Shown: one piece after another, positions 1-64,000 of the stretch
How positions within the stretch are numbered: position 1 is the stretch's first letter
Layout: each line of letters opens with the position of its first letter
Assembly: GCA_028283655.1 (NCBI GenBank)
Contig: JAPWKE010000003.1
Coordinates: 2,852,001-2,916,000, forward strand
Length of the DNA stretch: 64,000 nucleotides
Source: Acidobacteriaceae bacterium
GTDB taxonomy: Bacteria; Acidobacteriota; Terriglobia; Terriglobales; Acidobacteriaceae
Reading direction: 5' to 3'
The notes under the pieces: model-generated
Database searches by the model: none
Told to the model about the DNA's origin: nothing
The model's input: only the letters and a program-made list of their open reading frames with translations
Translations under genes and position numbers: made by a program

Positions 1-445
1 TCTGGATGGTATCGCCGACCTTGCACTGGAAGCTCGGAATGTTAACCTTCTTGCCGTTCACAAGTACGTGACCGTGACGAACAACCTGACGAGCCTGGCG
101 GCGCGAGATCGCGAAACCGAGGCGGTACGCAACGTTGTCCAGACGGGTCTCGAGCTGCTGGAGCAGGAGTTCGCCGGTAACACCGTGGCGGGTCGAAGCG
201 TTCTCGTAGTACGCGCGGAACTGGGTCTCGAGCGTGAAGTAGATGCGCTTTGCCTTCTGCTTCTCACGAAGCTGCAGACCGTAGCCAACAACCTTCTTCA
301 CCTTCTTGGACTGACCATGCTGTCCCGGGGGGAAGTTACGCTTCTCTACCGGGCACTTCTCGGTAAAGCACTTCGGTCCCTTGAGGAACAACTTCACGCC
401 ATCGCGGCGGCACATACGGCAAACGGGTCCTGTATAACGAGCCAT
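1..445 (-). CDS. rpsD: 30S ribosomal protein S4, zinc-binding form (5' part only; runs off the window)
   Basis: Primary 16S rRNA-binding protein that nucleates the 30S body; in many bacteria S4 also represses its own operon. About 148 residues are visible from ATG at 445 ([16 protein letters not shown]); the C-terminus lies beyond position 1. Cys9, Cys12, Cys26 and Cys31 form a C-x2-C-x13-C-x4-C zinc cluster, so this is the C+ form. [16 protein letters not shown] and the S4 RNA-binding segment ([19 protein letters not shown]) are all present. It is the last visible gene of infA-rpmJ-rpsM-rpsK-rpsD. A cysteine-free paralogue lies at 42235-42855. Confidence 0.97.
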
Positions 446-594
446 TGACTTTTCTCTCCAATTACTTCTGTGGTCGATCGTTTTACGGGCTGGCTTGCCC
501 TTCGTCACGATCCAAAATTAGGTTTCAGGGCCAAGGGCCCTGGGTCTAGCAAACGGGTCGAGGCCCAGAGCTAGAGAGTAGTTGGCGGTTGCCT

Positions 595-626
595 TCTAAA
601 CCCTGAACCCTGGACCCTAAACCCTG
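595..626. repeat. Short degenerate CCCTRAA-type tandem repeat between rpsK and rpsD
   Basis: The rpsK-rpsD spacer (446-629) is unusually long for this operon. Beside the rpsK stop codon it holds four degenerate heptamer-like units of the form AACCCTG/ACCCTAA. A GC-rich partial palindrome (AGGGCCCT) lies near 534-541. No open frame or RNA family is recognised here. The repeat is seen directly; any function is unknown. Confidence 0.5.
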
Positions 627-629
627 TAC

Positions 630-1052
630 TTATACGCGGCGACGCTTCGGCGGACGGCAGCCGTTGTGCGGCATCGGCGTCACGTCGCGGATCGAACGAA
701 CGTCGATACCTGCAGCGGCGAGCGCACGGATGGCCGACTCACGACCCGAGCCGGGGCCCGAGACGCGAACGTCAACAGCGCGGAGACCGTGGTCGCGAGC
801 AGCGTTTGCAGCGTTTACTGCAGCCTGCTGTGCCGCGAACGGGGTGCCCTTACGCGAACCGCGGAAGCCGAGCGAACCCGAGCTCTTCCACGACAGCGTG
901 TTGCCCTGCTGGTCGGTGATCGTCACGATCGTGTTGTTGAACGAAGCCTGGATGAAAACGAGACCAAATGGAACGTTTTTCCGCTCGCGCTTCTTAAACT
1001 TCTTGCCCTTGCCAGCCTTAGCGCCGGCACTCTTCTGCTGTGTCTTTGCCAT
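630..1052 (-). CDS. rpsK: 30S ribosomal protein S11
   Basis: Component of the 30S platform near the mRNA exit and the 3' end of 16S rRNA. 140 residues with a lysine-rich N-terminal tail (1-25). The core starts at [21 protein letters not shown], followed by [19 protein letters not shown], and the protein ends in the family signature [18 protein letters not shown]. It lies 3 bp downstream of rpsM, so the two are cotranscribed. Length and ending fit the family. Confidence 0.98.
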
Positions 1053-1055
1053 GGC

Positions 1056-1436
1056 TTACTTGGTCACTTTCTTCTTGCCAGCAACGGTGCCCTTACGCGG
1101 GCCCTTGCGGGTACGAGCGTTGGTGTGGGTGCGCTGACCGCGAACCGGGAGGCTGCGGCGATGGCGGAGACCACGATAAGACTGAATCTCGATCAGGCGC
1201 TTGATGTTGAGGCTGATTTCCTTACGGAGATCGCCTTCAATGCCGCCTTCCTGCTCGATAACTGCACGGATCTTGTTGAGCTGGTCTTCATCCAGCGTAT
1301 TCATCTTGACGAGCGGATCGATGCCGGCCTTCTCCAGAATGCGGAGAGCGCGCGGCGCGCCGATGCCATAGATGTACTGAAGAGCGATACGGGCCTGCTT
1401 GTTAGGGGGCAGGTCGACGCCGGCAATACGTGCCAT
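1056..1436 (-). CDS. rpsM: 30S ribosomal protein S13
   Basis: Head protein of the 30S subunit that contacts the 50S subunit and the tRNAs. 126 residues beginning [19 protein letters not shown] and carrying the helix-turn segment [36 protein letters not shown] leads into a basic C-terminal tail ending KKKVTK. Standard position between rpmJ and rpsK. A spacer of about 150 bp separates it from rpmJ, with no further gene seen in it. Confidence 0.98.
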
Positions 1437-1587
1437 GGGGTGCCTTTCGGTTGAGCTCAGGAGCTACGTCCATCGAGCGGGGTTCAATGTTGAAACGGCT
1501 GACAGATTTCTCTGCCTCCTCCGGGTTCATCGCACTCCTTGACAGCGGAGAACTCGCCCGGTGGGGCCGCAGTAGTCGCCGGGGCGA

Positions 1588-1701
1588 TTAGCCCTGGCGC
1601 TGCTTGTGCTTGGCGTTCTCGCAGATGACGCGAACGACACCCTTGCGGTGAATCACCTTGCACTTGTCGCAGATTGCCTTTACAGACGCACGGACCTTCA
1701 T
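1588..1701 (-). CDS. rpmJ: 50S ribosomal protein L36, zinc-binding form
   Basis: A 37-residue protein reading [20 protein letters not shown] at the start and ending [11 protein letters not shown]. Cys11, Cys14, Cys27 and His32 form the zinc site of the C+ type of L36, a small 23S rRNA-binding protein. The canonical L36 has lysine at position 9 where this one has alanine. It lies between infA (46 bp upstream) and rpsM, as in the standard spc/alpha layout. Confidence 0.97.
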
Positions 1702-1746
1702 GATTCCTCTTCCTTACGGTGAAGCTGTTCTGGGTTGACCGACCGT

Positions 1747-1965
1747 TTACTTGTAGCGGTAAACGATGCGGCCGCGGCTCAGGTCATACGGGCTCAGCTC
1801 AATAGCCACGCGATCGCCGGTGAGAATGCGGATGAAGTTCTTACGCATACGCCCTGAGACGTGCGCAAGAACCTGATGCTTGTTCTCGAGCTCGACCTTG
1901 AACAACGCGTTCGGCAAGATGTCGACCACCGTTGCCATTACCTCAATTGCATCTTCCTTCGACAA
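1747..1965 (-). CDS. infA: Translation initiation factor IF-1
   Basis: OB-fold factor that binds the 30S A site during initiation. The frame is open up to 2001, but a start at TTG 1965-1963 gives exactly 72 residues, the usual IF-1 length, and has an AGAGGAGAG Shine-Dalgarno just upstream. The protein then begins (M)[29 protein letters not shown] and the ending [16 protein letters not shown] are diagnostic. First gene of the visible ribosomal run; divergent from the secreted protein at 2236. Confidence 0.95.
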
Positions 1966-2235
1966 ACGCTCTCCTCTGACCGGGCGTTTGGGCCCTGTCA
2001 ATCTTCGTGCCAGTACTACCTGTTTCGTGGGCTTCTCTTGGCTCCGTCAGCCCCGAACAGGGCACACAGAGACGGCGGAAGGTTCACGCACCATCTCCAA
2101 GTCTACACCAGAACGGAGTTTTCCGGGGTATTCGCCACTTTTTCTGCTTACGGTACCCGTAATGCCGAAGATACTGGGTCAAAAGCCTAAGAAAACCGAG
2201 GACGATCAGCCCGAACCTCTGCTACAGTCCCTGCC

Positions 2236-2907
2236 ATGCAGACCCTTTGTCGAGCTCTACTGCTACTCTCTGCCCTGCTTGCGCCTGGCGCGGCCCTTGC
2301 GGAAAAGATCCATACCGTCGCCCTCGGCGCACCGAGACGCGTGCCGTATACGCCACCCGAGGCCACGCCGGAGACGAAAGGCGAGGACGCTACCACCCTC
2401 CGCATCCGCCCGCTGGTGGTCGACGGCAAGGTGAAGGAGTGGACCGTTGGCGAGATGCATGAGGTCACCGACCGCACCTTTGTCATCCGTCGCGCGCTGC
2501 ACCTGAACGATGCCTTGCCGAACGAGGCTGCACGCTGGACGTGGCAGCCCGGGCCGTGGCTGACCGTCGACCGCACCTCGGGTCGCGTCACCGCGCTGCA
2601 CCTGCCGGACTTCGACGCACAACTCTCGCACGTGGTGTGGTTTCGCGACTATGCAGCGTACTGCGGCCTGCATGTGCTGGTGAAGTCCACCAGCCTCACC
2701 GCCATCGTTGTCGAACTCGGCGCGCGGCGCGCAGCCGTCTCGCAGAAGATCTCCGCGTGGCCGATCGATCCTCTTCCCCACCCTGCCTGTGCCGCAACGA
2801 CGTGGCAGCGCACGCCCATGCGGGCAACCTTCCATCCAGCCAACCACGCGGAGATGACCTTCTCCATCACCGGGAGTACCTCGTTGATTGAAGACGACGA
2901 GGAGTGA
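2236..2907 (+). CDS. Conserved secreted protein of unknown function
   Basis: 223 residues. Residues 1-22 form a signal peptide (hydrophobic LCRALLLLSALLAPGAA, then ALA before the predicted cut). The mature part has no motif I can assign. It contains a stretch resembling a beta-rich domain (LRIRPLVVDGKVKEWTVGE, then VTDRTFVIRRALHLND) and ends with an acidic tail EDDEE. It is the only gene between the divergent infA operon and the bactofilin gene. Coding is supported by the signal peptide and codon bias. Likely periplasmic or exported. Confidence 0.7.
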   Translation: MQTLCRALLLLSALLAPGAALAEKIHTVALGAPRRVPYTPPEATPETKGEDATTLRIRPLVVDGKVKEWTVGEMHEVTDRTFVIRRALHLNDALPNEAARWTWQPGPWLTVDRTSGRVTALHLPDFDAQLSHVVWFRDYAAYCGLHVLVKSTSLTAIVVELGARRAAVSQKISAWPIDPLPHPACAATTWQRTPMRATFHPANHAEMTFSITGSTSLIEDDEE

Positions 2908-2916
2908 CGAAGAGAA

Positions 2917-2947
2917 CCGAGGAAATAGGAAGAGCGAGGAGGTGCGG
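2917..2947. repeat. Purine-rich repeat fragment (short copy)
   Basis: GAGGAAATAGGAAGAGCGAG just after the stop codon of the secreted protein matches, with few changes, one arm of the longer purine-rich inverted repeats at 15616-15707 and 51343-51466. It looks like a decayed or partial member of the same dispersed family. Confidence 0.4.
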
Positions 2948-3183
2948 CTTTGTCGGGCAACCCTGCTGAGCGACGAACGCACGGCGGCGCGCAACTTTCA
3001 CCATTCACCTGCCTGCGCCGCCTCGCCCCGTAACTAACTCGACACCTTTCTGCGTGAGAAGTCCACAGGTTGTAACTGTTGACAAAGTAGTATCGTGGAC
3101 GAAGCGCCAGTGAGCCCGGCCGTGATATTGCATCCAGCCGATTCCGCCTTGCGCGCAAGCCCCGAAAGGACACAATTTCTATT

Positions 3184-3699
3184 ATGTGGAAACCGAACCA
3201 GCCCGGCTCGACCCCTGCAACCCCTGAACCTCAGCGCCCGGCTCCCCCCGTTTCCGGTGGCGCTCCTGGCTTCGAGCCCGCGCGTCCCACGGCACCGACG
3301 TCCACCCCGGTTTCGGCTGCTGCCGGCGACCAGGCCACGATCGGCAAGAGCCTGATCGTGAAGGGTGAAGTCTCGGGCTCCGAGTCGCTCTACATCGACG
3401 GTAAGGTCGAAGGCGCGATCAACCTACCCGGCAACCGCGTGACCATCGGCCGCAACGGCCAGGTCGCAGCGAACATTGCTGCTCGCGAGATCGTTGTGCT
3501 CGGCAAGGTGCGTGGCAACTGCCAGGCAGCCGACCGTATCGACATCCGCGCGGAAGGCTCGCTGACCGGCGACGTGATTGCAGCGCGTATCTCGATCGAA
3601 GACGGCGCGTTCTTCAAGGGCGGCATCGACATCCGCAAGCCGGGTGCTGGCGAACAGCCCAAGCCGACCGAAACCCCGGCAGAAACCCCCGCCAGCTAA
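3184..3699 (+). CDS. Bactofilin-family cytoskeletal protein
   Basis: Bactofilins polymerise without nucleotide into filaments that scaffold cell-shape and envelope machinery. 171 residues. Residues 1-48 are a proline- and alanine-rich disordered tail. Residues 50-155 are the right-handed beta-helix core: ATIGKSLIVKGEVSGSESLY, then repeated G-x-hydrophobic turns such as EIVVLGKVRGNCQAADRIDI and GSLTGDVIAARISIEDGAFF. The short PT-rich tail ends ETPAETPAS. A strong terminator follows at 3752, so the gene probably stands alone. Confidence 0.92.
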   Translation: MWKPNQPGSTPATPEPQRPAPPVSGGAPGFEPARPTAPTSTPVSAAAGDQATIGKSLIVKGEVSGSESLYIDGKVEGAINLPGNRVTIGRNGQVAANIAAREIVVLGKVRGNCQAADRIDIRAEGSLTGDVIAARISIEDGAFFKGGIDIRKPGAGEQPKPTETPAETPAS

Positions 3700-3751
3700 A
3701 CGGCAGGGTGTAGACACCAGAGTGTAAAGCGTAGAAATATGCCAGACACAA

Positions 3752-3781
3752 GAAGGGCCGCTCCCAACGGAGCGGCCCTTC
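3752..3781 (+). terminator. Intrinsic terminator after the bactofilin gene
   Basis: GAAGGGCCGCTCC, loop CAAC, then GGAGCGGCCCTTC, followed by TGCTTTTTC. It lies between the convergent bactofilin gene and the GYF-domain gene and may act on both. Confidence 0.85.
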
Positions 3782-3805
3782 TGCTTTTTCTCTATGCTCT
3801 ACGGT

Positions 3806-4468
3806 CTAGCTCGGTACGCTCACCCGGAGCGCTCTCTTGAGCTCGTTGATGCGATTGAAGTGGAACTGGAAGTACGTGACGCCGAAGAAGAACGTCATCA
3901 CACCGCCCAGGCGCAAGCCAATCGGCTCCGGCCCGTTGAAGTGCTTCAGCAACTCTGCGCGGAACATGAAGCGAGTCAGCAGGAAGAGCACAAACGACAG
4001 CGTTCCCAGCACCGGGTGCGGAGCCACATAGACGTTCGTTCCAAAGATGTTGTGGTGAACGCTATGGAAGATCGACGGCGCGCGCAGCAGGAACACCACG
4101 GCATTGATCAGGTAGAGATAGATCGAGACGCAGGTGCGGTCGATGCGCCGCAGCCAGGCCGACTGCACCACTCCCCAGACCACCGTGAATAGCCCACCGG
4201 TAACAATCGACAGCAGCAGCACAGCCCACCACGGAAAATCCGGCGGATCAGGAAACAACTGCGGCAGCCCACCGGGGTACGGCGCGGGCGGTACCTGCCC
4301 GGTCAGAGGAGCCTCCGGGAAAAGCTCCGAGACGGGCAGCCAGTCCTCTGTGCCCTGCGCCTGGGCCAGGTCCGTCGGCAGAACGTTGCCGGTGGCGAGG
4401 TAGCGACGCACGTCATCCTCGGTATAGGGGCCGTACATCTGTCCGTTGCGTGCAATGCGAAAGAGCAT
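3806..4468 (-). CDS. GYF_2-domain membrane protein (DUF4234-like)
   Basis: 220 residues. The N-terminal 12-52 region (MYGPYTEDDVRRYLATGNVL...DWLPVSELF) is a GYF_2/DUF4339-type domain thought to bind proline-rich peptides. A proline-rich linker follows. Four hydrophobic segments then come: PWWAVLLLSIVTGGLFTVVW, VSIYLYLINAVVFLL, TLSFVLFLLTRFMF and GGVMTFFFGVTYFQF, consistent with an inner-membrane protein. The start ATG at 4468 has AGGAAAG four bases upstream. The function is unknown. Confidence 0.85.
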   Translation of the reverse strand: MLFRIARNGQMYGPYTEDDVRRYLATGNVLPTDLAQAQGTEDWLPVSELFPEAPLTGQVPPAPYPGGLPQLFPDPPDFPWWAVLLLSIVTGGLFTVVWGVVQSAWLRRIDRTCVSIYLYLINAVVFLLRAPSIFHSVHHNIFGTNVYVAPHPVLGTLSFVLFLLTRFMFRAELLKHFNGPEPIGLRLGGVMTFFFGVTYFQFHFNRINELKRALRVSVPS

Positions 4469-4536
4469 CGTGCTTTCCTCGTCTATAGTTCTTTACGTTC
4501 CGATGCGCCTTGCGGTTCCAACGTTTGATCTGGTGT

Positions 4537-4992
4537 TTACTCTTGCGCCGCAGCTTCCAGCACCGCGATATCGAGCTTCTCCATCTCCATCATGGCGGCC
4601 ATCGCCTTGGGATGCTTGATGACTTCGCCAATATTCTTCGGCACTATCTGCCAGCTTAGCCCAAAGGGATCAGTGATCCACCCACACGCCATCACCTTTC
4701 CACCCGCAGCCAGAATCTTCTCCCAGTAGCCGTCAATCTCTTCCTGCGTCTCGCAGGTCACGCTAAACGAGAACGCTGGCGTCAACGCATACCCCGGTCC
4801 ACCGTTGAGAAACACGACCTGCTGGCCTTCGAGCTCAAGAGTGATCGTGGCAAGCTTGCCCTCAGGCCACGGCCCTATGCCCGACGACCGCAGTTCACTG
4901 ATCTTCTTCGTGCGAGCAAACAGCCCGAGATAAAACTCCGCTGCTTCTTCCGCATTGTCGTTGAACCAGAGAAACGGTGTGACCTTGTTCAT
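4537..4992 (-). CDS. VOC-family protein (PhnB / 3-demethylubiquinone methyltransferase-like fold)
   Basis: 151 residues starting MNKVTPFLWFNDNAEEAAEF, with the tandem beta-alpha-beta-beta-beta pattern of vicinal-oxygen-chelate proteins. GPGYALTPAFSFSVTCETQE and CGWITDPFGLSWQIVP are characteristic of the PhnB-like group, which is often annotated as 3-demethylubiquinone-9 3-methyltransferase although no methyltransferase motif is present. AGGAGG lies 6 bases before the ATG. Substrate unknown. Confidence 0.88.
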   Translation of the reverse strand: MNKVTPFLWFNDNAEEAAEFYLGLFARTKKISELRSSGIGPWPEGKLATITLELEGQQVVFLNGGPGYALTPAFSFSVTCETQEEIDGYWEKILAAGGKVMACGWITDPFGLSWQIVPKNIGEVIKHPKAMAAMMEMEKLDIAVLEAAAQE

Positions 4993-5130
4993 CGCAAGCC
5001 TCCTGACACGCGAATACTACCTCATCGCAGCGGCATCCACACAAATGTGCCTACAGCACACGTAGTGGAGGATCCGCTGGACGATATGCCCTGCTATACG
5101 TAATGAGTAGGCGACCTTCCTATATGGCGA

Positions 5131-6849
5131 CTACTCCTCCAGAGCAATCAACAGTCCTTCCCCTGCCTCCAGCGTCACCTCGCCATCAACGTCCGCACCC
5201 GTGCCGTCGAGCAGCGTCGTCACCAGTACCTTGCCCTTCGCGCAGTGCACCGTGGCAATCTCACTACCGAGGTTCAGCAGAACCTGAAAGTCTGCGGCGT
5301 CGCCGTTCTCAGGCGTCGTGCGCTTGAACCGCAGGACGCTTCCCTCCGCGTGAACGTCCGTGATGCCGCCTGCATGAAGCGTGTCAAACGTACGCCGATA
5401 GTGCAGCAGCGTGCGATACAGCGTGAAGATCGACTTCAGGTCCTTCGACTGCACCGCCGCATTCTTCGTCTCGAACTCTCGTTCTATCGGCAGCCACGGC
5501 TTCACGTCCGGGAAGGTAAAGCCCGCGTTCTCCGCCGGGATCCACAACATCGGCGAACGCTCCGGATCGCGTCCGCGACCCTTGCCAGGCTCATTCTTCT
5601 CGGCCGGATCCTGCACCTGGTTTGGCGTAATCGGCACATCTTCCATGCCGAGTTCGTCGCCGTAGTACATCGTCGGCGTGCCACGCAGCGTCAACAGCAG
5701 CATCGCTGCTGCGCGCGTCTGCTGCTTGCCGATACGCGTTGCCAGACGCGACTGATCGTGGTTCCCCAGCACATAGTTCGGCCACGCTCCATCGGGCAGC
5801 AGACGCTCGTAATCGGTGATGATCTGCGCAACAGCAGCAGCCTCCCAGCGCGTCTGGATCAGGTGGAAGTTGAACGGCAGGTTCGCGCCGTTTAGCTGCG
5901 GCACACCCGGCTCGCTCAGCGCCCCCTTCTTCTCCGTCCCGTAGTACTCGATCAACTCAGCGAGCGGCAGATAAATCTCACCGATCAACACACGATTCGA
6001 CTCGCCTTCCAGGTTCTTCTTCTCCGGCGTCAGCGTATCGCCGTAAGTGTCGAGAAGCGTCCGCATCTCCGCAACGATCATGAGCGTCTCGGCCTGATTG
6101 GCGGTGAAGACCGGCAGCGTCGCCGCATGGTCATGCATGTCGCCGTGGAACTCAGGGTTCGGCGGATTGTTACGGAAGTACTGGTCCTTGATTAGCAGCC
6201 ACAGCACATCCATGCGGAAGCCATCGACGCCGCGATCGAGCCAGAACTGCATCGCCTCATACATCGCCGCGCGAACCTGCGGGTTACGCCAGTTCAAGTC
6301 CGGTTGCTGCTTCAAAAACGAGTGCAGATAGAACTGCTCCGTGCGCTCATCCCACTCCCACGCCGAGCCGCCGAACTGCGATGTCCAGTTGTTTGGCAGA
6401 CGCTCGCGCGCAGGCTTGAAATCATCCCCTGCCGGAGGCGCATCGTGCCAGATGTACCAGTCGCGCTTCGGACTTTCGCGCGACGAACGCGACTCCAGAA
6501 ACCACGCATGCAGGTCCGACGTATGGTTCGGCACAAAGTCCAGAACGACGCGCAGACCGCGCTTGTGCGCCTCAGCCAGCAGCTCGTCAAAGTCAGCCAA
6601 CGAGCCAAAGAGCGGATCGACGTCTGTGTAATCCGCCACGTCGTAGCCGAAATCCGCCATCGGCGACGGGTAGAAGGGCGAGATCCACAGCGTGTCTACG
6701 CCCAGCGAACGGAAGTAGTCGAGCCGCGCGATGATGCCGCGCAGATCGCCGACGCCATCACCATTCGTATCTTGAAAGGAACGCGGATACACCTGGTAGA
6801 CCACACCGGTCTGCCACCACTGCGAGGGCTTGAAGTCACTGGACGCCAT
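5131..6849 (-). CDS. Alpha-glucosidase / alpha-amylase family protein (GH13)
   Basis: Predicted cytosolic glycosidase acting on alpha-1,4 or alpha-1,6 gluco-oligosaccharides. 572 residues from ATG 6849 (MASSDFKPSQWWQTGVVYQV). The frame continues upstream but overlaps the divergent fmdE-like gene, so the shorter start is preferred. GH13 regions are intact: DFVPNHT near 105-110, GFRMD with the nucleophile Asp214, LIGE with the acid/base Glu291, and LGNHD with Asp365. No signal peptide. It resembles oligo-1,6-glucosidase or alpha-glucosidase subfamilies; trehalose synthase is less likely by length. Confidence 0.9.
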   Translation of the reverse strand: MASSDFKPSQWWQTGVVYQVYPRSFQDTNGDGVGDLRGIIARLDYFRSLGVDTLWISPFYPSPMADFGYDVADYTDVDPLFGSLADFDELLAEAHKRGLRVVLDFVPNHTSDLHAWFLESRSSRESPKRDWYIWHDAPPAGDDFKPARERLPNNWTSQFGGSAWEWDERTEQFYLHSFLKQQPDLNWRNPQVRAAMYEAMQFWLDRGVDGFRMDVLWLLIKDQYFRNNPPNPEFHGDMHDHAATLPVFTANQAETLMIVAEMRTLLDTYGDTLTPEKKNLEGESNRVLIGEIYLPLAELIEYYGTEKKGALSEPGVPQLNGANLPFNFHLIQTRWEAAAVAQIITDYERLLPDGAWPNYVLGNHDQSRLATRIGKQQTRAAAMLLLTLRGTPTMYYGDELGMEDVPITPNQVQDPAEKNEPGKGRGRDPERSPMLWIPAENAGFTFPDVKPWLPIEREFETKNAAVQSKDLKSIFTLYRTLLHYRRTFDTLHAGGITDVHAEGSVLRFKRTTPENGDAADFQVLLNLGSEIATVHCAKGKVLVTTLLDGTGADVDGEVTLEAGEGLLIALEE

Positions 6850-6910
6850 ACTGCTCTGATGCTCCCACGTCCCATGGCGGTGCAGCAAGCGGCGGCGTAA
6901 CATCGGGAGC

Positions 6911-7567
6911 ATGAGCGCTCCTGCCCTCGCCCTTCCACCCGCCACCCTCGACGAGCTTCTGCTCGAAGCCGAACGCGCCCACGGCCACCTCTGCGCCGGG
7001 CAGATCCTCGGTGTGCGCATGGCGATGCTTGCCCTGCGCGAGCTTGGCGTCGGCGACCCGCGCCAACGCACTCTCGCTGACGGCACGCTGAACCCCGATC
7101 GCAAGCGCCTCGTCGTCTTCGTCGAAATCGACCGCTGCGCGACCGACGCTATCGGCGTCGTGACCGCAGCCCGCGTGGGCAAACGCGCGCTGAAGCTGCG
7201 CGACTGGGGCAAGATGGCCGCAACCTTCATCGACCTGGAAGCGAAGCTCGACGGCGACGACTATAAGGCGATCCGCGTCGTTGCGAAGGAAAGCTCCAAG
7301 GCCCGCGCGAAGGAGCTCTATCCTGAGCTTGAAAAGAACGCGCAGCAAATGAAGTCTTACCGCGAGATGCTCGACACCGACCTCTTCACCACGGATTGGG
7401 TGCGCGTCGCGCTGCCGCCGAGCGAGTTCCCGGGTTTCAAAGGAGAGCGTGTCGTCTGCGCAAACTGCGGCGAAGGCGTGAACTTCGACCGCTGGACCGA
7501 ATGCGACGGCGAGCGCCTCTGCTTCTCCTGTGCCTACACCACGCTGCGCTACTACCGGCCGCTCTAA
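6911..7567 (+). CDS. FmdE-like protein with C-terminal zinc ribbon
   Basis: 218 residues. The N-terminal 10-150 is an FmdE domain: AHGHLCAGQILGVRMAM carries the conserved His and Cys, and DRCATDAIGVVTAARVGKR follows. Residues about 175-210 form a zinc ribbon, CANC...CDG..LCFSC. In methanogens FmdE copurifies with formylmethanofuran dehydrogenase. No other subunit is present here, so a metal-binding or molybdenum-related accessory role is more plausible, but that is an inference. A methyltransferase gene follows after 20 bp, so the two probably form an operon. Confidence 0.85.
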   Translation: MSAPALALPPATLDELLLEAERAHGHLCAGQILGVRMAMLALRELGVGDPRQRTLADGTLNPDRKRLVVFVEIDRCATDAIGVVTAARVGKRALKLRDWGKMAATFIDLEAKLDGDDYKAIRVVAKESSKARAKELYPELEKNAQQMKSYREMLDTDLFTTDWVRVALPPSEFPGFKGERVVCANCGEGVNFDRWTECDGERLCFSCAYTTLRYYRPL

Positions 7568-7587
7568 GCGATGCGACAATAGCCAGC

Positions 7588-8346
7588 GTGATCGAAGCTC
7601 CTCCCATACCGACGAACGAAACACCCCCACTCCCGGGCTTCGACCACCGCACCTACGCGCTTCATGAACACCTCGACGGCCCCTGCACCTACGCGGACTA
7701 CCGCAAGGCCATGCTCGACATGGCAAGGCTCAACCGGTTTACCCGCGCACATAGGCCCTTCCTGCAGCTGATCGCCGAGGTCGTGGCAAAGACCGGCGTC
7801 AGCCACACTCCGCTCGCTATCCTCGACATTGGCTGCGGGCAAGGTGCGCTCCTTCGCATCGTTCGTCGCTGGGCAGCAACAAGAAGCCTTCCGTTGCGTC
7901 TCACCGGCATCGACCTGCACCCCTACGCTGCGCGCCTCGCTGCCGAGTGCAACAGCAAGGAGCACCTTCCTCCCGGCACACTTCATCACGAAACAGCCGA
8001 TGCGCTCGCCACGGCTATCGACGCCGACATCATTTTCTGCTCGCTCATGGCGCACCACCTCACGGACGACGACGTTCTCCGCCTGCTCCACCAATGCAAC
8101 CGCGCTCGCCACGCCTGGATGATCAGCGACCTCCGACGTTCCCAACGCGCCGCAAAGCTTTTCGTCCTGCTCGCCCGGCTGCTGCGGCTACATCGCTTCG
8201 TCGTCGAAGACGGTGACATCTCGTTCCGCCGCGCATACTCACTCGAAGAGTGGAAACAGCTCGTCACCCGCGCCAATATCCGCGCCGAAGTCATTGATGT
8301 CGGCAGCGGACGCGTACTGATACGAAAGCAGAATGTAGAGGGGTAG
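7588..8346 (+). CDS. Class I SAM-dependent methyltransferase
   Basis: 252 residues from GTG 7588, 20 bp after the FmdE-like gene; the ATG at 7571 is out of frame and stops at once. Motif I is AILDIGCGQGALLRIVRR and the acidic end of beta-2 is LTGIDLHP. The next motif is DADIIFCSLMAHHLTDDDVL. An N-terminal helical cap (YADYRKAMLDMARLNRFTRA) precedes the Rossmann fold. Related proteins often methylate small hydrophobic metabolites, but the substrate cannot be read from the sequence. Confidence 0.85.
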   Translation: MIEAPPIPTNETPPLPGFDHRTYALHEHLDGPCTYADYRKAMLDMARLNRFTRAHRPFLQLIAEVVAKTGVSHTPLAILDIGCGQGALLRIVRRWAATRSLPLRLTGIDLHPYAARLAAECNSKEHLPPGTLHHETADALATAIDADIIFCSLMAHHLTDDDVLRLLHQCNRARHAWMISDLRRSQRAAKLFVLLARLLRLHRFVVEDGDISFRRAYSLEEWKQLVTRANIRAEVIDVGSGRVLIRKQNVEG

Positions 8347-8394
8347 AGCCTTGTCGCGCCTGAAGCGTCTTTCTACGCTCGACACTCTTCCCAT

Positions 8395-10443
8395 CTACTC
8401 CCTGCTCTTCACGAAGCTGTAGCGCATCCCTGCGCGCACCATGCGCGGTGACGCCAGCGTCAACGACGGCGTTCTGCCTGCTTCGATCGAGCGGTCCAGC
8501 AGGTTTTGCGCTCCGGCATAGACCGACAGCCCGTGCCACAGCTTGCGATCTGTCTGCAGATCAAACCGCGCATAGGGATGCAGCACCAGCGTATTCAGAG
8601 CATCGTCATACATCTGCCCCTGATAGCTCGCGATCAAGTGCAACGCGGCCACCTTCGGCACCGCATAATTCGCCGTCGCCGTCACCGACTGCCGCGCCAC
8701 CTCGGGGATCCACTTGCCCAACAGGTTCGGCTGCGCGGCCGAGTCGCTGCGGAACGCAGTCACCGTCGCAAACGCAAGCTGGTACCCAAAGCCCACATCG
8801 AAGCCATGCCGCGTCACGCTCTGCCCTTCCAGCATCATGCCGCGTGAACGGATCTGCCCCAGGTTTTGACGCTGCAACGTCTGCGCCGATCCGCTCTGCG
8901 ACAACAGCACCGCTGAGATCGGTCGGTTTACCTCCGTCCAGAAGTACGTCGCACGCACGCGTCCCAGCGAGGCCCGCGCATACTCGCCGCCAAGCTCAAA
9001 GCCCGTTGCCCGCTCGGCCAGCAGCGAGTTGTTCGCCAGCGTCGTCTGCTGACCAACCTGCCCCGTGCGGTACAGCTCGTTGAACGTCGGGCCGCGAAAC
9101 GCGCGGAACGCCGTGGCACTCAGCGAGATACCATGCCCCAACCCACGCACGACACCCACACGAGGACTCGACACCAGCTCATCAATCTCCGGCTCCTTCG
9201 TGTGCGCGCTGCCGTTCGTCGAAACGCCGTCAAAGGTTCTGAAGCTATCCACACGCACCGATGCCGACACCGACCACTGCTTCCATCGCCAAATGCCGTC
9301 CACATAGCCGCCGATCGCACGCTGTCGCGCCGAGATCGCCGTTGTCGTGCCGATCACCCCGCTGCTGACCGGCGTCTCTCCATCGGTCGAGCGGTCATCG
9401 CGAAGATCAAATCCCATCGCTACGGAAACGTTCTTCACCACCTCGCGTGATGCCTGCAGCACCAGCCCCAACTCATCCGTAGGCACCCGCTGCAGCTTCG
9501 TCAGACTCTCCGAGTTGCGATCGCTCGCGATGCTCGAAAAGCTTTGCCGATAACCTTCGCGCGCACCGTACAAACGCACCGCCGCCGTGTTCTTCTCATG
9601 CGCCCAATCACCACCTGCGACATAGCGCCACAGACGCGTCGCATTCGTCTGCAACAACGTCCCGTTGCCGCGCGACTCGTTCAGCATATTGCCCCGCAGA
9701 AAGACGCTCACGTCCGGCAACAACGCGCCTGACCGAAGCTCCACGCGGGCCGCCTCACTTTGCACATTTGACTGCGAGTCCACCGCCCCACGCACCGACG
9801 GCGCTGTCGGCACATACCCTGCCGTCGACAACACGCTCAAAGAACCAAGCCCTGAAAACCTGCGCCCGCCGCCGGCAATCAACGCATCGCCAAGACCCGA
9901 CGACTGCTGCGCGCCGCCGGCGTTTGCCGCAAACGTGAACGCAGGCGTCGAAGGCGCAACGATCGGCACCACATCCATCACGCCGCCAATCGCTGACGAG
10001 CCGTACAGGTTCGCACTTCCGCCGCGCACTACATCCACTTCGCGAATCGCCAACGCGGGCACTTCGTTCCAGTGCACCCAACCACCAAAGGGATCGTTTA
10101 GCGCGGTCTGATCGCTCACTACCAGCGTGCGGCTCGCGGCGGTCGACCCAAGCCCGCGCAGGCTCACACCCTGCGACGTCGGGTTCGCCGACCATGAACT
10201 CGTTCGCCGAAATAACTGGAAGCCCGCCACAGCATGAAGCGCATCATCCAGCGTCAACCCTGGCGTCTGCTGCAACTGCTTCTGCGTTAACACCGCCACC
10301 GTCGTCGCTGCGTCAGAGACATTCGCCAGTCCTCGGTCCGTGGCCGTTACCGTAACGCTCTCCTTCACCACCGGCTTCTCCGGCGTCTGCGCACAAGCGA
10401 CTATCGGCATCACCCCTAGCGCAATCGCTGCACCAAACTTCAC
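8395..10443 (-). CDS. TonB-dependent outer-membrane receptor
   Basis: 682 residues from GTG 10443. This start has AGAGG 8 bases upstream and gives a clean signal peptide (MKFGAAIALGVMPIVACAQ), so it is preferred to the TTG at 10452. The TonB-box-like segment ESVTVTATD is followed by a plug domain (TPGLTLDDALHAVAGFQLFR, then RGLGSTAASRTLVVSDQTAL, VDVVRGGSANLYGSSAIGG). The rest is a beta-barrel with many amphipathic strands. It ends YSFVKSRE rather than in a terminal aromatic. The ligand is unknown; no riboswitch or Fur box was seen upstream. Confidence 0.9.
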   Translation of the reverse strand: MKFGAAIALGVMPIVACAQTPEKPVVKESVTVTATDRGLANVSDAATTVAVLTQKQLQQTPGLTLDDALHAVAGFQLFRRTSSWSANPTSQGVSLRGLGSTAASRTLVVSDQTALNDPFGGWVHWNEVPALAIREVDVVRGGSANLYGSSAIGGVMDVVPIVAPSTPAFTFAANAGGAQQSSGLGDALIAGGGRRFSGLGSLSVLSTAGYVPTAPSVRGAVDSQSNVQSEAARVELRSGALLPDVSVFLRGNMLNESRGNGTLLQTNATRLWRYVAGGDWAHEKNTAAVRLYGAREGYRQSFSSIASDRNSESLTKLQRVPTDELGLVLQASREVVKNVSVAMGFDLRDDRSTDGETPVSSGVIGTTTAISARQRAIGGYVDGIWRWKQWSVSASVRVDSFRTFDGVSTNGSAHTKEPEIDELVSSPRVGVVRGLGHGISLSATAFRAFRGPTFNELYRTGQVGQQTTLANNSLLAERATGFELGGEYARASLGRVRATYFWTEVNRPISAVLLSQSGSAQTLQRQNLGQIRSRGMMLEGQSVTRHGFDVGFGYQLAFATVTAFRSDSAAQPNLLGKWIPEVARQSVTATANYAVPKVAALHLIASYQGQMYDDALNTLVLHPYARFDLQTDRKLWHGLSVYAGAQNLLDRSIEAGRTPSLTLASPRMVRAGMRYSFVKSRE

Positions 10444-10591
10444 ACCCACCAACCTCTCACACCGTCACTACTCATAAGACGCGCGCATCGTCCTCGAAGC
10501 TGCGGAGCTACCGCTCATTTCGTTTTTGTCTTTACGTGGCGAAGCTTAGCGGCCTTAGCGCCGTGCCATCTTCTTTGCTGCATTCAGCCGC

Positions 10592-10622
10592 AAAAAGGGC
10601 GCAGCCGAAGCCGCGCCCTTTC
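10592..10622 (-). terminator. Intrinsic terminator after gatA
   Basis: Read on the minus strand: AAAGGGCGC, a 10-base loop, GCGCCCTTT, then further T residues. It lies 17 bp beyond the gatA stop codon. Confidence 0.8.
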
Positions 10623-10638
10623 CGTACATCGTCAACAG

Positions 10639-12106
10639 CTAGGCCTTCTGACCAGCCTCGATCGCCGCCCCCACACGCAGCATCGTCGCTTCATTGAAGT
10701 GCTTCGCCAGCACCTGCACACCGATCGGCAGACCCGCCGACGTGTAGCCTGCCGGAACGCTCATGCCGCAGATACCCGCCAGCGACGCCGCCACCGAGTA
10801 GATGTCCTCGAGGTACATCTTCAGCGGATCATCCGTCTTCTCGCCCAGCTTGAACGCAGGCGTCGGGGTCACGGGGCACACAATCGCATCAACCGTCTCG
10901 AACGCCGAGAGGAAGTCGCGAGCCAGCAGCGTACGCACCTGCTGCGCCTTGCGATAGTACGCGTCATAGTAGCCCGCCGAAAGCACGTACGTGCCCAGCA
11001 GGATGCGGCGCTTCACCTCTGCGCCAAAGCCCTCATCGCGCGAGTGCTGATACATCGACGCCAGCGTGTTCGCCTCTGCGGCACGCAGCCCAAAGCGCAC
11101 ACCATCGAAGCGCGAAAGGTTGGAGCTCGCCTCCGCCGTCGCCAGAACGTAGTACGTCGGTACGGCGTACTTCGTGTGCGGGAGCGCAACGGTTTCGACC
11201 GTGCATCCCGCAACTCGCAGATCGTCCAGCGACTTCTCAATCGCCGCGCGAATCTCCGGATCAAGACCTTCGCCGAAGTACTCGGCAGGAACGCCAACCT
11301 TCAGCCCGCTCACCGGCTTCGCCAACTCTGCGCTGTAATCCACCACCGGCTGCTCGGACGCGGTCGCATCCTTGCCATCCGGCCCGGCCAGCACGCCCAG
11401 CATCGTAGCGGCGTCCGCCACCGAACGCGTAAACGGGCCCACGCGATCCAGCGACGAAGCAAACGCAATCAAACCGAAACGCGAGTACGCGGCCGTACGT
11501 CGGCAACACACCGACCACATCGCAAAACGCCGCAGGCTGGCGGATCGAGCCGCCTGTGTCCGTACCCAGCGAAGCCACGCACAACCCGGCAGCGACAGCC
11601 GCAGCCGAGCCACCCGACGAGCCACCCGGAACACGGTCCAGAGCCTTCGGATTCTTCACCGGGCCGTACGCCGAGTTCTCATTCGACGAGCCCATCGCGA
11701 ACTCATCGCAGTTCAGCTTGCCCAGCAACACTGCGCCAGCAGCTTCGAGCTTCGACACAACCGTCGCGTCATACGGCGGATGGTAGCCCTTCAAAATCTT
11801 CGACGACGCCGTCGCAGGCGCGCCCACCATCGTCAGCACATCTTTTACGCCGATCGGCACACCGGCCAGCGGGCCGAGTGCTTCGCCTGCCTTGGCAGCA
11901 GCGTCGATCTTCTCCGCCTGCGCGAAGGCGCGCTCTTTGGTCAGAGCAAGATACGTGTTCAGGCCATCGTTCTCACGCGGGTCAATGGCGGCGATGCGCT
12001 CATAATGCTGCTCCGCAAGCGCGCGCGCAGAAATAGTTCCGGCAGCTACGCGTTCGCGAGCCGCAGAGAGCGACAGTGTTTCGAGTTCGGTATGAGGTCC
12101 GTTCAT
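10639..12106 (-). pseudogene. gatA: gatA, Asp/Glu-tRNA amidotransferase subunit A, split by a +1 frameshift
   Basis: GatA is the amidase subunit that supplies ammonia from glutamine for GatB to amidate Glu-tRNA(Gln) or Asp-tRNA(Asn). Frame 1 from ATG 12106 encodes the N-terminal half with the amidase catalytic region: GVPIGVKD with the Lys, GSSNENSAYGPVKNP, and PGGSSGGSAAAVAAG plus GTDTGGSIRQPAAFC carrying the Ser-cisSer-Lys triad. The frame is lost after GVLPTYGRV near 11486. The next frame continues exactly with SRFGLIAFASSLDRVGPFTR to the normal C-terminus. One extra base restores everything. As gatA is normally essential where transamidation is used, a sequencing error or a very recent mutation is likely. 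Confidence 0.93.
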
Positions 12107-12187
12107 CAGAGGAAACTTTGCTCGTGGCCAGTAGGCCTGGGGAAGTTGCGGCAGAGCCGCGTTATCAATCGAAGCCGTCGAGAGCGC

Positions 12188-12535
12188 CTAGCGCTCAATC
12201 ACCTTCGGAACCTTAAAGAAGCGGCCATCGCTCTCCGGGGCCTCGGCCATCACCGCAGCGCGGTCTACCGAAGGCTTCACCGCATCGACACGCAGCGTTT
12301 CGCCATGCGTTGCGGGTGCCAGGCCGAGCACCTCACTGGCCTGCGCCATTGCGGGCACACCCGTTACGTCCAGTTCGTTCAGCTCGGCAATGTAGCCCAG
12401 CACCGCGTTCAAATCCTTTGCCATGCGAGGCAGTTCTTCGGCCGTCAGCTCCACGTTGGCAAGCTGCGCCACATGGCGCACTTCTTCCAGCGATACCGCG
12501 CCGCTGCTGCTCGACTCAATGCTCGATTCACTCAT
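12188..12535 (-). CDS. gatC: Asp/Glu-tRNA amidotransferase subunit C
   Basis: Small subunit that stabilises the GatAB complex. 115 residues from ATG 12535. A serine-rich N-terminal extension (MSESSIESSSSGAVS) precedes the family core LEEVRHVAQLANVELTAEEL. It ends ESDGRFFKVPKVIER, the typical GatC ending. It lies 81 bp upstream of gatA and 32 bp downstream of the DUF721 gene, in one minus-strand run. gatB is not in this window. Confidence 0.95.
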   Translation of the reverse strand: MSESSIESSSSGAVSLEEVRHVAQLANVELTAEELPRMAKDLNAVLGYIAELNELDVTGVPAMAQASEVLGLAPATHGETLRVDAVKPSVDRAAVMAEAPESDGRFFKVPKVIER

Positions 12536-12567
12536 CGTTATCTTTATCCTTGGGCCCGCAGCCCGGC

Positions 12568-12864
12568 TCACCGGACGCGACGCGCCTCTTCGAAGTGTAT
12601 CCCGGCCACCTTCACTCCCGCGACCCGGCCCAGGTCCTTGGCCAGTTGCGAACGCCTGTCCAGAAACTCGGTAAACCACTGCGCCGTGTCCACCCGCACG
12701 TGCAGCACGCTCTCCGCGTCCAGGCGCATCACCTCGCCATGTGCGGCCAGCGCGGCGCCGCAGACCACCTGCCACGCCGCCACCAGCCTGTCTTCTTCCG
12801 CAAGATCGCGCAGGCTCTTCGCCAGCGAATCGCGCAGCACGTCACGCATTCGGTTCAGGCTCAT
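12568..12864 (-). CDS. DUF721 (DciA-like) family protein
   Basis: 98 residues from ATG 12864. Its start codon shares ATGA with the stop of the upstream glycosyltransferase gene, a sign of translational coupling. The segment DRLVAAWQVVCGAALAAHGE followed by VLHVRVDTAQWFTEFLDRRS matches the short DUF721 domain, which in DciA proteins recruits the replicative helicase. Whether this short protein loads DnaB is not shown here. Confidence 0.8.
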   Translation of the reverse strand: MSLNRMRDVLRDSLAKSLRDLAEEDRLVAAWQVVCGAALAAHGEVMRLDAESVLHVRVDTAQWFTEFLDRRSQLAKDLGRVAGVKVAGIHFEEARRVR

Positions 12865-14012
12865 CGCAACACCTTCATCGCCTGCTCCACCGTCACGGCC
12901 ATAGCCGCCGCCTCCGGCACATGGGCCAGCACAAACTCTCGATAGCGCGCCAGAAATAGCGGAGTCGCAAAGCTTTCCGCCCACGCTCGCGCCGCAGAAG
13001 GCGCAAACACTGGCTCGCCTTCGGCTTCCCAGCGCAGAATCGCCTCGGCCACGGACTCAGGGGTCTGCTCGCCAAAGTACGTGCCGGTCTCCGGAGCCTT
13101 TACCGTCTCCAGCGACCCGCCCGCACCGTACGCGATCACCGGCCGCCCACAAGCCTGCGCCTCCAGCGGAATCATCCCGAAGTCTTCATCTGCTGCAAAC
13201 AATAGCGCCCGGCAACGCGCAAACTCGCCCCAAAGCTCCGCCGTCGGCAGCTCGCCCAGAAACTCAATCTGGCTATCGCCCGCGGCCAGCGCTTTCAGCT
13301 TTTCCAGCTCCGGTCCGGCACCCGCCACACGCAGCTTGCGGCCGAGCTTGCGGCACGCCTCGATCAGCAACTCCGTCCGTTTGTAGGAAACCAGCCGCCC
13401 CGCGCACAGATACGCTTCCCCGACCGGCGCATCCAGCGTCAGCGGCGCTCGGTGGAGATCAATCGGGGGATGAATTACCTCGCTCGGCTTGTCATAGCAG
13501 CGCGCAATGCGATCGGCCACGTACGCCGAGTTGGCCAGAAACCACGTCACCCGCTGGGCCGCTCTGTGGTCCCAGCGACGCACCCGAGGAGCCGTCAGCG
13601 TAAACGCCGCACCGGTCACCGTGCCCATGGCGGCCCGGTACTGCGCAAAACCGTCCCACAGATAGCGCATCGGTGAGTGGCAGTAGCAGATATGACGCGC
13701 TCCCGCGTCCAGCCGAACGCCTTTTACGGGGCCAGAGTCCGACGACAGAACCAGATCGAAGCCGCGCAGGTCCAGCGACTCCGCAGCCTGCGGATACAGT
13801 GGCAGAAAATGCCTGTGATTCGTTCTAGCCAGGGGCAGTTTCTGCAGAAAGGAAGTATGCAGCTTACGCCCGGCAAAGCTCTCCGGCGTTCCCGCCGGTC
13901 CGGCTACCAGGGTAAAAATCTCCGCCGAAGGAAAGAGCGCAGCAATGCACTCCGCGACGCGCTCTCCGCCGCCCCGCGTGACAAACCAGTGATGAACTAC
14001 GGCAATCCGCAC
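12861..14012 (-). CDS. Glycosyltransferase family 4
   Basis: 383 residues. The N-terminal VVHHWFVTRGGGERVAECI is typical of GT4 enzymes of the mannosyltransferase type. The C-terminal donor domain has CAGRLVSYKRTELLIEAC and an EX7E-type motif, EDFGMIPLEAQACGRPVIAY. It probably transfers a nucleotide-sugar residue in assembly of an exopolysaccharide or O-antigen. It lies 25 bp downstream of the initiating sugar transferase, forming a two-gene polysaccharide unit that continues into DUF721-gatC-gatA. Acceptor and donor are unknown. Confidence 0.9.
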   Translation of the reverse strand: MRIAVVHHWFVTRGGGERVAECIAALFPSAEIFTLVAGPAGTPESFAGRKLHTSFLQKLPLARTNHRHFLPLYPQAAESLDLRGFDLVLSSDSGPVKGVRLDAGARHICYCHSPMRYLWDGFAQYRAAMGTVTGAAFTLTAPRVRRWDHRAAQRVTWFLANSAYVADRIARCYDKPSEVIHPPIDLHRAPLTLDAPVGEAYLCAGRLVSYKRTELLIEACRKLGRKLRVAGAGPELEKLKALAAGDSQIEFLGELPTAELWGEFARCRALLFAADEDFGMIPLEAQACGRPVIAYGAGGSLETVKAPETGTYFGEQTPESVAEAILRWEAEGEPVFAPSAARAWAESFATPLFLARYREFVLAHVPEAAAMAVTVEQAMKVLR

Positions 14013-14037
14013 AGGGTTCAGAGTACGCGAAAGGCGC

Positions 14038-14787
14038 TTAGTACGCGCCGTCCTGGTTGACGACAGACGTCACGGTACGCACCAGAATCATCAAGTCGCC
14101 GCGGAAAGACCAGTTGCGCGCATAGCTGCGATCCAGCTCAACCCGCTCGGCATACGTGGTGCGCGAACGCCCCGAGACCTGCCACAGACCGGTAATTCCC
14201 GGCGTTACGGCCGAGTAGTCCGCAAACGAATCGCCATACTTCTCGACCTCAGTCGCTACGATGGGACGCGGCCCCACCAGACTCATCGAGCCCGTCAGAA
14301 CGTTCCAAAGCTGCGGCAACTCATCCAGCGAAGTACGACGGAGGAAGGAGCCCACGCGCGTCACGCGCGGATCATTCTGCAATTTGTGCGTATGCAGCCA
14401 CTCTGCCCGGGCTTCTGGATGCGCCTTCAGGTACTGGTCGAGCACCTCTGCGGAGTTCACGCACATCGTCCGAAACTTCCACATAGAGAAGAAGTCGCCA
14501 TGCGAGCGAATGCGGCGATGAAAGAAGAAAATCGGGCCGGGTGAGGTCAAGCGTATTGCCGCAGCGATCACCACGACGACAGGAACCAACACAGGCGAAA
14601 TCGCGAGAACCACTGCAACATCAAAAAATCGCTTCACAATACGGTAACGAAAGAAGCTTCGGGGAGTCGAAGCTATACGTACGCGCTTAGGCGCGTAGAC
14701 GGGTATGGCGGAATCTGAATCGTACAAACGCCCTACAGTACTGCTGCTCTCTGTGTGCTGTTCATGTAAAGCCATAGGCGACAGCAT
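14038..14787 (-). CDS. Undecaprenyl-phosphate sugar phosphotransferase (polyprenyl glycosylphosphotransferase)
   Basis: Initiates polysaccharide synthesis by moving a sugar-1-phosphate from a UDP-sugar onto undecaprenyl phosphate in the inner membrane. 249 residues. A cytoplasmic N-tail of about 45 residues is followed by one membrane segment (KRFFDVAVVLAISPVLVPVV). The catalytic domain has SPGPIFFFHRRI, FSMWKFRTM, RRTSLDELPQLWNVLTG, SLVGPRP and PGITGLWQVSGRS. It lacks the N-terminal multi-TM CoA-binding-like domain of WbaP, so it is the short form. A second start, MALHEQ at 14775, is possible. Confidence 0.92.
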   Translation of the reverse strand: MLSPMALHEQHTESSSTVGRLYDSDSAIPVYAPKRVRIASTPRSFFRYRIVKRFFDVAVVLAISPVLVPVVVVIAAAIRLTSPGPIFFFHRRIRSHGDFFSMWKFRTMCVNSAEVLDQYLKAHPEARAEWLHTHKLQNDPRVTRVGSFLRRTSLDELPQLWNVLTGSMSLVGPRPIVATEVEKYGDSFADYSAVTPGITGLWQVSGRSRTTYAERVELDRSYARNWSFRGDLMILVRTVTSVVNQDGAY

Positions 14788-15053
14788 TCTCCAAAAATTG
14801 ACAGCCAGATCAGTTGGGTTTCAACGGCCACTCAAATTACAAGCTTTAGGTACAAGAGAAGAGTGAAGGAGAAACAGGTTTTATTTAATCTAGCCTCAAT
14901 TGTATGGGGCTGGACTGAATTCCTAGACTGAGGTGGTGTCGTCTGATATCACCTAACGTTATTTTTTTGAACACTCGCACGTCCTGGGCAGACAAATCCT
15001 ACAGGACGCAACTACGTTCTAGAGTTACGCAAATATTGCTCTAATCTAGTTCG
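14788..15053. promoter_or_regulatory. AT-rich divergent promoter region of the sugar transferase and rfbC
   Basis: A clearly AT-rich stretch between divergent genes. Upstream of rfbC, TAATCT at 15042-15047 lies only 6 bases before the ATG and no Shine-Dalgarno is visible. This suggests a leaderless rfbC transcript; a -35 is not clear. No other gene is seen in the stretch. Confidence 0.45.
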
Positions 15054-15611
15054 ATGCAAGTTCTGGATACAACGCTGTCTGACGTCAAGCTGCTCCGCCC
15101 TCAAAAGTTCGGCGATGCCCGCGGCTGGTTCACCGAAACTTATAACGCAATGCGTTTTGAAGCGGCAGGGCTCCCGGCACAGTTTGTGCAGGACAACCAG
15201 TCGTTTTCCACCCGTGGCGTCCTCCGCGGTCTGCATTATCAGCTCGGCGAGCCCCAGGGTAAGCTGGTGCGCGTGCTCAGCGGCCACATTTGGGACGTTG
15301 CCGTCGACATTCGCCAGTCTTCGCCCCAGTTCGGCCAGTGGGCAGGCTTCCACCTCAAGCCCGTAACCGACGACGGCGCGCTGGAAATGCTGTGGATTCC
15401 CGAAGGGTTTGCCCACGGCTTCCTCGTCCTCTCCGAGACAGCCGAAGTCCTCTACAAGACCACGCGCGGCTACTATCCCGCAGGCGAACGCTGCCTTGTC
15501 TGGAACGACCCCAAGCTCGCCATTACCTGGCCGCTCGAGGGGCTCGACGTCTCCGTCTCCGGCAAGGACGCCATCGGCAAACTGCTCTCCGAAGCCGAAC
15601 TGCCCGAGTAA
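15054..15611 (+). CDS. rfbC: dTDP-4-dehydrorhamnose 3,5-epimerase
   Basis: Epimerises C3 and C5 of dTDP-4-keto-6-deoxyglucose in dTDP-L-rhamnose synthesis (RmlC step). 185 residues, a cupin fold of the usual length. GDARGWFTETY is near the N-terminus. GVLRGLHYQ holds the catalytic base His61. Lys70 follows in PQGKLVRVLSG, then WDVAVDIRQSSP, WIPEGFAHGF and EVLYKTTRGYY with the active-site Tyr134. The other rml genes are not in the window. Its place among glycosyltransferases fits a surface-polysaccharide role. Confidence 0.96.
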   Translation: MQVLDTTLSDVKLLRPQKFGDARGWFTETYNAMRFEAAGLPAQFVQDNQSFSTRGVLRGLHYQLGEPQGKLVRVLSGHIWDVAVDIRQSSPQFGQWAGFHLKPVTDDGALEMLWIPEGFAHGFLVLSETAEVLYKTTRGYYPAGERCLVWNDPKLAITWPLEGLDVSVSGKDAIGKLLSEAELPE

Positions 15612-15615
15612 GCAA

Positions 15616-15707
15616 AGGAAACAAGGAAAGGCGAGGAAGCAGGAGAGCAGGATGTGGATGACGATTCATCCCTTCCTGCTTCCTTGCTCTTGCTCGCCTT
15701 TCCTTAC
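15616..15707. repeat. Purine-rich imperfect inverted repeat between rfbC and gmhB
   Basis: The left arm at 15625-15652 begins GGAAAGGCGAGGAAGCAGGA. The right arm at 15671-15703 is its imperfect reverse complement (ends CTCGCCTTTCC). It lies in the convergent rfbC-gmhB gap, where it could form a long hairpin. The same sequence type occurs at 51343-51466. Confidence 0.7.
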
Positions 15708-15719
15708 ATCGTTACCGCG

Positions 15720-16268
15720 CTACCCCTGTTCGCGCAGCCATTGCTCCATTTCAGCCAGCGAGTCGATCGTGATCGAGTCGCCCGCACACGCCTCGGGCTC
15801 CGTGCCCCGGATGAGAAACGCCTGGCGCAGCCCCGCTGCGTTCGCCGCACCCACGTCCGAGCAGCGGTCCCCAACCATCACGGATCGCGACAGATCGAGT
15901 CCGTGGTCCTGTGCCGCGCGCAGCAGCATCCCCGGCCCAGGCTTGCGGTCATCGCTCTCCCTCTGGTACTCCCCTACACCCTGGCGAGGATGAAACGGGC
16001 AGTAGTACACCGCATCTAAACGTGCGCCTTCGGCCGCAAACTCCGCACGCATCCAGTCCATCAGCGTATGAAACTGCGCTTCGGTGTAATACCCGCGCGC
16101 GATACCGCTCTGGTTGGTGACGACGACCGTCCGGTACCCAAGCTCCATCGCCGTGCGCACCAGCGGAAAGATCCCATCGACCCAGCGGACATCCTCGCTG
16201 CGATACAGATACCCGACCTCGTGGTTCACCACACCGTCGCGGTCCAGAAATAACGCACGTTCGCCCAT
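15720..16268 (-). CDS. gmhB: HAD-IIIA phosphatase, GmhB-like (heptose 1,7-bisphosphate 7-phosphatase family)
   Basis: 182 residues from ATG 16268, which overlaps the stop of the upstream glycosyltransferase by one base (TGATG). HAD motif 1 is LFLDRDGVVN, motif 2 VVVTNQSGIARG, motif 3 RKPGPGM and motif 4 VMVGDRCSDV. The first half of the GmhB zinc site (CPFH) is present, but the usual C-x-C before RKP is replaced by SDD, so the zinc site looks incomplete. The gene pair with a GT9 heptosyltransferase supports a role in ADP-heptose or related sugar synthesis. Confidence 0.85.
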   Translation of the reverse strand: MGERALFLDRDGVVNHEVGYLYRSEDVRWVDGIFPLVRTAMELGYRTVVVTNQSGIARGYYTEAQFHTLMDWMRAEFAAEGARLDAVYYCPFHPRQGVGEYQRESDDRKPGPGMLLRAAQDHGLDLSRSVMVGDRCSDVGAANAAGLRQAFLIRGTEPEACAGDSITIDSLAEMEQWLREQG

Positions 16269-17339
16269 CAAACCTCTCCCAATTGCACCAGTTGCTGCGG
16301 CGCGGTGTGCTTCGGCACGCGCACTCTCGGCAGCACGGGTTGCCCGTCGCGCCGAGCCTTCAGCAGCACTTCAATCTCTCCCACCACCATCGCCGGAGTG
16401 ATTTGCTGCATGCACTTGTTATCGCTGCACGCCGCGTAATCGCGCCCGTCGTAGCAGGGTCTGCAGGCAAAGCCTTCCCCGCCCCAGTAGCGCCACGGAG
16501 TTATGCCGCTGTGGCAAACGCCCGCGCGGATCCACCGGCCCAAACACCGCTACGATACCCGCCTGCGTGATGCCCGCCAGGTGCAGCGGCCCGGTGTCGT
16601 GCGTGCAAACCACATCCGCGCTGGCGAACAAGGCAATCGTCTCCGGCAACGCAAACTTCGCCGTCACATCCACCACACCCAGCGACGCAAAGTGTTCCGA
16701 AGCCCAGCGATCGTCCGGCCCGCCCGCCAGCACCACTTCATGTCCGCGAGCGATCAGTTCCCGCGCCACGGCCACATAGCTCTCCACCGGCCAGCGGCGC
16801 AGCGCATCGTCACGCAACGCATTGCGAGCACCAGCCGCCACCATCACCACCCGGGCCTTGCCCGCGACACGCGCCAGTGGGCTCTCCGGCAACGTATCCG
16901 GCAGCACAGGAGCCAACTGCTGCGGCAGGACATCATCCTTACGCCCCAGCAGCAGCCGCGCATACTCGTCCGTATGGTGCCGACCGGGCAGCAGCGAAAA
17001 CTCGCGCTCCGTAGCCGACAGCAAAAACTTCCGCTTCGCCCGCACCGGCAGCGTCAGCACGCGATATCGGCTGTCGTAATAAAGCGTCGCCACCAGGTCA
17101 TATCGTTGGGCCAGAAGCCTTCGCCACAACGCAAGAATCGCCGCAGGCTTTCCACCCAGCAGCGCCTTGTCGTCCACCTCGAGCACATTGATCCAGCCAT
17201 AAAGGCGAAGCACCTGCGCCGCAGCGCGACCGCATACCCAGTCAATCGTCCAGCCCTGCTCCTGCAGGGCGCGCGCTCCGGGGATCGCCATGACGACGTC
17301 GCCAATCGCTCCTAGCTTTACGACAAGCGCACGCGGCAT
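16268..17339 (-). pseudogene. Glycosyltransferase family 9 (heptosyltransferase-like), split by a +1 frameshift
   Basis: From ATG 17339 the protein starts MPRALVVKLGAIGDVVMAIP, the GT9/ADP-heptose transferase N-terminus, with VVMVAAGARNALRDDALRRW and VVCTHDTGPLHLAGITQAG further on. The frame shifts near 16488. After FGPVDPRGRLPQRHNSVAL the correct continuation, WGGEGFACRPCYDGRDYAAC, is in the next frame and runs to 16268. A single extra base explains it. The C-terminal segment carries a Cys-rich stretch typical of lipopolysaccharide heptosyltransferase II-like proteins. Either a sequencing error or a recent pseudogene. Confidence 0.88.
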
Positions 17340-17345
17340 CGGCGG

Positions 17346-18602
17346 CTACTTCCCTTCTTCGGGCCAGCGGCTGTCACGCAGAAACACAGACTGATTGCGC
17401 AGCACGGAGATGTGTCCGAGATACCGCATCAACAGCTCATACTTATGCGGCCCTACCAGCTTCAGCGCCCAGCCCAGCAGCTTGTGCACCATGTCCACAC
17501 GACGGTCACGCGGGTTGAAGTCCTTCCACGTCTCCTTCGCCGGAGCCACGACGCCTGCCACAAGCTTCTGCTCCTTCGCAAACGCCGCAAAAGCTCCGTT
17601 GCTATCAAAAGGATCGCTGCCCACGAAGTGCTTCTGGTGCGCCGCATAAAGCCTGCGAGCCAGCCGCGTCACGGTCGTCCCGTCGGTCAAAGCATCGAAC
17701 CCATAAGGCAATGCCTCGGCCTTCGCCACAGCCACCTTCGCCGCACGAACGGCAGCTTTGTATTCGGCAAACAAACGCACCACGTCGGGCCGTCCTGCCA
17801 GCGTGAAGCGGTTCGTATGCTTCGAGAGCACCGCTTCATCCGTGACCACAACTCCGGAGAAGTGATAGAACCGCAGCGGGGTCAGCCCGCTCACAGGGTT
17901 CTCGACAGCAAAGCCTTCAGGCGTGTCCATCAGCCTGCGTTCATGCAGGTTCCAATACGCCATGTTCAGCCCCGCATCCCTCGTGATGAAGACGTCGGCA
18001 AACAACCCCGGTACAAGGTTCATCCACTTCTGGTCGACAAACAAGCCAGTTCGGCCTTCGCTGAAGCCAGCCTCCAGGCAGCGCACATCCCACCACGACA
18101 GCAGCTTGCGCGACTCCTCAGAACCAGAGACCGCGACGAAGCCGAGGTTATACGTTCCGTTGAAGAGAAGATCCTGCTCACCCGGCTGTTTGCCGTCCCA
18201 CACCGGCGTCGTCATGTGCGGCGTTAGAACAGCGCTTGCGCCTGCATCCAGCGCCTCAAAGACAGGCGACAGCGGAGAGTACACAAAGATGTCCGGGTCG
18301 AGGTAGACCAGCGTATCCAGCCCATGCTTTGCAAGCAGGTGGAGCATGAACGCAGGCTTCACGTTCGTATTCAGCTCCAGGATGTCGTACTTCATCGCCT
18401 CAGCGTGCAGGTTCGCCACGCCGATCTCGCCCAGCATCACGGGCTCAAACCCATGCCCACTAAATGGCGTGGCATCGGTCAGGTTAGCAACGATCAACAC
18501 GAAGAAACGATGTCCGGGATGAGCACGCAGATACGACTCGGCCAGGACATACGCATAGGCAAGATAGTTTGGCGAAACGATGGTGCAGGCGGCTCGATTC
18601 AT
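17346..18602 (-). CDS. Putative glycosyltransferase with a DxD motif
   Basis: 418 residues beginning MNRAACTIVSPNYLAYAYVL, followed by SYLRAHPGHRFFVLIVAN. This is the start of a GT-A-type fold. LVYLDPDIFVYSPLSPVF contains the metal- and nucleotide-binding DxD. FNGTYNLGFVAVSGSE and KWMNLVPGLFADVFI follow, as in GT8-like enzymes. The last 150 residues are family-specific. It lies 6 bp upstream of the GT9 gene and belongs to the same run. TAGACT at 18611-18616 lies 8 bases before the ATG with no Shine-Dalgarno, suggesting a leaderless message. Acceptor unknown. Confidence 0.85.
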   Translation of the reverse strand: MNRAACTIVSPNYLAYAYVLAESYLRAHPGHRFFVLIVANLTDATPFSGHGFEPVMLGEIGVANLHAEAMKYDILELNTNVKPAFMLHLLAKHGLDTLVYLDPDIFVYSPLSPVFEALDAGASAVLTPHMTTPVWDGKQPGEQDLLFNGTYNLGFVAVSGSEESRKLLSWWDVRCLEAGFSEGRTGLFVDQKWMNLVPGLFADVFITRDAGLNMAYWNLHERRLMDTPEGFAVENPVSGLTPLRFYHFSGVVVTDEAVLSKHTNRFTLAGRPDVVRLFAEYKAAVRAAKVAVAKAEALPYGFDALTDGTTVTRLARRLYAAHQKHFVGSDPFDSNGAFAAFAKEQKLVAGVVAPAKETWKDFNPRDRRVDMVHKLLGWALKLVGPHKYELLMRYLGHISVLRNQSVFLRDSRWPEEGK

Positions 18603-18685
18603 CAGCCGTTAGTCTACCGTCACAACCCGCATCTCACATCGAACGATAGAGATACTTCCATTGCGATTTTGATACCACCACGCAA

Positions 18686-20278
18686 TCAATGATCGACTCG
18701 AAAGCCTCGCCAAGGCGTCAACACCAGCACCCCGCCCTGCCCCACAGACCAGACGCGCCACCGATACGTCCCCGTCTCCGTCGCAAAGTCTGCCGTCGCC
18801 CGTGTGCGCAGATGGATCCCGCGATCCGGCACAAAGAACAGACGCGAGCCCGCCCAGTGCCCCGGCGCGCCGATCTGCCACTCCACCACCTCTAACTGAG
18901 CGCCGTCGTGGTTGTCCCACCAGAGTTCAGGACGCCCGGAGACCACCGCGTTCTCTGCAGGAGCAGCCTGCGAAACCGGCTTCGGGTCGCCGGGATCATC
19001 CATATCTTCGGCAAAAGGGCGCACCAGATCCAGCGCTGTGCGCGCCATCCCCAGCGTCATACTCGACGTTACCTGCAGCACGTTCCACTTGCCCGCAGCA
19101 TCGGCGCGCGCCACGACAAAGGAGTGCAGCACGCCAAAGCCGCTGGAGGCCTCCAAGACGCCGCGTACTTCCGCCACCGCCAGCCGGTCATTGGCATACA
19201 GCTCCATCAGGTCGGTGCGGACATGCAGCCCCTCCAGCGACACAGGGTGAGTGCCCTGCACCGCCGCGGCACGAGTCACCTCCGCATCACTGCGCGCGTA
19301 GAGCTTGTCCACGTGGGCGTCCGGCAAACCGTTGCTCAATACACTCCGCACGGTCGCCAGGGCTGCATCGGCCACCGCCTGCTGCGCAGGGCCCACACCC
19401 ACCGCACACATCTGGCAACGACCACCGTCAGCCAGCCACACCGCAAAACCACGCGCCAGCTTGGGGTGCGGTGTCCGCGACACAATCGCCACCTCGGGCT
19501 TCCACGGGGCGATGCTGCTATCCAGCCCGATCCCGGAGCCTTCCACCTGCACCGGAAACTTCGTCGCACCCATCGGAGCCAGCACAAAGTGCCAGCCCGC
19601 CCCCGAGCCCATCTGCGCCCACTTCCAAGGCAGCGGCTCACCTACCAGGACATCGGGTGCATCGCTCGTTCCCACAGATCCTCGCAGAGAAGCCACAAGA
19701 TCTTCTTCCTGCACGTCCTCCATGCGAACATCGAGTCCCGGAAAGTCCGCATGAAGCCTGCTCACCAGCCGGTCCCAAGACTCAGCATGATGATGGCTCA
19801 GCTTCAGGCCAGATGGGTTCGTCGAGTTTCCTGAGCTCAGCGATGCCACAGTCTCGCCGTAGCTCGAAGCCGTCTGCCCGTAGCTTCCCGCCGTCTGCCC
19901 GACCTCACTGGAAGGTCGCCCAAAGCTGCCAGGGTCCGTTCCAGCCGAGCCCGCTGTCTGGCCCACGTTGCTGGCCGACGTACCCACGTCGCTGGCGTTC
20001 GCGCCATAGGTTGAAGCTGTCTGCCCCGTATCGCTGGCGTTCTTTCCGAAGCTGCCCGCGGTCTGCTCCTGCACCGTTGTGGGCAGCGTCACATTGAACT
20101 CCACCGAACCACTCGGGTCGCCGCTCCAGCCCGCATGGGCAGGGTGAACGATCCACACCGTCAGTCGGCCATGCTCCAGCGCCGAGGTCGCGGTGTCCTT
20201 CACCGACGAATCCTGCGCGGCGGCCATGCCCCCCAGACACACCACGGCCATCAAACACACAATAGCTCTTGTACTCAT
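18686..20278 (-). CDS. Secreted protein with tandem heptapeptide repeats inside a solute-binding-protein-like fold
   Basis: 530 residues. Residues 1-21 are a signal peptide (IVCLMAVVCLGGMAAA). Residues 38-49 (GRLTVWIVHPAH) and 155-205 (WDRLVSRLHADFPGLDVRMEDV, then APDVLVGEP) resemble the first strands of an extracellular solute-binding protein. Between them lie eleven tandem seven-residue units, nearly all ending in Gly. The C-terminal 420-530 part looks beta-sandwich-like (PAENAVVSGRPELWWDNHDG). GGAGG precedes the ATG by 11 bases. The function is not known; export is clear. Confidence 0.75.
   Translation of the reverse strand: MSTRAIVCLMAVVCLGGMAAAQDSSVKDTATSALEHGRLTVWIVHPAHAGWSGDPSGSVEFNVTLPTTVQEQTAGSFGKNASDTGQTASTYGANASDVGTSASNVGQTAGSAGTDPGSFGRPSSEVGQTAGSYGQTASSYGETVASLSSGNSTNPSGLKLSHHHAESWDRLVSRLHADFPGLDVRMEDVQEEDLVASLRGSVGTSDAPDVLVGEPLPWKWAQMGSGAGWHFVLAPMGATKFPVQVEGSGIGLDSSIAPWKPEVAIVSRTPHPKLARGFAVWLADGGRCQMCAVGVGPAQQAVADAALATVRSVLSNGLPDAHVDKLYARSDAEVTRAAAVQGTHPVSLEGLHVRTDLMELYANDRLAVAEVRGVLEASSGFGVLHSFVVARADAAGKWNVLQVTSSMTLGMARTALDLVRPFAEDMDDPGDPKPVSQAAPAENAVVSGRPELWWDNHDGAQLEVVEWQIGAPGHWAGSRLFFVPDRGIHLRTRATADFATETGTYRWRVWSVGQGGVLVLTPWRGFRVDH
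19835..20065 (-). repeat. 21-bp tandem repeat coding for eleven heptapeptides
   Basis: Residues 72-148 of the secreted protein divide cleanly into eleven heptads. Examples are QTAGSFG, KNASDTG, QTASTYG, ANASDVG and QTASSYG; ten of the eleven end in Gly and the consensus is x-T-A-S-x-Y-G. The DNA copies are diverged at synonymous sites, so the array is not a fresh expansion. Confidence 0.85.
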
Positions 20279-20442
20279 GGCGTGACGTCCCTCCAGGACT
20301 CTAAAACGACAAAGGCTTCACCCTACTTTGACTCATCCCCATACCTGCTCGTCAACGACAAAGACGAGGCAGCGCGGCGAACAGCCTACAAGACAGAGCC
20401 AGGTTGCACCTTTCTCTCCACCTGACGACTCCAATGAGATGT

Positions 20443-21513
20443 ATGGCATCGCCGATCCGACTCTCCGTGCTCGACCAGACGCCCGTCCCCGATGGCTTCA
20501 CGCCCTCCGACGCGCTCGCCAACTCTCTCGACCTCGCGCAGCACATCGACCAGCTCGGCTACACGCGGCTCTGGTACAGCGAGCACCACGCGATGGACCT
20601 GCTCGCCTGCACCGCCCCAGAGCTGCTCATCACCCGCGCCGCCTCGTTCACGAAGAACATCCGCATCGGCTCCGGCGGCGTCATGCTGCCGCACTACTCG
20701 CCGCTCAAGGTCGCCGAGCTCTTCCGCACCCTCACCGCCATGTTCGGTGACCGCATCGACCTCGGCATCGGCCGCGCTCCCGGCGGCGGCCAACTTGAAG
20801 CCTTCGCCCTGAAGCGCGACCGCGAAAGCCCCGCCAAGGACGACTTTCCGCAGCAACTCGCCGAGCTCCGCGCCTTCATCGACAACACCCGCTGGGAGAA
20901 CTACAAGGACGCCCGTGGCCCACACCCTTTCTCGCGGATTCACGTCGCGCCCGACTCGCCCATCCAGCCGCGCCTCTGGCTACTCGGCTCGTCCATGTGG
21001 TCGTCGGTAACGGCTTCGCAAGAGGGACTGCCGTACGCCTTCGCCCACTTCTTCTCCGCCCAAGGCACGCGTGAGGCAATCACTTACTACCAGCGCAATT
21101 TCACAGCCAACGATAAGCTCGCCAAACCCGAAGCCACCATCGCTATTGGTGCCATCGTTGCACCGACGCAGGAGGAGGCCGACTACCTTCACGCCAGCGT
21201 GCGCCTCTTACAACGCCGCATCCGCCAGGATGACCGCCGCCCCGTCGCCACACCCGACGACGCTCTCCGCGAGTTGAACACCTCACCAGCCGCGCCCTCG
21301 AACCCGCTCTGGCCCATCACCACCGGCAAACTCGACGAGCCCGAAACCGAGTTCCCCCGCTACGTCGTTGGCACACCGGACAAGGTACGCGACGAGCTCC
21401 TCCGCATCGCCCGCGAGTTGGAGCTCAACGAGCTCATCGTCAACACCATCACGCACTCCCACGAAGCCCGCAAACGCAGCTACTCCCTGCTCGCTGAAGC
21501 CTTCGAGCTTTAG
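20443..21513 (+). CDS. LLM-class flavin-dependent oxidoreductase (luciferase-like monooxygenase)
   Basis: About 356 residues. The start at ATG 20443 (MASPIRLSVLDQTPVPDGFT) fits the family; ATG 20434 is also in frame, and neither has a good Shine-Dalgarno. YTRLWYSEHHAMDLLACTAP, RIGSGGVMLPHYSPLKVAEL and RIDLGIGRAPGGGQ are the hallmark segments of the bacterial-luciferase-like single-subunit group, which uses reduced FMN to oxidise small molecules. WLLGSSMWSSVTASQEGLPYAF completes the flavin pocket. It stands alone, convergent with the GGDEF gene. Substrate unknown. Confidence 0.9.
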   Translation: MASPIRLSVLDQTPVPDGFTPSDALANSLDLAQHIDQLGYTRLWYSEHHAMDLLACTAPELLITRAASFTKNIRIGSGGVMLPHYSPLKVAELFRTLTAMFGDRIDLGIGRAPGGGQLEAFALKRDRESPAKDDFPQQLAELRAFIDNTRWENYKDARGPHPFSRIHVAPDSPIQPRLWLLGSSMWSSVTASQEGLPYAFAHFFSAQGTREAITYYQRNFTANDKLAKPEATIAIGAIVAPTQEEADYLHASVRLLQRRIRQDDRRPVATPDDALRELNTSPAAPSNPLWPITTGKLDEPETEFPRYVVGTPDKVRDELLRIARELELNELIVNTITHSHEARKRSYSLLAEAFEL

Positions 21514-21518
21514 CCCGA

Positions 21519-23144
21519 TCAGGACGTAATACTGCCGGGCCAGACCTGCGCAGGCCGCTGTCGGCCCACGCGTGGAAGATAGTTCAGCAGCGATAAGCTG
21601 CCGTTCTCGATGACAGCCATCAGGTCGATCACTCGCGCGCGGTCTCGACCTTCCTCTTTCGCGCTGTAGAGCGCGGTGTCAGCCCAGCGAAGAAGCTCGC
21701 TCAGCCCCAGTCGATGCTTCTCAAGCACGGCCACTCCAATGCTGACCGTGGCCATCTCCATCGCTTCGTGAAGGACAGCATCTTCCGTGCGATAAGGATT
21801 GAGCGGCGAACTTGTAACGGAGAGCCTCACCATCTCGGCCACGCGCGTAGCTTCGTCCACCGTCACATTGAGCAGCATCAACGCAAACTCATCTCCGCCA
21901 AACCTCGCACAACAACCACCAGCGTTCGCTTGTGCCGTTTGCTGCAAAACTTCTGCGATCCGGCAAAGCACTGCATCCCCTGCATGGTGCCCAAAGGCAT
22001 CATTGATGCCTTTGAATTTGTCCGCATCCACCAGCATCACCGCGATCTGCGGTGAGTGCGTGGTCGCCAGATACGTTTGCGTTGTCTGCTCAAAAGATCT
22101 GCGGTTCCCGATGCCCGTAAGAGGATCATGCGTGGCCAGCGTCTCCATATAGATCGCCCGCGCTTCGTTTTCACTGCACTCGCGCAGCAACCATCTCTGC
22201 AACATCGTGGTTCGTGCCACGTAGCAGGCAACAACCACCGCGATAAAAACGCCACAAGCCATCGGTCGGCCATGCCAGCAGTAGAAGGCCAGCAGGATAC
22301 TCGCAACCACCAGGATGCTTGCCTGGGCATTCTCAATCCTGAGGCTGTCCGGCGCAACGGCTCGCTTGCAGGTAATCGGTGCCGCGTCAAAAACAAAGGC
22401 ACAAAACAAGAGCGTTGCCAGCGGGCACAGCAGATCAGAAAGCAAAACGTATGGCTTCGGCAGCCAGGTGTAATCAACCAGGTTGACGAGGAAAAGCATT
22501 GCGGTTTCTGACCATAAGAAAATCGTCAGCACTCTAAAGAATGCGTTCAGATGCGACGCCGTATTGACTGTCCTGTTTGCCTGAGCCACCAGCGCAATGA
22601 GAAGCGACAATAAAAAGCCCAACTCCATTGCCAGCGTGCCGTACTTCACGTTCAGGTGCACGTGTTGCCCGATTTCAAGGACAAACAGGCTTAGCAGGAA
22701 AAGCGTTATGTCGAAAAAACGAATGGACGCATTCGTCACCTTGCGGGGAAACGAAACGGCTATCCAGCATCCGCAAAGTGCGATGGAAGGACACCACTGC
22801 CCCACGGCCGCCTGAGAAGCCGCAGGAAACCAACTTGAAGGCCTGCAGAACGAAGGGACATAACCGAGCGCCGAGGCAGCAAAGGCGAAACCTGCCACTC
22901 GCCAATGAAAGCGTGCCGAAGGAAACCTCTGCGCGGCAAAGAAGCAGACACCTGCAGCCAGAAACTTCACCGCAGTCATGTAGGGATACATAAAAGCCCC
23001 GTCATCATTAGGGGAGAGTAACGGCGTCAATAAGGGCACAAGCGCCAGCAGTACAAGCAGCGCCTTCCACCACAAGAACTCGGAGGACCACAAGGAAAGA
23101 GGGCCCACTACCGGAGAGATCGAATCGGCTCGTTGCTCGCTCAT
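21519..23144 (-). CDS. Membrane-bound diguanylate cyclase (GGDEF)
   Basis: Makes cyclic di-GMP from two GTP. 541 residues. The first 320 form an eight- to ten-segment membrane sensor region (for example FFDITLFLLSLFVLEIGQHV and ASILVVASILLAFYC). The GGDEF domain starts at THDPLTGIGNRRSFEQT and carries the intact catalytic loop RFGGDEFAL. The five-residue-upstream RxxD inhibitory site is absent (GGCCARFGGDEF), so product inhibition through an I-site is not expected. The C-terminal tail after ALYSAKEEGRDRA is about 35 residues. GGGAG lies 5 bases before the ATG. Confidence 0.93.
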   Translation of the reverse strand: MSEQRADSISPVVGPLSLWSSEFLWWKALLVLLALVPLLTPLLSPNDDGAFMYPYMTAVKFLAAGVCFFAAQRFPSARFHWRVAGFAFAASALGYVPSFCRPSSWFPAASQAAVGQWCPSIALCGCWIAVSFPRKVTNASIRFFDITLFLLSLFVLEIGQHVHLNVKYGTLAMELGFLLSLLIALVAQANRTVNTASHLNAFFRVLTIFLWSETAMLFLVNLVDYTWLPKPYVLLSDLLCPLATLLFCAFVFDAAPITCKRAVAPDSLRIENAQASILVVASILLAFYCWHGRPMACGVFIAVVVACYVARTTMLQRWLLRECSENEARAIYMETLATHDPLTGIGNRRSFEQTTQTYLATTHSPQIAVMLVDADKFKGINDAFGHHAGDAVLCRIAEVLQQTAQANAGGCCARFGGDEFALMLLNVTVDEATRVAEMVRLSVTSSPLNPYRTEDAVLHEAMEMATVSIGVAVLEKHRLGLSELLRWADTALYSAKEEGRDRARVIDLMAVIENGSLSLLNYLPRVGRQRPAQVWPGSITS

Positions 23145-23388
23145 CCAAACTCCCGCATGTCACGCTTTGGTGAACCGCAATCCTACATCAGTTTCCCGCA
23201 GAAACAACCCCGCTTTCTTGCTCGCGCTGCGACGTCTTCTTCCTCCCATCAAATCCTTGTTTATCGGCTCAATCCAAGGCAAAAGGACAGCAGGAAGCCC
23301 TCTTTGAAAACACTCCAGCGCCTCAAGCACGACGCCCACTGCGCTCCTTTCACTTCGCTTCCTGTAGCCCAAGTAAACTAGCTTCTGC

Positions 23389-24597
23389 ATGGCATTTCCC
23401 TACGACGTCCTCATCGCCGGCTCCGGCCCGGCAGGCTGCGCCGCCGCCTTTGACCTCGCCCGCGCGGGCAAGCGTGTTCTCCTGCTCGACAAACGCCACT
23501 TCCCACGCCCCAAGGCCTGCGCCTGCGGACTCACCCGCAAGACCCTCGACGCACTCCGCTACACCGTCGACCCCATCGTCGAGTACCGTTGCGACGAGAT
23601 CGTCCTCCAGCGCGCTACTTCGGGGACAATCGCCGACAAGTCTCACGAGATCCGCGTTCGCAGCAAAACGCCCATAGCCGCCATGGCCGTGCGCGAACGC
23701 TTCGACGCCTTCTGCCTCGAACAAACGCTCGCCGCCGGAGCCAAAGGCGGTTCCGTCGAGTGGCTGAAGATCGAAGGCATCACCCTGCTCGATGAGCAGA
23801 GCGACCACGTCACCCTCATCGTCGCGACCGAGAACGGCCCGCGTACCTTTACCGCCTCCGCGCTCATCGGCGCCGACGGCTCCAACGGCCAGACCCGCCG
23901 CCTCTCCACGCAAACTTCGCTGCCCACCGGCACCGAGCCCACCTGGTACCAGCGCGGCTTCGCCCTCGAAGCCACCGTGCCTTACGCCGCTCTGCCGGCC
24001 ATGCTCCCGCAGGGTGACGCGCCCCGCGACCTCGTCTTCGACTTTGCCCCTATCGCCGGAGGCTACGGCTGGCTCTTCCCCAAGGGTGACCACGTCAACA
24101 TCGGCGTCGGAGCGTTCGCTCCCGACGACGACCCCACCGCCGCCAAGCTCAAACTCGTCACCCGAGCCTTACTCGCTGAGTACACTCGCACAAAACTGGG
24201 CGTAGCACTCCCCGCCGAAGTCACCGGCCAGTACCTGGGGATGGGCGGCCATCGCTACACTCCGCAGGGCCGCGTGCTGCTCGTCGGCGACGCCGCCGGT
24301 CTTGTCGACCCGCTCACAGGAGAAGGTATCCACTCCGCCGTCGTCAGTGGGCAAGCTGCGGCCGCAGGCATCCTCGGCGCTCCGCACGCCATCGCCCAGG
24401 GCTACGCCCATCACCTGAAGCCGCTGCAGCAGACGCTGGCCTTCTCCCACCGCGCCGCGCTCGCGTTCTATCGCGAACCTGCTCGGGGCTTCAAAGTGAT
24501 GCGCTGGCCGCTGCTCCGCAACCTTGTGCTGAAGACCTACGCCGACGGCCTCGGCGGAACAAAGCTGCTTGCGGCGCTGGCAAAGCTGGCGTCGTAA
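23389..24597 (+). CDS. Geranylgeranyl reductase-family FAD-dependent oxidoreductase
   Basis: 402 residues. The N-terminal dinucleotide-binding motif VLIAGSGPAGCAAAFDLARA is followed by LLDKRHFPRPKACACGLTRK, ALIGADGSNGQTRR and the C-terminal FAD motif GRVLLVGDAAGLVDPLTGEG. These define the geranylgeranyl-reductase/halogenase-like flavoprotein group that reduces isoprenoid double bonds. Actual substrates range from archaeal-type lipids and menaquinone side chains to chlorophyll precursors. The Cys pair near residue 46 (CAC) is typical. It stands alone here; the spacer 23145-23388 holds no other gene. Confidence 0.9.
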   Translation: MAFPYDVLIAGSGPAGCAAAFDLARAGKRVLLLDKRHFPRPKACACGLTRKTLDALRYTVDPIVEYRCDEIVLQRATSGTIADKSHEIRVRSKTPIAAMAVRERFDAFCLEQTLAAGAKGGSVEWLKIEGITLLDEQSDHVTLIVATENGPRTFTASALIGADGSNGQTRRLSTQTSLPTGTEPTWYQRGFALEATVPYAALPAMLPQGDAPRDLVFDFAPIAGGYGWLFPKGDHVNIGVGAFAPDDDPTAAKLKLVTRALLAEYTRTKLGVALPAEVTGQYLGMGGHRYTPQGRVLLVGDAAGLVDPLTGEGIHSAVVSGQAAAAGILGAPHAIAQGYAHHLKPLQQTLAFSHRAALAFYREPARGFKVMRWPLLRNLVLKTYADGLGGTKLLAALAKLAS

Positions 24598-24684
24598 AAG
24601 CAGGTGGCTGAGGGTGGAGTGGAGCAACAACAATACCGACAAGCCATGGCCGACTTTTAGCTCTGCGCTCTAGACCGCTCTGTC

Positions 24685-25671
24685 CTAATCAAACCGCGGC
24701 AGATGCTCGACCTCACCCGCGGGAACGGGCTCCAACGGCCCACCGGCCTTGATCCACGCCTTCAGTCCGCCGCGAATCACCTTCGTATGGCAGTTCTCTG
24801 CTTCCAGCAGCTTCGCCACGCGCACGCTCGTCGCATCTCGCGCGCAGGAGCAGTAGAGGTAGATGTCGCACTCCGGCTCCATAAACTCCCGCAGCGCCAC
24901 GACCTCTTCACGAAGACGGTTCGGTTCAATGCGAATCGAGTTCTTGATTCGCATCGCGTTCGGGTCATAGTAGCCGTGCGAGCGTACGTCCGCGATCACC
25001 ATCACGCGCTCATGCCCGTTGCTCCTGCGGATCAGATCATGCAGCTCCACCGCGGCAATACGTTCCACCGAAGAAAAACGAGTGTCCCGCAACGAGCTCA
25101 GCAGTACATAGAGCAGATACAGCAACAGCGCGCCGAAGATCATCGCCGCCGTAATGTGCCCGGCCTGCACCACCCACTCCGTCACGCGACGTAGGATCGG
25201 TGCGAAGACAAAACCTGCGGTCGTCCACGCCGTTGCATAAAACAACTCACCGCAGGCATCCAGCCGCAGGAAACGCGTCACCCGCATATTCAGACTTCCA
25301 GCCAGCGGAGCCGCCACCGTCCCCAACCCTGGGACAAACTTCGCAAACAGCAGAACCTTCGGTCCACGCTTATAGAACGAGCGCGCTGAACCGAAGACGC
25401 ACGTCTCCGGATTCATGCTCAGGCGGCAAAGCCCCGCCAGTAGCCACCATCCGGTGTAGCGGCCGCCGAAGTACATCAGCGTATCGCCACACAGCGCCGC
25501 CGCAGCGGCACATACGATCACCACCGGATAGGAAAGCACCCCCGCATGCGCAAACGCTCCTGCCGTCAGCAGTACCACGCTCAGCGGCAGCGGCAGCCCA
25601 CACGACGCCAGAAAGAAAACAACAGCCGTCGCCGTATATCCATGGTGGGCAATGGCTTCGAACAGGTTCAT
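24685..25671 (-). CDS. DedA-family membrane protein fused to a rhodanese domain
   Basis: 328 residues from ATG 25671. Residues 1-190 are a DedA/SNARE-associated domain: FFLASCGLPLPLSVVLLTAG, GDTLMYFGGRY and FAKFVPGLGTVAAPLAGSLN, with four to five membrane segments. DedA proteins move polyprenyl or phospholipid carriers. Residues 205-325 form a cytoplasmic rhodanese domain ending in the loop YLYCSCARDATS with a candidate catalytic Cys, then VIRGGLKAWIKAGGPLEPV. Proteins of this architecture occur in several phyla. How the halves cooperate is unknown. Confidence 0.9.
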   Translation of the reverse strand: MNLFEAIAHHGYTATAVVFFLASCGLPLPLSVVLLTAGAFAHAGVLSYPVVIVCAAAAALCGDTLMYFGGRYTGWWLLAGLCRLSMNPETCVFGSARSFYKRGPKVLLFAKFVPGLGTVAAPLAGSLNMRVTRFLRLDACGELFYATAWTTAGFVFAPILRRVTEWVVQAGHITAAMIFGALLLYLLYVLLSSLRDTRFSSVERIAAVELHDLIRRSNGHERVMVIADVRSHGYYDPNAMRIKNSIRIEPNRLREEVVALREFMEPECDIYLYCSCARDATSVRVAKLLEAENCHTKVIRGGLKAWIKAGGPLEPVPAGEVEHLPRFD

Positions 25672-25808
25672 AGCGTCTTCAAGACTCCTGACCGGGGGCA
25701 AAAAAGTGTTCTTCTTCGCTAGGATGCAAACTTCCGCCCTCGCGTCTTCGCTGCACCATTTCTGCAACAGAATGAAGGCTTCTATCGTCTGAACCTGAGC
25801 TCTGGCGC

Positions 25809-28800
25809 TCAGAACATCACCCGCACGCCAAACTCCACCTGCCGCTCCCGCGTCAGCCCGCTCGTCGACGACGTAACCTGCCCGAATGCGGTGCCTGCCT
25901 CCCCCTCAGCCCCCAGCGCGGCTGCGTCCTGAAAGACCAGCGGCGTCACGCCGTTGGCGGCATCGCCCACCAGAAACGCCCGCGTCTCCACGCTGGTACT
26001 ATTGCGCGAGTTCAGCATATTGAAGCCCTCGGCAAAGCCCTCCACCCGGCAGCGAGAGCCCAGCGCAAACCCTCGTGACAGACGAAGATCCAGCTTCCCG
26101 CGAGCAGGCAGCCGCAGCGTATTCCTCCCCACCGTCGGCAGATACCGCGCTCCACCAGCGCCGTTCATCGACTCGCTACCGCCCGACAACTCCGACCCGC
26201 CATCGACCATGTACGAGTAAGGCGCGCCACTCCCCGCCGTACCAATCGCGCTCACCGTCCAGCCGCTCAACACCTCGCGCCGCCAGCGCACCTGTGCTCG
26301 CGAAGCTGTCCGCCACACCATCGCCCCGGCAAAGTGGTGCGTGTAATCCAACGCCGACCGGCCCTTGTCATAGCCCTCGTGAAAAGGGTCGAACTGCGTC
26401 ATCGTTCGCGGCGTCGCGCCCATCAGCGGGTTGTAATCCATAGCGTGCGACCATGCGTAGCTCCCTCGCACCTGCAACGTTCTCCAGCGCCCATGCACGT
26501 TCGCCTCCAGCGCATGAAACGTCGCGTTGCTGCGCGACGTGATCGCCGTGATCGGCCCGTATCCGCTGAGCCTGCGCGTCGCATACATCGGCACAGCAAA
26601 CATCTCACCGCTACGCAGCCCGCGCCAGCCATCGCCACCCTGCAACTGAAACGTTGTCATCGTGGCCACAGGAGACACGTTCAAATCCACGCTCCCCGGC
26701 AACTGCGTCGCTATCACACCCGCGTACGCAAGCTGCAAACTCCACCGCTTACCCAGCGGCCGTTCTACCGACAGCGTGAACCGCTGCACCGCAGGCAAAC
26801 GAAAGCGCTGCGAAAAGACCATCGCCCGCGCTGTCTGCGCCACAGCCCCAGGTGGAGCAGTTACAAACGAGCACGGGTAGCCAAAGCTCACCGTCGTACT
26901 TTGCGGGCACAGCACTTCGGTCTTCGGCGTGATCCGCGTCGTGCGAATCCCCGTTGCCAGCGCGTTCTCCGTCAACGCCGCACGCAACATTGCACCTGGC
27001 AATCTCCCAAAGAACACACCATACCCGGCACGAACGCTCAGCCCCAGCGGTGCTCTCCACACCGCGCCAACTCGCGGCCCAAAGTTATTACGGTCTTCAG
27101 GAAACACCGCCGTCGAACCCACCCGCTCATCCTCAAGCTGTCGCAGTGCCGCATTCAATACGCTATTCGGCTGCTGCGGAACAGGCAGCAACACGTACTC
27201 GCCGCGCACACCCGCGTTCACGCTCAGCCGCTTCGTTGCCTGCCAACTTGTATCGGCAAAGCCTGCCACTTCGTGCGTTGCAAACTCGGTCTGCTGCGCT
27301 CCAAAGCTCTGCGTATAGCTCGAAAAACAGAACCGGTGAACGCTCGCCGTGATGCTAGGGCAAGCCGCATTTGGATACGCGTTCACGTTGAACGTATAGT
27401 CCGTGATCCAATCGACGAACCCACCCGCCTTGCCGCTTGTCTCGCCGCTCGAGTAGCGAAACGTTCCCTCGACATTGCTCGTCGATGCAATGCGGTCCTG
27501 AACCCGGCTCCAGTCTCCACCCACTCGCCACAGCACACGTCCACGCTGCCAGCTCAGCGTGTCGGCTAGCTGTACGCGATGCTCGTCGGGATACGCCGTC
27601 CTCCCCAGCGATGCCGGAGTGCCATACGCAAAGCCTTCCGGCTCCATCGAGACCTGCGGCGCATATCCTCCCGGCCCGACCGCAGGCTCCTGCGCCAAAG
27701 GCGCGCGCGGCTGCTCAAACTCCAGGTCCCGCGCCCACTGACCGCGCAGGTCATTCCCCCACGCTCGTGAAAAGCGATGTATCCACGCGCCCGTCCAGGC
27801 CGTGATCTCCACCGTCGCATCTCCCACGCTGCCCCGGCCGCGAGGCATGACCGCGTCCGACCGGCTCGCGTAGTACGTTCCCGCTGGCGACGAAAACCTG
27901 TTGCCTACAAATCCCACCGTCAGCCGATCCCGCTCGCTCAACCGCGCATCCAACCGCGCAAACCCAAGGACTCGCGTCGAACTCCTCGGCACCTCACCCA
28001 GCAAGCTGTCCACATACTCCAACGCACTGTTTGCCGCCGTCACAGAGACGCCACGCGTCCCCAACAACGCCCGCTGCGTCGCGGACAGGGCAAAGAACGT
28101 CGCCGACTCCGGCGACGCCACCACCGGAAAGCTCCGCCACTGCAGCTCCAGCGAGCCGAACGCGTTCACTTTCCTGCGCCAGCCCGACGGCACACCGCGA
28201 AACGCCAGTGGGCCGCCCACACTGCCACCAAGCTGCACGTTCGCATCCTTCGGCTTTACCCACTCCAACGTCGGCGCACCCTGGTTGTACCGCGTCACCA
28301 GCGAGTACGGATTCGTTGCAGCCCACACGCTCTGTCTCGTCAACGCAAACATGGCCCCGTGCAGACGCTCTCCACCCCCGCGCGTCGAGACTGCGATCGC
28401 CCCACCGGCTCCAGCAGCATCCGCGGCAAACGAGCGCGGCATCACCCGCACGCTCTGCACCGCGCCAACGCCAAACATCGCCCCTGTCCGAATGCCCCCT
28501 GCAGCGGCTCCGCGGGTCCCGGCCCGAAAGCTCTGCAACGCCGACAGCCCATCCAACGTCACGGAGTTTGCCGTCGTCGCCAACCCCGCCGCGCTCAACC
28601 CGCTCGCCGCGTCCACCACCTGCCCACGGCCCACCTCGGCCGCCGTCACATGGTCAGGATCATCGCTCCGCTCTGCCACCGTCGCTTCGCGCATCCCTGC
28701 ATCCAGCTCCAACGCCGTGCTCCACGCCGCATCGCGCAGCGGAACCTCGTCCAACCTCACGGAGCTCTCGCCCACAAGAATCTGCGGCGCGGCAACATCT

Positions 28801-28883
28801 TCGTGCGCCGTCCCGCAGCCGGAGAGCAGTCCCACCGCCGCCAGCACACACTCCGCCACCCATTTCCATCGCTCAGGACGCAA
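25809..28883 (-). CDS. Oar-like TonB-dependent outer-membrane receptor
   Basis: About 1024 residues. The frame is open to 28973. TTG at 28883 has GGAG 6 bases upstream and gives a basic-hydrophobic start ending in LLSGC, a possible lipobox; other starts are possible. The plug region has LSAAGLATTANSVTLDGLSA and SFAADAAGAGGAIAVSTRGG. The barrel contains Oar-type segments such as FVGNRF, YGVFFGRLPGAML, LSVERPLGKRWSLQLAYAGV and SRGFALGSRCRVEGFAEGFN, ending VEFGVRVMF with the classic terminal Phe. The usual N-terminal carboxypeptidase-like domain is missing. Oar-type proteins are greatly expanded in Acidobacteria and probably take up oligosaccharides or peptides. Confidence 0.85.
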   Translation of the reverse strand: MRPERWKWVAECVLAAVGLLSGCGTAHEDVAAPQILVGESSVRLDEVPLRDAAWSTALELDAGMREATVAERSDDPDHVTAAEVGRGQVVDAASGLSAAGLATTANSVTLDGLSALQSFRAGTRGAAAGGIRTGAMFGVGAVQSVRVMPRSFAADAAGAGGAIAVSTRGGGERLHGAMFALTRQSVWAATNPYSLVTRYNQGAPTLEWVKPKDANVQLGGSVGGPLAFRGVPSGWRRKVNAFGSLELQWRSFPVVASPESATFFALSATQRALLGTRGVSVTAANSALEYVDSLLGEVPRSSTRVLGFARLDARLSERDRLTVGFVGNRFSSPAGTYYASRSDAVMPRGRGSVGDATVEITAWTGAWIHRFSRAWGNDLRGQWARDLEFEQPRAPLAQEPAVGPGGYAPQVSMEPEGFAYGTPASLGRTAYPDEHRVQLADTLSWQRGRVLWRVGGDWSRVQDRIASTSNVEGTFRYSSGETSGKAGGFVDWITDYTFNVNAYPNAACPSITASVHRFCFSSYTQSFGAQQTEFATHEVAGFADTSWQATKRLSVNAGVRGEYVLLPVPQQPNSVLNAALRQLEDERVGSTAVFPEDRNNFGPRVGAVWRAPLGLSVRAGYGVFFGRLPGAMLRAALTENALATGIRTTRITPKTEVLCPQSTTVSFGYPCSFVTAPPGAVAQTARAMVFSQRFRLPAVQRFTLSVERPLGKRWSLQLAYAGVIATQLPGSVDLNVSPVATMTTFQLQGGDGWRGLRSGEMFAVPMYATRRLSGYGPITAITSRSNATFHALEANVHGRWRTLQVRGSYAWSHAMDYNPLMGATPRTMTQFDPFHEGYDKGRSALDYTHHFAGAMVWRTASRAQVRWRREVLSGWTVSAIGTAGSGAPYSYMVDGGSELSGGSESMNGAGGARYLPTVGRNTLRLPARGKLDLRLSRGFALGSRCRVEGFAEGFNMLNSRNSTSVETRAFLVGDAANGVTPLVFQDAAALGAEGEAGTAFGQVTSSTSGLTRERQVEFGVRVMF

Positions 28884-29144
28884 AACACACTCCGCCCCGG
28901 AAGCAGGTGAGCCGGGGCACTCGAAACACAGAGGAAGTTCCCCCAAGCTATCGCGATCTGCCCCAAGCGGCAAGAGGAAAGGCCCCAGGACTCATGGCCT
29001 CTCGCCCTTTCCTGGCAAAACGTTGCGGTCTTCGAGTCCTGGCGTCTTCTTTCTCTTGCTCTCCCCACACAACAAACCAAACCACCCAAATCTCTTTGGC
29101 AAAGTACACTGTATGTTGAAGCATTTCTGCCTGGAGTTCCCCGC

Positions 29145-30296
29145 ATGTTCATCGATGAAGCACGAATCCGCATTAAGGCCGGCGACGGCGGCAACGGTTG
29201 TATGGCGTTTCGCCGTGAAAAGTTCGTCCCTCGCGGCGGCCCATCCGGTGGCGACGGCGGCCACGGCGGTGATATCGTCATGCGCTCCTCCGCCATGCAC
29301 AACACGCTCGTCCACTTCCGCTTCAATCCGGAGCACAAGAGCGAGCGCGGCGAGCACGGCCTTGGCTCCAACATGAGCGGATACACCGGCAAGCAACTCG
29401 TGCTCAACGTTCCCGTCGGTACCGTCCTTTACGACGAAGAGACCGGCGCGCAGGTCTTCGACTTCCAGGCACCCGGTGAAGAACTTGTCATCGCCCGCGG
29501 CGGTCGCGGCGGGCGTGGCAACCAGCACTTCGCCACCTCCACCCACCAGGCCCCGCGCGAGCACGAACTCGGCCGCCCCGGCGAAGCCCGCAACTACCGC
29601 CTCGAACTCCGCCTGCTTGCAGACGCCGGCCTCGTCGGCTTCCCCAACGTCGGCAAATCGACGCTGATCTCGCGTATCTCGGCCGCAAAGCCCAAGATCG
29701 CCAACTACGCCTTCACCACGCTCGAGCCCAACCTCGGCGTTGTGCAGATCGGCGACTTCCCTTACGAGCAGTCGTTCACGGTAGCCGATATCCCCGGACT
29801 CATCGAAGGCGCGCACCTTGGCGCAGGTCTCGGTGTGCAGTTCCTCAAGCACATTGAGCGCACCAGCGTCCTCGTGCATCTCGTCGACGTTTCGGACACC
29901 GCGATCACCACCGATGCCGCTTTGGCAGAAGGTGAAACAGCTGATCCTGTCGAAAACTTCAAGGTGATCACCGCCGAGCTGAAGAGCTTCGACCCTGCGC
30001 TCGCCGCCAAGCCGACGATCGTCGTCGCCACCAAGATCGACTCCGCCAACCCGGAGAAGCTGAAGAAGCTGAGCGCGATGGCCAAGCGCCGCAAGCTGCC
30101 CTTCTACCAGATCTCCGCCGTCAGCGGCGAAGGCATCGAGAAGCTGAAGTTTGCCATGGCCGAAGCCGTCGCCATGCACCGCACCATCGACCTCACCGCC
30201 ATGTCGAAGGTCGAGCCTGCGATCGAAAAGCCAGTGCGCCGCAAACCGGCGTATCCGCCGCCAGCCCCCAACGCTCGCGGCAGCCGCACCAAATAG
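29145..30296 (+). CDS. obgE: Obg GTPase (ribosome assembly / stress)
   Basis: 383 residues. The glycine-rich Obg domain is [20 protein letters not shown], then [19 protein letters not shown] motifs: GFPNVGKST (G1), the switch with [28 protein letters not shown] (G3), VATKID in place of NKxD (G4) and SAVSGEG (G5). The C-terminal tail is basic and short. Obg binds the 50S subunit and ppGpp. GGAG lies 8 bases before the ATG. In most bacteria obg follows rplU-rpmA directly; here those genes are 24 kb away. Confidence 0.97.
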
Positions 30297-30315
30297 CGCC
30301 TCACGCACAAAACAA

Positions 30316-30344
30316 GAACGGCGAGCCCCTGGGGCTCGCCGTTC
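30316..30344 (+). terminator. Palindromic terminator-like hairpin after obgE
   Basis: GAACGGCGAGCCCC, T, GGGGCTCGCCGTTC: a perfect 14-base inverted repeat 19 bp past the obgE stop codon. The following T tract is weak (GTTCTT), so termination strength is uncertain. Confidence 0.65.
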
Positions 30345-30365
30345 GTTCTTACAGAAATTTTGCGC

Positions 30366-30485
30366 TTACCATCTAGCGGTATAGCAGCCCACAAAGAAGA
30401 TGCATGCCACGCCAAAGGCGATCAGGCCTACCGGCCACCACTCGTCAATCCAATCATGTCCTGCGTGATCGTGCTGCTCGCTCAT
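30366..30485 (-). CDS. Small single-span membrane protein, 39 residues
   Basis: Reads MSEQHDHAGHDWIDEWWPVG at the start, then a membrane segment (LIAFGVACIFFVGC) and ends YTARW. AGGAG lies 11 bases before the ATG. The His/Asp/Trp-rich cytoplasmic head before a single hydrophobic helix suggests a genuine small membrane protein, but no family is recognised. It sits between obgE (convergent) and the flavodoxin gene. Confidence 0.55.
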   Translation of the reverse strand: MSEQHDHAGHDWIDEWWPVGLIAFGVACIFFVGCYTARW

Positions 30486-30544
30486 CGTTCGGTTCGCTCC
30501 TCTCTAAAATCATAACGCAGCCGAACGCCACAGCAACCCTACAC

Positions 30545-31054
30545 CTACGCTTCCACGAGTTCGCCCACCTGCGCCTTCAGCGAAACGACCCAGGACGCAA
30601 TGCGTGAGCCGCTCTCATCTCCTTGATTCTCTTCATCCAACACCAGGCCGACGAACCGCCCCTCCACCACTGCGCGGGAACTGAAGAAGTCATACCCCGC
30701 CGTCGCGGTCGCACCGATTACCGCCGCCCCCAAGCCCATCAGCTCTTCGTACAGCACCCCGATCGCATCGCAGAAGGTGTCCGCATACGTCATCTGGTCG
30801 CCCAGCCCAAACAACGCCACCGTGCGCCCCTCCAGCCTGGCCGCGCGCAGAGTCTTCAGATAGCACTCCCAATCGGCCTGCAGATCGCCATACCCCGAGG
30901 TCGGCGTCCCCAGCACCAGCAGATCGCACCCCTCAAAGTCCTCAACCGTCGCAGAGATAACCTCCAGGCTCCGCCCCCCAAGCTGCTCGGCAATGTCTTC
31001 CGCCGCCGTGCGTGTATTTCCCGTGTCAGATCCGTAAATGATCGTCGCCTTCAT
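30545..31054 (-). CDS. Flavodoxin
   Basis: Low-potential FMN electron carrier that replaces ferredoxin, often under iron limitation. 169 residues, the long-chain type. The phosphate-binding loop is GSDTGNTRTAAEDIAEQL. FMN-contact loops are LGTPTSGYGDLQADW (with W near residue 56) and FGLGDQMTYADTFCDA. The C-terminal FVGLVLDEENQGDES is typical of FldA. GGAG lies 8 bases before the ATG. A promoter with an inverted repeat in its spacer lies at 31163-31192. Confidence 0.95.
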   Translation of the reverse strand: MKATIIYGSDTGNTRTAAEDIAEQLGGRSLEVISATVEDFEGCDLLVLGTPTSGYGDLQADWECYLKTLRAARLEGRTVALFGLGDQMTYADTFCDAIGVLYEELMGLGAAVIGATATAGYDFFSSRAVVEGRFVGLVLDEENQGDESGSRIASWVVSLKAQVGELVEA

Positions 31055-31162
31055 CGTAGTTTCTCCTTCAGAACAGGTTTGTTAACCTCTCCGAAAGCCC
31101 AAGCCACGCACCCCCTCAAGCGTCACAGCCAGCTTCCCAGCAGGTATCTGCGCTCAGAGTAG

Positions 31163-31192
31163 ACAATAAGCGACCAAACTAGTCGCACTTAA
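31163..31192 (-). promoter_or_regulatory. Candidate flavodoxin promoter with an operator in the spacer
   Basis: On the minus strand: -35 TTAAGT (31192-31187), an 18-base spacer, and -10 TATTGT (31168-31163). The spacer is almost filled by the inverted repeat GCGAC-TAGTTTG-GTCGC (31170-31186). This placement is typical of a repressor or a MerR/Rrf2-type site. The leader to the flavodoxin ATG would be about 100 bases. No other gene is seen in 31055-31346. Confidence 0.5.
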
Positions 31193-31292
31193 CATTCAGC
31201 GGTAAAAATCAGCGTCTCAGCCGCAAAAAAGCGCCCTTGAGCCGCAGATGAAACCGCTGCGTTGCCTTTGGCGGCAGACATCGCCAAATACA

Positions 31293-31324
31293 AAAGGGGG
31301 CAGAGCCTAAGCCCTGCCCCCTTT
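31293..31324 (-). terminator. Intrinsic terminator after the arylsulfotransferase-like gene
   Basis: AAAGGGGGCAG paired with CTGCCCCCTTT around a 10-base loop, followed by T on the minus strand. It lies 23 bp after the stop codon. Confidence 0.8.
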
Positions 31325-31346
31325 CGTCACATCCATCGCAAATCGG

Positions 31347-32720
31347 CTACGGAACGCGATACGTCCTGATGTCCTCTTCCTTCACCGGCACTTCGGTGTG
31401 CTCAGTCCCTTCCGGAACCCACGCATACGGCACCGCCTGCGCACGATACGTCAGCATCGACTCAAAGGGCTTATCCCCGCGCTTGCCGTGGCTCAAGTAC
31501 GGCACCACATACTCCCAGACGATCTCGCCCGTCGGCGTGATCTGAAAGAGCCGTCCGTACATGCCTTCGCAGATCAATGTGTTACCGTTCGGCAACCGCT
31601 GCGCGCTCGACACAAACGAGCTGAAGAACGTCCACGTCGGCCGCCCCGAGTTCTCGCCCGTGTACTGCCAGACGATCTCCTTCTTCACCGGATCAATCTC
31701 CAGGATGCGCGAACCGGCATAGATCCCCAACGCTGCCGGCGGAAAACCTGCTCCACCCTCATCGTCAAACAGCAGCAGATTGCCTGCCCCCGGCAGCCCC
31801 TGCTGAATCAAGTGCGCGTTGTGCTGGCCCGAGATCTGGTCCACCGGTCGCGGCAACTTCTGGTTCCCGATACGCTGGTCCGGCGAGTACTCATCCCCCG
31901 GAAAGACTGGCCCCAGACGCCAAACCACCTTGCTCGTCTTCTTGCTGATGATCAGCACGACGTTGCCTTTGCGCGAGTCGATCATGATGTTCTCGGGATC
32001 AAACCGCTTGTCACCTGCGTCGAACCACTTGTTCGGCCCCAGCACCTGCATGTCGTTGATCTCAAGGTAGCCATACGGCTCCGGTGGATTGCGCTTCACG
32101 CGTTCGCGCAGATACGCCATTCCCTCGGGCGGAAAGCCGAACTCATCCAGGTGATCGCCCGCCACCCAGCTCCAGATAATCTTGCCCGCAGGCGTCACCT
32201 CAAAGATGCCCTGATCGCCGATCACCTTCGGCCCCAGGCCCTTCACTGCATGGGGAACGGTTCGCAGTATCAGCGTATCGCCGTTCGCCAGCCGCGCCCA
32301 GTCATGGTTCTGCAGCGCGCCGCCATCGGGAGCATCCTTGCCCCACTCCCACACGGTCTTGTCGTTCCAGTCGACCTCGCCAAAGGTCTTGTCCTTGAAG
32401 ATGCCGCCGCGCGGATCATCGTTCTCCGAAAGCTGCAGCATCACATGCCCACGAGCTCCACCCACCAGCTTCGGATCGAGCACCTCACCGGGGTTTCCAC
32501 CATGCGACCAACGATGCACCTCATGCCCGTTCATGTCGATCAGATGCATCAACCCGTCCGGCCCACTGAAGCCAACGAAGCTGTTGTACGCCTTCGCCGG
32601 ATCGTAGATCGTGACCCCCGTCGGGTAGACCCGCGGAGGCGGTGGAGTCCTGGCCTCACTCACACCTGCAAACAACAAAGCCGAAGCAGCAACCGACGCA
32701 AACCAGCACAGACGACGCAT
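31347..32720 (-). CDS. Exported arylsulfotransferase-like (ASST/beta-propeller) protein
   Basis: 457 residues from ATG 32720, which has GAGG 9 bases upstream; the TTG at 32741 is less likely. A signal peptide (residues 1-24) ends SEARTPPPP. The body shows repeated propeller blades with N-G-[DNH]-T-L signatures: RLANGDTLILRTVPH, EVTPAGKIIWSWVAGDHLDE, GNVVLIISKKTSKVVWRLGP, and RLPNGNTLICEGMYGRLFQI then TPTGEIVWEY. GQHNAHLIQQGLPGAGNLLL contains the conserved His expected near the ASST active site. Likely periplasmic; a sulfotransferase reaction is not proven. Confidence 0.8.
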   Translation of the reverse strand: MRRLCWFASVAASALLFAGVSEARTPPPPRVYPTGVTIYDPAKAYNSFVGFSGPDGLMHLIDMNGHEVHRWSHGGNPGEVLDPKLVGGARGHVMLQLSENDDPRGGIFKDKTFGEVDWNDKTVWEWGKDAPDGGALQNHDWARLANGDTLILRTVPHAVKGLGPKVIGDQGIFEVTPAGKIIWSWVAGDHLDEFGFPPEGMAYLRERVKRNPPEPYGYLEINDMQVLGPNKWFDAGDKRFDPENIMIDSRKGNVVLIISKKTSKVVWRLGPVFPGDEYSPDQRIGNQKLPRPVDQISGQHNAHLIQQGLPGAGNLLLFDDEGGAGFPPAALGIYAGSRILEIDPVKKEIVWQYTGENSGRPTWTFFSSFVSSAQRLPNGNTLICEGMYGRLFQITPTGEIVWEYVVPYLSHGKRGDKPFESMLTYRAQAVPYAWVPEGTEHTEVPVKEEDIRTYRVP

Positions 32721-32878
32721 AGACCAGCACCTCAAGAGCAACGTTTCAACAGCGCAGCGATAAGCCGATCATAGCAACGCAAGCGAACGAACTGTACTCG
32801 CTGGTCGCCTGTACGTGGTGGACTTCGCGCCCCAGCGTCCTGGCGCGTTCTTCCCCAGCCGCGCCACGAATCAGGAAG

Positions 32879-33748
32879 CTACTTCGCGCGGAACCGATTC
32901 GCTACCTTGAACTCTTCGCGCAACTCTGGCGTCCGCAGATTCTCCCGCACATGCGCCAACTGCTGCTCCAACGCAAACAGCGTCGCCGCCAGCGGCTTCG
33001 TATTCGTCAGCGCAATATCGCGCCACATGCTGTAAGGACTTGCTCCAAGTCGAGTCGTCTCGCGCAGAGCACGTCCACCGATCGCGCGAATGTCCTCCAT
33101 CGCAGCCTCGTCCTCGCCGAACGAGTCTTCGAGCAGGGCCGCGAACGCCGTCGACAACATCTGCGGCAGATGCGAAACCCACGCACAAACCGTATCGTGC
33201 CGCTCGGCCGCGATCTCACGCGTCACCGCGCCCATCGCCGTCACCCAGGCGCGCCACTGTGCCGCCAAAGCACCATCCGCAACCAGTGGCGTAAACAGCC
33301 AGGTCGCTCCTGCAAAGAGCGAAGCCTCGGCCAATCCCGCGCCGCCCGACTCTTTTCCCGCCATCGGATGCCCCGGCAGAAACGCCGCCTTGCCCGCAGT
33401 GTTGTAGAGCTCGTCCGCCTTGGCGCAGATCGCAACTTTCGTGCTGCCAACGTCGGTCACAAGCTGTGACTCACCAAGCACCGCCGCAAGCCGCTCCATC
33501 CAGTCCAGGATCGGCAGCACCGGCACGGCCAGCACATAGATGTCGGCCACTCCCGGCTCAAAGACGTCCTCGATCTGGGGTAAAACCCGATCGACCGCAC
33601 CAGCCTGCAGCGCCGCGGCGGACTCAGCCGCGCTCGCATCCCATCCCAGCACCTCACCCACGCCATGCTCCGGTGCTAGCGCCTTCAGCGCTAGCCCGAT
33701 CGAGGCTCCGATAAGTCCTGTTCCAAGAATGAGAACGCGCGTCGCCAT
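32879..33748 (-). CDS. tyrA: Prephenate dehydrogenase (arogenate/cyclohexadienyl dehydrogenase family)
   Basis: Oxidative decarboxylation of prephenate in tyrosine synthesis. 289 residues. The NAD-binding motif is VLILGTGLIGASIGLALKAL. ADIYVLAVPVLPILDWM and LVTDVGSTKVAICAKADEL follow, then the catalytic-region FLPGHPMAGKESGGAGLAEA. No ACT or chorismate-mutase domain is fused. Its ATG overlaps the proA stop codon by one base (TGATG), so it is translationally coupled to proA. Confidence 0.93.
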   Translation of the reverse strand: MATRVLILGTGLIGASIGLALKALAPEHGVGEVLGWDASAAESAAALQAGAVDRVLPQIEDVFEPGVADIYVLAVPVLPILDWMERLAAVLGESQLVTDVGSTKVAICAKADELYNTAGKAAFLPGHPMAGKESGGAGLAEASLFAGATWLFTPLVADGALAAQWRAWVTAMGAVTREIAAERHDTVCAWVSHLPQMLSTAFAALLEDSFGEDEAAMEDIRAIGGRALRETTRLGASPYSMWRDIALTNTKPLAATLFALEQQLAHVRENLRTPELREEFKVANRFRAK

Positions 33749-35079
33749 CAGACCTCTCGCCTGTGCGTAAACTGCCGCCCTGCGCTGCCACGATAATCAC
33801 CGGCTACATGTCCGCGACCGCGCAACACATACTTGTATGTCGTAATTCCGTCCAGCCCCACGGGGCCGCGCGCATGGAACTTGCTCGTACTGATGCCAAC
33901 CTCCGCGCCAAAGCCATAGCGGAAGCCATCGGCAAAACGCGTCGACACGTTGTGATACACACCTGCGGCATCCACCTCGCGCAGGAATCGCTCCGCAGCC
34001 GTAGCATCTTCGGTCAGGATGCTCTCCGTATGCAGCGAACCATGCTTGTGAATGTGTTCAATCGCAGCCTCGAGCGAGTCGACCACGCCCATCGCAAGCT
34101 CTGGCTCACCGTACTCCTGCGACCAGTCCGTCACCGCATCCACATCCGCAGCCAGCGCACGAACCGCGCTGTCACCATGCAACTTCACGCCGCGACGAGC
34201 CAACTGCTCTGCCAGCTTCGGCACAAACGTCGCAGCAATATCGCGATGCACCAGCACCGTCTCCACCGCATTGCATGCGGCAGGATAATCCAGCTTTGCA
34301 TCGTCGATCACGCGCAACGCCAACGGCTCGTCCGCAGCCAGATCGACATAGATGTGACAAATACCTTCCGCATGCCCCAGCACCGGAATCCGCGTATTGG
34401 CCTGCACAAACTCCACTAACGACTTCGATCCGCGCGGGATCACCATGTCGATCGCATCGTGCATCGCCAGCATCTCGTTTGCACGCTCACGACCCAGCAC
34501 CAGCGTAATCAGATCGCTCGGCAAGCCAGCAGCCGCAACAGCTTCGCGCAATACGTCCACCAGCACCGTCGCGGTACGTTCGACTTCCTTGCCCGGCTTC
34601 AGCATCACAGCGTTGCCGCTCTTGATCGCCAGCGACGCAATCTGCGTCACCGCGTCAGGACGCGCTTCGAAGATCACCGCCAGAACACCAAGAGGCACGG
34701 AGATCTTCTGCAGGTGCAAGCCCTTCGCAGCGCCATTCGGCTGCGGGTCCTGATCGTCCAGCTCCATCGCATCGAGCACTCGCCCCAGCGGATCAGGCAA
34801 CGCTGCCACCGAGCGAATCTGCTCGACCATCTCACGCAGCTTACCTTCCGTCAGCTTCAGTCGCGAGAGCGTCGAAGGCGAAAGCTTCTCCTCACCGCTC
34901 AACGCTTCCGCCGCAGCAAGATCCTCCGCGTTGGCGGCAAACAAACGTTCCGCCGCAACATCCACGGCCTCAGCCATGGCTTCGAGCGCAGCGTTACGCA
35001 CGGCTTCCTCCAGCGGCGCCAGCACGCGCGACGCCACCTTTGCCGCTACCGCTACCTCTCGCACGCTACGCGCAGCCAT
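33748..35079 (-). CDS. proA: Gamma-glutamyl phosphate reductase
   Basis: Second step of proline synthesis: NADPH reduction of gamma-glutamyl phosphate to glutamate semialdehyde. 443 residues, slightly longer than the usual 415-420. The family starts at SVREVAVAAKVASRVLAPLE. VPLGVLAVIFEARPDAVTQI, DMVIPRGSKSLVEFVQ and LDYPAACNAVETVLVHRD with the catalytic Cys are intact, as is STRFADGFRYGFGAEVGIST. Start and stop codons overlap those of proB and tyrA, forming one tight three-gene operon. Confidence 0.96.
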   Translation of the reverse strand: MAARSVREVAVAAKVASRVLAPLEEAVRNAALEAMAEAVDVAAERLFAANAEDLAAAEALSGEEKLSPSTLSRLKLTEGKLREMVEQIRSVAALPDPLGRVLDAMELDDQDPQPNGAAKGLHLQKISVPLGVLAVIFEARPDAVTQIASLAIKSGNAVMLKPGKEVERTATVLVDVLREAVAAAGLPSDLITLVLGRERANEMLAMHDAIDMVIPRGSKSLVEFVQANTRIPVLGHAEGICHIYVDLAADEPLALRVIDDAKLDYPAACNAVETVLVHRDIAATFVPKLAEQLARRGVKLHGDSAVRALAADVDAVTDWSQEYGEPELAMGVVDSLEAAIEHIHKHGSLHTESILTEDATAAERFLREVDAAGVYHNVSTRFADGFRYGFGAEVGISTSKFHARGPVGLDGITTYKYVLRGRGHVAGDYRGSAGRQFTHRREV

Positions 35080-35897
35080 TACCAGCTCCCCGCCGCAACA
35101 GGCTTGGCAAAACGTGTACCAACCTCTTCACCCGCCATGATGCGCTCAAGCACCTGCGGCGTACGACCGTTCGCGATCACTACCTGCTTGCCTGCGCGTA
35201 ACGCAATGTTGGCGCTCTCCAGCTTCGAGGTCATGCCGCCACGTCCACGTGCGCTCAAGCTTCCCTGCGCCATCTGCAGCACGCTGTCATCAATCGCGTC
35301 CACACGCGGCAACAGCGTTGCGCCCGGCTCATTCGGATTGCGGTCATACAAGCCATCGACATCCGAAAGCAGCACCAGAAGATCGCCGCCGATATGCTTC
35401 ACCAGCAACGCCGAAAGCTTGTCGTTGTCGCCAAAAATACGTTCGCGCTGCGGCGCGCCATCACTGGGACGCTCCAACTCCATCGTCGACACCGTATCGT
35501 TCTCGTTCACGATCGGAATCACGCCCATCGTTAGCAGCGCATCAAGCGTCGCCCGCAGGTTCGCATGGCGAGTGGGATCACGGAAGTCATCTTCCGTCAG
35601 CAACACCTGCGCAATCGGGCAGTTCAGCCGATCGAACGCATCGCCGTAGAAAGCCATCAGCCGCGATTGTCCAATCGCCGCACAAGCCTGCACCTGTGCC
35701 AGCACGGTGGGCCGCGCGCTCAGCCCCAGCCGCTCCACGCCGAGCCCAACAGCGCCCGACGACACCACCAGCACTTCATAGCCCTGGTCACGCAGAGCCG
35801 CAACCTGCTCTACAAGTCCGCACAACAACCCGAGCGCCACCTTGCCATCGGCGCGCATGATGACGTTCGTTCCCAGCTTGACGACAATACGACGCAT
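35079..35897 (-). CDS. proB: Glutamate 5-kinase (without PUA domain)
   Basis: First, feedback-controlled step of proline synthesis. 272 residues. RIVVKLGTNVIM is the kinase start, then LVVSSGAVGLGVERLGL, IPIVNENDTVSTMEL, FGDNDKLSALLV and SARGRGGMTSKLESANIALR. The C-terminal PUA domain found in E. coli ProB is absent, as in many other bacteria, so the protein ends near VGTRFAKPVAAGSW. First gene of proB-proA-tyrA, separated from aroF by a terminator. Confidence 0.96.
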   Translation of the reverse strand: MRRIVVKLGTNVIMRADGKVALGLLCGLVEQVAALRDQGYEVLVVSSGAVGLGVERLGLSARPTVLAQVQACAAIGQSRLMAFYGDAFDRLNCPIAQVLLTEDDFRDPTRHANLRATLDALLTMGVIPIVNENDTVSTMELERPSDGAPQRERIFGDNDKLSALLVKHIGGDLLVLLSDVDGLYDRNPNEPGATLLPRVDAIDDSVLQMAQGSLSARGRGGMTSKLESANIALRAGKQVVIANGRTPQVLERIMAGEEVGTRFAKPVAAGSW

Positions 35898-35967
35898 ACA
35901 ACTCTCTTTCTTACGGTAGACACTTCGAGGATAACAAGCAGCGCACCCCTAAGCCGAGCCTGCATAC

Positions 35968-36007
35968 AAGAGCGCCCATCGTTGCTACAGCAGCGATGGG
36001 CGCTCTT
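35968..36007 (-). terminator. Intrinsic terminator after aroF
   Basis: AAGAGCGCCCATCG and CGATGGGCGCTCTT form a 14-bp stem that can extend by TGC/GCA around a TACA loop. It lies 14 bp past the aroF stop codon and separates the trpBA-aroQ-aroF unit from proB. Confidence 0.8.
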
Positions 36008-36021
36008 GCCTAAAACATGGC

Positions 36022-37068
36022 CTATGCGTGGACAGCCTGTACCGCCGGAGCCACCGTGCGGTCGACGATCGGAGCCAACTGGCGAAGCTTTACCACCAGT
36101 TCCGTCAACTGCTCCGGCGTCAGCGACTGAGCGCCGTCGCTCATCGCCTTGTCCGGGTTCGGATGCATCTCCATCAACAGGCCATCGCCACCGGCAGCCA
36201 CCGTCGCCATCGCCATCGGCGGAACGAACGCGCGGATACCGACGCCGTGCGACGGGTCGCCGAAGACCGGCAGATGCGTCAGCTTCTTCAACACCGGGAT
36301 CGCCGAGATGTCCATCGTGTTGCGCGTCGCGGTTTCATAGGTGCGGATGCCGCGCTCGCACAGGATCAAATCGTAGTTGCCGCCGGAGAGAATGTACTCC
36401 GCCGAAAGCAGAAGCTCTTCGATCGTTGCAGCGATGCCGCGCTTCAGCAACACAGGCTTGCGGACCTTGCCGAGCTCACGCAGAAGGTTGAAGTTCTGCA
36501 TGTTCCGCGCGCCGACCTGGAAGCAGTCGATATACGGCAGCATCTGCTCGATCTGCGAGATCTCCATAACCTCGGTGATCACCAGCAGGCCGTACTCATC
36601 CGCAGCCTCGCGCATGATCTTCAAGCCTTCCACGCCCATCCCCTGGAACGAGTACGGCGACGAACGCGGCTTGTACGCTCCACCGCGCAGGAACTGACCG
36701 CCGGCTTCAGCAACAAGGCGTGCGCTCTCACGGATCTGCTCACGCGACTCCACCGAGCACGGGCCAGCCATTACGACGATCTCTTCCCCACCGACAACGA
36801 CGCCGTTGGGAAAGGTCACCTTCGTGCCCTCGGGGCGGAAGCCGCGGCCGGCGAGCTTGTACGGCGAAGAGATGCGGTACGCCTGCGACACGCCCGGCAG
36901 CACCTGGAACTCGGTCACTTCGAAGTGTCCCGGCGTTCCAACGCCAGCGAGAATGGTCTGCGTTTCGCCGGTGGTGCGGTGTACGTTGAAGCCGAGCTCT
37001 TCCATACGTTCGATCACGGCTTCAATCTGTTCCAGACTTGCCTTGTCCTGCATGGCAACGATCATCAC
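36022..37068 (-). CDS. aroF: 3-deoxy-7-phosphoheptulonate synthase (DAHP synthase, class I-beta)
   Basis: Condenses PEP and erythrose-4-phosphate as the first shikimate-pathway step. 348 residues. Residues 1-70 are a ferredoxin-like N-terminal regulatory domain (MIVAMQDKASLEQIEAVIER), the type that binds aromatic amino acids or prephenate in related enzymes. The barrel has VMAGPCSVESREQIRESARL, GGAYKPRSSPYSFQGMG, VLLKRGIAATIEELLLSAEY, LPVFGDPSHGVG and EMHPNPDKAMSDG. AGAGG precedes the ATG by 8 bases. It follows aroQ by 35 bp. Confidence 0.96.
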   Translation of the reverse strand: MMIVAMQDKASLEQIEAVIERMEELGFNVHRTTGETQTILAGVGTPGHFEVTEFQVLPGVSQAYRISSPYKLAGRGFRPEGTKVTFPNGVVVGGEEIVVMAGPCSVESREQIRESARLVAEAGGQFLRGGAYKPRSSPYSFQGMGVEGLKIMREAADEYGLLVITEVMEISQIEQMLPYIDCFQVGARNMQNFNLLRELGKVRKPVLLKRGIAATIEELLLSAEYILSGGNYDLILCERGIRTYETATRNTMDISAIPVLKKLTHLPVFGDPSHGVGIRAFVPPMAMATVAAGGDGLLMEMHPNPDKAMSDGAQSLTPEQLTELVVKLRQLAPIVDRTVAPAVQAVHA

Positions 37069-37103
37069 AAAATCCTCTTTTCTCTTCAGTGCGAGGCGGC
37101 GAA

Positions 37104-37367
37104 CTACTTCGCAGGCCTCTGCTTGTTGCGCATCACGTCCATGATGCGCTGGTAAATGTCAGTAAGTTCAGCGGTGGTCAGCGGACCGGCGCTTGCGGTG
37201 CTTACATGCTCAAAGACTCTCTGCTCGCGTTGTGGCTCATACACAGGCGCTGCGTTGGATTGTTTGAGCTTGCCAATCTCGACGGCGCACTCTGCGCGCT
37301 TGTTCAGCAGCGCTGTGATCTGCTCGTCAATTTCGTCAATCTTGTTACGCCAGTCCGCTATTTCCAT
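37104..37367 (-). CDS. aroQ: Chorismate mutase, AroQ type
   Basis: Claisen rearrangement of chorismate to prephenate, the branch point to Phe and Tyr. 87 residues from ATG 37367 with GGAG 6 bases upstream. WRNKIDEIDEQITALLNKRA matches the AroQ helix 1 (Arg in W-R, Arg in NKR). EIGKLKQSNAAPVYEPQREQ supplies the catalytic Lys and the Glu/Gln region. A free-standing single-domain enzyme between trpA and aroF, so Trp-, Phe- and Tyr-branch genes share one transcript. Confidence 0.93.
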   Translation of the reverse strand: MEIADWRNKIDEIDEQITALLNKRAECAVEIGKLKQSNAAPVYEPQREQRVFEHVSTASAGPLTTAELTDIYQRIMDVMRNKQRPAK

Positions 37368-37419
37368 CGTGGTTCTCCGTGCCAGGTTGTAGATGTGGGT
37401 GCGTTCCGATGATATGCGT

Positions 37420-38199
37420 TTAGAAAGAAGGCTGGCCTCCCGTCTTGAGCGAGCGAACAAAGTCGCCAACGGCTTTCGCTGCTTCCGCTGTTGGCGTTTT
37501 CTCCACCAGCGCGACGATCGCGGAGCCCACAACAGCTGCATCCGCAAAGCCCGCAACAGTCTTCACATGCTCGGGCGTCGAGATGCCGAAGCCCAGCGCC
37601 ACAGGGATCTGCGCGAACTGCTTGAGACGCTTCACCAGCGACTCGGCATCGGCTGCAAGCTCCGTCTGCGTACCCGTAATGCCCACACGCGAGATTGCGT
37701 AGACGAATCCGCGCGAGTGCTCCGCGATCGCCTTCAGGCGTTCGTCCGGCGAGGTCGGCGCAGCGAGGAACACCGGCGCAAGATCGTTCTCGCGCATCGC
37801 TGCGAGATACTCACCCGCCTCTTCGACGATCATGTCGGTGAGCAACACACCATCCGCACCCGCAGCCTTCGCGGCCTTCGCGAACGCAGCCATGCCAAAG
37901 CGCACAACGGGGTTGAGATAGCTAAAGAGAATGATGCCTGCGTTCGGCCGCGCATCGCGAATCTCGCGACAGGTACCGAGCACATCCGTAAGCCGCGTTC
38001 CCTTCGCCACAGCGCGCTCACTCGCACGCTGAATCACCGGGCCATCAGCCAACGGATCGCTAAACGGCACACCGAGTTCGATGACATCCGCACCGGCGTC
38101 AATCGCGGCGATCGCCATATCGCGCGTGGTGGCAAGATCGGGATCGCCTGCGGTGAAGTAAATAACGAGGCCGGGCTTATTCTCAAACTGAATCGACAT
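37420..38199 (-). CDS. trpA: Tryptophan synthase alpha chain
   Basis: Cleaves indole-3-glycerol phosphate to indole, which is channelled to TrpB. 259 residues. LVIYFTAGDPDLATTRDMAI and ADVIELGVPFSDPLADGPVI carry the catalytic Glu and Asp residues. GVLLTDMIVEEAGEYLAAM, RGFVYAISRVGITG and VALGFGISTPEHVK complete the barrel. The start codon overlaps the trpB stop by one base (TAATG). Confidence 0.97.
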   Translation of the reverse strand: MSIQFENKPGLVIYFTAGDPDLATTRDMAIAAIDAGADVIELGVPFSDPLADGPVIQRASERAVAKGTRLTDVLGTCREIRDARPNAGIILFSYLNPVVRFGMAAFAKAAKAAGADGVLLTDMIVEEAGEYLAAMRENDLAPVFLAAPTSPDERLKAIAEHSRGFVYAISRVGITGTQTELAADAESLVKRLKQFAQIPVALGFGISTPEHVKTVAGFADAAVVGSAIVALVEKTPTAEAAKAVGDFVRSLKTGGQPSF

Positions 38200-39443
38200 T
38201 ACTTCTTTGCCTCCAAGCCTTCCAGGCTCATCTCTTTGCGCAGAATCCCAAGGTCCTTATCACCTCGACCGCTGACATTCACCATCAGCACCATGCCCTT
38301 GCCCATCTTCGGCGCGAGCTTGATCGCCTCAGCAATCGCGTGCGCCGACTCCAGCGCCGGAATGATGCCCTCCGTGCGGCTCAACACCTTCACCGCATCG
38401 AGCGCTTCGTGGTCCATCGCGTACGTGTACGTCGCGCGGCCCGAGTCGTGCAGCATCGCGTGCTCCGGCCCAACGCTCGCGTAGTCGAGACCCGCCGATA
38501 CCGAATGCGTCGATGCAACCTGCCCCGCATCGTCCTGCAACACATAGCTGTACGTGCCCTGCAGCACGCCCGGAACGCCGCCGTGGAAGCGCGCCGCGTG
38601 CTCGCCAAGCGCCGTGCCGCGCCCACCAGCCTCGACACCGACCAACGCAACATCCTTGTCGTTGAGGTATTCGAAGAACGCACCAATCGCGTTCGATCCA
38701 CCGCCCACGCAAGCCACGATGGTGTCCGGCAGCTTGCCTTCCGCCGCAAGAATCTGCTCACGCGACTCACGCGAGATCACACGCTGAAAGTCGCGCACGA
38801 TCGTCGGGTAAGGATGCGAGCCCAGCGCCGAGCCGAGGATGTAGAACGTGTTGCGCACGTTCGTGACCCAGTCGCGCATCGCCTCGTTGATAGCGTCCTT
38901 CAGCGTCGCCGAACCCGCACCCACGCCGCGCACCTCTGCGCCGAGCAGGCGCATACGGTAGACGTTCGGCTCCTGGCGGCGCATGTCTTCTTCGCCCATG
39001 TACACCACGCACTCCAGCCCAAACAACGCGCAAACCGTTGCCGTCGCCACGCCATGCTGGCCCGCGCCCGTCTCCGCGATGATGCGCGTCTTGCCCATGC
39101 GCTTGGCGAGCAGCGCCTGGCCCAGCGCGTTGTTGATCTTGTGCGCGCCGGTGTGCAGCAAGTCTTCGCGCTTCAGATAAATCTTCGCGCCGCCGAGCTC
39201 TTCGCTCAGGCGCTTGGCAAAGTACAGCGGCGTAGGACGACCGCAGTAGTTCTTCAACAGCCCATCGAGCTCCGCATGGAACGCCGGATCAGCCTGCGCG
39301 TCAGCGTAGCACTTGTCCAGTTCGAGCAGCGCAGCCATCAGCGTCTCCGGCACGTAACGGCCGCCGTAAGCCCCAAAGCGTCCTGCCAGCTGGTTCGCCG
39401 GCGTAGCGGCTGCTGGCTTCGTCATCGTCTCGACACTGCTCAT
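38199..39443 (-). CDS. trpB: Tryptophan synthase beta chain
   Basis: PLP enzyme that makes tryptophan from indole and serine. 414 residues, TrpB1 type. [20 protein letters not shown] and [20 protein letters not shown] come first. [20 protein letters not shown] has the PLP lysine, and [18 protein letters not shown] the phosphate-binding loop. An AGGAG lies 6 bases before ATG 39443. First structural gene of trpB-trpA-aroQ-aroF, preceded by a leader peptide and terminator (39479-39642). No trpC/F/D/E is in this operon. Confidence 0.98.
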
Positions 39444-39478
39444 TGCTTCTCCTGTATTTCGGTTCGTCCTAAAGCAAA

Positions 39479-39505
39479 AGCCGCGCCCTTTTCTGGGTCG
39501 CGGCT
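39479..39505 (-). terminator. Attenuator-type terminator in the trpB leader
   Basis: On the minus strand AGCCGCGACCC, loop AGAAAA, GGGCGCGGCT, then TTTTGCTTT; the trpB ATG lies 36 bases further on. The hairpin follows the stop codon of the aromatic leader peptide by 62 bases. An upstream hairpin (GAAG-A-CTCT with AGAGCTTC, in the 39520-39560 region) lies between. Such a terminator before, not after, a biosynthetic operon is the classical attenuator layout. Confidence 0.8.
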
Positions 39506-39567
39506 CGGAGGTCTTTGTGCGTTGCTGGGAAGCTCTCGTGTTGCTGTTGCAGAGTCTTCGTGCAGGC

Positions 39568-39642
39568 TCAGTCCGCCGTCGCCGCTACCGGGTGCCAGTA
39601 GCGGAACGGAAACGCAAAAAACGGGCTGAACGAGTTACGCAT
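39568..39642 (-). CDS. Aromatic leader peptide of the trpBA-aroQ-aroF operon
   Basis: A 24-codon open frame, ATG 39642 to TGA 39568. Residues 5-16 read [12 protein letters not shown]: five Phe, one Tyr and one Trp in 12 codons. It is followed by an intrinsic terminator just before trpB. There is no proper Shine-Dalgarno. The predicted -10 (TAAGTT, 39656-39651) is 8 bases from the ATG, so the transcript is probably leaderless. The enrichment in just the residues made by the downstream operon argues strongly for ribosome-mediated attenuation. Confidence 0.8.
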
Positions 39643-39650
39643 TCCTAGTC

Positions 39651-39679
39651 AACTTACTCCGCGAGCCAGAAGAACGCAA
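39651..39679 (-). promoter_or_regulatory. Candidate promoter of the aromatic leader and trpB operon
   Basis: -35 TTGCGT (39679-39674), a 17-base spacer and -10 TAAGTT (39656-39651), predicting a start at about 39643, one or two bases from the leader-peptide ATG. No RNA gene or other coding frame is seen in the rest of 39444-39780. Confidence 0.55.
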
Positions 39680-39780
39680 GTGTTGCCCGTCAATTTCTTT
39701 TATTTTGCCCGGAAATCGTACATCGGCAGCCACATAACCCCGCATCCATCTAATTCGTACGCAGAAGAAAGGTCACGACA

Positions 39781-40086
39781 ATGAAGATGACAAAACTAGC
39801 TGCAAAGATAACTCTTGCCACTCTGCTGGCCGCTCCGGTCGCTTCCATCGCTCAGACCGTGCACCAGGACGCGAAACGCGCCCAGGATCGCTCTGACAAA
39901 CGCCACCACACCACGGCCAAGGTCGTCGGAGGTTCGGCAGTTGGCGGCGCGGTCGTCGGAGGCCTGGTCGGAGGCGGTAAAGGTGCTGTAATCGGCGGCG
40001 CAGTCGGAGCAGGAGGCGGTCTGCTGGCCGATAAGGCACGCAAGAACCACGACGTGAAGAAGCGCGAGCGGAACGGGCATTACTAG
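39781..40086 (+). CDS. Exported glycine-zipper protein
   Basis: 101 residues. Residues 1-25 form a signal peptide (KLAAKITLATLLAAPVASIA). A charged stretch (QDAKRAQDRSDKRHH) is followed by a glycine zipper, VVGGSAVGGAVVGGLVGGG and KGAVIGGAVGAGGGLLADKA, which can insert into or span a membrane. The tail is basic. AAAGG lies 9 bases before the ATG. Proteins of this type are common small envelope or stress-related proteins; no specific role can be assigned. Confidence 0.8.
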   Translation: MKMTKLAAKITLATLLAAPVASIAQTVHQDAKRAQDRSDKRHHTTAKVVGGSAVGGAVVGGLVGGGKGAVIGGAVGAGGGLLADKARKNHDVKKRERNGHY

Positions 40087-40231
40087 AGCGCACGAGCGCG
40101 ATGTGGCTGCTGTGCGGTGTTAGAACAGCCGGGAAGATTTGTGAATCCGGAGGCAACCCTGCGGCGTCGTATCAGGTGTAACGGGAGAACGTTCCGCTCG
40201 AGCGAAACAGCTACCCGGATTGGAGAGCCGC

Positions 40232-40390
40232 ATGAAGTTGACACGCTATGTGTTCGCTGCGGCCTTGATCCTGGCGCCGGCAGTTGCATCTGCCAAACCG
40301 GTCATCATCGCCGCCCACCCGACAACGGTCACGATTCACGACCGCTCGCCGAAGCCGCACACGATTCACGACATCAGCGCACATAGATAA
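40232..40390 (+). CDS. Small exported protein, 52 residues
   Basis: ATG 40232 has GGAG 6 bases upstream. A clear signal peptide (MKLTRYVFAAALILAPAVAS, A) precedes a short mature part with two copies of TIHD (TVTIHDRSPKPHTIHDIS) and several His residues. It may be a small metal-binding or periplasmic peptide, but this is only an inference from composition. It lies downstream of the glycine-zipper gene and ends before a bidirectional terminator. Confidence 0.65.
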   Translation: MKLTRYVFAAALILAPAVASAKPVIIAAHPTTVTIHDRSPKPHTIHDISAHR

Positions 40391-40413
40391 GTTTTGCGCC
40401 GAACACAAACGAA

Positions 40414-40445
40414 AAGCCCGCCACGCGAAACTGCGAGACGGGCTT
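40414..40445. terminator. Bidirectional terminator between the small exported protein and trpF
   Basis: AAGCCCG paired with CGGGCTT, with an inner CGC/GCG stem, flanked by A residues on the left and T/C on the right. It lies between convergent genes. Confidence 0.65.
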
Positions 40446-40467
40446 CACTGTTTCTGCTGCAGATTGA

Positions 40468-41145
40468 TCAGCTTTTCGCAGAGCGCACGTTGCGAAGAAA
40501 CGCACCCAGCCGCGCAGGGTCTTTTTTGCCCGGAGAAGCCTCCGTACCGCTCGCCACATCGACTCCATAAGGCGCAAAGCAGCCGATCGCCGCAGCAACG
40601 TTCTCCGGCCGCAAACCACCGGCAACGATCAGCTTTACCTCTGTCGCAGTCTCGGCCCAAACACGCGCCACAATGCGCTGTGCCGTCTCCCAGTCAAACG
40701 TCACGCCAAGCCCGCCAGACGCGCCTGACTTCACGGCATCAAGCAGCACCGCGTCAATAGCAGGCTGAGCCACGGCTGCCCGCAGCGCAGACTCAAACGC
40801 ATCTTCCCCGCCAGATTCAAAACCCACCACCTGAATCAACCGCACGCGGCCTTCGAACGCTTCGTTCAGCGCAGCGATCAGGGCCGGGCGAACAGCGCCG
40901 TGCATCTGCACGCCGCTCAAGCCGCTCGCAGACACAGCGGCGATGATCTCTGCAGCGTTATCCGTTGCAAAGATGCCGATGCGTTCAACGCTCTCCGGCA
41001 ACTGCGAGGTGATCGCCGCTACCTGCTCCGCGTTCACCTGGCGCTTTGACGCTGCGAAGACAAAGCCAACAGCGTCGGCACCAAGCTCTGCTGCGAGCTT
41101 CGCGTCGGCAGCGCTAGTGTTCGCGCAGATCTTCACCCACGTCAT
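40468..41145 (-). CDS. trpF: Phosphoribosylanthranilate isomerase
   Basis: Amadori rearrangement of PRA to CdRP in tryptophan synthesis. 225 residues from ATG 41145, which overlaps the trpC stop by four bases (ATGA). VKICANTSAADAKLAAELGA is the TrpF start with the catalytic Cys. AVGFVFAASKRQV, LSGVQMHG, DAVLLDAVKSGASGGLGVTF and LIVAGGLRPENV follow, and YGVDVASGTEASPGKKDPAR is the phosphate-binding end. Coupled to trpC in a separate two-gene unit. Confidence 0.95.
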   Translation of the reverse strand: MTWVKICANTSAADAKLAAELGADAVGFVFAASKRQVNAEQVAAITSQLPESVERIGIFATDNAAEIIAAVSASGLSGVQMHGAVRPALIAALNEAFEGRVRLIQVVGFESGGEDAFESALRAAVAQPAIDAVLLDAVKSGASGGLGVTFDWETAQRIVARVWAETATEVKLIVAGGLRPENVAAAIGCFAPYGVDVASGTEASPGKKDPARLGAFLRNVRSAKS

Positions 41146-41948
41146 GCAAGCAGCTCCCGCAGAGCATCGCCGGGGCACTCTGCACGCATCAGCGACTCAC
41201 CGATCAGAAACGCGTCGAAGCCAGCCGCACGCATGCGCTGCACATCGTCGCGACCGCCGATACCGCTCTCCGCCACCTTGATCACATCCACCGGCAACTG
41301 CGACGCCAACTCAATTGCGCGGTCGAGTGAGACATGAAACGTCTTTAGATCGCGAGTATTTACGCCCACGCACTCGCAGTCGAGCACACGCGCGCGATCC
41401 AGCTCTTCCTGGTCGTGAACCTCACACAGCACGTCGAGCCCAAGACGCCGGGCTTCGGCACGAAGCGTACGCAGCTCGTTGTCATCCAGTGCAGCAACGA
41501 TCAGCAGAATCGCATCTGCGCCGTTGGCCCGCGCCTCCAGCACTTGAAACGGATCGACCATGAAGTCTTTGCGCAGCAGAGGAATCTTCACCGCAGCGCG
41601 CGCCGCACGCAGATTCACCAGCGAGCCCTGAAAGTACGGCTCATCGGTCAGCACACTCAGCACGGCAGCACCCGCCTCTTCCAGCTCCACGGCGAGCGCC
41701 GAGGGGTCGAACTCCGCACGGATCAGCCCCTTCGAAGGCGACGCCTTCTTTAGCTCCGCGATCACAGCCGGGCCAACCTTGGCACGCTCGCGCAGGGCCT
41801 GCGCAAAGCCACGCGGCGTATGCTCGGCCGCAGCCTGCTCCATCGCGGCCCAGTCAGTCTCGGCCTTGCGGCGTTCTACGTCCTTGCGATGCCAGGCAAC
41901 AATCTCTGGCAAATACATCTTCTTTTCAAGTTCAGCAGCAGCACTCAT
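41142..41948 (-). CDS. trpC: Indole-3-glycerol phosphate synthase
   Basis: Ring closure of CdRP to indole-3-glycerol phosphate. 268 residues from ATG 41948 (AGGAAGG just upstream). PAVIAELKKASPSKGLIRAE has the catalytic Glu and Lys. LSVLTDEPYFQGSLVNL, LLRKDFMVDPFQVLEAR, GVNTRDLKTFHVSL, VAESGIGGRDDVQRM and DAFLIGESLMRA are intact. Followed at once by trpF. trpD and trpE/G are not in the window. Confidence 0.96.
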   Translation of the reverse strand: MSAAAELEKKMYLPEIVAWHRKDVERRKAETDWAAMEQAAAEHTPRGFAQALRERAKVGPAVIAELKKASPSKGLIRAEFDPSALAVELEEAGAAVLSVLTDEPYFQGSLVNLRAARAAVKIPLLRKDFMVDPFQVLEARANGADAILLIVAALDDNELRTLRAEARRLGLDVLCEVHDQEELDRARVLDCECVGVNTRDLKTFHVSLDRAIELASQLPVDVIKVAESGIGGRDDVQRMRAAGFDAFLIGESLMRAECPGDALRELLA

Positions 41949-42079
41949 CCTTCCTATGATGCAACGACTGCGCTGCAATAAACACTCCCAACAGCCCGCC
42001 GCGCCATCGAACCTGCAATTTGAACCGTTCCGTGCGAATCTTCACCATTCACATTTTTTCTTGCGCACAGGATATCGGA

Positions 42080-42099
42080 CTGAAGTAGTCTTACTTCAG
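42080..42099. promoter_or_regulatory. Perfect inverted repeat upstream of the S4 paralogue
   Basis: CTGAAGTA-GTCT-TACTTCAG: an 8-bp perfect inverted repeat with a 4-base centre. It overlaps a possible promoter (-35 TTGCGC at 42061-42066, with a poor -10 inside the repeat). It lies in the divergent trpC / S4-paralogue gap and could be a dimeric repressor site or an RNA hairpin. Confidence 0.5.
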
Positions 42100-42110
42100 C
42101 AAGACGGTGG

Positions 42111-42173
42111 TTCTGGGGAAGTCTTTTGGCGAAGCATCCCCGGAAATCCACGAGATTGACTATGAAGATTCGG
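42111..42173 (+). ncRNA. Structured leader element 1, upstream of the S4 paralogue
   Basis: Stem TTCTGGGGA / TCCCCGGAA (42111-42119 with 42137-42145) closes a 17-nt loop, AGTCTTTTGGCGAAGCA. The downstream GAGATTGAC and GAAGA (42164-42168) follow; GAAGA can pair with TCTTT in the loop, giving an H-type pseudoknot. The same loop and downstream pattern recur at 43133-43192 with a different stem sequence. It lies about 60 bases before the S4-paralogue ATG. Confidence 0.6.
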
Positions 42174-42234
42174 CTGGCGAGGGCTTTCTGAGGGGAAAGC
42201 GGCGTCGCTTGCCGGGTCGCCGGAGAAGACCGAA

Positions 42235-42855
42235 ATGAGTGAACGCAGAAAGTTTAAGATCCAGCGCGCGCTGGGACTTGAGTTGCCAGGACTGGGCAAG
42301 CCCGGAGCCCTCGAACTGAATCCCCTCCCCCCGGGCCAGCACGGCGGCGCCCATACCCGTCGCAAGCTCAGCGAGTACGGCCTGCAGCTTCGTGAAAAGC
42401 AGAAGGTCCTCTTCCACTACGGCCTGCGCGAAGAGCAGCTCCGCCGCTTTGTGCGCGACGCCCGCCGCATCTCCCCCTCAAACTGGATTGAAGCGCTGAT
42501 CGGCCTGCTGGAACGCCGCGTGGACAACATCGTCTTTCGCGCCGGCTTCGGACGCTCGATCGCCTCGGCACGGCAGCTTGTGAACCACGGCCATGTGCTG
42601 GTGAACGGTAAGCGCCTGACGATTGGCTCAGCGGTGCTGCGTCCCGGCGACACGGTCGAACTGACCGAGTACGCCAAGGGCCCGATGACCGAAGACAGCC
42701 GCCAGTCGCCCCGCCTCCCGCTGCCGGAGTTCCTGCAGTTTGGTGAAAACAACAACACACGCGCCACGCTGATTGCGCTTCCTGCTGCGCGGCACATTCC
42801 GTTTGCGTTCGAGCCACAGCGCGTGGCCGAGTACTACGCGCAGAGAGGTGTCTAA
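42235..42855 (+). CDS. Cysteine-free paralogue of ribosomal protein S4
   Basis: 206 residues from ATG 42235 (GGAG 8 bases upstream). Clear S4 homology runs through [60 protein letters not shown] and the RNA-binding segment [20 protein letters not shown]. Unlike the rpsD product at the left edge, it has no Cys at all; the zinc-cluster region is replaced by FKIQRALGLELPGLGKPGAL. Paired C+/C- ribosomal proteins are known (for S4 too), and C- copies of several others are induced in zinc shortage. The same role here is an inference; a different RNA-binding role is possible. Confidence 0.9.
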   Translation: MSERRKFKIQRALGLELPGLGKPGALELNPLPPGQHGGAHTRRKLSEYGLQLREKQKVLFHYGLREEQLRRFVRDARRISPSNWIEALIGLLERRVDNIVFRAGFGRSIASARQLVNHGHVLVNGKRLTIGSAVLRPGDTVELTEYAKGPMTEDSRQSPRLPLPEFLQFGENNNTRATLIALPAARHIPFAFEPQRVAEYYAQRGV

Positions 42856-42859
42856 CAAG

Positions 42860-43114
42860 ATGGCCCAGCCGATTTCCGCACCGACGACGAACCCAACGCA
42901 CCCGGCCAGCCAGCAGTCGCTGGCCAGCGCCGAGGGCCTTGGCAGCATCACGCAATGCTCCTGCGGCACGCTGAGCCTGAATGTTCAGGCGTTCAGTCTG
43001 CGGCTTGACCTGGAAAGCTTCGCGCGCCTGTTGCTGATGTGCTCGGAGGCGATGGAGGCCGTCGAGCGCGGAATCAAGGCAGACGCCACAACTTTGTCGA
43101 AGCTCATCCACTAG
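42860..43114 (+). CDS. Small CxC-containing protein next to the S4 paralogue
   Basis: 85 residues from ATG 42860, four bases after the S4-paralogue stop codon, so surely cotranscribed. A Ser/Thr/Pro-rich head (residues 1-32) is followed by ITQCSCGTLSLNVQAFSLRL, then DLESFARLLLMCSEAMEAVE. The pattern C-x-C-G then beta-strand then DLxxFxxLL recalls small uncharacterised CxC proteins (DUF6686-like), but I do not recognise the family with certainty. The pairing with a zinc-free S4 hints at metal handling or translation. Confidence 0.75.
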   Translation: MAQPISAPTTNPTHPASQQSLASAEGLGSITQCSCGTLSLNVQAFSLRLDLESFARLLLMCSEAMEAVERGIKADATTLSKLIH

Positions 43115-43132
43115 GGCTGCAGACAAACGAAA

Positions 43133-43197
43133 GCCGCCGGGGCAGTCTTTTGGCGAAGCACCCCAGCGGCCTTGAGATCGACATTCCGAAGAAGGCC
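43133..43197 (+). ncRNA. Structured leader element 2, upstream of the AAA ATPase gene
   Basis: Stem GCCGC-c-GGGG / CCCC-a-GCGGC (43133-43142 with 43161-43170) closes the same 17-nt loop, AGTCTTTTGGCGAAGCA, as element 1. It is followed by GAGATCGACAT and CCGAAGA (43186-43192), able to pair with TCTTTTGG in the loop. An outer CGGCCTT / AAGGCCG pairing is also possible. It lies 18 bases after the CxC gene and 107 bases before the ATPase gene. Confidence 0.6.
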
Positions 43198-43303
43198 GAA
43201 TGTGTTCGATGATACGCGGAAGCCACGCGGACACGAGCGTTTCCCGCCAAACCAACCGATTTCCCTCACATGACACCATCCGCGTCGGCCTTATGCTGGA
43301 ACC

Positions 43304-44470
43304 ATGATCCGCACAGTCGCCGTTCAGGGTTATCGTTCGCTGCGAGACTTGGTTCTCCCGCTTGGACAGCTCACGGTGGTCACTGGTGCAAACGGAAGTG
43401 GCAAATCGAGCGTCTACCGCTCCCTGCGCCTCCTTGCCGATGTGGCCCAAAACGCCGTCGTCTCTTCGCTTGCACGCGAGGGAGGCCTTCCATCCACCTT
43501 CTGGGCAGGCCCAGAGACCATCGCACGCAGCGTACGCCAGGGCTTGTATGAACCAGAACCGCTCCAGCGCGATCACTCAGCCAGCTTGAAGCTCGGATTC
43601 GGCGGCGACGAATACGGCTACAGCATCGACCTTGGATATCCAACACCAGCCCGTTCGATGTTCCAGCTTGATCCGCGCATCAAGCGCGAATGTCTATGGT
43701 ACGGCCCGCTATACCGGCGCGCGTCAGCACTTGTCGAACGTCGCAATAACTTTGTATGGCTCTCGACCACGAGCGACGAAGAGCCGACAATGCTGACGCA
43801 GCACCTCGACGACACCGATAGTATGCTCGCTTCCGTGGCCGATCCGCAGCGAGCGCCAGAGATGCTTTCCCTGCGTGAGTCCGTTCGAGGCTGGCGTTTC
43901 TATGATCACTTCCGTAGCGACTCCGACGCTCCCGCAAGAGCTTCTCAAATTGGCACATGGAGTCCTGTCCTACAGCACGACGGAAGCAATCTCGCAGCCG
44001 CACTGCAAACCATCATCGAAATACGCTCCGACAACGCGTTGGCGACCACCCTAGACGACGCATTTCCGGGCAGTCGCCTCCACATTGACGCCGCAAATGG
44101 ACGCTTCCATCTGAACCTGCAGCAGCATGGCCTTCTCCGCTCGCTAGCCGCGGCGGAGCTATCTGATGGAACGCTTCGCTACCTGCTGCTCGTCGCCGCG
44201 CTTCTCACACCGCGCCCACCGCAGCTCATGGTCCTCAACGAACCGGAAACAAGTCTCCACCCCGATCTACTCCCAGCACTTGCGCGCCTAATCCTCGCGG
44301 CGGCAAAGCAAACCCAGATCATCGTGGTCTCTCACGCACAAGCTCTGATCACACCACTCACGAACTCCTCTTCATGCAGCCATCTGCACCTGCAGAAAGA
44401 CTTCGGCGAGACCGTGCTTAGCAGCGAAACGTTATTCAACAAGCCGAAGTGGGAGTGGCCCAAGCGATAA
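43304..44470 (+). CDS. AAA-family (RecF/OLD-like, COG4637-type) ATPase
   Basis: 388 residues. The N-terminal IRTVAVQGYRSLRDLVLPLG is typical of RecF/OLD-like ATPases. Walker A is GANGSGKS (28-35). After a 200-residue central insert, the signature AAELSDGTLRYLLLVAALL is followed by Walker B (LMVLNEPETSLHPDLLPAL) and IIVVSHAQALITPL. No TOPRIM or nuclease domain is attached and no partner gene follows; a terminator comes at once. The biochemical role is unknown. Relatives occur both as housekeeping and as defence-associated proteins, and nothing here marks it as defence. Confidence 0.85.
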   Translation: MIRTVAVQGYRSLRDLVLPLGQLTVVTGANGSGKSSVYRSLRLLADVAQNAVVSSLAREGGLPSTFWAGPETIARSVRQGLYEPEPLQRDHSASLKLGFGGDEYGYSIDLGYPTPARSMFQLDPRIKRECLWYGPLYRRASALVERRNNFVWLSTTSDEEPTMLTQHLDDTDSMLASVADPQRAPEMLSLRESVRGWRFYDHFRSDSDAPARASQIGTWSPVLQHDGSNLAAALQTIIEIRSDNALATTLDDAFPGSRLHIDAANGRFHLNLQQHGLLRSLAAAELSDGTLRYLLLVAALLTPRPPQLMVLNEPETSLHPDLLPALARLILAAAKQTQIIVVSHAQALITPLTNSSSCSHLHLQKDFGETVLSSETLFNKPKWEWPKR

Positions 44471-44480
44471 AGAACATGAA

Positions 44481-44515
44481 AAAGCCGGATGCAGGAACAT
44501 CCCTGCATCCGGCTT
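44481..44515. terminator. Bidirectional terminator between the ATPase gene and acnA
   Basis: AAAGCCGGATGCAGG, loop AACAT, CCTGCATCCGGCTTT: a perfect 15-bp stem with A and T tracts on either side, between convergent genes. Confidence 0.9.
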
Positions 44516-44533
44516 TCTATCTACTTCTAGTTG

Positions 44534-47425
44534 TTACGCCTTGCCTGCCAACTGACGCAGCACATACTGCAAAATGCCGCCGTGCTGGTAGTAGAGGATC
44601 TCCTGCGGGGTGTCGATACGGACCGTTGCGGAGAACTCGATGGTCTTGCCTTCGTTGTTCTCTGCAATCACCGCGACCGTCTTGCCGTCGGCGAACTTCG
44701 CATCGAGCATCGCCTTCAGGCCGACAACTTCGAAGATCTCCTCGCCCGTGAGACTGAGCGATTCGACGTTCTGCCCTGCGACAAACTGCAGCGGCAAAAT
44801 GCCCATGCCCACCAAGTTTGAACGATGGATACGCTCGTAGCTTTCGGCGATTACGAACTTGATGCCAAGCAGTCGCGGGCCCTTCGCAGCCCAGTCACGT
44901 GAGGAGCCCGAACCGTACTCCTTACCCGCAAGGATCGCGAGCGGAGTGCCACGACGTGCGTACTCCACCGAAGCGTCGTAGATGCTCATGCCTTCGCCTT
45001 CGGGCAGCAGACGTGTCACGCCGCCTTCCGTGCCAGGAGCAAGCTTGTTACGCAGACGAACGTTCGCAAACGTGCCGCGCACCATGACCTCGTGGTTGCC
45101 ACGACGCGAGCCGTAGCTATTGAAGTCGGAAGGCTTCACGCCGTTCTCACTGAGGTACTTGCCCGCAGGCCCGTTCAGCTTGATCGAACCAGCAGGCGAG
45201 ATGTGGTCAGTCGTGACCGAGTCACCCAGCACCGCCAGCACGCGTGCGCCCTTGATCTCCACGACATCCGCCGGGATCGCCGGCATGCCATCGAAGTACG
45301 GAGCCTTGCGGATGTAGGTCGAGTCCAGCTCCCAGCCGTAGGTGTCGCCGGAGGGGAACTGCAGGTGCTGCCAGTTGGCATCTCCGTCGCTCACCTTCGC
45401 GTACTGCGTCTTGAACATCTCGGAGTCAATCGAAGCATGGACCGCTTCGGAGACTTCCTTCTGCGTCGGCCAGATGTCCTTCAGGAAGACTGGCTGGCCG
45501 TTCTTGCCCTTGCCCAGCGCGTCCTTCACGAAGTCATGCGAGATGTGCCCCGCGAGCGCATAGGCCACGACGAGCGGTGGCGACATCAGGTAGTTCGCAC
45601 GCACCTCCGGCGAGATGCGGCCTTCAAAGTTGCGATTGCCCGAAAGTACCGAGACCGCCACGAGGCTGTGCTCTTCAATCGACTTCGACACATCCGTCGG
45701 CAGCGGGCCGGAGTTACCGATGCACGTCGTGCAACCGTAGCCGACCACCTGGAAGCGCAGAGCGTCGAGGTACTGCAGCAGACCGGCACGCGTGTAGTAA
45801 TCCGTCACCACACGCGAACCCGGCGCAAGTGAAGTCTTCACCCACGGTGGCGTGGTCAAGCCCGCTTCTACAGCCTTCTTCGCGAGCAGGCCAGCAGCCA
45901 TCATCACGTAGGGGTTGGAGGTGTTCGTGCAGGATGTGATCGCCGCGATGACGATCGAGCCATCGTTCAGATACTTGTCCGGGTCGACGCCAAAGCGTGC
46001 GGAAACAGAGTTCGCAGGAGCCACAACCTCCTTGCCGGAGTCACTCTCATTCTCGTGCGTGGTCACATTCACCAGCACGCTTACGGGCACAGCGGGTGCC
46101 GGAGCTCCTTCACTGCTGGTCACATCTCCGGTCAGCGAAGCGTGTCCGCCCTCACCTTCCCAACGCACCAACTGGCGCGCCGCAACCTTGTTCGCGTTCG
46201 GTCCCTGCAATGCCGGAAGCTGCTTGGCAAAGCTCGCAGGCGTTTCGCTCAGCAACACTCGGTCCTGCGGACGCTTCGGTCCTGCGACGCTCGGCTCCAC
46301 CGTTGCCAGATCGAGCTGTAACGTCGTGGAGTACTCCGCTTCGGGAGCATCCGCCGTATGGAACATACCCTGCGCCCTGTAGTACTGCTCGGCGAGTGCG
46401 ATCTGTTCGTCGCTACGTCCAGTCAGACGCAGGTAGTTCAACGTCTCTGCATCGACCGGAAAGATGCCGCAGGTCGCACCATACTCTGGCGCCATGTTCG
46501 CAATCGTCGCACGATCAGCGAGCGGAAGCTCTGCCACTCCGGGGCCGTAGAACTCCACAAACTTGCCGACAACGCCAAGCTTGCGCAGCATCTCCGTGAC
46601 GGTGAGCACGAGATCGGTCGCGGTGGTGCCTTCGCGAAGCTTGCCCATCAGCTTGAAGCCGACAACCTGCGGCAGCAGCATGGAGACCGGCTGGCCCAGC
46701 ATCGCGGCCTCTGCCTCAATGCCGCCAACACCCCAGCCCAGAACCGCAAGACCGTTCACCATGGTGGTGTGCGAGTCCGTGCCGACCAGCGTGTCGGGAT
46801 AAGCGGTCACCGAACCATCCGCTTCGGTCTTGGTGAAGACAACGCGTGCGAGGTACTCGAGGTTCACCTGGTGGCAAATGCCCATGCCCGGCGGTACGGC
46901 CGAGAAGTTGTTGAACGCTGTCTGTCCCCACTTCAGGAAGGCGTAGCGCTCGCGGTTGCGCTGGAACTCAAGCGCCGCGTTCAGGTCGTAGGCGTTCGCC
47001 GCGCCGTACTCGTCCACCTGCACCGAGTGGTCGATGACGAGCTCTGCGGGCTGCAGCGGATTGATCTTCTGCGGGTCGCCGCCCAACACCTTCATCGCAT
47101 CGCGCATGGCCGCGAGATCGACAATGGCAGGCACGCCGGTGAAGTCCTGCATCAACACACGGGCGGGCATGTACGCGATCTCGCGCGAGGGCTCCGCTTC
47201 CGGGTCCCATGTGGCGAGAAACTGGATATCGTCTGCGGTGACGGTGACACCGTCTTCGAGGCGCAGCAGATTTTCCAGCAACACCTTCAGCGAGTAAGGC
47301 AGCTTGCTCAGCACGATGCCGTTCTTGCCATCGAGTGCGGGCAGCGAAAAGTAGTTGATCGTCTTGCCGCCGGACACAAGCGTCGCGGCAGATCCAAAGC
47401 TGTTCGGGTGGTTCGTCGTAGCCAT
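44534..47425 (-). CDS. acnA: Aconitate hydratase A
   Basis: TCA-cycle isomerisation of citrate and isocitrate with a 4Fe-4S cluster. 963 residues, about 70 longer than E. coli AcnA; the extra length is in an Ala/Val-rich insert around residues 400-480. The cluster ligands are in [20 protein letters not shown] and [57 protein letters not shown] and [20 protein letters not shown] are the expected swivel-domain segments. Monocistronic by its neighbours. Confidence 0.97.
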
Positions 47426-47822
47426 TAGAGGGTCCGTTCTCCTCGGCTTCCCTTACGGAGTACAGGAAGCCAGTCAGTGCCGCGCACTCACAGAAAACAC
47501 TTGCAAGCAGCGGGCGAAACTCAGGTTATGCAGAGAGAAGCGAGCGGGAAAGAGCCCTAGCGGCCGCGATCGTGGCGGCCCCGGCGAAATCGCTTTAGGA
47601 GGCACAGGCTCATGCAGGTCATCTTACGCCAAAGACCACAACGCTCGTCCACACTCCCACAAGCCACGGGGTTACCAACCCTGGCGATATCAACCCCGAT
47701 GCGCTGTTTGTAATTTTCTGTCGCCGAAAGAAGCATTTTTGGCATCCAACCATCCCTGTACGGCGAATAAGTACGGAGAAACATGCAGCATCCCGGGCCC
47801 TCTCTCGCCGAAGGAGTTTTTC
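47426..47822. other. Intergenic region between divergent acnA and the YXWV lipoprotein gene
   Basis: About 400 bases. It must contain both promoters. A GC palindrome-rich stretch (GCGGCCGCGATCG near 47560) lies on the acnA side. GAAGGAG sits 6 bases before the lipoprotein ATG. A 75-codon minus-strand frame at 47557-47784 lacks a start signal and family likeness and is not called. No RNA gene is recognised. Confidence 0.5.
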
Positions 47823-49304
47823 ATGAGCACGACCACAACACCCCGCTGGCAGCGTCTTCCGCTGCGTTCGATGCTGGTAGCCGCACTGGCCTGTCCCCTG
47901 GCTCTCACACTCGCCGGATGCAACGGCTGCAACTCCAGCCAGATGGCTCCGATCACCAGTGGGGCGAACTCCGCGCAGGACCCGGCCATGGCCAACATGG
48001 CAGCCGACAGCTACAACGCTCCAGCAGGCGGCACAGCAGCACTACCCACCGCCGTCGCAGGCCAGCAGCAGAGCTACACCACGCAGCAGAGCGGAGAATC
48101 CTACGGCGAGCCAGCTGCGGAGGATCAGTCTTCGATCTACGCCACCCAGGCTCCGCCGCCGCTGCCTGAGTATGATCAGCCGCCCGCACCTGCGGACAAT
48201 TACCTCTGGACGCCCGGCTACTGGGGCTATGAAAACACCGGCTACTACTGGGTACCCGGCGCATGGGTCGCTGCTCCCTACTACGGCGCGCTCTGGACCC
48301 CGCCCTACTGGGGCTGGTACGGCAACCGCTACTGGTTCCACCGTGGCTACTGGGGCCCGCACGTCGGCTTCTACGGCGGCGTTAACTACGGCTTTGGCTA
48401 CATCGGTACAGGCTACTGGGGCGGTTACTGGCACGGGAATGACTTCTGGTACAACCGTTCCGTCACCCGCGTCGGCGGCATTCGCAACGTGTATGACCGC
48501 AACGTGGTCTACAACAACGTTCGCTATGGCATGCAGCCCAACAATCGCGTCAGCTACAACGGCGGACGTGGCGGCATCAACCAGGCTCCACGTGCTTCCG
48601 AACGCAACGCCATGCAGGAGCGCCACGAAGGCCCGACGTCAGCGCAGACCCAGATGCACAACGAAGCGAGAAACAACCGCTCGCAGTTTGCGTCCAACAA
48701 CGGCGGACGTCCCGGGACGATGGCCCAGGCGCACGGCATCGGTAACGTCAACAGCATTCACGCCACGCCTGCTGGCGTAAACCCCGGTCGTGCAGGCATG
48801 AACGGCAGAACCGGAGGCCAGAACGCAGAGCACGGCCAGCAGAACAACGCGCAGGCAGCTCACGGCGGCGCGATGAACAGCGGCAACCATGCAGCGACGG
48901 GAAACAACGTGCAGCGTGGTGCCGAGAATCGTACTGCCGAGACGCACAACGCGGCTCCGGCAGCACATACGCAGGCTCCAGCGGGCAACGTGCAGCACGG
49001 GGGCGAGCAAAACCGCGGCGCAGAAAACCACGGACAGCAGTCCGGCGCAACAAGGCACACCGCGGTACAGCAATCCCATGTCGAGCAATCTCGTGGGCAG
49101 CAACCTCGTACCGAAGCCGCTCGTCCGCAGCAGCAGGCTCGGCCTCAGCAGCAGCGTAGTGCTCCGCAAGAGCATGCCGCTCCACAACAACGCGCGGCTC
49201 CGCAACAGCATGCCGCTCCTCAGCAGCACGCAGCGCCTCAGCAACACGCTGCTCCAGCTGCCCATGCGGGTGGCGGTGGTGGCGAACATGGTGGACACCA
49301 CTAA
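47823..49304 (+). CDS. YXWV-repeat lipoprotein with a Gln/His/Ala-Pro-rich tail
   Basis: 493 residues from ATG 47823 (GAAGGAG upstream). The lipoprotein signal ends LALTLAGC with Cys33. Residues 110-220 are aromatic and rich in Y-W-x-P-G repeats (YLWTPGYWGYENTGYYWVPG, AWVAAPYYGALWTPPYWGWY), the YXWV/BcpO-related envelope type. Residues 250-493 are low complexity: Asn/His/Gln/Ala-rich, ending in six-residue units APQQHA repeated four times with variants. Acidobacterial genomes carry several such proteins. Probably outer-membrane-anchored; no enzymatic motif. Confidence 0.85.
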   Translation: MSTTTTPRWQRLPLRSMLVAALACPLALTLAGCNGCNSSQMAPITSGANSAQDPAMANMAADSYNAPAGGTAALPTAVAGQQQSYTTQQSGESYGEPAAEDQSSIYATQAPPPLPEYDQPPAPADNYLWTPGYWGYENTGYYWVPGAWVAAPYYGALWTPPYWGWYGNRYWFHRGYWGPHVGFYGGVNYGFGYIGTGYWGGYWHGNDFWYNRSVTRVGGIRNVYDRNVVYNNVRYGMQPNNRVSYNGGRGGINQAPRASERNAMQERHEGPTSAQTQMHNEARNNRSQFASNNGGRPGTMAQAHGIGNVNSIHATPAGVNPGRAGMNGRTGGQNAEHGQQNNAQAAHGGAMNSGNHAATGNNVQRGAENRTAETHNAAPAAHTQAPAGNVQHGGEQNRGAENHGQQSGATRHTAVQQSHVEQSRGQQPRTEAARPQQQARPQQQRSAPQEHAAPQQRAAPQQHAAPQQHAAPQQHAAPAAHAGGGGGEHGGHH

Positions 49305-49319
49305 ATCCAACCCCACTCC

Positions 49320-49360
49320 AACGCAGGAAAGCCCGCTCATTGAGCGGGCTTTCCTGCGTT
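49320..49360. terminator. Long perfect palindrome, bidirectional terminator
   Basis: A 41-base palindrome with 20-base arms: AACGCAGGAAAGCCCGCTCA, one T, then its exact complement. It lies between the convergent lipoprotein and mntH genes. Confidence 0.85.
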
Positions 49361-49380
49361 TACACCATAATAAGTTGACC

Positions 49381-50766
49381 TTACCCCGTCGCCACCTGAA
49401 CCAGCAGCACCGCATTCAAGGCCAGGATCAACCCCGCAATCGTCCATCCGGCGATGCGCGTGCGACGTGCCGAGAAGAAGTCACCCATCACGCTCTTGCG
49501 CTGCGTCAGCAGCAGCAGAGGAATGAGCGCCGCAGGAAGAGTGAAGCTCAACAACACTTGTGAGCCGATGAGAATCTTCAGCGGGTCCCACCCTGCACCG
49601 ATCACGATCAGCGCGGGAACCACCGTAATGAAGCGCCGCAGGAAGATCGGGAACTTCACCTCGAGGAAGCCCTCAATAATTACCTGCCCAGCCATCACAC
49701 CAACCGTCGAACTCGAAAGCCCGGAGCACAACAGAGCGACGGCAAACACCACCGCCGCACCACGTCCCAGCAGCGGCCCCAGCGTGCGATACGCGTCCTG
49801 AATCGTCGGCGAAAACGACGGCCCACGGAACATCGCGACCGCCGCCATCACAATCATCGCGGAGTTGATCAGCCATGCGCCGTTCATCGCGACGAAGACC
49901 TCGATCAGCTCAAAGTGCAGGTACTGCCTCAGGATGTTCGGCAGCGCCCGCTTCGGCGGCGGAGCCAACTCTGTCAACCGCGGCTGCACCAGCGCAGAGT
50001 GCAGATAGATCACATGCGGCATCACCGTCGCGCCCAGCATTCCCACCGCGGCATAGACGCTTCCGCTCAACGCATGACGGTCGAACGTCGGCACGAGCGC
50101 GGCAAAAAACGCGCGCTGCCAGTCAGGATGCACCAGGAAGACTTCGAAGCCGTAACAAAGGCCGATCACGCCGACCAGCCCCATGATGCCGCGCTCCAGC
50201 CACTGGTAGCCCGCGAGGTCGAGCGCAAGGATCGCAAAGACCGCAACCGTAGCAATCAGGGCCGCAAACATCAGCGAACCAATCGCCGAGAATCCATGCG
50301 CCATCAGCGCAGGTCCCATCAGTAGATCGAGCCCCATCGCCGCGCCCAGGAACTCCGCGAGGTCCGTAGCGACGGCGGAAATCTCCGCCGCCACCCACAG
50401 CCAGAAGCTGGTGCGCTTGCCAAAGTGCGTGCGGCAGTTCTGCGGCAGGGTTTTGCCGGTCACAATGCCAAGCTTCGCGCTCAGATACTGGATCAGGATT
50501 GCCATGGCGTTTGACCACAACAACACCCACAGCAGACGGTAGCCAAACTGCGCTCCGCCGAGAATGTTGGTGGCAAAGTTGCCGGGGTCGATGTACGCAA
50601 CGGACGCAACAAAGGCTGGCCCGAAGTACGAGCGAAGACGGTCAGCGCGGAAGGCCGACGCGCGCTCGATTCGCGAGGTCGCTGCAGCCTCAGCAGACGG
50701 TGACTGCGCCAGTTCAGCCTGGGCGCTTGGGTCGGCGTCAGCGGGGCCGGAGTGAAGTTCTGCCAT
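49381..50766 (-). CDS. mntH: Nramp-family divalent metal (Mn2+/Fe2+) transporter
   Basis: Proton-coupled uptake of Mn2+ or Fe2+ across the inner membrane. 461 residues. An acidic, Ala-rich N-tail of 40 residues precedes about 11 membrane segments. The metal-site signatures are intact: VAYIDPGNFATNILGG in TM1 and GATVMPHVIYLHSALVQPRL in TM6. SSSTVGVMAGQVIIEGFL is the TM8 region. No Shine-Dalgarno is visible; a TATACT hexamer ends 8 bases before the ATG, so translation is probably leaderless. Regulation by an MntR-type site was looked for and not found. Confidence 0.95.
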   Translation of the reverse strand: MAELHSGPADADPSAQAELAQSPSAEAAATSRIERASAFRADRLRSYFGPAFVASVAYIDPGNFATNILGGAQFGYRLLWVLLWSNAMAILIQYLSAKLGIVTGKTLPQNCRTHFGKRTSFWLWVAAEISAVATDLAEFLGAAMGLDLLMGPALMAHGFSAIGSLMFAALIATVAVFAILALDLAGYQWLERGIMGLVGVIGLCYGFEVFLVHPDWQRAFFAALVPTFDRHALSGSVYAAVGMLGATVMPHVIYLHSALVQPRLTELAPPPKRALPNILRQYLHFELIEVFVAMNGAWLINSAMIVMAAVAMFRGPSFSPTIQDAYRTLGPLLGRGAAVVFAVALLCSGLSSSTVGVMAGQVIIEGFLEVKFPIFLRRFITVVPALIVIGAGWDPLKILIGSQVLLSFTLPAALIPLLLLTQRKSVMGDFFSARRTRIAGWTIAGLILALNAVLLVQVATG

Positions 50767-50774
50767 TGTTACGC

Positions 50775-50780
50775 AGTATA
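50775..50780 (-). promoter_or_regulatory. Candidate -10 box of mntH (leaderless)
   Basis: TATACT on the minus strand, followed by GCGTAACA and then ATG. The distance predicts transcription starting at or beside the start codon. No convincing -35 is visible. Confidence 0.5.
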
Positions 50781-50868
50781 GTCGCGGGTTTCCACACAGA
50801 CCACATAACGCAGCACGACAGAAGCTTCCCCGGTACCCCGTTAAAGCTTGTCAACAAACGTCTCTGGC

Positions 50869-51324
50869 TTACTGTCCTGTCGATCCAAAGCCGCCCGTAC
50901 CGCGAGGCGCTTCGGCCAATGTATCGGTCTCCTCAAACATCGCTTCGATACGACGCACGATGCGAAGCTGAGCGATGCGATGTCCCGGTGCGACCATCTG
51001 CGGCTCAGCCGAAAGATTCGTCAACACAATCTTCAACTCGCCGCGATAGCCCGGATCGATCACGCCCGCAAGCGTCGTAATGCCACGAATCGCCAGCCCG
51101 GAACGGTCCTCCACCAGAGCGCCGTGCGTCGAGGGCAGCTCCATTGCGAGGCCCGTACGCACGGCCAGCGTCATACCCGGCGCCAGCGTGGCGGCCTCCG
51201 CTGCAAAGAGGTCAGCCGCGAGGTCTCCGTAGGGGCCGATATGCGCATAACGAGGCATCTGGGCGTTAGGCAAAAGGCGCTGCACGAGGATGCGCGGACG
51301 TTCGATGTTTTCGGTGGTGCTCAT
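50869..51324 (-). CDS. dut: dUTP diphosphatase
   Basis: Hydrolyses dUTP to dUMP, keeping uracil out of DNA. 151 residues from ATG 51324 (MSTTENIERPRILVQRLLPN). Motif 1 is YGDLAADLFAAE (commonly AGYDL in the family), motif 2 LVEDRSGLAIRG, motif 3 GVIDPGYRGELKIVLTN, motif 4 VAPGHRIAQL and motif 5 RGTGGFGSTGQ. The catalytic Asp in motif 3 and the Phe of motif 5 are present. The open frame continues upstream into a purine-rich repeat, which is not coding. Confidence 0.95.
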   Translation of the reverse strand: MSTTENIERPRILVQRLLPNAQMPRYAHIGPYGDLAADLFAAEAATLAPGMTLAVRTGLAMELPSTHGALVEDRSGLAIRGITTLAGVIDPGYRGELKIVLTNLSAEPQMVAPGHRIAQLRIVRRIEAMFEETDTLAEAPRGTGGFGSTGQ

Positions 51325-51342
51325 GAAGACAGTATAGGGAGC

Positions 51343-51466
51343 GGAAAGGCGAGGAGGTAAGGAGAGCAGGAAAGGCAAGGAGAGCAGGAAAGGCAAAGAG
51401 AGTAGGCGGCCACGGAAGCGCGCAACCTGCGTCCTTGCCTCTCCTATTTCCTCGCCCTTCCTACTC
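51343..51466. repeat. Purine-rich inverted repeat with internal tandem copies
   Basis: The left arm at 51343-51405 is GGAAAGGCGAGGAGGTAAGG, then AGAGCAGGAAAGGCAAGG and a second, near-identical AGAGCAGGAAAGGCAAAG. The right arm at 51423-51466 is the imperfect complement (TTGCCTCTCCTATTTCCTCG). It lies between dut and the downstream glycosyltransferase-like gene and reaches its stop codon. Same family as 15616-15707. Confidence 0.7.
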
Positions 51467-52792
51467 CTTCGCTTCTCTCGCTCGACTCTGCGCCGAGCGG
51501 AAGAGATACACACCCAGCACGCAGATCAGCGGCTCCATCGGGTAGCGGAACCTCGCCTGAATCGTGACCAGGTAGTACGGGATCGGCATCAGCAGAAAAA
51601 CCCAGAACATCATCCACGCGCCGGGCACGCGGCGTTTCAAAGCCAACGCCAAGCCAAAGAGCCCGCACAACGAGACGATGCCGTAGTTCCACAGCCGCAA
51701 CGTCTCGGGCACCACCTTTGCGTCCGAAGGATGCCGCCAGATGAACCAGAAGTACTGCAGGCGATACGCCGTAAACTTGGCATAGAGATCCGGCCGGGCC
51801 TTGATGTGCTCGATCGCTTCTTTCTGCCGCATCTTTGCGTACTTCACCTCACCCATCTGCTGGAAGAGTTTGAACTCCGGGTCGGTCGGCGAGAGCGGAA
51901 CGGCAGCTCCCCACGGCAACGCATCGTGATACCAGACCGTCGCGTTCCAAAGCTCAATGCCGAAGTTCGACCGCGCTGGAATGAACGCGTGCATCGTGCG
52001 TTCGTTACGCACAATCCACGGCACTAGACAGACCCACACCATCAGGAAGCTCAGAACAGCACCAAGCCAGGCGCGACCATAACTTTTCTGCGGCCACAGA
52101 ATCCAACCCACAACACCCGGCCAGCAGATCAGCAGCGTGGTGTTCGACAGCGCGAGCAGGCCCCAGCAGAGCCCCATCATCAGCCACCGTCCCAGCGTGC
52201 TGGCTTCGCGCGAATCCTCGTGGACACCTTCGCCCACAGCGCGCAGACGCAGCGCAAAGACCACCGCCCAGGTAAAGAGCATCGTGGAAAGCGACATCTC
52301 CCAGATCCAGTGCATCGGGTACTGGATCACTTCTGGATGCAGCGCCCACAGCCACGCCGCCCACACCGCTACCGGGGCAGCCATGGTCGAGACACGACGG
52401 GCCAGCCCGCGAGAGTCAAAGCACCGCTTTGCAATTTCATACACCGCCGGAATCGTCGCCGCAGAGAAGACCGAGTCGATCACCATGATGGCGAAAACAC
52501 TCAGCTTCGTATACACACCAAAGACCTTGAAGCAGCCCGCCATCAGTAGTGGGAACAGCGGCGCCAGCCATGCCGTCGGCCCGCTGGGCGCGTTGAACGG
52601 GCTGGAGTACCCGTGGCCGGTCACCACATTGCGCGCAATGCGCCCGGCCTCATAGCCAAACTCCCAGTGGTCGTCGCGCACGCGCACCTTGTAGCTATGC
52701 GCGACCACAATGCAAAGAATGCGGACGACGAGACCGACCCAGAAAATGTTGCGTGGGCGTTCGTACCAGCGGGAGGGAACAGCAGAGGCCAT
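51461..52792 (-). CDS. GT39-like (ArnT/PMT-type) membrane glycosyltransferase
   Basis: 443 residues from ATG 52792 (MASAVPSRWYERPRNIFWVG). Nine to ten hydrophobic segments, with an acidic first periplasmic loop (HSYKVRVRDDHWEFGYEAGR) as in GT-C enzymes that use polyprenyl-phosphate sugars. FALRLRAVGEGVHEDSREAS lies in a cytoplasmic loop. The C-terminal hydrophobic segment is followed by CVLGVYLFRSAQ. Probably a glycosyltransferase of the PMT_2 type, though the donor and acceptor are unknown. Confidence 0.75.
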   Translation of the reverse strand: MASAVPSRWYERPRNIFWVGLVVRILCIVVAHSYKVRVRDDHWEFGYEAGRIARNVVTGHGYSSPFNAPSGPTAWLAPLFPLLMAGCFKVFGVYTKLSVFAIMVIDSVFSAATIPAVYEIAKRCFDSRGLARRVSTMAAPVAVWAAWLWALHPEVIQYPMHWIWEMSLSTMLFTWAVVFALRLRAVGEGVHEDSREASTLGRWLMMGLCWGLLALSNTTLLICWPGVVGWILWPQKSYGRAWLGAVLSFLMVWVCLVPWIVRNERTMHAFIPARSNFGIELWNATVWYHDALPWGAAVPLSPTDPEFKLFQQMGEVKYAKMRQKEAIEHIKARPDLYAKFTAYRLQYFWFIWRHPSDAKVVPETLRLWNYGIVSLCGLFGLALALKRRVPGAWMMFWVFLLMPIPYYLVTIQARFRYPMEPLICVLGVYLFRSAQSRAREAKE

Positions 52793-52889
52793 GGAGAAAA
52801 GGGTATAGGGTGCAACGTTCGGGGAGTAGCGGACAAGTGGCCCGATAGCACCATTCCCTGTGCAAACCTGATTCCGGGCAAACAAGTAT

Positions 52890-52917
52890 TTGCGAATCGG
52901 CAAAAATCCGGTATACT
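52890..52917 (+). promoter_or_regulatory. rplU: Promoter of rplU-rpmA with a 170-base leader
   Basis: -35 TTGCGA (52890-52895), a 16-base spacer and -10 TATACT (52912-52917), giving a start near 52924. The leader to the rplU ATG at 53094 is about 170 bases and can form several hairpins, including GCGGA/TCCGC just before the Shine-Dalgarno. This is the place where an L21-type autoregulatory leader would be expected. No separate gene is seen in 52793-53093. Confidence 0.6.
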
Positions 52918-53093
52918 CAGATGGTTTGGCGAAGCTGTCTCACTATATGGGCAGCTGGGCTAGTGGGCAGACCGGCGCGCAGGTACGAATGCGCTTCCTG
53001 AGTGTTCCGGCCGGGATTCAGTTCCCTCCCTCACATACAGGTTTTGTAAGTTCAGGCAGATGCGGATTACCGCGTCCGCAAAAGGAAACAGTC

Positions 53094-53417
53094 ATGTACG
53101 CAGTGATCCGCACCGGCGGGAAGCAATACCGCGTCGCTCCTGGCGACACCGTAAAGATTGAGAAGTCCGAGCACGAAAACGGCTCGCTCGAGTTCTCCGA
53201 CGTCCTCGCCGTCTCTGGCGAAGAGGGCAAGTTTGAGCAGGAACTGACGGGCGCGAAGGTGCTCGCCAGCGTTGTCGGCGAAGGCCGCGGCGAAAAGATC
53301 CTCGTGTTCCATTACAAGCGTAAGAAGCAGTACAAGAAGCTGCAGGGCCACCGCCAGAGCTTCGTCGAAGTAAAAATCAACGAGATTCAGGTGAACGGCA
53401 AGAGCTTCAAGGCCTAA
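53094..53417 (+). CDS. rplU: 50S ribosomal protein L21
   Basis: 107 residues from ATG 53094 (AAGGA 8 bases upstream). MYAVIRTGGKQYRVAPGDTV is the family start, with GEGRGEKILVFHYKRKKQYK and KLQGHRQSFVEVKINEIQV at the end. Binds 23S rRNA in the 50S subunit. Followed after 27 bp by rpmA, the universal pair. Confidence 0.98.
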   Translation: MYAVIRTGGKQYRVAPGDTVKIEKSEHENGSLEFSDVLAVSGEEGKFEQELTGAKVLASVVGEGRGEKILVFHYKRKKQYKKLQGHRQSFVEVKINEIQVNGKSFKA

Positions 53418-53444
53418 GCCGTACATTTATAAGGGGTTTTTCAA

Positions 53445-53708
53445 ATGGCACATAAAAAAGGTCTTGGTTCTTCCAAAAACGGCCGCGATTCAAATGCACA
53501 GCGCCTCGGCGTAAAGCGCTTTGGCGGCGAAACCGTCACCGGCGGCTCCATCCTGGTTCGCCAGCGTGGCACACCGCTGAAGGCTGGCCTCAACGTCGGC
53601 CGTGGTTCTGACGACACGCTCTTCGCGAAGATCGATGGCGTCGTCAAGTTCCAGGATAAGGGCCAGAAGGGCCGCTTCGTCTCCATCGAGCCGATCGCAG
53701 TCGCCTAA
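53445..53708 (+). CDS. rpmA: 50S ribosomal protein L27
   Basis: 87 residues. [20 protein letters not shown], then [20 protein letters not shown] is the standard L27 start. The N-terminal tail starts directly with AHKKG and lacks the cleavable extension found in Firmicutes. L27 reaches toward the peptidyl-transferase centre. A strong terminator follows 17 bp after the stop codon, so obgE is not in this transcript. Confidence 0.98.
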
Positions 53709-53725
53709 GCTCTACACCGATTCAC

Positions 53726-53757
53726 GAAAAAGCCCGCGCCATGCGCGGGCTTTTTTC
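53726..53757 (+). terminator. Intrinsic terminator after rpmA
   Basis: GAAAAAGCCCGCGC, loop CAT, GCGCGGGCTTTTTTC: a strong GC stem followed by six T. Confidence 0.92.
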
Positions 53758-53891
53758 GTTCTATGAAAGAACCTCCCAAATGGGAGATGACATGCGAAAC
53801 GACTCTGGATATGCTGGCTTCACTTTGCTACTGACCTCAGGGGATGTAGCGAACAAAACTCCCTCGGCCGCTGAGTAGTACAACGCCGATG

Positions 53892-53920
53892 AAACGTCCC
53901 TGCCTCGGCAGGGACGTTTT
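53892..53920 (+). terminator. Terminator hairpin downstream of rpmA / before the hemL end
   Basis: AAACGTCCCTGC, loop CTCG, GCAGGGACGTTT, followed on the plus strand by TGTTTGTTG. hemL ends at 53946 on the other strand, where the trailing sequence is less T-rich, so the hairpin faces plus-strand transcripts. The 130 bases before it (53760-53890) contain small hairpins (CTCCC/GGGAG) but no gene I can support; a small RNA is conceivable. Confidence 0.55.
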
Positions 53921-53945
53921 GTTTGTTGCCCACAAAAAGCAGCGC

Positions 53946-55262
53946 CTAACGCACCAATTCGTGGAAGGCCTCGCGGGCCGCAGCCAGAATCGCCGCTACT
54001 TCCGCTTCACCGATAGACGTCGAGACAAACGCTGCCTCGTACTGGCTCGGCGGCAGCCACACGCCGCGCTCAAGCATCGCGCGATGGAAGCGACCAAACA
54101 GTTGCGAGTCAGAGGTTGCAGCGGACGCAAAATCCGTCACGGCGTTCGGCGTGAAAAACAAGGTGAACATGCTGCCGACGCGGTTCGTCGTCAGAGCAAT
54201 GCCCTGCTCTGCTGCCAGCCGTGCCACACCCTCTGCAATGGCAGCCGTCGTCTGCTCCAGCAGCGGATAGATCTCTGCCTTGTGCGCCAACAGATAGCTC
54301 AGCGTGGCGATACCGGCCGCCATCGCCAGCGGGTTTCCGCTCAGCGTTCCGGCCTGGTAGACCGGCCCCAGCGGCGCAAGCTTCTCCATAATCTCCGCAC
54401 GGCCGCCGAAGACACCCACTGGCAGCCCGCCCCCGACGATCTTCCCCAGCGTCGTCAGGTCAGGCTGCAACTCCGTCGTGTTGAAGCCGAAGAGCTCCTG
54501 CGCTCCACCCGCTGCCAGCCGGAAACCGGTCATTACCTCATCGAAGATCAGCAGTGCACCTTCGCGGCGGGTAATCTCGCGCAGACCGTGCAGGAAGCCT
54601 TCTGCCGGGGCGATCGTCCCAGCGTTGCCAACGACCGGCTCCAGAATCACGCCCGCAATCAGTTCAGGGTGCGAGGCAAACGCCGCCTCCACCGCAGCGA
54701 GATCGTTGTACGGTAACGCGAGCGTGTGCATCGCCGTCTCCGCCGGAACGCCCGCAGAGCCGGGAATCCCAAAGGTTGCGACACCGGAGCCGGCCTTCAC
54801 CAGCAACGCGTCGGCGTGGCCGTGGTAGCAGCCCTCAAACTTGATCAGAAACGGACGCCCCGTATACCCTCGGGCCAGCCGGATCGCCGACATGCAGGCC
54901 TCCGTGCCCGAGCTGACAAAGCGCATCTTCTCCATGCTCGGGAAGCACTGCTGCACCAACGCCGCAAGCTCAGCCTCCGCCGGGGTCGACGCGCCAAATG
55001 ACGCGGAGCGCGCCGCCGCCTCCTGGATCGCCTTCACCGCAGGCGGAAACGCATGGCCCAGCAGCATCGGGCCCCACGAGCCAAAAAGATCGACGTACCG
55101 GTTGCCGTCCGCGTCCGTCAGATACGCGCCCTCGGCGCTGGTAACAAACGGCGGATGCCCGCCGACGGCGCGAAACGCGCGCACAGGAGAGTCCACTCCA
55201 CCGGGAAGAATGGCTTCGGCACGCTGCTGCAACTGTTGGGATTTCTCAAGCGAAAACGGCAT
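53946..55262 (-). CDS. hemL: Glutamate-1-semialdehyde 2,1-aminomutase
   Basis: Makes 5-aminolevulinate from glutamate-1-semialdehyde in the C5 heme pathway, PLP-dependent. 438 residues from ATG 55262 ([20 protein letters not shown]). [76 protein letters not shown] and [20 protein letters not shown] (PLP Lys274) are intact. The frame runs further upstream but without a start that improves the family match. Confidence 0.97.
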
Positions 55263-55415
55263 AGAGCCAGTATAGGTGCGGCCCTCGAGAACGTCTTTGC
55301 ACCACCTCCGAGGCAACAGGGGCAAGGGCTTGGGGCCAGTTTTTTTCTTCACACAAGCGCACGATTCTTCGCCTATTCTTCGCTTACATTGAGAGGGAGA
55401 AACGGAGGAGCAACC

Positions 55416-56471
55416 ATGACAGGACGAGCCGTAAACCGGGCCTTGCCGCTCGAACAGGAGTACGCATCGCCAGCGCACCAGCGGGTCTCCGAAGCCAAGG
55501 ATCGCGTTCGCGGACTGGCTCGCCGCACCTTCTCCAAGAACGTTCTTAGCGAACTCGGCGGCTTCGCCGGACTCTTCGCTCTCGATACCGTGCGCTTCCC
55601 CGACCCCGTGCTCGTGGCCTCTGCCGACGGCATCGGCTCGAAGCTGCAGCTTGCCGCCTCTCTAGGCCTGCACGCCAGCGTCGCCGCCGACCTGGTGAAC
55701 CACTGCGCCAACGACCTTGCCGTGCAGGGCGCCACGCCGCTCTTCTTTCTCGACCACATCTCTGCGGGCAAGCTCAACGCCGACGTCGTGCAGCAGGTCG
55801 CTCAGGGACTTGTGGACGCCTGCAAAGCGAACAACATGGCATTACTGGGTGGAGAGACTGCCGAGATGCCTGCGCTCTTCCGCGGCGACGCCAGCTACGA
55901 ACTCGCAGGCTTTGCCATCGGCGTCGCCAGCCGTTCGCAACTCATCACCGGCCAGCAGATCGAAGAGGGCGACGTACTGCTCGCTCTGCCCTCCACCGGC
56001 CTGCACAGTGAGGGCTACTCGCTGGCGCAACGCCTGCTCTTCGACGAAGCGAAGTACACCGCCGGGCAGTACGTCCCGGCGATCGGCGACAAGGTCGGCG
56101 CAGCGTTGATGCGGCCGCATCGTTCCTACGTCGCCGCCATTCGCAAGCTGTTGCCGAAGACCCGCGGCCTGGCACACATCACCGGCGGAGGCCTGAGCGC
56201 AAACCTTCCGCGCGTGTTGCCCAAAGGTCTCGGCGCGGAGGTCAACCTCGCCTCCTGGGAACCACCACCGCTCTTCGAACATCTCGCCCAGCTAGGCGCT
56301 CTATCGCGACCGGAGATGCTCGCCACGTTCAATATGGGAATCGGTCTGGTAGTAATTCTTCCTGCCGCTGAAGTAAAGGCCGCGCGTCTGATACTCTCTC
56401 GCATAAACGAAAAGAGCTTTGTGCTGGGTCGCATCGTTCGAAGCTCGCAAAAGAACGTTGTTTATCGCTAA
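55416..56471 (+). CDS. purM: Phosphoribosylformylglycinamidine cyclo-ligase
   Basis: ATP-dependent ring closure to AIR in purine synthesis. 351 residues from ATG 55416 (GGAGGAG 6 bases upstream). [60 protein letters not shown] and [20 protein letters not shown] are the conserved blocks. The C-terminus is somewhat diverged, ending in [15 protein letters not shown]. purN follows after about 90 bp on the same strand, a common pairing. Confidence 0.96.
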
Positions 56472-56561
56472 GCCACGGCAGCGCAGCGAAAACACCCCGA
56501 GGTTCCTCTTGTCTGTACTGTGGCATTGCCTTGCATCCCACCCGCTGAGAACAGGACGCCT

Positions 56562-57239
56562 TTGAACGACAACACGCTTCTGGAACACGCCGACAGTGGA
56601 GCGGAAATCCGCCCCACACGACTCGCCTTTCTTATTTCCGGCAGCGCCTCACATGTGCTGGCCGTTCGCGACGCCATCCGCGATGGAGTCCTACGCCACT
56701 GCGAGATCGCCATCGTGGTCTGCAATATCCCCGGAGCCAAAGGAGCAGAAGATACCCGCGCTGCGGGCCTGCAAACCGTCACCATGGAAGGCCGCGGCCG
56801 CGAACAGCGGGACCACGAAGATGCCATCGACGCTCTACTGCGACGACTGCGCGTAGACATCGTCTGCATGGCTGGCTACCTGCGCACGCTCAGCTCAGGC
56901 TTTCTCCGCCAATGGGAGGGTCGCGTGCTCGGCGTTCACGCCTCGCTGCTTCCTGCCTTTGCCCGCTCACATCCGGTGGAACAGGCCCTCGAGTACGGCG
57001 TCCACATCACCGGTTGCACCGTCTTCCTGCTCAACGACTCGCTCGATGGGGGCGCCATTGTGGCCCAGCGTGTCGTCGAAATCGACGACGACGACACGAC
57101 CGCAAGCCTCAGCGCAAAGCTGCTGCTCGAAGAGCACCGGACCTACATCACCGCGCTCGAACGCTACCTCTCCGGGCAGTATGAGTTCTCAGGACGCCGC
57201 TTCCGCCGCACGCCCCAACTCGTGGAGAGCGAAGCCTAA
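56562..57239 (+). CDS. purN: Phosphoribosylglycinamide formyltransferase-like protein, altered active site
   Basis: 225 residues from TTG 56562, which has AGGA 7 bases upstream; a GTG at 56520 is the alternative. The formyltransferase fold is clear: LAFLISGSASHVLAVRDAIR, VVCNIPGAKG, DIVCMAGYLRTLSSGF, VHASLLPAF and LLNDSLDGGAIVAQRVVEID. The catalytic His and Asp of PurN are kept (His126, Asp162). The catalytic Asn of the N-x-H motif is Gly124, and the N-terminal SGNGSN is SGSASH. It may have reduced or different activity. Its position after purM supports a purine link. Confidence 0.85.
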   Translation: MNDNTLLEHADSGAEIRPTRLAFLISGSASHVLAVRDAIRDGVLRHCEIAIVVCNIPGAKGAEDTRAAGLQTVTMEGRGREQRDHEDAIDALLRRLRVDIVCMAGYLRTLSSGFLRQWEGRVLGVHASLLPAFARSHPVEQALEYGVHITGCTVFLLNDSLDGGAIVAQRVVEIDDDDTTASLSAKLLLEEHRTYITALERYLSGQYEFSGRRFRRTPQLVESEA

Positions 57240-58321
57240 CGTCCTAATCCGTGCAGCTCATTCACCGGCCCCAACGTCAGCAGCAGCGTAAAGCCGAGCA
57301 GCACCACCAGTGCCGAGAAGTAGATCATCGTGCCAGTGTGCGGCTTCTCAGGCGCGTCGTTGGTAAAGCAACGCCACACCATGCCCGCACCCACAATGGC
57401 GAACATCCACTGCGTCACCGGCGCAAACAGATCGCCGCCAGCCGCGTTCAGGGTCAGCCCAAAGAAGAGGAAGCAGACAGAAGCGATGAGCCCACGCTGC
57501 AGACGGCTCAGCGCGTACACAGCCTTTGAGCCATCCAGCCCGGCCACCGGCAGCAGGTTGAACAGGTTGATCCACGCACCGACGTTCGCCAGCACCAGGA
57601 AGAGAGGATGTCCGAAGATCCACCACAACAGCACGCAGAAAAGTGCCGCAAAAAGCCCATACAGCGGCCCGGCCAGTGAAACAGCCGCGAGCTCTTCCCG
57701 CGAGATCGCCCCGGAGAACCAACGCACGTATCCGCCCACGAACGGAATCAGTACCGGCAACTCCGGCTTGTAGCCTCGGCGGCGCAGCACGATGTAGTGG
57801 CCAAACTCATGCAATACCAGCGAAAGAGTAAAACCCAGCGCAAACTTCCAGCTGAAGAGCACCCAGTAAAACGCGAAGAATCCCAGAAAGCCGAGCAGAA
57901 ACTTCAGCTTGAAGAGCACAAAGATCCAGCTCTTCACCTTGATCAGAAAGAGCGCTACAGGAGCAAATGGTCCCAACCGCTTCTTCCACTTCGTTTCGCG
58001 GTCCTGCTCTTTTTTCAGATGCGCATCGATCGTAGCGATGTGTTCGCGGATGCGCTCCGCCTGCTGAGCGTCGCCGGGCAGCCAACGCTCCGCCTCCAGC
58101 CAACGCTGCCGCGCGTCGGGCAGCTTACCGGCCTGCTCGGCCGTCTGTGCCAAATGCGCCAGGGCAGCCAGATGCTGGCCGTAAACCAGCGTATGGCACT
58201 CCGGGCAAGCCAGCACATTGCCTTCGCCAAGCCACATCTCGCATCCCGGGCAGTTATGGATCGCTGCGGGGTCGGTAACACCGTTTTCGGCGGCTTCCGC
58301 GTTCAAAAACTCATCGGACAT
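57236..58321 (-). CDS. Site-2-protease-family (M50) membrane metalloprotease with N-terminal zinc ribbon
   Basis: 361 residues. An N-terminal ribbon (CPGC...CPEC, residues 24-42) is followed by a helical TPR-like segment (LAALAHLAQTAEQAG, LPDARQRWLEAERWLPGDAQ). Membrane helices begin near 120. SLVLHEFGHYIVLRRRGYKP contains the HExxH zinc site and NLLPVAGLDGSKAVYALSRL the third ligand Asp. Such proteins usually cleave membrane-embedded regulators, but this family has no known substrate. Its end overlaps the convergent purN gene by four bases. Confidence 0.9.
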   Translation of the reverse strand: MSDEFLNAEAAENGVTDPAAIHNCPGCEMWLGEGNVLACPECHTLVYGQHLAALAHLAQTAEQAGKLPDARQRWLEAERWLPGDAQQAERIREHIATIDAHLKKEQDRETKWKKRLGPFAPVALFLIKVKSWIFVLFKLKFLLGFLGFFAFYWVLFSWKFALGFTLSLVLHEFGHYIVLRRRGYKPELPVLIPFVGGYVRWFSGAISREELAAVSLAGPLYGLFAALFCVLLWWIFGHPLFLVLANVGAWINLFNLLPVAGLDGSKAVYALSRLQRGLIASVCFLFFGLTLNAAGGDLFAPVTQWMFAIVGAGMVWRCFTNDAPEKPHTGTMIYFSALVVLLGFTLLLTLGPVNELHGLGR

Positions 58322-58461
58322 CGTGCTTCCATTTTAGGCTGGAGCAGTCCAAAACCCATGGCGCCCCGACAACACTTCAAGTAGCGCTTCAGGTCGATGT
58401 TTACTACCCTGGTTCCCCGTTGCCTGGGCGATATCACTTTGGGGAACCCGACAAAGCACTC

Positions 58462-58489
58462 TTGCTGGAGGGTGCTGCCGACCTATACT
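58462..58489 (+). promoter_or_regulatory. Promoter of the MerR-family gene
   Basis: -35 TTGCTG (58462-58467), 16-base spacer, -10 TATACT (58484-58489). The ATG at 58501 is only 11 bases from the -10 and no Shine-Dalgarno is visible, so the transcript is leaderless or nearly so. Confidence 0.6.
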
Positions 58490-58500
58490 GAGCCTGTTCG

Positions 58501-59154
58501 ATGGCTACGCATCATCCAATTCGCAAGCTCGTACCCGCCACGCCGGAGATCCCGGACAAGCTGTACTTCCGGATCGGCGACGTCGCTCGTCTCTGCGAAG
58601 TGCCGGCCTACGTTCTCCGCTTCTGGGAGACAGAGTTTCCGCAACTGAAGCCGAACAAGGGTGGCAGCGGCCAGCGTCTCTATCGCCGCCGCGATGTCGA
58701 GATGGCGATGCGCATCAAGAGCCTTCTCTACGACCAGGGCTACACCATTCCCGGCGCAAGGCAGGTCTTCAAGAACGAAACCCGTCCGGCAGAACTCGGC
58801 CCCACGATCGCATCGTCCGCGTTGGCTGAGGCCGAAGTCGCCCCAGTACCCGCCATGGAAGCCGCAACAGTCTCCACTCCACGACTGACTCCTGTAAGCG
58901 ACGCCGAGCGCGACCGTACCTTGAACGCTCTGCGCGCAGAGATGCGCTCGCTGCTCAATCAGCTGGCAAAGCCGGTCCCCGCTGCGCACACGCCTCTCGA
59001 AAGCAAGGTGCAGACGATGCGCCCTCGGCTCGTGCTCGAAAAGCCTGCAATGCCTCGCCTCGAGACAACGATGAAGCCCAAGCTGCAGATCACACCCCAG
59101 CGCGATCTCTTCGGCGTCTCCGATGACGGCAACGACGGCCCGATGGCCTGCTGA
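58501..59154 (+). CDS. MerR-family transcriptional regulator
   Basis: 217 residues. The HTH is at residues 20-90: YFRIGDVARLCEVPAYVLRF, WETEFPQL, then RLYRRRDVEMAMRIKSLLYD and GYTIPGARQVF. This is the CarA/MerR_1-type start in which VPAYVLRFWE is typical of regulators found beside tRNA or ihfA genes in other bacteria. Residues 100-217 are a low-complexity Ala/Pro-rich region with a coiled-coil-like stretch (DAERDRTLNALRAEMRSLLN). No cysteine cluster for metal sensing is present. Targets unknown. Confidence 0.9.
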   Translation: MATHHPIRKLVPATPEIPDKLYFRIGDVARLCEVPAYVLRFWETEFPQLKPNKGGSGQRLYRRRDVEMAMRIKSLLYDQGYTIPGARQVFKNETRPAELGPTIASSALAEAEVAPVPAMEAATVSTPRLTPVSDAERDRTLNALRAEMRSLLNQLAKPVPAAHTPLESKVQTMRPRLVLEKPAMPRLETTMKPKLQITPQRDLFGVSDDGNDGPMAC

Positions 59155-59178
59155 TTCGCTACAAGCTCACTCAGATAT

Positions 59179-59210
59179 ACGAAGGCCCGGAGATCACTCC
59201 GGGCCTTCGT
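59179..59210. terminator. Terminator between merR and the NHL lipoprotein gene
   Basis: ACGAAGGCCCGGAG, loop ATCA, CTCCGGGCCTTCGT: a perfect 14-bp stem with a following GGTTTT on the plus strand. The genes are convergent. Confidence 0.85.
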
Positions 59211-59233
59211 GGTTTTAGCCAGCCGCTTTCAGA

Positions 59234-61264
59234 CTACGGACGAACACCGACCGTGCCGTTCTTCAGCGCGAGCGAGATCGGAGTCACCGTCGGAGCCGCC
59301 GAACCCACCATCTCAAAGATCGAGTTCTGCGCTGCTGCCGAGGTGCTCGTTGCTCCGTTTGCGACCCAGACGTTCCCGGAAGGATCGACCGCGATGCCGT
59401 TCTGCGTCGACATGCCCGTATGTTGGAAGCCCACGGAGCCTGTCGTGGGCGAAAGAATCGTGCCCGTCGTTGTGATCGCCGAGATGCTCGTCGTGCCACG
59501 GTTAGTGAACCAGGCATTGTTATTGCCATCCACCGCAACGTAGCGTGGCGTAGCGAATGAAGCAGACGACCCCAGGCTCGTTCCCGTGCCACCGACAATA
59601 TAGGTCACCGAGCTGACACCGTTATCGCTCACCCACATGCCACCGCCGCTACCTGCAGCCAGGCCATACGGGGTCGAGATCGTTCCCGAAGTGATCGGCG
59701 TATACGTCACCGCCAGCGAGCTGTCGTTGGTCGAGGTGCAAGGTCCGGTCGTGCACGACCCCGGCGTGATTGCCGAAGCCTGCAGCACCTGAGCCGAAGC
59801 AGTAGAACCTTGCGCGAGGAACAGGTTGCCTGTCGTCGTCAACGCCGCATACTGGTTGATGCTGTTGAACGGGTAGCGATACTGGCTGCTCGCAGCCAGC
59901 GTGCCGCCAAGGTACTCTTCAAAACCGTACGTCGTACCCGAGTTATGCGAGACGAAGATGTTGTTGCTCCCATCGATCGCAATGCCATACGGCTGGCTGC
60001 CGACAGCAATATAGGAGCCGGTAGAGGACGTCGGATTCCACTGGAACAGATAGCCGCTACCCGAACTGGTCGTCACATAAACATTGTTGTTTGTATCGAT
60101 CGCCAGATTGCGAGGTGAAGCCGCCGCCATGCTCGCCGGCGAAGTCGCTCCCGAGCTGAACGGATTCACCAGCGGCGTTCCGTTCGGGCTAAACTCCGTC
60201 ATCGACTCCGTCGCAGTTGCAGAGCTGTTGTAGTTGATGATCCAGACGTTGCCACCCGAGTCCACGGCGATGCCGTTCGCTCCATTGATCAGCGTCTGCG
60301 TCGCACTCAGGCCAGCCGAGAAGTTGACACCCAGCGACCAGTCATTCGGCGTGCCCGACAGCGAGTTGGCAATGTACGGCGAAGTCGCCGTCTGCAAACC
60401 ATAGAGCGTAGACAGGCCCAGCGTCGGATTCAGATTCATCATCACCGCAGCCTGGAACGTGTCGGTCGGCGTCGTTCCACCACTGGGCGTAATGCCACCG
60501 AAGAGCGTCGCGCACGGCGAGTCGCCGCTGCCATCCGAGTTCACACACGCCGCGAGGATGTTCGCGACCGTGTTCAGCTTCGCAGCCTCGGGCGTCACGG
60601 TAATGCTGCCCAGCGAGCTGGTAAGCGTCTTCGTCGTCACCGCATTGCCATCGGCCGAACCAGCCAGGTTCGCCACCGTGCCAAACGCATTCGCCAGCCC
60701 AAGCTGCGCCTGCGTCGTGTTCGGAGCGCCAATCACACCACTTGCCGAAAGCCCTGTTGTGGACGTCGTCGCGAACTGCGATAGCGAGTAAGCCGCAGCC
60801 GCCGTCGTCACTTCGTTGATCCATACATAGCTCGAGCTCTGCAGCGCCGAGCAGGTGCTGAACGCCAGCACAAGCTTGATTGCCGCGTTGTTGGTGCCGG
60901 AGCTCAGCCCCGGATTGCCACCCGTCGCCACCACATACACCGGCTCCGTTGACGAGGCGCAGGTGTACGTGCCCGTCAGGTTAAAGAAGCCATTGCTATC
61001 GGTCGTGGCCGAGCTCGTAGAGACCAGCGTTGCACCCGTTCCATAGCCCGTCGTGCCGGGCGTGTAGACCTGAATCGTCGAGCCAATCACAGGCTGCAGA
61101 CCACCGAAAGCGCGGCCCTTGATCGCAAGCGTTCCGTTCGAGGCTTCCGGCCCGGAGAGGTTCAGCGTCCCCAGCGCGCATCCGCTGAGTACAGGTACGA
61201 GCGCGAGCAAAGCTGCGCTGGAGAGCAGGTTCGCAGGGCGCGAGGCAAAGCGTGACATCTTCAT
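59234..61264 (-). CDS. NHL/SMP-30-like beta-propeller lipoprotein
   Basis: 676 residues from ATG 61264 with GGAG 7 bases upstream. A lipoprotein signal (residues 1-26) ends PVLSGC. Residues 36-160 resemble a carboxypeptidase-regulatory/FnIII-like domain (GSTIQVYTPGTTGYGTGA). From residue 300 onward, NHL-like blades appear: NGIAVDSGGNVWIINY, RNLAIDTNNNVYVTTSSG, YGIAIDGSNNIFVSHNSG, YGLAAGSGGGMWVSDNGVSS, RYVAVDGNNNAWFTNRGTTS, NGIAVDPSGNVWVANG. It ends shortly after the last blade. Probably anchored in the outer membrane; ligand unknown. Confidence 0.85.
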   Translation of the reverse strand: MKMSRFASRPANLLSSAALLALVPVLSGCALGTLNLSGPEASNGTLAIKGRAFGGLQPVIGSTIQVYTPGTTGYGTGATLVSTSSATTDSNGFFNLTGTYTCASSTEPVYVVATGGNPGLSSGTNNAAIKLVLAFSTCSALQSSSYVWINEVTTAAAAYSLSQFATTSTTGLSASGVIGAPNTTQAQLGLANAFGTVANLAGSADGNAVTTKTLTSSLGSITVTPEAAKLNTVANILAACVNSDGSGDSPCATLFGGITPSGGTTPTDTFQAAVMMNLNPTLGLSTLYGLQTATSPYIANSLSGTPNDWSLGVNFSAGLSATQTLINGANGIAVDSGGNVWIINYNSSATATESMTEFSPNGTPLVNPFSSGATSPASMAAASPRNLAIDTNNNVYVTTSSGSGYLFQWNPTSSTGSYIAVGSQPYGIAIDGSNNIFVSHNSGTTYGFEEYLGGTLAASSQYRYPFNSINQYAALTTTGNLFLAQGSTASAQVLQASAITPGSCTTGPCTSTNDSSLAVTYTPITSGTISTPYGLAAGSGGGMWVSDNGVSSVTYIVGGTGTSLGSSASFATPRYVAVDGNNNAWFTNRGTTSISAITTTGTILSPTTGSVGFQHTGMSTQNGIAVDPSGNVWVANGATSTSAAAQNSIFEMVGSAAPTVTPISLALKNGTVGVRP

Positions 61265-61467
61265 CGGTATCTCCCAGAAATTGAGGTACTGCCATTGCTG
61301 CCGGACAAGCCGGGGTGCACGCAACGGCGGACCCTGCAGATCAGCACACGTCGGTCGCGTATGTTCCTGAAAACTCTCAACGGAGCTCTCACACAGGGAA
61401 CAGGGGATGCCTTGAAAGGCACTCAAAATTCGCGACGCAAAACACCCATGGCAAAACTGCCGGATGC

Positions 61468-61497
61468 TTATACGCGATCACGCTGACACGTGACAAG
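61468..61497 (-). promoter_or_regulatory. Promoter of the NHL lipoprotein gene with a long leader
   Basis: On the minus strand -35 TTGTCA (61497-61492), 18-base spacer, -10 TATAAG (61473-61468). The predicted start near 61461 leaves a leader of almost 200 bases before ATG 61264. The leader can form hairpins (GTGCCTTTCAAGGCA) but no known riboswitch class is recognised. An imperfect palindrome, TGACACGTGACA, overlaps the -35. No further gene is seen in 61265-61656. Confidence 0.55.
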
Positions 61498-61586
61498 AAA
61501 ATCTATCGATCTGTTTGACAGGAGCTCCGCAAGCAACACTCGCATCCCGACACAACCCACAGACGCAAGCCCGCAGACAGAAAAGA

Positions 61587-61618
61587 GAGTGCCCAAAGCC
61601 TCTCGGCTTCCGGCACTC
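61587..61618 (-). terminator. Intrinsic terminator after rtcB
   Basis: On the minus strand GAGTGCC and GGCACTC form the outer stem with an inner AAGCC/GGCTT, followed by TCTTTTCT. It lies 39 bp past the rtcB stop codon. Confidence 0.75.
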
Positions 61619-61656
61619 CCTTGGGAAAAGCGATGAGCCTGAAGGTTCATCACGGC

Positions 61657-62871
61657 TTAGTCCTTGTACGGATCAAACTCATCCGCGCCGGCCATCGCCA
61701 CGCCATGCGGCGTGAGCGTATGCAACACGCGCACCGTGTCCCCCTGCGCCTGCAACACCTCGTCCAGGCGCTTGTAGCAATGCGGTGACTCATCCAGGCC
61801 GCCGCCCTTTAGCACGACGTTCGAACGCTGCAGCCACTCCTGCATCATCTCCGGCTTCACGAGTCCCTCACGCTTGACCGCACCAGTCTTGCGGTCGCGA
61901 ACACCCGCAGCCTGCTTACGGCCCATCACGCGACCAGCTCCGTGAACAGTCGAGCACAGCGACGCACGCTGCTCCTCGGCGATGAGGCGACCTGCTTCGG
62001 TCGTCACATCCGGCATTACGCCTTCGAGAATCACCGACTGCTCGCCCATCGTACCGCCGACAAACCCACGCTGCCCAGCGAACGCGGGAGTCGCGCCCTT
62101 ACGGCACACCCAGAGTTGCTTGCCATCGTGCTCTTCGAGCCACGCGAAGTTGTGATGGTTGTGTACCTCTTCCACAACCGGAGCGCCAAGCAAACGAGCC
62201 ACACGATCGCACACCCAGTCGCGACCGGCATAGGCATACGCTCCTCCAAGCTGCATCGCAGCGATGTACTGCTGCCCGAGGTCGGAATCAACGTCGAGCC
62301 ACACAGGATCGACCATCATGCCGTCCTTCGCTCCCGCGGCCTTCAGGAACCATGTCGCAATGCCATGCCCAAGTCCGCGCGAACCGAAGTGCACGCCTAC
62401 CCACACGCGATCTTCTTCATCCGTGAAGAGGTCGACATAGTGGTTGCCGCTGCCGATAGTGCCAAGCTGCGCTTCCGCCTTGCGCTTCAGCGGCGAGGCC
62501 GCATCTGTCGCCCAGCCAGGGTGGCCGTCACGCTCAAACAACGCATGTTCGACGCGTTCACTGTTCTTACGGCCGACACCGAAGCTGAGCGTGCGCCAGA
62601 TCTCGTCCATCAAACGGTGAACGTTCGCCCGCAACTCGCTGCCCGGCATGTCGAGCCGCACAGCCTTGTTACCGCAGGCAATGTCGAAGCCCACGGCAGT
62701 CGGGCTGATGCGCGTTTCGCTCGCGATGACGCCGCCAATCGGCACGCCATAACCAAGGTGGCCATCAGCCATCAGGGCGAAGCGATCGGCTGTCTGCGCG
62801 CACAAACGCGCCTGCTCCAGGGTGTTTGCTTCGTGTTCTCCGAATACGGGGATGTTGTCCAAAATCTTCAT
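61657..62871 (-). CDS. rtcB: RNA-splicing ligase RtcB
   Basis: GTP-dependent ligase joining 2',3'-cyclic-phosphate or 3'-phosphate RNA ends to 5'-OH ends, used in tRNA splicing or RNA repair. 404 residues. ADGHLGYGVPIGGVIASETR, VGFDIACGNKAVRLDM, LGTIGSGNHYVDLFTDEEDR, VGVHFGSRGLGHGIATWF and EEVHNHHNFAWLEEH carry the metal ligands. SLCSTVHGAGRVMGRKQAAG holds the guanylated His. No RtcA, RtcR or Ro60 gene is adjacent. The neighbours are an RNA-structure candidate and a toxin-antitoxin pair. Confidence 0.95.
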   Translation of the reverse strand: MKILDNIPVFGEHEANTLEQARLCAQTADRFALMADGHLGYGVPIGGVIASETRISPTAVGFDIACGNKAVRLDMPGSELRANVHRLMDEIWRTLSFGVGRKNSERVEHALFERDGHPGWATDAASPLKRKAEAQLGTIGSGNHYVDLFTDEEDRVWVGVHFGSRGLGHGIATWFLKAAGAKDGMMVDPVWLDVDSDLGQQYIAAMQLGGAYAYAGRDWVCDRVARLLGAPVVEEVHNHHNFAWLEEHDGKQLWVCRKGATPAFAGQRGFVGGTMGEQSVILEGVMPDVTTEAGRLIAEEQRASLCSTVHGAGRVMGRKQAAGVRDRKTGAVKREGLVKPEMMQEWLQRSNVVLKGGGLDESPHCYKRLDEVLQAQGDTVRVLHTLTPHGVAMAGADEFDPYKD

Positions 62872-62986
62872 GATTGATCCATGATTCCTTTCTGGCCGCT
62901 GGCTGGTTGTAGCCCGCTTGTCTTGTTACAAACACGACCGAGGTTGTGTTGCGCCTTCACTGCTCCTCAGTTCAACGCAAAGAAAA

Positions 62987-63113
62987 GGCCCAGGCTTGTC
63001 AGCCTGGGCTCGGTGGTTACGCGGTGATCGCTAGACCTTGTCTAAGACCAACCTCGCGTGAAAATCCAAACCGAGCCAGATGCACGATAGCCCGCAAACG
63101 CTTTGCGCGTTTG
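62987..63113 (-). ncRNA. Structured RNA candidate between relE and rtcB, ending in an intrinsic terminator
   Basis: Minus strand, 5' to 3': hairpin CAAACGC/GCGTTTG (63113-63095). A closing stem GGCTCGGT (63077-63070) pairs with ACCGAGCC (63014-63007). Inside it is an arm of ACGCG/CGCGT, TGGTC/GATCA and TAGAC/GTCTA around an AAG loop. Then the terminator GCCCAGGCT-GACA-AGCCTGGGC with TTTTCTTT follows. The 3' arm of the closing stem shares three bases with the terminator's first arm, so the two may compete. It starts about 80 bases after relE and ends 116 bases before rtcB. Confidence 0.55.
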
Positions 63114-63191
63114 TGGTGCGAGCGAGATGTGCTGATTCATGGACACGGCTAATTCCTTGGTCGTGTAAGACCTCTGTGATTATGCCACAGG

Positions 63192-63458
63192 TTATTCGTA
63201 AACTTCGCGACGATGTCGAATGCGGATCACCGTAACGAGGATCTTGCCATCGTCAATCGTGTAGACGACACGATAGTCGCCGATGCGAATCCGATAAGTG
63301 GCCTCATCGCCTTTGAGCTTCTTGCACCCCGCAGGACGTGGATCATCCTGCAGAGCCTCGATCTTTGCGAAGATACGCGCGATCAAGGCATTCGGAAGTC
63401 GCTCAAGTTCTTTGCGAGCACTCTGCTTGATCTCAACGACGTACTGCGACTTAGCCAC
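63192..63458 (-). CDS. RelE/ParE-superfamily toxin (probable mRNA interferase)
   Basis: 88 residues from GTG 63458, which overlaps the antitoxin stop; GGAAAG lies just upstream. YVVEIKQSARKELERLPNAL is the N-terminal RelE helix region. ALQDDPRPAGCKKLKGDEAT, YRIRIGDYRVVYTIDDGKIL and VTVIRIRHRREVYE are the RelE core and C-terminal strand, with Arg and Lys residues in the usual catalytic places. RelE-type toxins cut mRNA on the ribosome; ParE-type poison gyrase. The short Arg-rich end RHRREVY favours RelE. Confidence 0.9.
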   Translation of the reverse strand: MAKSQYVVEIKQSARKELERLPNALIARIFAKIEALQDDPRPAGCKKLKGDEATYRIRIGDYRVVYTIDDGKILVTVIRIRHRREVYE

Positions 63459-63642
63459 GCAGCTTTCCACTCGCTACGAGCGATGCTTTCACCTTCGCCA
63501 GCGATGTGCTCTTCTCAGTGCGACGCGCACGCGAGACGAGAACATCCTGAATGTCTTCCCACAGAGCCTTATGCACCTTGAGGTCGATCACCGCAGCGGT
63601 CTTATTGCCCTTCTCGTCGGTAAGAAACTGAACACCAGTCAT
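63451..63642 (-). CDS. Antitoxin of the RelE-type pair (RelB/Phd-like)
   Basis: 63 residues from ATG 63642. MTGVQFLTDEKGNKTAAVID, then LKVHKALWEDIQDVLVSR has the beta-hairpin N-terminus of small Phd/YefM- or RelB-like antitoxins. The basic C-terminal part RARRTEKSTSLAKVKASLVA would contact the toxin. Its stop codon overlaps the toxin start, the usual TA layout. Preceded by a near-consensus promoter. Confidence 0.8.
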   Translation of the reverse strand: MTGVQFLTDEKGNKTAAVIDLKVHKALWEDIQDVLVSRARRTEKSTSLAKVKASLVASGKLRG

Positions 63643-63659
63643 GAGAACTCCGTGATTTG

Positions 63660-63688
63660 AACGTATGACCTCTAACAGTGAATGTCAA
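63660..63688 (-). promoter_or_regulatory. Promoter of the toxin-antitoxin pair
   Basis: On the minus strand -35 TTGACA (63688-63683), 17-base spacer, -10 TACGTT (63665-63660), about 18 bases before the antitoxin ATG. TGAC and GTCA repeats flank the spacer and may mark the autoregulatory operator. Confidence 0.65.
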
Positions 63689-63713
63689 ACAGAACAATGC
63701 CTACGTAAAGGTG

Positions 63714-64000
63714 CTAGCCTATCCGCGGACTCATGCAAGATCCGCAAAGCTTCGCCCTTGGCGTCCGCAGCGGCTTGCCACACTGATGACACGGAGGCCC
63801 ATAGAGCGAAAGCCGATGATGCATGATTGCATTATGATGGCAGTCTTTCATCCCTGTGAGTTCTTCATAACGCGCACGAACCGACCGAAACCGATCATCG
63901 ATAGAGTCGAGCGGTAGTCCGAGCGCCGCACGGACAGCCTTCGTGCTACGAATGCAAACGCTGTAAAGCTCCGCAACGGTCGCAAACTCCTCTTCATCTA
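63714..64000 (-). CDS. Zinc-ribbon protein of unknown function (3' part; runs off the window)
   Basis: The minus-strand frame is open from the right edge to TAG 63716-63714, giving 94 visible residues. [40 protein letters not shown] and [20 protein letters not shown], then [16 protein letters not shown] end in a C-x2-C...C-x2-C ribbon. The ending [20 protein letters not shown] is shared by a group of short bacterial proteins I recognise only by pattern, without a known function. It continues beyond 64000. Confidence 0.8.

Follow-up and report, generated by a model that had tools for sequence, protein, structure and literature searches.

A putative transcription attenuator with a composite Phe/Tyr/Trp leader peptide upstream of trpBA in Acidobacteriaceae

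In a 64,000-nucleotide stretch of an Acidobacteriaceae genome (hereafter, the window), the region directly upstream of trpB carries an element that is highly likely to act as a ribosome-mediated transcription attenuator, its sensor being a composite of Phe, Tyr, and Trp codons. This reading draws on the leader frame, its conservation, the gene context, covariation, and competing pairings. The comparative evidence strongly supports ribosome-mediated attenuation, in which the signal sensed would be aminoacyl-tRNA. Judged from sequence matches, the distribution of the element is much wider than the single finding implied. A broader proposal, which we favor only slightly, is that one duplicated composite Phe/Tyr/Trp cassette governs a large part of aromatic biosynthesis in Acidobacteriota. 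Its copies before aroF, aroK, chorismate mutase/pheA, and trpBA would be retuned operon by operon through gain or loss of Trp codons, with the leader translated from a near-leaderless mRNA, in lineages that yielded no TrpR, TRAP, or T-box.

Leader frame, promoter, and operon at the trpB locus

The initial annotation described a 24-codon frame at 39642-39568 in front of trpBA, chorismate mutase, and DAHP synthase genes. Its coordinates and reading frame are as claimed (ATG at 39642, TGA at 39570-39568, minus strand), and Pfam matches confirm the downstream genes. The operon order is trpB-trpA-chorismate mutase-DAHP synthase-proB-proA-tyrA, all on the minus strand, of which proB, proA, and tyrA are probably the cotranscribed tail. 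The trpB gene starts at 39443 and is 83% identical over 404 residues to trpB of a same-genus relative.

39674-39679, minus strand: candidate -35 (TTGCGT), 17-nt spacing to the -10; a TTGCNN/TTGACN box recurs in relatives
39651-39656, minus strand: candidate -10 (TAAGTT), ending 8 nt ahead of the leader ATG
39568-39642, minus strand: leader ORF of 24 codons (homologs and frame enrichment)
38199-39443, minus strand: trpB (PF00291)
37420-38199, minus strand: trpA (PF00290)
37104-37376, minus strand: chorismate mutase, aroQ type (PF01817)
36022-37068, minus strand: DAHP synthase, aroF (PF00793, PF18152)
32879-35897, minus strand: proB, proA, and tyrA (PF00696, amino-acid kinase; PF00171, aldehyde dehydrogenase family; PF02153/PF20463, prephenate dehydrogenase)

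The placement of proB and proA between aroF and tyrA, inside an aromatic operon (32879-35897, minus strand), is a feature of this locus. On the other side of the leader, a small ORF (39781-40086, plus strand), rich in glycine and with no Pfam match, lies between trpF and the leader and splits trpCF from trpBA. Because this upstream neighbor is divergent, the terminator described below ends no gene on the minus strand, in agreement with the original proposal that a terminator with a T tract is placed ahead of trpB and not behind a gene.

Across leaders, the distance from the -10 box to the ATG peaks at 7 to 10 nt, a spacing shared by the majority of those that match a promoter well, and one-third of leaders reach a promoter score of at least 8 of 12, compared to 3.6% of shuffles. 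No Shine-Dalgarno enrichment was detected ahead of the leader ATGs (3.09, versus 3.09 in shuffles). Together, the -10 position and the absent Shine-Dalgarno signal suggest that the leader mRNA is near-leaderless, with transcription predicted to start a few bases ahead of the ATG. As there is no Shine-Dalgarno site for the leader, its translation would rely on leaderless initiation. A precedent is Corynebacterium glutamicum ilvB, whose leader peptide is made without a ribosome binding site, according to a reference cited in PMC4046766.

Competing hairpins and their coevolution

The leader RNA folds better than 198 of 200 shuffled sequences (z of -2.45) and can be divided into four segments, followed by a T tract.

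39574-39628, minus strand: arms of the outer helix (39628-39623 with 39578-39574); helix 2 has both-side changes at 3 of 4 pairs
39595-39604, minus strand: segment 1, CCGCTACTGG, containing the Tyr15 and Trp16 codons (folding, alignment, covariation)
39582-39590, minus strand: segment 2, the 3' arm of hairpin 1:2; with the bases to 39573, the 5' arm of the antiterminator (covariation, duplex test)
39495-39510, minus strand: segment 3, CTCCGAGCCGCGACCC, the 3' arm of the antiterminator and 5' arm of the terminator (folding, duplex test, covariation)
39480-39488, minus strand: segment 4, GGGCGCGGC, the 3' arm of the terminator (folding, covariation)
39471-39479, minus strand: T tract, TTTTGCTTT (sequence)

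The terminator (39504-39471) reads GCCGCGaCCC-AGAAAA-GGGCGCGGC followed by TTTTGCTTT and has a bulged, GC-rich stem. Its hairpin lies approximately 60 nt past the leader stop, and its tail ends 27 nt ahead of trpB. A simple terminator scan of the window did not list it, the tail and the bulged stem being outside the scan pattern; the stem is kept in 99 distinct relatives. The upstream stem was originally labeled a spacer hairpin. Since the Arg-Tyr-Trp codons pair with the Val-Ala-Ala codons, this label does not hold, and the stem is instead the 1:2, or anti-antiterminator, hairpin. Segment 2 and the bases that follow it (GGTAGCGGCGACGGCGG) pair in interrupted helices with CCTCCGAGCCGCGACC in segment 3, the last bases of which also build the terminator with segment 4. 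An alternative pairing of GCGGC with GCCGC had been suggested earlier and forms the core of this longer antiterminator, the duplex of which reaches -23.5 kcal/mol in the window. The 1:2, 2:3, and 3:4 pairings are thus predicted to be mutually exclusive, and a predicted intrinsic terminator lies between the leader and the first gene.

The alignment of related genomes that the initial annotation had proposed was carried out and recovered a conserved frame rich in F/Y/W codons, together with competing hairpins that carry compensatory changes. Among 99 distinct sequences, 91% of the cells in hairpins 1:2 and 3:4 pair, and both-side changes occur in 206 cells, compared to 54 in shuffles. The covariation score equals 0.308, versus 0.167 for shuffled and at most 0.066 for slid alignments. 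This alignment was fitted to a covariance model, which biases it toward the structure; the initial MAFFT alignment already had the pairing. The 2:3 pairing is absent from the covariance model, so the antiterminator duplex test is independent of it. In the same 99 sequences, segment 2 binds its own partner at -24.7 kcal/mol, compared to -20.4 kcal/mol for swapped and -15.7 kcal/mol for shuffled partners. None of 5,000 permutations (standard deviation, 0.29) was as low as the own pairs, and the own pair outperformed swaps with divergent partners in 96 of 99 cases. No gain of own over swapped partners was seen in two controls, the downstream region (-13.1 versus -13.5) and segment 1 with segment 3 (-7.56 versus -7.53). 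In some leaders from another family (L267, L270, and L273), the terminator sequence is unrelated, e.g., AGCCCACC...GGTGGGCT, with segment 2 matching it. The spacers also contain a motif, A[AG]NTTC, 4 to 8 nt ahead of segment 3 in 49 of 98 leaders (7 expected), which extends the antiterminator in one family.

Aromatic codons and gene context across relatives

Of the 28 genus genomes, 27 gave matches, often two each, to a first covariance model built from eight sequences; at the family level the model matched 170 of 398 genomes, spread over 30 of 79 genera. A second model added weaker relatives in other families of the class and three genomes outside it. The leaders of the latter (L332, L333, and L334) are F/Y-rich without Trp (SRFYFYFYF, LFYFAFTYRFFF, and NNFSFYFYF) and precede pheA or chorismate mutase. 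Six weak matches (L284, L313, and L335 to L338) were rejected as plain terminators.

One hundred loci were picked from the matches, known false positives (short or weak matches) being excluded beforehand. An aromatic gene comes first after the element in 98 of them (trpB, 32; aroF, 23; aroK, 17; chorismate mutase/pheA, 26); one of the remaining loci ends at a contig edge and the other is a false positive. A core of F.F.(F/Y)RYW..(V/I)A precedes trpB in nine of the first loci. Second copies in the genus precede shikimate kinase (aroK), and other genera have the element ahead of DAHP synthase or, in still others, chorismate mutase/prephenate dehydratase. The genome of the window has a single copy, with none ahead of aroK; its sole other match (E value of 0.029) is without a leader and was rejected. 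Most sampled genomes of the family have trpF directly upstream of trpB and no trpB leader there, while in genomes with a trpB leader, trpF lies at a distance of over 700 nt or is missing from the stretch that was searched. The trpB attenuator therefore accompanies the separation of trpBA from trpF, a correlation of which the direction is presumed.

Within the leader frame, F, Y, and W make up 23% of residues, compared to 4% and 7% when the remaining two frames are read (96 leaders). Leaders contain 12.3% Phe, 8.9% Tyr, and 3.9% Trp, versus 2.4, 2.4, and 0.4% in the downstream genes. The bias in codon position is weak (13 of 22 variable third positions, versus 9 and 10, in 24 trpB leaders) and was not counted as evidence. 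Across 98 leaders, aromatic codons concentrate where stalling would favor 2:3 pairing, occurring at -9, -3, and +3 nt from segment 1 in 82, 87, and 95 leaders, respectively. When the window leader was folded with a stalled ribosome, the antiterminator formed with the A-site at F11, F13, Y15, or W16 (for W16, at footprints of up to 12 nt). At footprints of 11 to 12 nt, the modeled probability of 2:3 pairing is approximately 0.5 to 0.7 from F11 to Y15 and 0.4 at W16, dropping to 0 without a ribosome or with one at the stop codon. At 13 to 14 nt the Trp codon falls just beyond the effective zone, and at 9 to 10 nt F11 is weak. In this model, the control codons are hence positioned such that stalling would free segment 2 at footprints of 9 to 12 nt. 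The initial impression that Phe dominates is correct by count in the window leader, but F5, F8, and F9 are too early to act well in the stalling model, leaving only F11, F13, Y15, and W16 well placed, and relatives often drop most Phe codons but keep RYW. In one genus (L205 to L233 and L257 to L264), for instance, many trpB leaders lack most Phe codons (SRISFILRYW) and retain Arg-Tyr-Trp.

Trp is present in all 32 trpB leaders, all 17 aroK leaders, and 20 of 22 aroF leaders, compared to 8 of 26 leaders of chorismate mutase/pheA (Fisher P of about 1e-11, a statistic that ignores relatedness). The direction is the same in three families (f1, 11/13 for aroF versus 0/4 for chorismate mutase/pheA; f5, 3/3 versus 0/2; f7, 6/6 versus 8/20). 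Trp is kept or lost by target, and leader composition therefore follows the operon product; the window element likewise appears to be a short leader ORF whose control codons match the products of its operon.

The following scheme can be proposed. With ample charged tRNA-Phe, tRNA-Tyr, and tRNA-Trp, the ribosome would clear codons 11 to 16 and cover segment 2, the 3:4 terminator would form, and RNA polymerase would halt ahead of trpB. If any of the three runs short, the ribosome would stall at F11, F13, Y15, or W16 and mask segment 1, enabling segment 2 to pair with segment 3 as the antiterminator, so that trpBA-aroQ-aroF is transcribed. In other Acidobacteriota, this cassette also lies ahead of aroF, aroK, and chorismate mutase/pheA operons, with adjusted aromatic codons.

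Ahead of segment 1, 38 of 98 leaders contain a 7-mer, CGATTTA (codons CGA TTT A..), with 0.2 expected (e.g., L187:1501-1647 and L246:301-458). It is mostly in frame at -11, -17, or -23 nt, and its codons are less common in the downstream genes; they are perhaps slow codons that pace the ribosome.

Alternative explanations and known attenuators

The terminator is strong as well as conserved, as it would be if it served only as a constitutive early terminator or insulator with an incidental F/Y/W-rich frame. However, the enrichment of F/Y/W in that frame, the conserved and coevolving antiterminator, and the near-exclusive placement ahead of aromatic genes make this very improbable. Equally little credence can be given to control by a riboswitch, T-box, or RNA-binding protein instead of translation, given the conserved coding frame. 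No Rfam family, including the Trp leader (RF00513), gave a covariance-model match at gathering score at the locus, and BcKCsr2 and BSR0602, retrieved in a relaxed Rfam search, are chance-level matches. T-box matches were absent at the locus and in 21 genomes, as were TrpR and TRAP genes in 21 genomes, the window's own included.

Codon sensing must also be weighed against a TnaC-like arrest peptide, in which the ribosome would be stalled by the nascent chain or by a free aromatic amino acid, and not by uncharged tRNA at hungry codons. Non-aromatic residues are conserved too (Arg before Tyr-Trp, and Val-Ala-Ala-Ser-Ala-Glu), and an RFT/RFS motif recurs among the leaders. Nevertheless, the conserved Arg and Ala codons sit in the 1:2 stem and are accounted for by RNA pairing, the peptides diverge strongly between targets while the aromatic codons persist, and the loss of Trp in chorismate mutase/pheA leaders fits codon sensing, so an arrest peptide is improbable. 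Slightly less so, though still unlikely, is an additional role in trans, beyond that in cis, in which the peptide or the prematurely ended leader RNA would affect other operons, as Sinorhizobium rnTrpL/peTrpL reportedly do. Some genera have two related leader RNAs per genome and CGATTTA is conserved in 38 of 98 leaders, whereas the genome of the window carries one leader copy only.

Most documented cases of classical attenuation come from Proteobacteria and Actinobacteria, and the leader described here would extend it to Acidobacteriota, a large, little-studied soil phylum. As in Escherichia coli pheL-pheA and trpL-trp, the short leader ORF carries its control codons within segment 1, the 1:2, 2:3, and 3:4 hairpins compete, and a U-tract terminator precedes a biosynthetic operon; every defining feature of an attenuator of the pheL/trpL type that is open to sequence analysis is present. 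Unlike those two, which sense one amino acid each, the leader described here joins Phe, Tyr, and Trp codons in one peptide and has neither a Shine-Dalgarno signal nor an Rfam sequence match. Multivalent control is known from E. coli ilvGMEDA, where one leader peptide contains codons for several operon end products (Ile/Val/Leu). The acidobacterial leader would be its aromatic counterpart, with a cassette that senses Phe/Tyr/Trp and recurs before several operons. It suggests a possible way to coordinate a branched pathway without TrpR, TRAP, or T-boxes. Its occurrence ahead of four operon types, whose end products differ, makes the cassette a natural series for testing the position and identity of control codons against response.

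The nearest aromatic relative in kind is, by analogy, the aroR leader of C. glutamicum aroF, with a Phe-Tyr-Phe core without Trp that responds to Phe and not to Tyr (Neshat et al. 2014, as reported in PMC11802643; see also PMC4046766). As described there, this attenuator also lies ahead of DAHP synthase and has neighboring Phe and Tyr codons; it differs in having no Trp, in serving one operon, and in belonging to another phylum. Actinobacterial trp attenuators are another classical case beyond Proteobacteria, and complementary triples are conserved in their antiterminators and terminators, but they use tandem Trp codons only, and the study that describes them detected no RNA element for phenylalanine or tyrosine in Actinobacteria (PMC1262725). 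A full-text literature search, with most subscription papers outside its reach, returned no earlier description of this type of attenuation in Acidobacteria; PMC4833913 mentions the phylum for leader-gene distances only. Two of the loci (L036 and L043) lie on contigs labeled Chloroflexi, with trpB genes 73% and 69% identical to that of the window, and L036 at least may be a mislabeled acidobacterial bin.
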